From: a virus
Strand: one strand, 5' to 3'
Virus record (IMG/VR): IMGVR_UViG_3300010885_014015
Span: 1 to 23,684 of that record
DNA: 23,684 bases
A model generated the notes under the pieces. The model made no database searches and was not told where the DNA came from. It saw nothing but the letters and a program-made list of their open reading frames with translations. A program made the position numbers and the translations under genes. Positions 1-23,684 of this stretch are shown here, in pieces. Every line of letters begins with the position of its first letter. Position 1 is the first letter of the stretch.

Positions 1-38
1 ACATGGTCAAAAAACGCATTGATACTTATCAACTATGA
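1..38 (+). CDS. 3' end of an upstream gene (partial)
   Basis: The first bases read as the end of an open frame finishing MVKKRIDTYQL before a TGA at 36-38. That stop overlaps the next gene's start in an ATGA junction at 35-38, the coupling style used throughout this window, which is the main reason to think the frame is real. The start lies outside the window and nothing can be said about function. Confidence 0.45.
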   Translation, partial: MVKKRIDTYQL

Positions 39-421
39 ACAAGACACATACTATACAAGATAAGAGTGGTAATAAACTCATTGCATCACATAAAGATTCA
101 ATCATCAACTTATCACTTCTGCTAACTGATGGTAAAAAAAGAAGCATCGGTCAAATTGATAAAGCATCTAGAACACTTAGACTCATTCGGTCACGTTCAA
201 AGCATCTCATGAGAGTCAATAACTCATATGGAATCAACTACTATCTGATTGAGAATGGTAAGTTATTTGACAAAGTGCAGATAGTTGATGAACAAAATAC
301 TTGGATAGTATCTAAAGATTATCTCATAGAGCATTGCACTACAATGAACTTCAAGACTCAAGGATTTGAACTACAGAAATTCATATCACTTGATAAATTA
401 AATTCTTTTGTAACTTCGTAA
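35..421 (+). CDS. hypothetical protein, 128 aa
   Basis: A basic 128-residue protein that I do not recognise. It has no signal peptide, membrane segment or metal motif. The middle (about residues 35-60) is rich in Arg, Lys and Ser, while the second half has alternating hydrophobic residues that suggest beta strands. The ATG overlaps the previous stop (ATGA), so it is probably translationally coupled. It lies just upstream of small accessory genes and terminase, where phages carry variable early or late accessory genes. Codon use (AGA, TCA, TTA) matches the neighbours, which supports coding. Confidence 0.7.
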   Translation: MNKTHTIQDKSGNKLIASHKDSIINLSLLLTDGKKRSIGQIDKASRTLRLIRSRSKHLMRVNNSYGINYYLIENGKLFDKVQIVDEQNTWIVSKDYLIEHCTTMNFKTQGFELQKFISLDKLNSFVTS

Positions 422-438
422 ATTCAAAGAATATAACT

Positions 439-573
439 ATGCCACTTATTCAAGGTGATACCTATGAAGTAATCAACAAGAACATTGCTAAGTTGATTAA
501 AGAAGGTTATGAACCAAAACAAGCAGTAGCAATAGCATATGCAGAAGCACAGAAATCTAAACGTAAAAGATGA
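439..573 (+). CDS. small conserved phage-type protein, 44 aa
   Basis: An ATG at 439 opens a 44-codon frame starting MPLIQGDTYEVINKNIAKLI and ending KSKRKR. The pattern (MPLI, I-x-x-N-I, a G followed by K/P and QAVAIAYA-A, then a basic tail) matches a widespread family of very short phage proteins of unknown role, often found near packaging genes. The stop TGA (571-573) overlaps the ATG of the phosphatase-like gene at 570 (ATGA), which supports the frame. Recognition of the family is from memory of its typical sequence; no function is assigned. Confidence 0.75.
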   Translation: MPLIQGDTYEVINKNIAKLIKEGYEPKQAVAIAYAEAQKSKRKR

Positions 574-884
574 AAGTATCATTTGATTTTGATGGAGTGC
601 TTGAGACGCCACAAGGCAAAGCACTTGCACGTAGAAAAATAAATGAAGGTGACCAAGTCTATATCATTACTGCTAGACAAGAATCAACAATGTATAAAAG
701 TGTGTATGAAGTTGCAAAAGAACTTGGAATACCAAGACTTCATGTATACTTCACGAATGGTAAAGATAAATGGAACACTATCAAAAGACTCAACATTGAT
801 GTTCACTACGATAACAATGAAGAGCAAATACAGAAGATTAAAGATAACACAACTACAAGAGCAGAACTAGTTAACTATGAATAG
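570..884 (+). CDS. HAD-like phosphatase / nucleotidase-fold protein
   Basis: A 104-residue protein with the motifs of the haloacid dehalogenase (HAD) superfamily. Motif I is DFDGVL, with D6 as the likely nucleophile and D8 as the acid/base. Motif II is TAR (T34). A lysine in GKDK (65 or 67) suits motif III, and HYDN at 79-82 is motif IV with D81 as Mg2+ ligand. It is short even for a HAD protein and lacks room for a large cap, like small phage HAD phosphatases that act on sugar or nucleotide phosphates. The second motif IV acid is Asn82, so activity could be reduced. It overlaps the 44-aa gene (ATGA) and the terminase small subunit (8 nt). Substrate unknown. Confidence 0.8.
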   Translation: MKVSFDFDGVLETPQGKALARRKINEGDQVYIITARQESTMYKSVYEVAKELGIPRLHVYFTNGKDKWNTIKRLNIDVHYDNNEEQIQKIKDNTTTRAELVNYE

Positions 885-1323
885 TCAAGATGAACCTAAT
901 AGTGTAGGTAGACCAACTGAATATAAAGAATTATTCAATGAGCAAGTCTTTGAGATGGCACTTCTTGGTCTATCAGATGTTCAGATGTCTAACATCTTAG
1001 GAGTTTCAGAAGTAACATTCAATGCTTGGAAACACAAACACCCAGAATTTCTTAAGTCATTAATGCGTGGAAAGGAAGATGCAGATGGCAAAGTAGCAAA
1101 AGCAATGTACAAGAGAGCATTGGGTTTGACTATCATTGAAGAAGCATTGACTAAAGATGGTCAGATAGTTCAACTCAGAAAAGAACTGCCACCTGATACA
1201 CCTGCTGCAAAACATTGGTTAGCAAACAGACAAAGAAAACTTTGGGCAAATAATGGAGAGACTACATTCAACACTACAGAACCATTGATAATAATCAGAA
1301 CAGAAGGCAAAGATGAAGAATGA
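877..1323 (+). CDS. terminase small subunit
   Basis: A 148-residue protein with the layout of small terminase subunits. It has a Gly-Arg-Pro entry (GRPTEY), then a helix-turn-helix at about residues 30-55 (LGLSDVQMSNILGVSEVTFN, then W) that would bind the packaging site. The central helical part (KAMYKRALG) is followed by a conserved end (PPDTPAAKHWLANRQRKLW). The large subunit starts in an ATGA overlap with its stop at 1320-1323, the usual pairing. It recognises phage DNA and hands it to the motor protein. The family assignment rests on the HTH, the AAKHWLANR-x-x-x-W signature and the neighbour. Confidence 0.88.
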   Translation: MNSQDEPNSVGRPTEYKELFNEQVFEMALLGLSDVQMSNILGVSEVTFNAWKHKHPEFLKSLMRGKEDADGKVAKAMYKRALGLTIIEEALTKDGQIVQLRKELPPDTPAAKHWLANRQRKLWANNGETTFNTTEPLIIIRTEGKDEE

Positions 1324-2600
1324 AGTTCACACTAACTAAGAGACAAACTACTGCATATGACTTAGCAATTAATAATGTTAAGAAAGTCATTGTCTTTGGT
1401 GGTGCAATTCGTGGTGGTAAGACATATTGGTTGCTGCTCACACTCTCATCACTCTGTTTATTATATCCACGTTCTAGATGGGTCATCATTCGTAAAACAT
1501 TACCCGATTTAAAGAGAACAACATTTCCATCATTCAGTTCAATACTCAATGATGGTTTGATTAATTATATCAAGTCATGGAACAGAGAGACTAATGTAGT
1601 GACATTCACAAATGGAAGTGAATTAATATTCATGGCAGAATCATATGATGATGACAAAGACTTAAACAGATTCAGAGGACTTGAAGTCAATGGAGCAGGA
1701 CTTGATGAAGTCAATGAACTACAAGAAGCAACATTCTACAAAGTTCAAGAACGTATTGGCTCATGGAACAAAGCAGAAGGAAAACCACCAATTGTATGTC
1801 TTGCTACTTGCAATCCTGCTAACAACTGGGTCAAGAGTGTTATCTATGAGAGATGGAGAAACAATACTTTACCTGAGAAATGGTCATACATCAATTCAAG
1901 AATAACAGATAATCCATACATAAGTCAAGACTATTTGGAATCACTCAAAGAGTTACCACCTATTCAGTATGCACGATTTGTTGAAGGTGATTGGGACGTT
2001 ATTGATGATGTATCAAACCCATTCTTGTATGCATGGAATGATGACAAGCATATAGATGATTCACTTGTATTGAATAAGAATCTACCTGTGTTCATCTCAG
2101 TTGACTTTAACATCAATCCATTATCTGCATTAGTTATTCAGCAGCAATCATCTAAAAGTTGTTTTGTGATTGATGAGATTAACATAGACAAAGGTAGTAT
2201 TGATGCATTCTGTGACTATGTAGAAAGATTAGATGTACCTCGTGGATTGTTACGTATCACAGGAGATGCAATGGGCAATGGTCGAAGCATTCAACAAAGA
2301 GACAATTCTAGTGCATACACGCAAATCAAAAGAAGATTGAATCTTGCAGATAGTCAGATAATCATACCTGCTAATCCAACACACTACAATAGCAGAATAG
2401 ACTGCAACAATGCACTATCTAGACTTGACATAAGAGTTAATTCAGTTCGATGCAAAGGATTTATCTATGATGCTAAACAAGTGCAGTGCAACTCTGATGG
2501 TGGAATTATTAAGAGCAATAGAAAGAATTTATCAGAACGTGCAGATTTCTTGGATTGTTTCCGTTATTTTGTGAATGCAATCTTAAAACGATATATATGA
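1320..2600 (+). CDS. terL: terminase large subunit (packaging ATPase/nuclease)
   Basis: A 426-residue packaging motor. The N-terminal ATPase shows a Walker A motif GGAIRGGKT (27-35), a Walker B with catalytic acid at G-LDE (D129, E130) and a coupling motif LATCNP (161-166). The C-terminal RNase H-like nuclease has its first acid in SVDFNI (D262), the second in ITGDAMGN (D316) and a third in ADFLDCFRYF (D409 or D412). Length and motif order are normal for TerL, and nothing is missing. It pumps DNA through the portal, although here the portal gene lies about 10 kb downstream and is separated from terminase by the tail genes. The start overlaps the small subunit stop. Confidence 0.96.
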   Translation: MKFTLTKRQTTAYDLAINNVKKVIVFGGAIRGGKTYWLLLTLSSLCLLYPRSRWVIIRKTLPDLKRTTFPSFSSILNDGLINYIKSWNRETNVVTFTNGSELIFMAESYDDDKDLNRFRGLEVNGAGLDEVNELQEATFYKVQERIGSWNKAEGKPPIVCLATCNPANNWVKSVIYERWRNNTLPEKWSYINSRITDNPYISQDYLESLKELPPIQYARFVEGDWDVIDDVSNPFLYAWNDDKHIDDSLVLNKNLPVFISVDFNINPLSALVIQQQSSKSCFVIDEINIDKGSIDAFCDYVERLDVPRGLLRITGDAMGNGRSIQQRDNSSAYTQIKRRLNLADSQIIIPANPTHYNSRIDCNNALSRLDIRVNSVRCKGFIYDAKQVQCNSDGGIIKSNRKNLSERADFLDCFRYFVNAILKRYI

Positions 2601-2941
2601 GCATTTGTTCACCATGTTATGATTCAGGAAGTTATGTAGATGTATGTGCTACAGGTTTAACCTTTGGTGTTGCAGAACCTGATACATCATATCTTGTATG
2701 TATTCAATACAAAGCAACAAGCAGAATTCAAACATTTGTAACAATAAGTGATGAGTTCGGCAACATAACTATTGAAGGAGTTCTAATAGACCCATTGCAA
2801 GGATATACTCTTTGGATAACAACAGATACTCCAAATGGAACAAGACAATCAATCACAATAGCAGAAACATCATACACTTGTATTGATTTCTCAATTGCAG
2901 TAAGTGATGCAGAACCATCAATAGTTAACTTAACAGAATGA
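2597..2941 (+). CDS. hypothetical beta-rich protein, 114 aa
   Basis: I place the start at the ATG at 2597, which overlaps the terL stop as ATGA. A longer frame with an ATG at 2555 would overlap terL by 46 nt and add an unlikely leader. The protein begins MSICSPCYDSGSYVDVCATG, with four cysteines in 20 residues, and continues as alternating hydrophobic/polar stretches (FVTISDEFGNITIEGV, YTLWITTDT) typical of a small beta sandwich. There is no signal peptide or membrane segment. Its position between terminase and the tail genes suggests a minor structural or decoration protein, but that is inference. Confidence 0.7.
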   Translation: MSICSPCYDSGSYVDVCATGLTFGVAEPDTSYLVCIQYKATSRIQTFVTISDEFGNITIEGVLIDPLQGYTLWITTDTPNGTRQSITIAETSYTCIDFSIAVSDAEPSIVNLTE

Positions 2942-3144
2942 GCAAGATATCTGCAATCATAAAAGGTTGGTATTACTACTTGACTGCTAATAAGAAGTCA
3001 AGAGAATTAAGCAAGAATAGAACTGCAATCTGCAACAATTGTCAACACAGATACAAACCATTAAACATCTGCAACTCATGCGGTTGTTTTCTACCTGCTA
3101 AGACTAGAGTTGAAGATGCTCAATGTCCACATGAATATTGGTGA
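2938..3144 (+). CDS. small Cys-rich zinc-binding protein (DUF6171-like)
   Basis: A 68-residue basic protein with two CxxC knuckles: C32/C35 (ICNNC) and C45/C48 (ICNSC), plus C50 and C63, ending AQCPHEYW. This arrangement (CxxC, CxxCGC, K-x-R, then CP near the C terminus) matches a family of small putative zinc proteins, of the DUF6171 type, that I associate with phages of Bacteroidota next to terminase and structural genes. It probably folds around one zinc ion. Its role is unknown; DNA or RNA binding and virion assembly are both possible. It overlaps the preceding gene by ATGA. The family name is from memory, not a search. Confidence 0.75.
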   Translation: MSKISAIIKGWYYYLTANKKSRELSKNRTAICNNCQHRYKPLNICNSCGCFLPAKTRVEDAQCPHEYW

Positions 3145-3147
3145 CAC

Positions 3148-3408
3148 ATGGCAAACTTCATCATCTTACAATCTACTTTGATAGAATACAATAAGAACAT
3201 TGAAGATTTTGAACTGCAAGAACTAGCATCAGTTGATTTAGGTGATTGCAAAGTCTTAATCAATGTCAATGAGATAATGATGGTAGTAGAGAATCAAGGA
3301 ACTACATTAGTAACAATGACCAACTTAGATAGATTGGTCAGCAACAACAACATAGATGAAGTTATTCAGAAAATTAATGCCTCACAGGTGGTTGCATCTA
3401 TTCAATAG
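3148..3408 (+). CDS. hypothetical protein, 86 aa, FlbD-like fold suspected
   Basis: An 86-residue acidic protein. Its core, roughly residues 34-78 (KVLINVNEIMMVVE, then TLVTMTNLD, then V-x-x-x-IDEVIQKI), has the layout of small FlbD-like or LytTR-like beta proteins: I-N-x-x-x-I followed by a strand, a Thr-rich strand and a C-terminal helix. Similar short proteins are common beside tail genes of Bacteroidota phages. No catalytic or metal motif is seen. The next gene starts inside its 3' end, so the two are likely coupled. Fold resemblance is by eye and function is unknown. Confidence 0.65.
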   Translation: MANFIILQSTLIEYNKNIEDFELQELASVDLGDCKVLINVNEIMMVVENQGTTLVTMTNLDRLVSNNNIDEVIQKINASQVVASIQ

Positions 3409-4006
3409 ATGGAATAAGAATCAATCTAATTACAATCTAGTTAATGTATTCACACATGATGGATACAACTATCTCAGATATCCAAAAGAGACAAATATGC
3501 CTCTTGAAAGATTCTCAATGTCAATGTCATTACTTGAAAGATTGAGCAGTGGTATAAGTGGTTCTGAAATGGAAATGATTCTTGAATCAATGGAAAAAGC
3601 ATTGAGTGCAGGTCTATCAAATCCAAAGAATGCAGCACTAATTGCTACATACATTCATATAATTAGAGAGAGACAAGACACAATCATTCATAGAGACATC
3701 TTGCTCAACATTGCTGCAACATGGATTATAAGAGATGATGAAGACCCGCATATTATCAACAATGACATTCACAAACAAAAATTAGAAGTATTTGAAAAGA
3801 TGTGCATGGAGGGTCCACACGATTTTTTTACACTTTTGGGTATAGAGCCGCTAGTACCCTTAATGTCTATGTCTCAAGAAGATTTCAAGAAATTATGGGA
3901 ACACAATCTAGAGCAGCAGAAAAACTTAATCAAAGCATTGACCCAATTAGATTCTCACCAAGATTCAGAGCGAGTGAAACGACCACGAGAATTAAAACTC
4001 AAGTGA
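3356..4006 (+). CDS. tail assembly chaperone, gpG-like (unshifted product)
   Basis: A largely helical 216-residue protein encoded immediately upstream of the tape measure, where tailed phages carry the tail assembly chaperone. The pattern near residues 30-60 (FTHDGYNYLRYPKETNMPLE followed by R) resembles other Bacteroidota phage proteins at this place. The start could be the ATG at 3356 or, seven residues later, the ATG at 3377; both overlap the previous gene. The tail of the frame (about 3890-4003) uses codons rare in this genome (CGA three times, consecutive CAG), as expected if the alternative frame is the more constrained one. A -1 frameshift at 3823-3829 would divert some ribosomes to a longer product. 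The chaperone assignment comes from position plus frameshift signal, not sequence similarity. Confidence 0.7.
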   Translation: MKLFRKLMPHRWLHLFNRWNKNQSNYNLVNVFTHDGYNYLRYPKETNMPLERFSMSMSLLERLSSGISGSEMEMILESMEKALSAGLSNPKNAALIATYIHIIRERQDTIIHRDILLNIAATWIIRDDEDPHIINNDIHKQKLEVFEKMCMEGPHDFFTLLGIEPLVPLMSMSQEDFKKLWEHNLEQQKNLIKALTQLDSHQDSERVKRPRELKLK

Positions 4007-4128
4007 TGACAATTGTTGATGGTGATGTTGTAGCATACAATCATTTAATGAATAGTGATGTTGATTTATTTATTACTAAATTTGAATCGTACATAAAATC
4101 TCAACAAAGTGGCAGTAGTATACATTGA
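3356..4128 (+). CDS. frameshifted tail chaperone, gpGT-like (-1 PRF product)
   Basis: If ribosomes slip back one base on TTTTTTT at 3823-3829, they read 158 codons of the G frame and then 99 more in the -1 frame, giving about 257 residues ending at TGA 4126-4128, inside the tape measure start (GTG 4109). The added part begins YTFGYRAASTLNVYV and later reads VDGDVVAYNHLMNSDVDLFI. The -1 frame stays open from 3796 to 4125 in AT-rich DNA and uses the genome's preferred codons (AGA, GCA, CAA, TCA). This is the G/GT arrangement of lambda and many siphophages, in which the T extension contacts the tape measure. An alternative is a separate 40-aa protein from ATG 4006, which overlaps the G stop as TGATG. 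Confidence 0.7.
3823..3859 (+). promoter_or_regulatory. -1 programmed frameshift site with stem-loop
   Basis: The slippery heptamer T TTT TTT lies at 3823-3829 in exact register with the G frame (GAT TTT TTT). After an 8-nt spacer (3830-3837) comes a stem: GGGTA (3838-3842) with TACCC (3855-3859), then TAG (3843-3845) with CTA (3851-3853). One bulged G sits at 3854 and the loop is AGCCG. The stem region is visibly more GC-rich than its surroundings. Confidence 0.75.
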
Positions 4129-7126
4129 GTATGAAGCAAAAGCAGCATCTTTAAAAGGTGTGACTGATGAGATTATCAATGCTAATAAAGCAGTTGGTGA
4201 CTCAGCAGAAAAAGCAGGTAAAGAAGCATCTGATGCATTCAAGAAGATGGGTTCATCAATGAGCAGTGCTTTTGCAGGAGATAAAGTCAAGAATGGATTA
4301 AAAGGTATCAATGTTGAATCATTGCAACTTGTCAAGAATCTTCCTAAGATAACTACAGAGATAATCAAGTTATCAAAATCTGCAGATGATATTGCATTGC
4401 TAGAAGACCAATTGAAACAATTAGCACTAGCAGGTAAGACTAACACTAAAGAGTTTGACAATATTGCTAAAGCAATAGGTGAATACAAAGCAGCATTAAC
4501 ATTAGCAGATAGAGCAGTAGAAGCATATGCAAAGTCAACTGATGCTGCAACAGGTCGTATAGGTATTCTAGAAGACAAACTCTATGACTTAGCAATTGCA
4601 GGACAACAAGACACACAAGAGTTCAAAGACTTAATTGTAGAAACATCAAAACTAAAAAGAGCAATCTTTGAAACTGACCAACAAGTAGATTCATTTGTTG
4701 AGAAAGGTCGTGGATTCAATTCAGTTGTTCAGAATGTTCAATTGGTTGGAGCAGCATTTCAAGCAGTAGAAGGAATCAGTGCAGCATTCGGAACTCAGAA
4801 TGAAGAACTAACTCAGACATTGACTAGACTAAATGCTATAATGGCTATCACAGGCGCATTAGAACAAGCAAGAGCAGTCTTATTAGAGCAACAAGCAAAA
4901 AAGACAGGTGTATATGCTCTTGCTCAAAAAGGATATAACTATGTTGTTGGTGCAGGTACTATTCAATTAAAGTTATTCAGAGCAGCACTATTAGGTACAG
5001 GAATTGGAATAGCAATCTATGCAATCACTAAGTTAGTTGAGAGTTTTGGTGATTCATCTGAGAAATCAAAGAAAGCAGCAGAAGATGCAAAAGCATTGCA
5101 AAAAGCATATGATGATTTAGCAAGTGCAGGTGCAGAAGCACAATCAAAACTAGCAAATGCACAAGTCAAACTATTAGTAGCAAATGGTAAGTTATCTCAA
5201 TCTGCTGCAGATAACATCATAGCATTCAATGAAAGAGGTTCCGCTATAGCAAAAGCAAATGAAGACTTAAAAAATTCTGAAACAGAACTATATGATAAGT
5301 TTCAAGAGTTGCAGAAAGAAAGAAAACAAAATGGTACATTGACATCACAATCATTGATTGATGACCAAAAGAATCTTAATGACCAAATATTATCATTGAA
5401 TCTAACATCTCAAAATCAAATCAAAACAATTGAAGTACAAGCAGAGATAGATAGCAAGAATAGAGCAAAAGAAAATGCTAATACAATTGCAAATGAAAAT
5501 TTAAAAGTCACTCAGCAATATGCATTAAGAACTACTGCTATTGATGGTGAGACATTGAATAATAAGATAAAACTTTTAAAAACTAGTGCAGCAGTAGAAA
5601 AACAAGAAGCAAGTGCATCAATTAAAAATGAAGCATTAAAGAGTGCAACAATTGCTAGAATCAATGCTGAATTGAATAGAGATATTCAACAACTAAAACT
5701 TGATGAATCAAAAAGATTAGCATCAATTGAATTGACTAGATTAGAAACATTAAAGACTCAGGGTAACACATCACTTCAAAATGAACTAGCACTAGTTGAT
5801 AAGAGAGCAGAAGTATCAAAGAAAGAAGCAGAAGCATCTATCAAAGACAAAGAAGAACTACAAGCAGCATTGAATAGTATTGATGCTAATGCAATTGCAG
5901 AAAAGAAAGCAATATCTAATGAAGCAATCATTGCAGAGAAAGAGTTGGGTGTTCAGATATTACAACTAAGACAAGCACAAGGTGAAGTATCACTGCAACT
6001 TACGGAAGATATAATCAATGCAGATGCTAATGCTAGAAAAGATGCAATAACACTTAATGCTAAGACTGATATTGAAGCACAAAAGAAATTGAAGAATGAT
6101 ATAGCATTAATTGATGCAGAAACAGAGACTAAGATAACTCAAGCAAGAGCAGATGAAGCAAACAAACGTATTGATATAAATAATGCAGAAGCAAAAGCAG
6201 CAGTGACATTAGGAATATCAACATATGAGCAAAGAATAAAATTGATAGAAGACGAAGGTCAAAAACAAATTAACTTGCTAGATAAGAAGTTAATTGGTGA
6301 AGAAGCATATAATGCAGCAGTGATACAAATTAATGCAGATACAACATCTAAGTTAAATGCAGAGCAACAAGTGCGAATTGATAAAATATCAGAATATGCA
6401 CAAACTGCAATTAGTGTATTCAATCAAATAAATGAAATAAGCAAACTAGCAAGTGAACAGAGAATAGAACAGATTAATACATCAAGTCAAGTTGAACTAG
6501 ATGCTATTAACAATTCTGATATGTTAGAACGTGACAAAATAAAATCTAGAGCAATACTTGAGAAAAAGACTGCACAAGCAATAGCAGTAGAAAAAAGAAA
6601 ACAAGCCGTAGCAGATAAAGCATTAGCAATATTTGAGATTGGTATCAATACTGCAATTGCAATATCAAAAGCAAATACATTAGTTCCACCAGCAAATATT
6701 CCTGCAATCATAGCAGCAGCAGCAGTTGGAGCAGTTCAATTAGCAGCAGCATTAGCAAAACCAATTCCTAAGTTTGAACGTGGTGGTGAGATAGGCGGAA
6801 GAAGACATTCACAAGGTGGTACAATGATAGAAGCAGAGCAAGGTGAGTATATTATTAATAGAAGACAAACATCTGCACATCGTAGAGAATTAAATGCATT
6901 AAATCAATCATCAGAAGCATTTAAAAAGTTGATTCATGATAGATATGTTCGTCCAGCATTGATGAATTATATGCTATCATCAAAACCAAAAGATATGGGT
7001 ATCAATGTCAATGCAACTCTCAATTCAAAAACTATGGAAGCAGAACTCAAAGGTCTTAGAAAAGACTTGAGAAACAATAAGACTAGATTCATCAATTCAA
7101 TTGATTCAAGATATATATGGCAGTAG
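4109..7126 (+). CDS. tail tape measure protein
   Basis: The longest protein of the window, 1005 residues, from a GTG at 4109 that overlaps the GT stop by 20 nt. Most of it (about 390-850) is Ala/Lys/Glu/Gln-rich coiled coil with repeated ANA-x-x-A, IDAN and AEKKA-like stretches. There are two hydrophobic segments, near 290-310 (LLGTGIGIAIYAITKLV) and 865-890 (IPAIIAAAAVGAVQLAAALA). The C-terminal domain has the typical tape measure ending: FERGGEIGGRRHSQGGTMIE, then E-GEYIINRRQT, then ELNALN. The protein sets tail length and is probably ejected with the DNA. Length suggests a tail of moderate length with siphovirus morphology. Confidence 0.92.
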   Translation: MAVVYIEYEAKAASLKGVTDEIINANKAVGDSAEKAGKEASDAFKKMGSSMSSAFAGDKVKNGLKGINVESLQLVKNLPKITTEIIKLSKSADDIALLEDQLKQLALAGKTNTKEFDNIAKAIGEYKAALTLADRAVEAYAKSTDAATGRIGILEDKLYDLAIAGQQDTQEFKDLIVETSKLKRAIFETDQQVDSFVEKGRGFNSVVQNVQLVGAAFQAVEGISAAFGTQNEELTQTLTRLNAIMAITGALEQARAVLLEQQAKKTGVYALAQKGYNYVVGAGTIQLKLFRAALLGTGIGIAIYAITKLVESFGDSSEKSKKAAEDAKALQKAYDDLASAGAEAQSKLANAQVKLLVANGKLSQSAADNIIAFNERGSAIAKANEDLKNSETELYDKFQELQKERKQNGTLTSQSLIDDQKNLNDQILSLNLTSQNQIKTIEVQAEIDSKNRAKENANTIANENLKVTQQYALRTTAIDGETLNNKIKLLKTSAAVEKQEASASIKNEALKSATIARINAELNRDIQQLKLDESKRLASIELTRLETLKTQGNTSLQNELALVDKRAEVSKKEAEASIKDKEELQAALNSIDANAIAEKKAISNEAIIAEKELGVQILQLRQAQGEVSLQLTEDIINADANARKDAITLNAKTDIEAQKKLKNDIALIDAETETKITQARADEANKRIDINNAEAKAAVTLGISTYEQRIKLIEDEGQKQINLLDKKLIGEEAYNAAVIQINADTTSKLNAEQQVRIDKISEYAQTAISVFNQINEISKLASEQRIEQINTSSQVELDAINNSDMLERDKIKSRAILEKKTAQAIAVEKRKQAVADKALAIFEIGINTAIAISKANTLVPPANIPAIIAAAAVGAVQLAAALAKPIPKFERGGEIGGRRHSQGGTMIEAEQGEYIINRRQTSAHRRELNALNQSSEAFKKLIHDRYVRPALMNYMLSSKPKDMGINVNATLNSKTMEAELKGLRKDLRNNKTRFINSIDSRYIWQ

Positions 7127-9078
7127 ATATAAGATTCATCATTGATGGTGAAGATAGAGGACAACCAATCAATGGAGATGAGTTTGGATTCACTATTGGA
7201 GAAGATACTACAATCAATTCTAGAATTGTATCATTCAACAATGATTTAACATTTGTTGGAGGAGTTTATGATTACATCTACACTAATTTAATTGATACAG
7301 GTGGTTGTTCTCTTATCAAAGTAGAAGTTCAATATCTATGCTCAAGAACATGGAAAAGATTAACAAATGGATATATAGTTATAAGTGAATGTGTATTTGA
7401 TTTAGATAGATGCAGTGTAACTACTAAATTGTATGATGACTCTTTCTCAACTAAGATTAATAATAATAAGAGCATTCCATTTCCTTTAAATACTACTTTC
7501 ACAAAGAATCTTTTAACTCTAGTGCCACCAACAATTAGAAAGGTGATGCTATATAATCCAACAAGTTCAGCATATGGATATCCATGTTATGGTGTATCTA
7601 TCTATGATGCATTCAAACATCTTGTTGGGTGTATGTCAGATAACTTAGTTGACTTTGATAGCAACTACTTTGCATTTGACTTTGCTAATGATGGTAATTT
7701 TGACTTAGTCACTAATGGTTTATCAATCATAAATGAAACTCAAGACCCATCAGTTGTATCATTTGAGAATTTATTTACTGCACTCAATAAAAAATTGAGA
7801 CTTGGTATGGTAATTGAAACACAATCAAATCAAAGACCATTGCTCAGAATTGAACCTGCAACATATTTCAATCAACAAGGTGTGTCAGTTAATTTATACA
7901 ATCAACCCGATATTAAATTGAAATATGATACTGCTGCTCAATATGCATCTATCAACTTTGGCTCATCACCATATCTTGAGCAACATGAATGTAATAATGG
8001 AGAAACTGCTTGTGCATTCTTTCAAAGTTCATTCAAAGGATTTAAAGATGAGACATTTGGACTTATTGGAGAATGCAACACATCAAACATATTAAGTCTA
8101 AGAAGTGATAATATTATCTTTGATACAAATGTGATTGAAGATACATATGAGCATAACAATGAGAATTATAATAATGATACTTTTGTTATTCAATCATATT
8201 GGTTTGTTGGTGAAAATCAAGGATATGCAAGACAATTTGACCCATATGGTACGGGACAAACGGTCTACAATGGAGACTACACTAATGATAATGTTGCTTA
8301 CAATTGGTTAGGTGGTTATCCAAACGGAATTTATTCATACATACAAGGATTTAATCCAGGAAGCACACAAGTACAAGCAACTAGCAATGCAAGTCCATTG
8401 CAAGAGTGGGGCATCAGTGATGTTATGACATCATATTATCTTTCAACATTTAGACCATACTTAGCATTTGGAAATGAAATAATAGACCCAAGCAATAACT
8501 TTGACGGAACTACTTATGTAATACCTTATACAGGTACATATACATTCTCAACTACAATCATTGTTAATGGTGCTTATGAAGCATATGCTCAGTTTGTACG
8601 TTCAGAAGCAGATGGTACATTAATAAATACTTGGAATGAATTTCCATATGCAATAACTGACCCTATAACAAATATTGTTGTTTGTCAATTGACTTGGGAA
8701 GTTGTATGTAATGAAGGAGACTTGATAAACATCAATGTATTTGCTAGAGTTGATACAGATTATCCACCAATTAATGTGACAATAGATAATACATATGATA
8801 TCTATACAACTCAATTTGATGCAATCGGTGAACCATTTCCAAATGTATTGCAACCTGTAGACCCAAATTCAATATTGAGATTGATATATAGTTTTGATAG
8901 ACCATTGTCAATGTCTGAAATAGAAATAATTCTAGACAATACATCAAAACCTATCACATTTGGCAGATTAAATGACCCATTAAGAGTCATTGAAGGATAT
9001 ATAAAAAAGATAGATGTTAAGAGCATCATTGAACAAGAAGCATCATTTGAATTAAAATCTAAAAAGATACTACGATGA
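7117..9078 (+). CDS. tail tip / baseplate hub-like structural protein
   Basis: A 653-residue protein starting 10 nt inside the tape measure 3' end. The first 250 residues resemble tail tip or hub proteins of Bacteroidota phages: an N-terminal beta domain (FIIDGEDRGQPINGDEFGF), a segment with VSIYDAFKHLVGCMSD, then SFENLFTALNKKLRLGMVIE and LRIEPATYF. The central part is Asn/Tyr-rich beta structure (YGTGQTVYNGDYTNDNVAYN). The C-terminal end (about 600-650) has ITFGRLNDPLRVIEGYIKKI. The place right after the tape measure is where distal tail and hub genes sit. No enzymatic motif is evident. The call is from context and overall pattern, not a search. Confidence 0.65.
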   Translation: MAVDIRFIIDGEDRGQPINGDEFGFTIGEDTTINSRIVSFNNDLTFVGGVYDYIYTNLIDTGGCSLIKVEVQYLCSRTWKRLTNGYIVISECVFDLDRCSVTTKLYDDSFSTKINNNKSIPFPLNTTFTKNLLTLVPPTIRKVMLYNPTSSAYGYPCYGVSIYDAFKHLVGCMSDNLVDFDSNYFAFDFANDGNFDLVTNGLSIINETQDPSVVSFENLFTALNKKLRLGMVIETQSNQRPLLRIEPATYFNQQGVSVNLYNQPDIKLKYDTAAQYASINFGSSPYLEQHECNNGETACAFFQSSFKGFKDETFGLIGECNTSNILSLRSDNIIFDTNVIEDTYEHNNENYNNDTFVIQSYWFVGENQGYARQFDPYGTGQTVYNGDYTNDNVAYNWLGGYPNGIYSYIQGFNPGSTQVQATSNASPLQEWGISDVMTSYYLSTFRPYLAFGNEIIDPSNNFDGTTYVIPYTGTYTFSTTIIVNGAYEAYAQFVRSEADGTLINTWNEFPYAITDPITNIVVCQLTWEVVCNEGDLININVFARVDTDYPPINVTIDNTYDIYTTQFDAIGEPFPNVLQPVDPNSILRLIYSFDRPLSMSEIEIILDNTSKPITFGRLNDPLRVIEGYIKKIDVKSIIEQEASFELKSKKILR

Positions 9079-10730
9079 GTTTTATATCAATACCAAATCA
9101 ACCAATATTATTTCATTCACAAGATGAAATATTGACACCTTGTGAAGAGTGCGGTGAATCAAACTATAAGCAGTTAATAGATTTTAATGATAAAGTGTTT
9201 TTTCAATTAGAATCAACTGCTTGTACTCAATACAATATGAAACCATATGATTCATCTATAGATGGATGGATTAACACTGATGGTAATATATGTGGAGATG
9301 GTTCTATTGGTTCATATGCTCAATATTTATACATTGACTATGCATATGAATTATATTCAATCACTTTCACAATTTTATCATTTGAAGAAGGTACATTGAA
9401 TATTCAGATGGGTGGAAGCACTGACTATGATATAACACTAGCAGGTACATACACTTTCTATTTTAACAATGTAGACACAAATGATAATTCATATGTAATT
9501 TTATTACTTCAATCAAGTAACTTCAAAGGATGCTTTGATTCAGATAGCATCAAGGTAAAAGGTATTGCATCTAAAAATGAGATTAAAATTGGCATTGTTG
9601 ATGCTATCACATTAGAGCAGTATGATGTAATTGTTCCAAATTACACAATCATTGAAAATAAAATAATAGGTTCATTTGATTTTACTAATGTAGATGTTAG
9701 TGAAGGTTGTTATCGTTTATCATTAGCAGATTTCTGTGAGAATACTTGCAGTCAGTTCAGAGTTTTAAATAATTTATTCAATCTTCAATTTGGCAATACA
9801 TATGGATGGACTGCTGGTGGTAATAATGGAGTTGTGACATTCACTCAGAACAATACATTTTTTGATGTTGGTATTGAAGAATCAGATGCATATATTAAGA
9901 GCATTTCAAGTGCTTGTACTGGCAAATACTACTATGTTTCATTATTTGTTGAGAGTCGTGCAAATGCAGAGATAAGAGTTACAATTGGAGAAAATGAAGC
10001 AATATTTCCATCAGGAACTGGATATATAACTGCTGCATTATTTGCAGGAAATCCTAATTTATTTGGAACTCAAATAACTATATTAGTAAATCAAGCAGGA
10101 CTTGGTGGTGGTTATGTGAATATCAGTAGAATAGAGATATCAATTGATGACAATTGGATTCAATGGAATAAATACTCTGATGTGTTTGATTTAGGAGATT
10201 ATAATGATTCATGTAAATACTTCAAGATAGAAGGTTGCAATGCTCAAGAGCAGTTCAATCTAGCATTCAATGGTAATGATTTTATGCCAATGATAAGACT
10301 AGAAGGCAAGAGAGCAAAACCACAATATGTTACTAATGCAAATGCATTCAGATATTCATCAGGAAAATGGAATGCAAACTATGTGAATAGATTAAAACAA
10401 TGGACATACTATTTTGGTAGATTACCTGAGTATGTACTTGATTTCTTATCTACTATATTCTACTATGACAATTGTTATGTCAACAAAGTATTGATGTTTC
10501 CACAAGACAATGCATTTCCAACAATTGACTATTCAGATGCAGATACATATCTTGGTTCATTTGCTATTGATTTAATTGAGAAAGAAAATAAAGTAGTTAA
10601 AGTACAATGTTCAGATTCAAATGCAACTTGTTTACCATCTGAAATTGATATAGATGAACCATTCTTATTGACACAAGATGATATCATAATCACTACAGAA
10701 GATGCAGTCAATTTGTATTATGAAAATTAA
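9075..10730 (+). CDS. tail fibre-like structural protein
   Basis: A 551-residue acidic beta-rich protein, ATGA-coupled to the hub-like gene. It starts with a short Cys pair (PCEECGESNY). Two stretches of about 130 residues (roughly 45-165 and 225-355) look like jelly-roll modules, as in carbohydrate-binding or virion spike domains. A conserved part near 410-460 (MIRLEGKRAKPQY, then YSSGKW, then LPEYVLDFLSTIFYYD) recurs in tail fibre or tip proteins of Bacteroidota phages. The C terminus ends in an alternating hydrophobic/acidic run (FLLTQDDIIITTEDAV). Probably a tip or fibre component contacting host glycans; the exact role is inferred. Confidence 0.6.
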   Translation: MSFISIPNQPILFHSQDEILTPCEECGESNYKQLIDFNDKVFFQLESTACTQYNMKPYDSSIDGWINTDGNICGDGSIGSYAQYLYIDYAYELYSITFTILSFEEGTLNIQMGGSTDYDITLAGTYTFYFNNVDTNDNSYVILLLQSSNFKGCFDSDSIKVKGIASKNEIKIGIVDAITLEQYDVIVPNYTIIENKIIGSFDFTNVDVSEGCYRLSLADFCENTCSQFRVLNNLFNLQFGNTYGWTAGGNNGVVTFTQNNTFFDVGIEESDAYIKSISSACTGKYYYVSLFVESRANAEIRVTIGENEAIFPSGTGYITAALFAGNPNLFGTQITILVNQAGLGGGYVNISRIEISIDDNWIQWNKYSDVFDLGDYNDSCKYFKIEGCNAQEQFNLAFNGNDFMPMIRLEGKRAKPQYVTNANAFRYSSGKWNANYVNRLKQWTYYFGRLPEYVLDFLSTIFYYDNCYVNKVLMFPQDNAFPTIDYSDADTYLGSFAIDLIEKENKVVKVQCSDSNATCLPSEIDIDEPFLLTQDDIIITTEDAVNLYYEN

Positions 10731-10738
10731 TATATTTG
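10713..10738 (+). promoter_or_regulatory. Bacteroidota-type promoter before the tail tube gene
   Basis: TATATTTG at 10731-10738 is an exact match to the -7 consensus TAnnTTTG. A TTG at 10713-10715 is 15 bp upstream, slightly shorter than the usual 17-21 bp, and lies inside the end of the fibre gene. The remaining 74 bases to the ATG at 10813 would be a leader, with only a weak 5-bp hairpin (10758-10762 with 10773-10777). This is the first intergenic gap of any size in the tail module, which suits a separately boosted tail tube gene. Confidence 0.6.
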
Positions 10739-10812
10739 TATATCTTTTTGCACCCGTAGGTTTAACAGAAGCAACCTTTAAAAGCGACTGAACAACTTAA
10801 ATCTATACTACA

Positions 10813-11352
10813 ATGGGCTGCGCCTCATATTGCGAAACTGGACTTGAGACACACGACTTGGTTGCGTGTGGAGAGTACAAACTTGGCGGTGTTTCCGCTA
10901 TTATAATTGGTTCTTGTGCATCTGTTCTTGCAAGTCCCGAAGACCCTGCTGAAATTGAAGCAGCACTTCTTGCTGGTACTGCCGTACTTGTTGAAGACAT
11001 TAGATTTGCACTTCCTGCAGGTTCACCAATTACGGTTGATTCACCTGTTGGTTGCGGAACTTCTATTCGTATCAATGAAGATAGAACTGCTACTTTGTTT
11101 GATGCAAATGTAACAGACCAAAACAATTTGTTTTATAACTCACTCAATCAACAAAAGATTGGTTGGATTATGGCTTATTTGTGTGATTCAGGAAAAGTCA
11201 TCTACATTGACCCACCTGTTGGTATCACTACATCTGCTAACTTTATTATCCCTGAGCAAAACAATGAACTTCAAAGATATGAAGTTACATTTGCTTGGAG
11301 ACAAAAGTCAATTCCTACACAATTTGCTGCTCCTGCAGGTATCTTCGGATAA
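10813..11352 (+). CDS. probable major tail tube protein
   Basis: A 179-residue protein with the size and beta-strand pattern of a tail tube subunit. Its N terminus is MGCASYCETGLETHDLVACG and the end (NNELQRYEVTFAWRQKSIPT) is like tail tube proteins of Bacteroidota phages. Codon use differs from the neighbours: more GCT, CTT, GTT and C-ending codons and fewer AGA/GCA, the same bias seen in the capsid gene, which indicates high expression. It has its own promoter-like element. There is no other obvious tail tube candidate in the window. The major tail gene usually lies upstream of G/GT; here it is downstream of the fibre gene. A decoration protein is the main alternative. Confidence 0.65.
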   Translation: MGCASYCETGLETHDLVACGEYKLGGVSAIIIGSCASVLASPEDPAEIEAALLAGTAVLVEDIRFALPAGSPITVDSPVGCGTSIRINEDRTATLFDANVTDQNNLFYNSLNQQKIGWIMAYLCDSGKVIYIDPPVGITTSANFIIPEQNNELQRYEVTFAWRQKSIPTQFAAPAGIFG

Positions 11353-12302
11353 TGAGTATTGAACTAGCAAATAACGATATTACCACATCTTCAAATGAAG
11401 GTGTGGTACTATTTGCTTTTGGCAACATATGCTACTATCAAGCAGCATACAATCTTGCATACACTATAAAATTTCATTCACCATCAGTTAAGATTGCACT
11501 CTTTGTTGATGACATTTCAAAGTGCATTAAAACAACTTATGATATTGATAAGTATGTTGATTCAATAAATGAAATAGAACATTCTGACCTTTATGTTGAT
11601 GGACAATTAGACCCAGCAATGTTAAAGGTTTCCATATATAAGTATTTGCCTTTTAAATACAATCTTTATCTAGATGTAGATGCAATATGTCTTAAAGACA
11701 TTCAATCACTCATTGATGATTTAGTTAATACAAAAAGACATTACATAAGTCATTGCTTGGGATATCATACCATTGATTTGGGTCGTGATATCTCAACAAT
11801 GCATTGGGCATGGGCGGATGATATTTGGAATCATTTCAAACTAGATAATGATGCAATCTTACCTGCTATCAATAGCAGCATTCAATTCATAAAAAAGTGT
11901 AAAGAGTCAAAGAACTTATTTGGTGTTATTAGAATACTCTATACAACTAATCAGTTACCTTTAAAAAAGTTAAGAAGCAAGTGGGGCAAAGGTCAACCTG
12001 ATGAACTCTATATGAATGTTGCTCTAGCAATGACTAAGTATGACCCATCTTATAAGAATGACAATCTAATTGCAGATAAAAATGAGAGTGGATTTATTCA
12101 CTTTGCTCCTGTTCGTGGATTGACATTTCAAGAAGTCACAGATAATTATTATTTTCAATCATATTATGGTGGTCGCAATTACACATCAAGATTCTATACA
12201 GAGTGGCTTGAAAGACTTCTAAAAGTAATGATGAAAAAAAATAACAAAGTTCATCAATTTCAAATTGACCGAATTATAGGTCAGAAATATGTAAACAAAT
12301 GA
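11352..12302 (+). CDS. glycosyltransferase (GT-A fold, DxD motif)
   Basis: I start it at ATG 11352, which overlaps the tail tube stop as TAATG, giving 316 residues; an upstream ATG at 11295 would overlap the tube gene by 58 nt. The N terminus (VVLFAFGNICYYQAAYNLAY) and YNLYLDVDAICLKD, with its DVD metal/nucleotide-sugar motif, are those of GT-A type transferases like family GT8. QPDELYMNVALA and the late GFIHFAP fit the acceptor side. It would transfer a sugar from an NDP-sugar. Lying between a highly expressed structural gene and a methyltransferase, it may glycosylate a virion protein. DNA modification or host surface change are alternatives. Confidence 0.8.
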   Translation: MSIELANNDITTSSNEGVVLFAFGNICYYQAAYNLAYTIKFHSPSVKIALFVDDISKCIKTTYDIDKYVDSINEIEHSDLYVDGQLDPAMLKVSIYKYLPFKYNLYLDVDAICLKDIQSLIDDLVNTKRHYISHCLGYHTIDLGRDISTMHWAWADDIWNHFKLDNDAILPAINSSIQFIKKCKESKNLFGVIRILYTTNQLPLKKLRSKWGKGQPDELYMNVALAMTKYDPSYKNDNLIADKNESGFIHFAPVRGLTFQEVTDNYYFQSYYGGRNYTSRFYTEWLERLLKVMMKKNNKVHQFQIDRIIGQKYVNK

Positions 12303-12925
12303 AAGATACTACTACCAAAAAACCGAAATCAAAAGCAAAGAAGACTGATTCAATATCAGTTGAAAATCTTATCAATGATTCACCAATAGTTGAGATTGTA
12401 ACTACTGAGACATTCAAAGAAATTGCAAGACATGAATGGAACTCAGAAGATGAAGTTGGACAATTCTTAGCATCACTTGTTAAAATGTCTAAATACAAGA
12501 GTATTCTTGAAGTTGGAGTTTTTGAAGGTGAAACTGCTCAACATTTAATCAATGCACTTCCAAAAGGAGGTCAATATATTGGTATTGATATCAATGATTA
12601 TCGTACTGAAAAGACAAAGTCATTAATGTTAGAAGGTGGAAAATCAATAGATTTCATTCTAGGAAATTCTCACAATGAATTAAGAACATTACCGACTGCT
12701 CACTTTGATTTAATATTTGTTGATGCAGACCATTCATGGGTATCAATTTTACCTGAGTTTAAACTAGTTGAGAAACTAATTGCAAAAGGTGGAATGATAG
12801 TGTATCATGATACTATTCATCTTGAAGCACCAAGAAGACTTGTTCATATGTCTGCAAACTACAGATACAAAGCAGTAACATTAAACACACCAGAAGGTCG
12901 TGGTTTATCAATTCTACATAAATAA
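12299..12925 (+). CDS. class I SAM-dependent methyltransferase
   Basis: A 208-residue protein with a Lys/Thr-rich N-terminal tail (residues 1-20) and a Rossmann methyltransferase. Motif I is ILEVGVFEGETA, the acidic end of strand 2 is YIGIDIND, a GNSHNEL segment follows, then FDLIFVDADHSW and KGGMIVYHDT. The VDADHSW and HDT motifs resemble the Methyltransf_24 group, which includes sugar and small-molecule O-methyltransferases, rather than DNA methylases: no DPPY or PCQ motif is present. ATGA-coupled to the glycosyltransferase, so the two probably act on the same glycan. The acceptor is unknown. Confidence 0.82.
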   Translation: MKDTTTKKPKSKAKKTDSISVENLINDSPIVEIVTTETFKEIARHEWNSEDEVGQFLASLVKMSKYKSILEVGVFEGETAQHLINALPKGGQYIGIDINDYRTEKTKSLMLEGGKSIDFILGNSHNELRTLPTAHFDLIFVDADHSWVSILPEFKLVEKLIAKGGMIVYHDTIHLEAPRRLVHMSANYRYKAVTLNTPEGRGLSILHK

Positions 12926-12932
12926 TCTATAT

Positions 12933-13013
12933 ATGAAAACTACATTCTGCCGTTCTAAATCTTGTGGCTCACACATCATCAATTCAACTACTTCTACTAA
13001 AATCGTAGCATAA
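12933..13013 (+). CDS. possible 26-aa peptide gene before portal
   Basis: The 89 bases between the methyltransferase and the portal gene hold an ATG-TAA frame of 26 codons (MKTTFCRSKSCGSHIINSTT, ending KIVA). The stop is one base before the portal ATG, the tight spacing used by real genes here. It has two cysteines and a Ser/Thr-rich end. It could equally be a leader that lets ribosomes load on the portal gene. No known family. Confidence 0.35.
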   Translation: MKTTFCRSKSCGSHIINSTTSTKIVA

Positions 13014-13014
13014 T

Positions 13015-14928
13015 ATGGCACTCTCTATAGAAGAGATTAATAAGATAGTCAATAAGTTTATCTACAAGCATAAAGCATTTGATAATGATAAGTCAAAGTC
13101 ATTAGTAAATCCTATATCAAAACGTAGAATTGGAATGCATCAATATCCTGAATATTGGGATGGTTATAATTTCTCTGCAATGATGTATGATAGTATCTTA
13201 CCTCATGCTAGAGCAGATGTATATCCTGAGCATTTACTATCTGTTAGAAGTCCAAATCAAACAGAAGCACAATATGAATACATCAAGGCGAACTACAAAG
13301 CAACAACTCTAAATGTATTTGAAGATTTCAAAGCAACTATATCTAGAGCATTTGCAGACCAAAACTGGTCAATAAATGTAAAACCCGAAAAAGATGAAAG
13401 ATTTGGTGAAGATACATTCAGCAGATTTATCAATGAAGAGATAGAGAAATTTGGAAGTGTAGAAGCATTTGTGAAGTCAATGCTACCAACATTGAAGTTG
13501 ATTGACCCTAATGGAATAATTGCAATTGAACCAGAAGATTTCGACATTGAAGAACCAATGATGGAAGGTGAGCAAGTCTTGATGAGCAACAATCTTATCA
13601 AACCAATGCCATCATATTACAATTGCATGAGAATCGTAGGTCAAGAATACGGCAGATGGTACTTAGTTATTGATGAAGACAAATCTCATGTCAAAGTTGG
13701 TAGCAAAACAGAAGAGAGTGGAATCATACTTGAATTGTTTGATGATACATACATTTATCGTATTGAGCAGATAGGTAAAAAATCTGATGTGACATTTGCT
13801 GAACCAGTTGTATATTTTCAACATGATTTAGGATATGTACCATGTAGAAAATTAATGGGTACACCTTTACTAGTCAACAATGAATTAGTATTTCAATCTC
13901 CATTTATCACTGCAGTTCCATTGCTTGACCAAGTTGTACTAGATGAAAGTTATCTACAGATGAGTAAAGCAACAAGTGCATTTCCATTCATGGTTGCATT
14001 AGGTGAGATTTGTGAGTTTGTAGACAAAGAAGGAAACAGATGTGATAATGGTCAGATATTTGATTCAATAGGTGGTGGATATCGCACTTGTGGTAGTTGT
14101 AGTGGTGCAGGAGTTAAGAGTCGTTTTTCACCAACAGGAATGTTGTTAGTAAAACCAAAGACATCTTTAAGTGAAGGAGATTCTGGATTGAGCGGTGAAT
14201 ACATGAAATTTGTTTCACCACCAATGGATACATTACAATTCTTAAGAACTGAGATTAACACTCAGATGGATAAGTCAAGAAGTGTATTGCATCTACCATC
14301 AAGTGATGCAACAGGAACTATTGGAGAAGCATCAACTGCAACTGGGTCATTAAACAAAATGAGAGCATTATATGCGTTTGTTAAACCAATCTCAGACCAA
14401 CTTTTTGGAATGTATGAGTTCATGCTTAACACTATTGGTCAAATGCGTTATGGAGAATACTTTGGCGGTGTTACTCTTGTATATCCAACTTCATTTGATA
14501 TCTCAACTCCAAGTGATTATCTTGCAGTTATATCAGAAGGTATTGCAGCAGGTGTACCACCAGCAGTGACATATGCAAACGTATACAACTATATCAAGGC
14601 AATCAATTATACAGATGATGAGAGTGCTGCAATTTATGAACTTATAATGAGTGCAGATGAACTCTTATTGATGGGTCAAGCAGATATAGTTGCACGACTT
14701 GGATTAGGTACTATTGAGAAATGGCAAGATGTATTACATCAATCTGCACCTCAACTAGTAATGGAATTGATACGTAATTTTGTACCAAATGCAGAATATG
14801 ATAACTTCTTAGAACAAACAATGCAAGAGCAGATTGTTCAACTACGTGAAGCAGCAGTATCTAAGGTGCGTGAAGTATTAGACCCGATTCAATTAGCACA
14901 ACAAAATCTATTGAGTGGCATCGTTTGA
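13015..14928 (+). CDS. portal protein
   Basis: A 637-residue protein of portal size, directly followed by a MuF-like gene as in many phages. Features are an N-terminal segment with YPEYWDGYNFSAMMYDSILP, a mixed wing/stem region, and the C-terminal helical part LHLPSSDATGTIGEASTATG followed by long helices (residues 420-480), which is typical of portal stem and crown. A metal-site-like insertion lies at about 330-365, with C333, C343, C359 and C362 (CGSCSGAG), similar to a zinc ribbon. The ring of portals would form the DNA channel and the docking site for terminase. The assignment rests on size, position and general pattern. Confidence 0.8.
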   Translation: MALSIEEINKIVNKFIYKHKAFDNDKSKSLVNPISKRRIGMHQYPEYWDGYNFSAMMYDSILPHARADVYPEHLLSVRSPNQTEAQYEYIKANYKATTLNVFEDFKATISRAFADQNWSINVKPEKDERFGEDTFSRFINEEIEKFGSVEAFVKSMLPTLKLIDPNGIIAIEPEDFDIEEPMMEGEQVLMSNNLIKPMPSYYNCMRIVGQEYGRWYLVIDEDKSHVKVGSKTEESGIILELFDDTYIYRIEQIGKKSDVTFAEPVVYFQHDLGYVPCRKLMGTPLLVNNELVFQSPFITAVPLLDQVVLDESYLQMSKATSAFPFMVALGEICEFVDKEGNRCDNGQIFDSIGGGYRTCGSCSGAGVKSRFSPTGMLLVKPKTSLSEGDSGLSGEYMKFVSPPMDTLQFLRTEINTQMDKSRSVLHLPSSDATGTIGEASTATGSLNKMRALYAFVKPISDQLFGMYEFMLNTIGQMRYGEYFGGVTLVYPTSFDISTPSDYLAVISEGIAAGVPPAVTYANVYNYIKAINYTDDESAAIYELIMSADELLLMGQADIVARLGLGTIEKWQDVLHQSAPQLVMELIRNFVPNAEYDNFLEQTMQEQIVQLREAAVSKVREVLDPIQLAQQNLLSGIV

Positions 14929-15865
14929 AGAAATAGTCAAAGAAAAGATAGCACTCTTTGATAAGACACCAGATAAGATGGCTACTGCTACCGATAAGGT
15001 GCAGTCAAAGATTTGGAGAGAACTATTACCACTTATCAATGAACTTGATGTAGACAATACAGGAAACATCACTCAAAGTGATAATAATGTAGCAAGAATT
15101 GGAATAATCGTAGATAAACTTTCAGAGATTCTAGCAGGTAAAGAATATCAAAATGTCATCAAGACTTTTCTTAATTCAATTGATGATGGTGTAGTCTTAT
15201 CAAATGAAGTTGCAAAGAAATTTGATGCTGCATTTGAACCAACTGCTGCACAGACTAAGTTGTTGCAGATATCTAAGACAAATGCTATAGATACATTTAT
15301 TGGTAGTGGATTGAAGAATAATGTAACACAACCATTCATTGAGCAGTTAGTTACTAATATATCTGCAAGAGCGCCACTAAGTGATACAATCAAAGCATTA
15401 GAAGGTGTCATTGTTGGAACAGATACAACAGAAGGAAATCTACTAAGACATATCAAGACTACTGCATTGACTGCTCAAGCAGTTGCAGATAGGTCATACT
15501 CATCTGCTATCAATGAAACTATTGGTGCAGTCTATTTTGAGTATCTAGGTGGAGAGATTCCAACTACTAGAGCATTTTGTCAACATCGTGAAGGTGAGGT
15601 ATTCCATAAAGGTGAGATAGAACAATGGGGCAGAGGTATCAATTCAGGTGGTATCAATGACATTGTTGATGGAACATGGGCGGGTCGAATAGATGGTACA
15701 GACTCTAAGTCAATCTTCACATTTGTTGGAGGTTGGAATTGTAGACATTATTTAATTCCTGTTGAATCAGATATGGTAGATGATTCAATCAAAGCAAGAG
15801 TAAAAGCAGAAGGTTTTGATACAAAAGAAAAACCAAAACAAACTGCAGCAAAAACAAGTGCATAA
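14915..15865 (+). CDS. MuF-like head morphogenesis protein
   Basis: A 316-residue minor head protein. It starts at GTG 14915, 14 nt inside the portal gene; there is no nearby ATG. The C-terminal domain (about residues 205-285) has the SPP1 gp7/Mu gpF signature: FEYLGGEIPTTRAFCQHREG, then F-KGEI--W, then W-GR, FTFVGGWNCRHYLIPV. The central part (residues 130-200) is helical, with the N-terminal 120 residues less recognisable. The protein sits in small numbers at the portal vertex and helps capsid assembly. The C-terminal His/Arg pattern resembles the fold shared with some toxins, but no toxin activity is claimed. The gene is followed at once by a terminator. Confidence 0.88.
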   Translation: MASFEEIVKEKIALFDKTPDKMATATDKVQSKIWRELLPLINELDVDNTGNITQSDNNVARIGIIVDKLSEILAGKEYQNVIKTFLNSIDDGVVLSNEVAKKFDAAFEPTAAQTKLLQISKTNAIDTFIGSGLKNNVTQPFIEQLVTNISARAPLSDTIKALEGVIVGTDTTEGNLLRHIKTTALTAQAVADRSYSSAINETIGAVYFEYLGGEIPTTRAFCQHREGEVFHKGEIEQWGRGINSGGINDIVDGTWAGRIDGTDSKSIFTFVGGWNCRHYLIPVESDMVDDSIKARVKAEGFDTKEKPKQTAAKTSA

Positions 15866-15893
15866 AAAAAGCCACTTTGTTAGAGTGGCTCTT
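15864..15893. terminator. bidirectional terminator after the MuF-like gene
   Basis: A run of seven A (15864-15870) precedes GCCACT (15871-15876), loop TTGTTAG and AGTGGC (15884-15889), then TCTTT. The A tract on one side and T-rich stretch on the other let it end both the + strand portal/MuF transcript and the minus-strand gene that converges on it. Confidence 0.82.
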
Positions 15894-15911
15894 TAGTCAA
15901 TTGATTTGTGA

Positions 15912-16208
15912 TTAAGAATAAATTGGAGTTGGTATTTTATTTGATAACATAGAAAGTGTGGTGATTGCAGTAGCATATTCTAATGTATCAACTAAATCAT
16001 TGATGATTCCATCCATGTATTCAAGAGTGATTTCTTCTACATTCTCAGTCAATATTTCAAAATCATAGAATGCTTGTTTTGCCTCATTGTATTGAATTAA
16101 TAATGAATCATGATAAGTATCATAGATTATACCAAATTCCAATGACTTATATTCTCTGAATATTTGTCTTACTAATGATTGTGCTAGTGCTAGTTTTTCA
16201 AGTTTCAT
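15912..16208 (-). CDS. hypothetical protein, 98 aa, only minus-strand gene
   Basis: The protein starts MKLEKLALAQSLVRQIFREY and is acidic and helical, with no membrane segment and no motif I recognise. It is supported as a gene by its setting: a Bacteroidota-type promoter (TTG-N19-TACATTTG) lies upstream on the minus strand, an A/C-rich leader of about 48 nt precedes the ATG, and the bidirectional terminator follows. It interrupts the head module between the MuF-like gene and the scaffold. Such inserted, self-contained genes in phages are often morons or regulators. A role in repressing or tuning the divergent scaffold promoter is possible but has no sequence support (no clear HTH). Confidence 0.75.
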   Translation of the reverse strand: MKLEKLALAQSLVRQIFREYKSLEFGIIYDTYHDSLLIQYNEAKQAFYDFEILTENVEEITLEYMDGIINDLVDTLEYATAITTLSMLSNKIPTPIYS

Positions 16209-16256
16209 AATGTTTGATTTAGTGAGTTAGTAATTAGTGTGTGATTGTTTGATGAG

Positions 16257-16286
16257 CAAATGTAGAACAATATTTTGAATACGCAA
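16257..16286 (-). promoter_or_regulatory. minus-strand promoter of the 98-aa gene
   Basis: Read on the minus strand, TTG (complement of 16284-16286) is followed by 19 bases and TACATTTG (complement of 16257-16264), a full TTG-N19-TAnnTTTG promoter. Its -33 region lies in one arm of the 14-bp inverted repeat. Confidence 0.68.
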
Positions 16287-16366
16287 TACATAATATGAAA
16301 ATAATTTAAAATAAAATGCATTATCTTTTAAAAGCATTGATATCACTATGTTTTGCGTATTCAAAA
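16273..16366. repeat. 14-bp perfect inverted repeat between divergent promoters
   Basis: TTTTGAATACGCAA at 16273-16286 is the exact reverse complement of TTGCGTATTCAAAA at 16353-16366, with 66 bases between. Each arm starts with the TTG of the -33 element of the promoter that fires away from it, so the repeat places the same sequence at the same position in both promoters. It is a likely shared operator, activator site or phage-specific promoter extension. Confidence 0.75.
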
Positions 16367-16380
16367 AATTATTATATTTG
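16353..16380 (+). promoter_or_regulatory. + strand promoter of the scaffold operon
   Basis: TTG (16353-16355), 17 bases, TATATTTG (16373-16380): an exact match to the Flavobacterium-type consensus TTG-N17-TAnnTTTG. The next ATG is only 4 bases downstream at 16385, so transcription would start at or next to the start codon. Confidence 0.78.
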
Positions 16381-16384
16381 AAGC

Positions 16385-16615
16385 ATGAACATAATTGTAA
16401 TGCCTGATGGAGACATTAAGAGAGTCTCTAATATGGTTGCTGAACTACTAATACTAAATGGTGGTCGCAAAATCGAACTAAAACCAATTGAACTAAAAAC
16501 AAATACAAATGAAGGAAGCAGAAGCATTGGAACTAGTGAAGTTCCTAAATCTAGAAAACGCAGAATCTATAGACGAAGCGAAGGAAAAATTTTCAGCACA
16601 ATGGGTCAAGTCTGA
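16385..16615 (+). CDS. small hypothetical protein, 76 aa, before scaffold
   Basis: The first 40 residues (MNIIVMPDGDIKRVSNMVAE, then LLILNGGRKIELKP) look like a compact small protein of the kind found before scaffold genes in Bacteroidota phages. The last 35 (SRKRRIYRRSEGK) are encoded where the scaffold gene is read in another frame and are probably under little constraint. It overlaps the scaffold gene by 107 nt, unusually long for this genome. It follows the promoter so closely that the mRNA could be leaderless; otherwise the ATG at 16400 (sixth codon, MPDGDIK) would give a short leader. Function unknown. Confidence 0.6.
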   Translation: MNIIVMPDGDIKRVSNMVAELLILNGGRKIELKPIELKTNTNEGSRSIGTSEVPKSRKRRIYRRSEGKIFSTMGQV

Positions 16616-17321
16616 GGAACTATCTAGCAAGATAGGTCGTGTTACAGGTAGTATCACTAATGTTGCACGTAAAGCATTTGAACCATTTGGAATCGTACTT
16701 ACAGAAGATGATTTCAAGGACAAGAAAGTAGAAGAAGTTATAAGAAGTGCATCAGAGAGAGCAAAAGAGTCATTTGAAGCACAGAGAGAAGAATGGGAAA
16801 AACGTGCATCAGGAAATGGCTCAGAGTCATTAATAAAAGAATGGGAATCTAAGTATAAGAGTCTTGAAAAGAAACACAATGATGTTGATTCAGCAAGACA
16901 AGATGTGATGAATCAATTTGAGACATATAAAAACAAAGTCAAAGAAGATACAAAGATATCTACTATCAACAACATCTTTGAGAAAGAATTAAATGCTATT
17001 AAGATTGACCCATCAGTTAGTGATATCACAATGCGTGGATTCAAATCAGTCATATCAGAAAAATATCTTATAGATATTGAAGATGATGGAAATGCAATCG
17101 TGAAAGATAAAAAGAGTGGAGAAAGATTGAAGTCAACTGCAAAAGCAGGTTCATTTTTAGGTATCAATGATGTACTTTTAAAAGAAGCAACTGATGCAGG
17201 AATCATTCAAAAAAATGTTCATCAAGGAAAAACTATCAATCAGAAAGTTGTTAAGTCTGAGATTGAACATATACAAAATAATAAAACAAAATCTGTCAAT
17301 CCACGTTTTTTAGGATTGTAA
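16509..17321 (+). CDS. capsid scaffold protein
   Basis: A 270-residue charged, helical protein directly upstream of the capsid gene region. The N-terminal half (about 5-60) carries KEAEALELVKFLNLENAESI-like helices, and residues 70-150 are a strong coiled coil (EKRASGNGSESLIKEWESKY, SLEKKHNDVDSARQDVMNQF). The C-terminal third (VSDITMRGFKSVISEKYLID, then K-GERLKSTAKAGSFLG) is a small domain with a basic tail, as in scaffolds that bind the capsid shell. No protease triad is visible, so no maturation protease is suggested. It would guide procapsid assembly and leave. The ATG at 16509 is inside the 76-aa gene. Confidence 0.8.
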   Translation: MKEAEALELVKFLNLENAESIDEAKEKFSAQWVKSEELSSKIGRVTGSITNVARKAFEPFGIVLTEDDFKDKKVEEVIRSASERAKESFEAQREEWEKRASGNGSESLIKEWESKYKSLEKKHNDVDSARQDVMNQFETYKNKVKEDTKISTINNIFEKELNAIKIDPSVSDITMRGFKSVISEKYLIDIEDDGNAIVKDKKSGERLKSTAKAGSFLGINDVLLKEATDAGIIQKNVHQGKTINQKVVKSEIEHIQNNKTKSVNPRFLGL

Positions 17322-17322
17322 A

Positions 17323-17348
17323 AACACTATCTTTGAGTGTTCATAGTG
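17323..17348 (+). other. two mutually exclusive hairpins after the scaffold gene
   Basis: Just after the scaffold stop, AACACT (17323-17328) pairs with AGTGTT (17336-17341). Alternatively CACTAT (17325-17330) pairs with ATAGTG (17343-17348). The two cannot form together. Neither is followed by a T run. This may be a processing or pausing element, or chance. Confidence 0.35.
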
Positions 17349-17392
17349 GTTTAGTTTTATGCGAAGTTTAACTAAATAATGTTTGATTGATG

Positions 17393-17422
17393 AAAGAGCA
17401 GCAGAAATGTTGCTCTTTTTTT
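17393..17422 (+). terminator. rho-independent terminator after the scaffold gene
   Basis: AAAGAGCAGC (17393-17402) pairs with GTTGCTCTTT (17409-17418), 10 bp with one G-T pair, loop AGAAAT. The T tract runs from 17416 to 17422. It ends the scaffold transcript about 70 bases after the stop codon and isolates the capsid gene. Confidence 0.88.
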
Positions 17423-17431
17423 GTGTTTATA

Positions 17432-17448
17432 ACTGATTGATTATCAGT
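17432..17448 (+). repeat. small dyad, possible operator
   Basis: ACTGAT (17432-17437) and ATCAGT (17443-17448) form a 6-bp inverted repeat with spacer TGATT, just after the terminator in the 363-base gap before the capsid gene. It could be a binding site or a weak hairpin. Confidence 0.35.
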
Positions 17449-17455
17449 CAAAAGT

Positions 17456-17469
17456 ATTATCTTTTAAAA
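17456..17469 (+). repeat. 14-bp direct repeat shared with the scaffold promoter region
   Basis: ATTATCTTTTAAAA occurs here and again at 16320-16333, upstream of the scaffold promoter. Both copies are followed within about 35 bases by a related string (TTGCAGTATCAAAAA here, TTGCGTATTCAAAAA there). The pairing suggests a common regulatory element for the scaffold and capsid transcripts. Confidence 0.5.
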
Positions 17470-17502
17470 AACGTATTGCAGTATCAAAAATAGATTGGAT
17501 GG

Positions 17503-17540
17503 CTTAAATCGTTTATTTGATGTCTTAAAAACGATTTGAG
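17503..17540 (+). other. stem-loop upstream of the capsid promoter
   Basis: AAATCGTTT (17506-17514) and AAACGATTT (17529-17537) are a perfect 9-bp inverted repeat, extended to 12 bp by C-G, T-A and a T-G pair outside. The loop is 14 bases (17515-17528). It lies about 30 bases before the promoter-like element. It has no T tract and is more likely a protein-binding dyad than a terminator. Confidence 0.5.
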
Positions 17541-17569
17541 AAAAACAAATAATATTTAAAAAATATTTG

Positions 17570-17577
17570 TAGATTTG
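17570..17577 (+). promoter_or_regulatory. capsid gene promoter (-7 element)
   Basis: TAGATTTG matches TAnnTTTG exactly. The region before it is very AT-rich (AATATTTAAAAAATATTTG), but no TTG sits at the normal distance, so either the promoter needs an activator or the -33 box is degenerate. It would give the capsid mRNA a leader of about 105 bases. Confidence 0.5.
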
Positions 17578-17579
17578 TC

Positions 17580-17651
17580 ATGCAAAAAGACAAAGTAGTC
17601 AGTCTTGACTTTAACAAGACACAAAAAGTAGGTCAAATTCTCAACCTTTAA
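17580..17651 (+). CDS. possible 23-aa leader peptide of the capsid mRNA
   Basis: An ATG just after the promoter element opens a 23-codon frame (MQKDKVVSLDFNKTQKVGQI, then LNL) ending TAA at 17649-17651. A 6-bp hairpin, GTCTTG (17602-17607) with CAAGAC (17615-17620), lies inside. If transcription starts near 17580 it would be the first, almost leaderless, frame of the mRNA. It could be chance. Confidence 0.3.
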   Translation: MQKDKVVSLDFNKTQKVGQILNL

Positions 17652-17684
17652 TGAGACAAAAACTAACTTTCTAAAAAGACTATC

Positions 17685-18728
17685 ATGTCAATTTCCCGTA
17701 TACTATCAGAATGTCCAAACATTCAAGCCCCACTTGGTCAACTCTTCATTGAAGTTGGTCAGCGTGAATCTTTACCTTTCTTAGAGTATTTGAACTCTCC
17801 TGAAAATGTAAAAATGATTAAAATGCAAGTATCTCCCGGAGGTGGTAAATTGCGTACCGTTGAAGCACGATGGGTGCAAAGACTTCCTGAATCAGAAGTT
17901 CTTGCTGCTGCAGATATCATGAATTGTACTGCTACAAACATCTATGGTGATTCAACAACTACATACACACTTGAAACTACAGATACATATCAAGCATCTC
18001 AGTTAATCTCTGGTGCAGATATTGCTAGACATTGTCAAGATAACAATGTATACTTCTTAGAGTCTGTAATGCGTTTGATGGATGTAATTGACCGCAAAAT
18101 TGCTAGTGTTGCTGCTGCTCAAGCAGTTGGTGCAATCGGTAATTGGGGTACAGATGTAGAAGATTTCTTCCCGATGAATGGTGATTGTTTAGAAGTTAAG
18201 ACAATCGGTGATGCAGGAGAAGTTAACCCATTTGCACTTGCTGACATCACTCAAGCAACTACAATGGCAAACTATCCATCTGCTCCAATTGCTTTTGGTG
18301 GTGCTGCTATGCAGAGATATGCTAATGCAGTTAAAGCAGGATGCTGCTCAATGAGTGGTATTGATTTATTAGCAATTTCTCAACAAAATGGTTTTGGATT
18401 TGCTTATGATTCTCGTGTTGCTGCTGCATTTGAAGACCAAACTCATGCATTGGTTACTACTGCTGGTGCTATTCAGTGGTTGTCTTACAACTTAGCAGAA
18501 TGGAACTCAAACTTCACTCCATCTGTTGGTAATGGTTATGCACGTACAATTGCATTCACTCCTGCAGGTGTACCTGTTGACTTGACTCTTAAAGATGACT
18601 GCGGAAATCTTTCTGTTATCGTAACTGCAACAGGTAAGATTGTTACATTGCCTACAGATATCTATGAGGCAGGTGATAAATTATCAGGTGTTAACTACGT
18701 GAATTGTGTTTCAATTGTAAACCCGTAG
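17685..18728 (+). CDS. major capsid protein
   Basis: A 347-residue protein following scaffold, with its own promoter and terminator. It begins MSISRILSECPNIQAPLGQL. Helical and beta segments such as FLESVMRLMDVIDRKIASVA and PFALADITQATTMANYPSAP fit an HK97-type capsid subunit as seen in Bacteroidota phages, though no single motif proves it. Codon use is strongly shifted toward GCT, CGT, CTT and C-ending codons compared with neighbours, as for the most abundant virion protein. The stop TAG (18726-18728) lies directly after a slippery heptamer, so a fraction of ribosomes may continue in the -1 frame. Confidence 0.85.
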   Translation: MSISRILSECPNIQAPLGQLFIEVGQRESLPFLEYLNSPENVKMIKMQVSPGGGKLRTVEARWVQRLPESEVLAAADIMNCTATNIYGDSTTTYTLETTDTYQASQLISGADIARHCQDNNVYFLESVMRLMDVIDRKIASVAAAQAVGAIGNWGTDVEDFFPMNGDCLEVKTIGDAGEVNPFALADITQATTMANYPSAPIAFGGAAMQRYANAVKAGCCSMSGIDLLAISQQNGFGFAYDSRVAAAFEDQTHALVTTAGAIQWLSYNLAEWNSNFTPSVGNGYARTIAFTPAGVPVDLTLKDDCGNLSVIVTATGKIVTLPTDIYEAGDKLSGVNYVNCVSIVNP

Positions 18729-18805
18729 CCGACCCGCAATTTCTACTGAGTGAAAATTTAGATGAGTTGCTGGGTCAAAATGGTGATAATTTACTATCAG
18801 AATAA
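17685..18805 (+). CDS. frameshift-extended capsid protein (-1 PRF product)
   Basis: A slip of one base back on A AAC CCG (18719-18725) would carry ribosomes past the TAG and add 26 residues, VADPQFLLSENLDELL then GQNGDNLLSE, ending at TAA 18803-18805, for 373 residues in total. The added segment has an 8-residue repeat (LLSENLDE, LLGQNGDN, LLSE) of a type known from ends of phage structural proteins, so it reads as real protein and not as chance. Its stop lies 6 bases before the terminator stem. T7 makes capsid proteins 10A and 10B by the same logic. The minor form could carry a surface appendage. Confidence 0.75.
18719..18776 (+). promoter_or_regulatory. -1 programmed frameshift site at the capsid stop codon
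   Basis: The heptamer A AAC CCG (18719-18725) is in register with the capsid frame (GTA AAC CCG TAG). After a 5-nt spacer (TAGCC), GACCC (18731-18735) pairs with GGGTC (18772-18776) and GCAA (18736-18739) with TTGC (18767-18770); T18771 is bulged and the loop is 27 nt. After the slip the two codons would re-pair on AAA and CCC. Confidence 0.75.
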
Positions 18806-18811
18806 ATTGAG

Positions 18812-18841
18812 GGGAAGGTGTTTAATGCCTTCCCTTTTTTT
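18812..18841 (+). terminator. strong rho-independent terminator after the capsid gene
   Basis: GGGAAGG (18812-18818) pairs with CCTTCCC (18828-18834), extendable by two wobble pairs, and is followed by seven T (18835-18841). It closes a monocistronic capsid transcript. The next gene at 18865 has only a partial -7 match (TAACTTTA, 18843-18850) and may depend on readthrough. Confidence 0.9.
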
Positions 18842-18864
18842 ATAACTTTACAAAAACAAAATAT

Positions 18865-19878
18865 ATGTGCTTTGAAAAACTTCTTGGTTTGAAGGGCTGC
18901 CAAATCTCAGAACCAACTACTGGTTTATACATTGACGATTTAGGCATTAACACTACTTTTCTTGCTCAATTACATACAGACCAATATGTTAGTGGTGTAG
19001 AATTATTTGAATCAAAACGTGCATTTGCTTGGAGAAAATTATCTAGTGATATTCTTACTAGACTACAAGCAACAATGAAAGCAGATACAATAATTGAAAA
19101 TAAGAGAATTGGTCAAGTATTGACTAATGCATCAAATATTGATTTAGCACTAGGTGCAGGTCGTTATGCAGGAATCAGAGTCAAAGTTGACCCAAACAAT
19201 ACATCATTCTTAAACTTCTATCTTAGCAATTTTCAGATTGACATCTACACAATGGCTACACCTGTTGAGATTTTAGTCTTTGATATGTCAACACTAAAGT
19301 TAATTGATACATTCAATTATCAATCAGAAGCAGTTGAAGAGTTCATTGGTCGTACATTCAAAGCAAAGAGACGAAAGTTAGACTTAGCATTTGTTTATGA
19401 GTCATTGTATGATACAACAAAGATGATAACTAAGAAAGGTGCTTGTACTGATTGCGGAGGTAGACTTAAAGAAGCACATATATGTCCATTTGTAGATGCT
19501 ATTGGTATTGAATTAACTACTGATGGATTCAATGTCACATCATCAGTTGCAAAGAAGTACACACAAGGAATGTCATTTATATATAATGTCAATTGCGATA
19601 GAGAAAGTTGGCTTTGTTCAATCGGTGGATTAATGTCAATGTCACTAGCATATTCAACTGCAATTGAGATATATGATTATGCTCTTACAATTGCACCAAA
19701 CAAGAGAGTCAATACTTCTGTATCAATCAATATAGAAGGTATCACTCAAGCACGGGATATAGCAGCAACAAGATACAATGAAGAGTTAAGTGCAATGTTA
19801 ACTAATATGCGCCTACCTGATGATAGACATTGTTTTGATTGCAACAAGAACTACAAATATGTAACTGCTCTACCATAA
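18865..19878 (+). CDS. head-tail connector candidate, 337 aa, Cys-rich
   Basis: The N terminus (MCFEKLLGLKGCQ, then TTGLYIDDLGINTTFLAQL) matches a conserved family of unknown function found right after the capsid gene in Bacteroidota phages. Residues 45-70 resemble a helix linking to GYELLQEK-like sequences (here SGVELFESKRAFAWRKL). Cysteines form CTDC (194/197) with C207, and CFDC (323/326), which could bind a metal. Many residues are beta-strand-like (residues 95-170). The place between capsid and tail-completion genes suggests a neck, adaptor or vertex protein, but the function is inferred from position only. No membrane segment. Confidence 0.6.
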   Translation: MCFEKLLGLKGCQISEPTTGLYIDDLGINTTFLAQLHTDQYVSGVELFESKRAFAWRKLSSDILTRLQATMKADTIIENKRIGQVLTNASNIDLALGAGRYAGIRVKVDPNNTSFLNFYLSNFQIDIYTMATPVEILVFDMSTLKLIDTFNYQSEAVEEFIGRTFKAKRRKLDLAFVYESLYDTTKMITKKGACTDCGGRLKEAHICPFVDAIGIELTTDGFNVTSSVAKKYTQGMSFIYNVNCDRESWLCSIGGLMSMSLAYSTAIEIYDYALTIAPNKRVNTSVSINIEGITQARDIAATRYNEELSAMLTNMRLPDDRHCFDCNKNYKYVTALP

Positions 19879-20459
19879 TGGCAACTATCAAAGAGACTAA
19901 TGATAAGTTAGATAAATTGTATAGCAGTTGGCTTAAAGAATTTCGTCCATTATATCGTGCAGGAACAAACTTAAAGAGAGTGATGTTTAAACGTATATTT
20001 GGAAAAGGAAATTCAGGTGGATTTAATACTGCAATGCAGAAATTGCCAACAAAATCGTATTCAATAAAACCAATTTATGTTGACCCAGATTCATTAAGAA
20101 ATGCACCAGCATCATTTAAGTTTGGTAAATCAACTACAAATTCAAAAGGCAAGACTAAGAAAGGAAAACCAATCAAATCTCTTTATTTTCCTGATGGATA
20201 TGCTCAGTTAAAGACTAAGACATCTGCTAAGTTACCATTGCAATTGACTGGAAAACTAGCAGGTGCATTCTTTGAATCAGAGATAGTAAAAGATGGACTT
20301 GTAGTTGAATTGATACTACCTGAATCTCAAGAAGAAAAATCAAAAGGACTAGAAAAAAAGTATGGTACTATTTTTCAACCTACAGATGTAGAACAAGAAG
20401 AGTTCTTGTTACTTCATGGCAAATATGTTGTTGAGCAAATTAATGAAATATTGAAATGA
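19878..20459 (+). CDS. head-tail joining / tail completion protein candidate, 193 aa
   Basis: I use ATG 19878, overlapping the previous stop as TAATG; the ATG at 19839 would add 13 residues inside the upstream gene. The basic N-terminal half contains a Gly/Lys-rich linker (KFGKSTTNSKGKTKKGKPIK). The second half has LPLQLTGKLAGAFFESEIV and EKKYGTIFQPTDVEQEEF, a pattern like the small HK97 gp10 / Mu gpG-type virion morphogenesis proteins (L-x-x-TG-L, YG-x-IFQ, E-x-E). These act at the head-tail interface. Probable, by pattern and order. Confidence 0.6.
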   Translation: MATIKETNDKLDKLYSSWLKEFRPLYRAGTNLKRVMFKRIFGKGNSGGFNTAMQKLPTKSYSIKPIYVDPDSLRNAPASFKFGKSTTNSKGKTKKGKPIKSLYFPDGYAQLKTKTSAKLPLQLTGKLAGAFFESEIVKDGLVVELILPESQEEKSKGLEKKYGTIFQPTDVEQEEFLLLHGKYVVEQINEILK

Positions 20460-21001
20460 ACATACTTAAGAACATAATAGAGAGACTTAATGAGAGAGTT
20501 AGTACAACTAATATCTTTGATAAAATATATTCACTCTGTGAACTCAATGCTAATGGAAACGAAAAAGCATGGATTCACTACATCGGAAATTCTCAAGCAG
20601 AAGTTGTTACTGATTTTGATGCTCACAATGCAACTATATTTTGGGCAAAGAATGGAAAGGTTAACATAACAAAATCAGTTAATATCAAAGTAAGAAGTTG
20701 TGATGATATATATCAAACAACATATTCATTGAGTGCTTATGTAATAGTTAAGAAATCACATCTTAATTGTGATGATGCTTATGCAATAGATTTTATTGCA
20801 TCTCAAGTAATCAATGCAATTAGTGGCTTTGATATCGAATTCAAAGAACAGATGCATCTTATCACATTTGAAATTGTGCCTAAGTCCTATGATAACGAAG
20901 TAAAGACCTTAACATCAAATTATGAATATGCTACATTGACAATTGACTTTGATGTAACATTTCAAATAACTACAAACAATCCTTGTTTTACATATTGCTA
21001 A
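20456..21001 (+). CDS. tail terminator / neck protein candidate, 181 aa
   Basis: A 181-residue protein, ATGA-coupled to the previous gene. The N-terminal helix (NILKNIIERLNERV) is followed by strands and a conserved-looking C terminus (YEYATLTIDFDVTFQI, then PCFTYC). Four cysteines occur, with two at the end. Helix plus mixed beta structure with this gene order is typical of tail terminator (gpU-like) or neck proteins, which cap the tail and join it to the head. I see no motif that proves it. Confidence 0.5.
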   Translation: MNILKNIIERLNERVSTTNIFDKIYSLCELNANGNEKAWIHYIGNSQAEVVTDFDAHNATIFWAKNGKVNITKSVNIKVRSCDDIYQTTYSLSAYVIVKKSHLNCDDAYAIDFIASQVINAISGFDIEFKEQMHLITFEIVPKSYDNEVKTLTSNYEYATLTIDFDVTFQITTNNPCFTYC

Positions 21002-21011
21002 AAAATACGAA

Positions 21012-21503
21012 ATGGCTGGAATTAAGATTACCGAACTACCAATACTTACAGAACCCGCAATTGATGATGTTTTATACATTGTTGACAATACGGATAATAC
21101 CTCTAAGCAGATTACATTTGGAGATGTAAAAGGTGCATTTGATATTGATAGTGGTTTATTTACACCTACTGCAACTGATTTATTCCATCTTGATTCAGTT
21201 AATATAGCGGAAGGAACTTGGTTAAGAGTAGGTGAATCAGTAACATTTGGATTCTACTTTGATATAGTACTTTCATCGGGAGAATCATCGGGTTCATTTA
21301 CTATTGATTTGCCACAAATGGTAAATAATTTTGTAGTTCAAAAAAGTAATTCTTGGCTATGTAATGAATCACAAATGAATTTAGGTACAGAGTCCGTACT
21401 TGCTCAGCAAAATGTTGGTACTCAATCTCTAACTATTGGAATCAATGGTTTTGATGTTGGGAGTGGTGGAAAAGTAAATTTCATTGGTATTTACAAACGA
21501 TAA
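21012..21503 (+). CDS. structural protein with MAGIKITELP domain (paralogue 1), 163 aa
   Basis: The first 40 residues (MAGIKITELP, then D-VLYIVDNTDNTSKQIT) match the short N-terminal anchor found on many phage tail fibre and decoration proteins (the MAxxKISxLP-type start). The rest (residues 55-163) is beta-rich, with TPTATDLFHLDSVNIAEGTW and RVGESVTFGFYF like the C-terminal beta domain of many fibre proteins. It has an 11-residue N terminus almost identical to the next gene, down to the DNA. Probably attached to the virion surface and involved in host recognition. Confidence 0.65.
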   Translation: MAGIKITELPILTEPAIDDVLYIVDNTDNTSKQITFGDVKGAFDIDSGLFTPTATDLFHLDSVNIAEGTWLRVGESVTFGFYFDIVLSSGESSGSFTIDLPQMVNNFVVQKSNSWLCNESQMNLGTESVLAQQNVGTQSLTIGINGFDVGSGGKVNFIGIYKR

Positions 21504-21515
21504 AAATAGAATAAT

Positions 21516-22346
21516 ATGGCAGGAATTAAGATTACAGAATTGCCTTCTATTGGCACTCTTGAAAAAACAGATTTGACATATGTTGTAGATGTTTCTGATG
21601 ACACATCGAAACAAGCAACTATACAAAATATTATTGAGGCAGTTGACCAAGTTGGTATTACTGATGTTGATGGCTATGCAGTTTTACAAGCAACTGATTC
21701 ATTTGGATTAAAAGTTAAGTCCAACAATGCAGCATTTCAAGGCATTTATTATAATGAAGATAATTCTGCTAATTATACAGACCTTTCATTAATTACAAGA
21801 CAAGATGCTCCACGAGTTTATCGCATACCTCAACCGCCTTGTGATGAAGGTCTTACTCCATTGTCGATTGGTGACATTTATATAGATTCAGCAAACTATG
21901 ATTTCTATTATTCATATGCAACGACTGACTGCTCAAATTGGAGAAAACTTGCTCAGACAAATGGTGGTGGATACTCTGCTAATATAGTATCTACTCCAAT
22001 AACAAATCAAACAATTATATTTTTTGGTGGTATATGGAATCTTGCTGGTAATGTTGTTAATTGTAAAACAAGAGTTCAATTAACAATGAATCCATTGCAT
22101 ACTTACCAATTTCAAATTGATTTGCCATTAGTTCCTTCAGCACAATTTGGTATTGCTACACAAATTCAAGGTTCAGTTATACCATTTGGTACTACTACGT
22201 TATGGCATAAAGTAAATCATACATCAATATTTGCAGCAAGTCCGACGTTAGGTGGTAATCCTTGCGCTGAAATATATGTTGAGGTTGAAAATAGTATGAA
22301 TGGATTATGCCAATTTGTTCTTGACTTTTCATATGAGATGTTCTAA
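21516..22346 (+). CDS. structural protein with MAGIKITELP domain (paralogue 2), 276 aa
   Basis: A longer paralogue of the previous gene, starting 12 bases after its stop. The shared anchor (MAGIKITELP, then DLTYVVDVSDDTSKQAT) is followed by a different middle: SFGLKVKSNNAAFQGIYYNE and a DIYIDSANYDFYYSY strand-loop region. The end (from residue 150) is again beta-rich (VQLTMNPLHTYQFQIDLP), similar in style to the end of paralogue 1. Such a pair suggests duplication of a shared anchor with swapped distal domains, typical of receptor-binding or decoration proteins. The stop overlaps the lysozyme start (TAATG). Confidence 0.65.
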   Translation: MAGIKITELPSIGTLEKTDLTYVVDVSDDTSKQATIQNIIEAVDQVGITDVDGYAVLQATDSFGLKVKSNNAAFQGIYYNEDNSANYTDLSLITRQDAPRVYRIPQPPCDEGLTPLSIGDIYIDSANYDFYYSYATTDCSNWRKLAQTNGGGYSANIVSTPITNQTIIFFGGIWNLAGNVVNCKTRVQLTMNPLHTYQFQIDLPLVPSAQFGIATQIQGSVIPFGTTTLWHKVNHTSIFAASPTLGGNPCAEIYVEVENSMNGLCQFVLDFSYEMF

Positions 22347-22804
22347 TGAATATATCTAAAACTGGTATCCAATTAATTAAAGACTTCGAGGGTCTTCGAT
22401 TAAATGCTTATAAGTGTAGTGCTGGTGTTTCTACAATTGGTTATGGTTCAACCTTCTATCCTGACAAATCTAATGTCAAGATGGGTGATGTTCTAAGAGA
22501 CAAAGAAGAAGCAGAAGTATTGCTTATTAATACACTAGTTGATTATGATATTTATGTCAGCAAGTACACTAAATCTGTTAAGTTAACTCAATATCAATTT
22601 GATGCTCTAGTATGCTTTGCATTCAATGTTGGATTAGGTAATCTAAGCAAGTCAACATTGCTTAAGTTGGTTTTAAGCAATCCAAATGATTCTAATATAT
22701 CATTAGAGTTCTTAAAATGGAACAAAGCAGCAGGTAAGATATTAAATGGATTAACTAAAAGAAGACAAAAAGAAGCAGAACTATATTTTACAAAAGTCGT
22801 ATAG
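22346..22804 (+). CDS. GH24 lysozyme (endolysin)
   Basis: A 152-residue T4/P22-type lysozyme. The catalytic glutamate is E15 in DFEG, followed by the signature AYKCSAGVSTIGYGST with T30. The residue matching T4 D20 is C24, a known natural variant of this family. NVGLGNLSKSTLLKLV and W-KAAGKILNGLTKRRQKE complete the domain. It cleaves peptidoglycan glycan strands at the end of infection. There is no N-terminal signal peptide, so release depends on the holin encoded next, 6 bases downstream of its stop. Confidence 0.94.
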   Translation: MNISKTGIQLIKDFEGLRLNAYKCSAGVSTIGYGSTFYPDKSNVKMGDVLRDKEEAEVLLINTLVDYDIYVSKYTKSVKLTQYQFDALVCFAFNVGLGNLSKSTLLKLVLSNPNDSNISLEFLKWNKAAGKILNGLTKRRQKEAELYFTKVV

Positions 22805-22810
22805 TTCTAC

Positions 22811-23020
22811 ATGGCTATAGACCCAAAAAAATTCAAGCAAATAGCCGATTTGATTATGGTGTACTGGCATCTGACAATTGGCTCACTTGTATCTGTAATA
22901 GGATTTTGGTTATTCTTTACTAAGAAAATAGATAAAGAGTCTTTTGCATATATCATTGCAGCAGTAGTAACATTGAAGTGGGTTTGGAAACCAACTGAGA
23001 AAGGAGGTACTAATGCTTGA
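22811..23020 (+). CDS. holin-like small membrane protein, 69 aa
   Basis: A 69-residue protein with two hydrophobic segments, about residues 18-35 (YWHLTIGSLVSVIGFWLFF) and 45-58 (SFAYIIAAVVTLKWVW), separated by a short charged loop (TKKIDKE). Size, two-helix topology and place beside the lysozyme fit a class II holin, which opens the inner membrane for the lysozyme. No sequence family is recognised with certainty, so the call is from topology and neighbour. Confidence 0.7.
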   Translation: MAIDPKKFKQIADLIMVYWHLTIGSLVSVIGFWLFFTKKIDKESFAYIIAAVVTLKWVWKPTEKGGTNA

Positions 23021-23522
23021 TGGAACTAGAGATACAATCATCACACACACATTTGATAGTGTTTGTGTTATTGGTGCATCATGCAAGATTCACAATCATA
23101 CACATCATCAAATAGTTTATAAAAATCAAGAACTAGCATTTGTCAATACATTGTATGATGATACAACAATGTATATTTATCAAAATCAATGGGGAGAATT
23201 GCTATATGTTGATGAACAAATCACTAAATTTGAGCCAAAAGCAGAGGTGCAAGTTGAGCAAATTGTTGTAAATATACCAAGAGCATCAGATACAATAAAA
23301 CCATGTGATGCAAAATGGTTAATTAAAGGCAAAAAGTTAGAACATTCACCTTATATTATACAAAAATGTAATAATAAGATGAATCAAAACTACTTATATA
23401 GTGACTTGTCAAATTCAATAGTAATGATGTTAATGTTACTTGCTACATCTATTTGGTTATATCGCAGTACATTTTATTGGTTAGACATGATTAGAAAGAT
23501 TAACAAAATTGTTAAGAGTTAG
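23013..23522 (+). CDS. hypothetical protein with C-terminal membrane segment, 169 aa
   Basis: A 169-residue protein starting inside the end of the holin-like gene. The N-terminal 130 residues are polar, with His pairs (HNHTHHQ) and beta-like strands (YQNQWGELLYVDEQI). The end has a membrane segment at about 135-152 (IVMMLMLLATSIWLYRS) followed by a basic cytoplasmic-type tail. An AAGGAGGT at 23001-23008, 4 bases before the ATG, resembles a Shine-Dalgarno site but also encodes part of the holin-like protein. Being in the lysis cassette it may be a spanin-like or lysis regulator, but no known family is recognised. Confidence 0.55.
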   Translation: MLDGTRDTIITHTFDSVCVIGASCKIHNHTHHQIVYKNQELAFVNTLYDDTTMYIYQNQWGELLYVDEQITKFEPKAEVQVEQIVVNIPRASDTIKPCDAKWLIKGKKLEHSPYIIQKCNNKMNQNYLYSDLSNSIVMMLMLLATSIWLYRSTFYWLDMIRKINKIVKS

Positions 23523-23525
23523 TCA

Positions 23526-23684
23526 ATGTCTACAAGATATATCTTGGCTAATTCTATTGACTTGTTGTATGTAGTATCTGACTACGAAGGAAACATTGTG
23601 CGTTCAAATGACTTATTTAAAGAGTATTGTTCACACATCAAACCAAAGAAAGTTAGTGACATTATATCAGATGATACAGAATTA
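23526..23684 (+). CDS. 5' end of a PAS-like domain gene (partial)
   Basis: Beginning at ATG 23526 and still open at the window end, this frame encodes 53 residues, starting MSTRYILANSIDLLYVVSDY. The order Y-V-V-S-D-x-x-G-N-I-V, then NDLFKEYC, then a V-x-D-I-I-S-x-D region matches the start of a PAS fold (strand, G-N-I-V turn, N-x-x-F helix, D/E-rich loop). PAS-like proteins occur in some Bacteroidota phages, usually of unknown role. The catalytic or signalling part, if any, lies outside the window. Confidence 0.55.
   Translation, partial: MSTRYILANSIDLLYVVSDYEGNIVRSNDLFKEYCSHIKPKKVSDIISDDTEL

Follow-up and report, generated by a model that had tools for sequence, protein, structure and literature searches.

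Probable -1 frameshifting at the terminal proline codon of a likely major capsid gene in a group of uncultured phages

The likely major capsid gene of an uncultured phage, known from the 23.7-kb virus record IMGVR_UViG_3300010885_014015 of IMG/VR (the whole stretch of 23,684 nucleotides is called the window below), ends in a stop codon beyond which the -1 frame stays open for a further short stretch. This raises the question of whether that frame is translated as an addition to the capsid protein and, if so, how ribosomes would reach it. The preliminary description of the locus had proposed that a -1 frameshift lengthens the capsid protein by 26 residues, from 347 to 373 aa, and this is the explanation that best fits the evidence set out here. 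The features concerned are listed in Table 1.

Table 1. Positions in the window of the features discussed in the text
Feature	Position	Strand	Basis or remark
Terminase large subunit	1320-2600		Pfam Terminase_6N
C-terminus FLLTQDDIIITTEDAVNLYYEN of a 551-aa protein (gene 9075-10730)	10662..10727	+	8-residue acidic repeat, encoded in frame
Portal	13015-14928		phrog_7376
MuF-like gene and coiled-coil scaffold-like gene	between portal and capsid gene		named by eye, from sequence and position
Promoter motif TAnnTTTG, TAGATTTG	17570..17577	+	upstream of capsid gene
Major capsid protein gene (likely); 0-frame product 347 aa ending ...SIVNP	17685..18728	+	fold search, gene order
Slip site A AAC CCG (putative)	18719..18725	+	core CCC[G/A] kept in relatives with extension
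-1-frame extension, 26 codons VADPQFLLSENLDELLGQNGDNLLSE and stop TAA (18803-18805)	18725..18805	+	translation, coding selection
0-frame stop TAG	18726..18728	+	directly 3' of slip codon
RNA hairpin, putative stimulator	18731..18776	+	folding, covariation
Hairpin outer helix	18731-18735/18772-18776 and 18736-18742/18764-18770	+	one bulged base
Hairpin inner helix	18746-18751/18756-18761	+	6 bp
GAAA loop	18752-18755	+	closes inner helix
Intrinsic terminator	18809..18837	+	directly after -1-frame extension; stem found by scan

The identity of the extended gene was considered from its predicted fold and its position. An AlphaFold model of the capsid, built from 67 relatives and of low confidence (mean pLDDT 47.7), has as its best PDB matches the capsids of XM1, Kp7, P2/P4 and Sf11 together with encapsulins (E 2e-4 to 1e-3), and its best named matches in BFVD are major capsid proteins; an earlier model (45 sequences, pLDDT 40) gave fold matches that were meaningless. 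The gene is preceded, in order, by those for the portal, a MuF-like protein and a scaffold-like protein. By sequence, the capsid showed no profile match and no Pfam or PHROG family, no match by tblastn among 50,697 named phage records and none in a search of genome contigs. Since the fold matches of the low-confidence model and the gene order agree, the product is likely to be an HK97-like major capsid protein, as had been assumed when the locus was described.

The last codons of the capsid gene read GTA AAC CCG TAG; one base back, the same letters read AAA CCC GTA GCC GAC and so on to GAA TAA. Both the A AAC CCG heptamer directly before the TAG and the spacer of 5 nt between the end of the heptamer and a stem, on which the original proposal was founded, are present. 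Of the proline codons in the genes of the window only 4% are CCG, and of the asparagine codons 25% are AAC. The proposal had further been staked on related phages keeping the heptamer, the stem and an open -1 frame. Searches of IMG/VR gave, with that of the window itself, a set of 157 distinct capsid-gene ends: 119 have a -1-frame extension of 25-28 codons, 5 have one in frame after a UGA, 32 have none and one is too short to judge. The heptamer is found in 113 of the 119, and the stem, which covaries, is described below.

Comparison of the 119 narrows down what is conserved. CCC[G/A] stands at the same place in every one of them, while the full A AAC CC[G/A] is present in 113; the canonical X_XXY_YYZ heptamer is not universal, as six members lack the AAA and have GTC CCG or GCC CCG before the stop, so that only their proline codon can re-pair. 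The stop adjoins the slip codon in 113/119, being TAA or TAG, never TGA, in these, and stands one codon later in the other six. What is conserved is therefore a proline codon, CCC-R, as a rule with an adjoining stop, rather than the whole X XXY YYZ heptamer. Furthermore, all extension-bearing cases have CCG or CCA as their last proline codon and none has CCT, the commonest proline codon across the capsid bodies; this restriction suggests that the shift would depend on the tRNA-Pro that reads CCG/CCA.

A stop codon in the -1 frame lies upstream of the slip site, which leaves for the shift only the interval between it and the stop of the capsid gene; this interval is 13 nt in 43 relatives and only 7 nt in three (L208-L210). 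These three read GTC CCG TAA (NGT CCC G), where only CCG can re-pair, onto CCC, which would put the event on the proline codon while the stop occupies the A site. That most relatives have the full heptamer suggests that tRNA-Asn may also follow. A point against frameshifting is that third-position mismatches remain with tRNA-Asn on AAA and tRNA-Pro on CCC; to our knowledge, none of the efficient sites described so far is of the X XXY YYZ form with Y = C.

The extension itself is under purifying selection for its amino acids in the -1 frame. In the first set of 47 distinct extensions pN/pS is 0.30 in this frame, compared with 0.72 when the capsid frame is read and 2.43 for the third frame, and the sole length change inside them is of one whole codon. 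Among 75 distinct extension peptides there are 3-7 acidic residues each and almost no basic ones, and the hydrophobic residues recur with a period of 8 (autocorrelation 0.28 at lag 8). The extension is not Ig-like: it has 24-28 residues, which is too short for an Ig domain, shows the 8-residue periodicity and has no Pfam or PHROG match. A tblastn search of named phages with the repeat peptide returned nothing, although BLAST's low-complexity filter may mask such a query. By type, 116 of the 119 extensions are of the LLSE/LLTQ kind and three (L192, L193, L195) carry another 8-residue repeat (LLITKQFQDGFDFQFQSGEDYQFQ).

Downstream of the slip codon the RNA is predicted to fold into a two-tiered hairpin of some 18 bp (-20 kcal/mol, z -4.5; none of 200 shuffles was equally stable), whose outermost GACCC (18731-18735) pairs with GGGTC (18772-18776). 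The bulged stem-loop reported earlier is thus present, but the 9 bp then allotted to it were too few, the structure consisting of a 12-bp outer arm plus the inner helix. In 70 of 71 distinct cases the stem starts 5-6 nt past the slip codon, with a median z of -4.6. When 42 sequences were aligned without gaps, standard pairing was seen in 91% of cells for the five outer pairs, and four of the five vary on both sides (for example CG, GC, AU and GU at one pair); slid controls collapse. Two structural subgroups have 91% and 93% of cells paired over 18 and 19 pairs, respectively. When changes were placed on the capsid tree, pairs 16-19/56-59 (18732-18735 with 18772-18775) showed 21 double compensatory changes versus one breaking change, while the same four pairs with their partners slid gave 0 or 1 double changes. 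Such a structure may well stimulate frameshifting; in phage A2, too, there is RNA structure downstream of the frameshift site.

The three relatives with the differing repeat form a hairpin of their own at about the same place. It was also observed that these three have the same slip site, followed by their differing 8-residue repeat tail (QFQDGFDFQFQSGEDYQFQ), and that the arms of their hairpins differ among the three in a matching way.

Of the 32 relatives without an extension, only L113 and L126 retain the slip site beside the stop. In a few, L044 among them, AAACCCA occurs two codons before that place, and the others are spelled AAT CCT, AAC CCT (with T before it) or AAT CCA, often for the same amino acids. 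The hairpin region is absent from phages that lack the extension, and the terminator is kept. A later scan added 21 further distinct ends, 15 with an extension, one with UGA and five without, in the same pattern; of those five, L328 and L335 keep the slip site. Since L113, L126, L328 and L335 have the heptamer but no extension, the heptamer alone is not proof. The most distant relative, L326 (61% identity), keeps the slip site and all other elements, with the extension KPVTSNTNLLLENGDDLLLQNGDLLIL.

In L103/L105 and L062 the extension region is identical and the capsid bodies only ~81% alike, which suggests that the gene end recombines between capsids. On a tree of 146 capsid genes, from which the last 30 nt were left out, the extension state changed at least 12 times on well-supported branches, a count that is only approximate because such recombination inflates the number of independent events. 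The extension is therefore dispensable, having been gained or lost so often. Of 12 independent pairs in which one member has the extension and the other does not, 10 are concordant for the slip core and none is opposite (p = 0.002), a comparison to which the same caution applies. More than 100 related phages keep slip site, RNA fold and tail together, or lose them together. The invariant CCC[G/A], the covarying stem and the amino-acid selection place the observation well outside what chance would give.

Very probably, then, the major capsid gene undergoes programmed -1 ribosomal frameshifting at its last sense codon. The long hairpin 5-6 nt downstream would hold the ribosome while tRNA-Pro sits in the P site, paired with CCG (or CCA), and a UAG or UAA stop occupies the A site; the tRNA-Pro would re-pair one base back, onto CCC, and tRNA-Asn could follow onto AAA where the full heptamer exists. 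A fraction of the ribosomes would then continue for 25-28 codons in the -1 frame, so that a short capsid protein would be accompanied by a minor form whose C-terminus bears an acidic tail built of 8-residue hydrophobic/turn repeats.

Not all members of the group would reach the tail in this way. In a clade of six distinct members (L010, L011, L012, L016, L018 and L280) the gene ends with GC[ACT] TGA, followed by the same type of tail in frame 0, and the CCC site is gone. The simplest reading is that the UGA is read through in frame and that the mode of recoding has been switched, which would be compatible with frameshifting in the remainder; it is an uncertain one, with the chances about evenly divided. 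The clade keeps a related hairpin, in which an A-U to G-C compensation is seen in L280 (one compensatory pair), and this speaks for readthrough. On the other hand the sequences are few and selection on their tail is weak, with a pN/pS of 0.54 compared to 0.037 in the capsid body, and re-initiation at TGA-ATG/ATA or slow decay could account for the same gene ends.

Re-initiation after the capsid stop could also be invoked for the main group, the downstream frame then being a separate small ORF. A start codon (ATG, GTG or TTG) does lie in the -1 frame upstream of extension codon 6 in 43 of the 119, and L018 of the UGA clade has TGA ATG. However, the remaining 76 have no -1-frame start before extension codon 6, yet their earlier codons are conserved, and re-initiation would leave the invariant CCC[G/A], the fixed distance to the stem and the joint loss of slip site and extension unexplained; it is thus very unlikely. 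Equally improbable is that the function of the hairpin lies in stabilising the mRNA or in ending transcription, with the open -1 frame as a by-product. It is a strong hairpin 5' of a terminator in a gene that seems to be its own transcription unit, but a separate T-tailed terminator follows it, phages that lack both the extension and the hairpin region still have that terminator, and a role in stability would account neither for the invariant slip codon nor for the spacing or the selection on amino acids. That the extension is the untranslated, decaying remnant of an in-frame tail severed by an old single-base deletion agrees with its many losses, which show that it is not essential, but can hardly be credited in view of the purifying selection on the -1 frame, the whole-codon indel and the compensated stem across more than 100 divergent relatives, and of a proline codon choice that decay would not maintain. 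Transcriptional slippage was set aside by reasoning, as the site has no long homopolymer run, and assembly error was excluded by the recurrence of the pattern in many separate contigs.

Returning to frameshifting, the surroundings of the gene give some indication of the host in which it would occur. TAnnTTTG, the -7 promoter motif of Bacteroidota, occurs within the 160 nt that precede the capsid gene in 115 of 139 relatives and 3' of the capsid terminator in 144 of 155; it is short, with 20 plus-strand sites in the whole window versus 12 expected. Its presence on both sides of the capsid gene suggests that the host is probably a member of the Bacteroidota and that the gene is probably a separate transcription unit. 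The -1 frame was initially placed 6 bases short of a terminator; one does follow just after it, but the gap is ~3-5 nt, the stem starting at 18809. A second terminator-like hairpin was noticed 5' of the capsid gene, at 17392-17419, and fits a single-gene transcription unit.

Judged by its portal protein, Croceibacter phage P2559S comes nearest among named phages (29% identity over 22% of the query). Its virion protein gp13 (342 aa) has no such extension, and no sequence similarity between gp13 and the capsid studied here was detectable. Elsewhere in the window, just 5' of the tape-measure gene, ORFs 3148-3408 and 3356-4006 overlap in different frames; they sit where tail assembly chaperones would, and their fusion would need a +1 or -2 shift.

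A tail of the same 8-residue acidic design is borne in frame by the 551-aa protein of Table 1, and the repeat is recognisable in nearly all of 36 orthologous loci (L228-L263), one of which ends at its contig end. The capsid tail therefore looks like a tag that these phages use on more than one protein. By analogy with T7, the tail would be exposed on a minor form in the virion. Its likeliest role, suggested only tentatively and by analogy with T7 10B and with what has been proposed for Ig-like extensions (PMC5009743), would be weak binding through display on the capsid surface.

Capsid-gene frameshifts are known: -1 in T7, T3, A2, A118 and A500, and +1 on a proline codon in PSA (PMC5009743). 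In the open-licence literature searched, there was no report of the present case, nor a description of the C_CCR_UAR plus hairpin class of slip for phage capsid genes. The closest likeness is to T7 gene 10 (10A/10B) and T3, where a -1 shift on the last codons of the gene for the major capsid protein likewise produces a minor, C-terminally extended form, and the analogy to 10A/10B that had been drawn at the outset holds, in that the present case would, by its sequence, work in the same way. The differences are that T7 uses a G_GU-type site (PMC5009743) in Enterobacteria hosts, whereas here C_CCR is followed by a stop, a covarying hairpin lies 5-6 nt downstream, the addition is a 26-aa acidic 8-residue repeat, the host group is another one and the extension has been switched on and off many times. 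Lactobacillus phage A2 and Listeria phages A118 and A500 also make two forms by a -1 shift in the capsid or coat gene; the extension of A2 is Ig-like (PMC5009743), unlike the one described here. In the cps and tsh genes of Listeria phage PSA the shift similarly takes place on a proline codon at the end of a capsid or tail gene, beside a stop or structured RNA (PMC5009743), but there it is +1 and on CCC (CCC_UGA in tsh), while here it would be -1, with CCG/CCA slipping onto CCC. Ig-like extensions of capsid and tail proteins, reached by +1, by -1 or with no frameshift (PMC5009743), are likewise optional C-terminal add-ons whose mode of recoding varies among relatives; here the add-on is a short 8-residue repeat, of a type that a second protein of these phages carries in frame.

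The locus adds an instance of probable capsid recoding, with deep comparative support, from a group of uncultured phages that probably infect Bacteroidota. The extension-less relatives amount to a natural experiment in which, with the tail gone, synonymous changes remove the slip site. A proline codon with an adjoining stop would be a slip site that heptamer-based searches partly miss, and a short repeat tag common to two proteins has a function that can now be tested. It is possible, although somewhat less likely than not, that all of this forms a single scheme: a single tRNA, paired with a proline codon while a stop fills the A site (C_CCR_UAR plus hairpin), would slip by -1 and so add a swappable acidic repeat tag to part of the capsid subunits, the same kind of tag being encoded in frame on another protein, and the capsid tag would repeatedly have been lost, exchanged between capsids or moved behind a read-through UGA. 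The kind of event is already known, from T7 10A/10B and phage A2; what is new is where the ribosome would slip, the acidic 8-residue repeat that follows and its repeated gain or loss in evolution.
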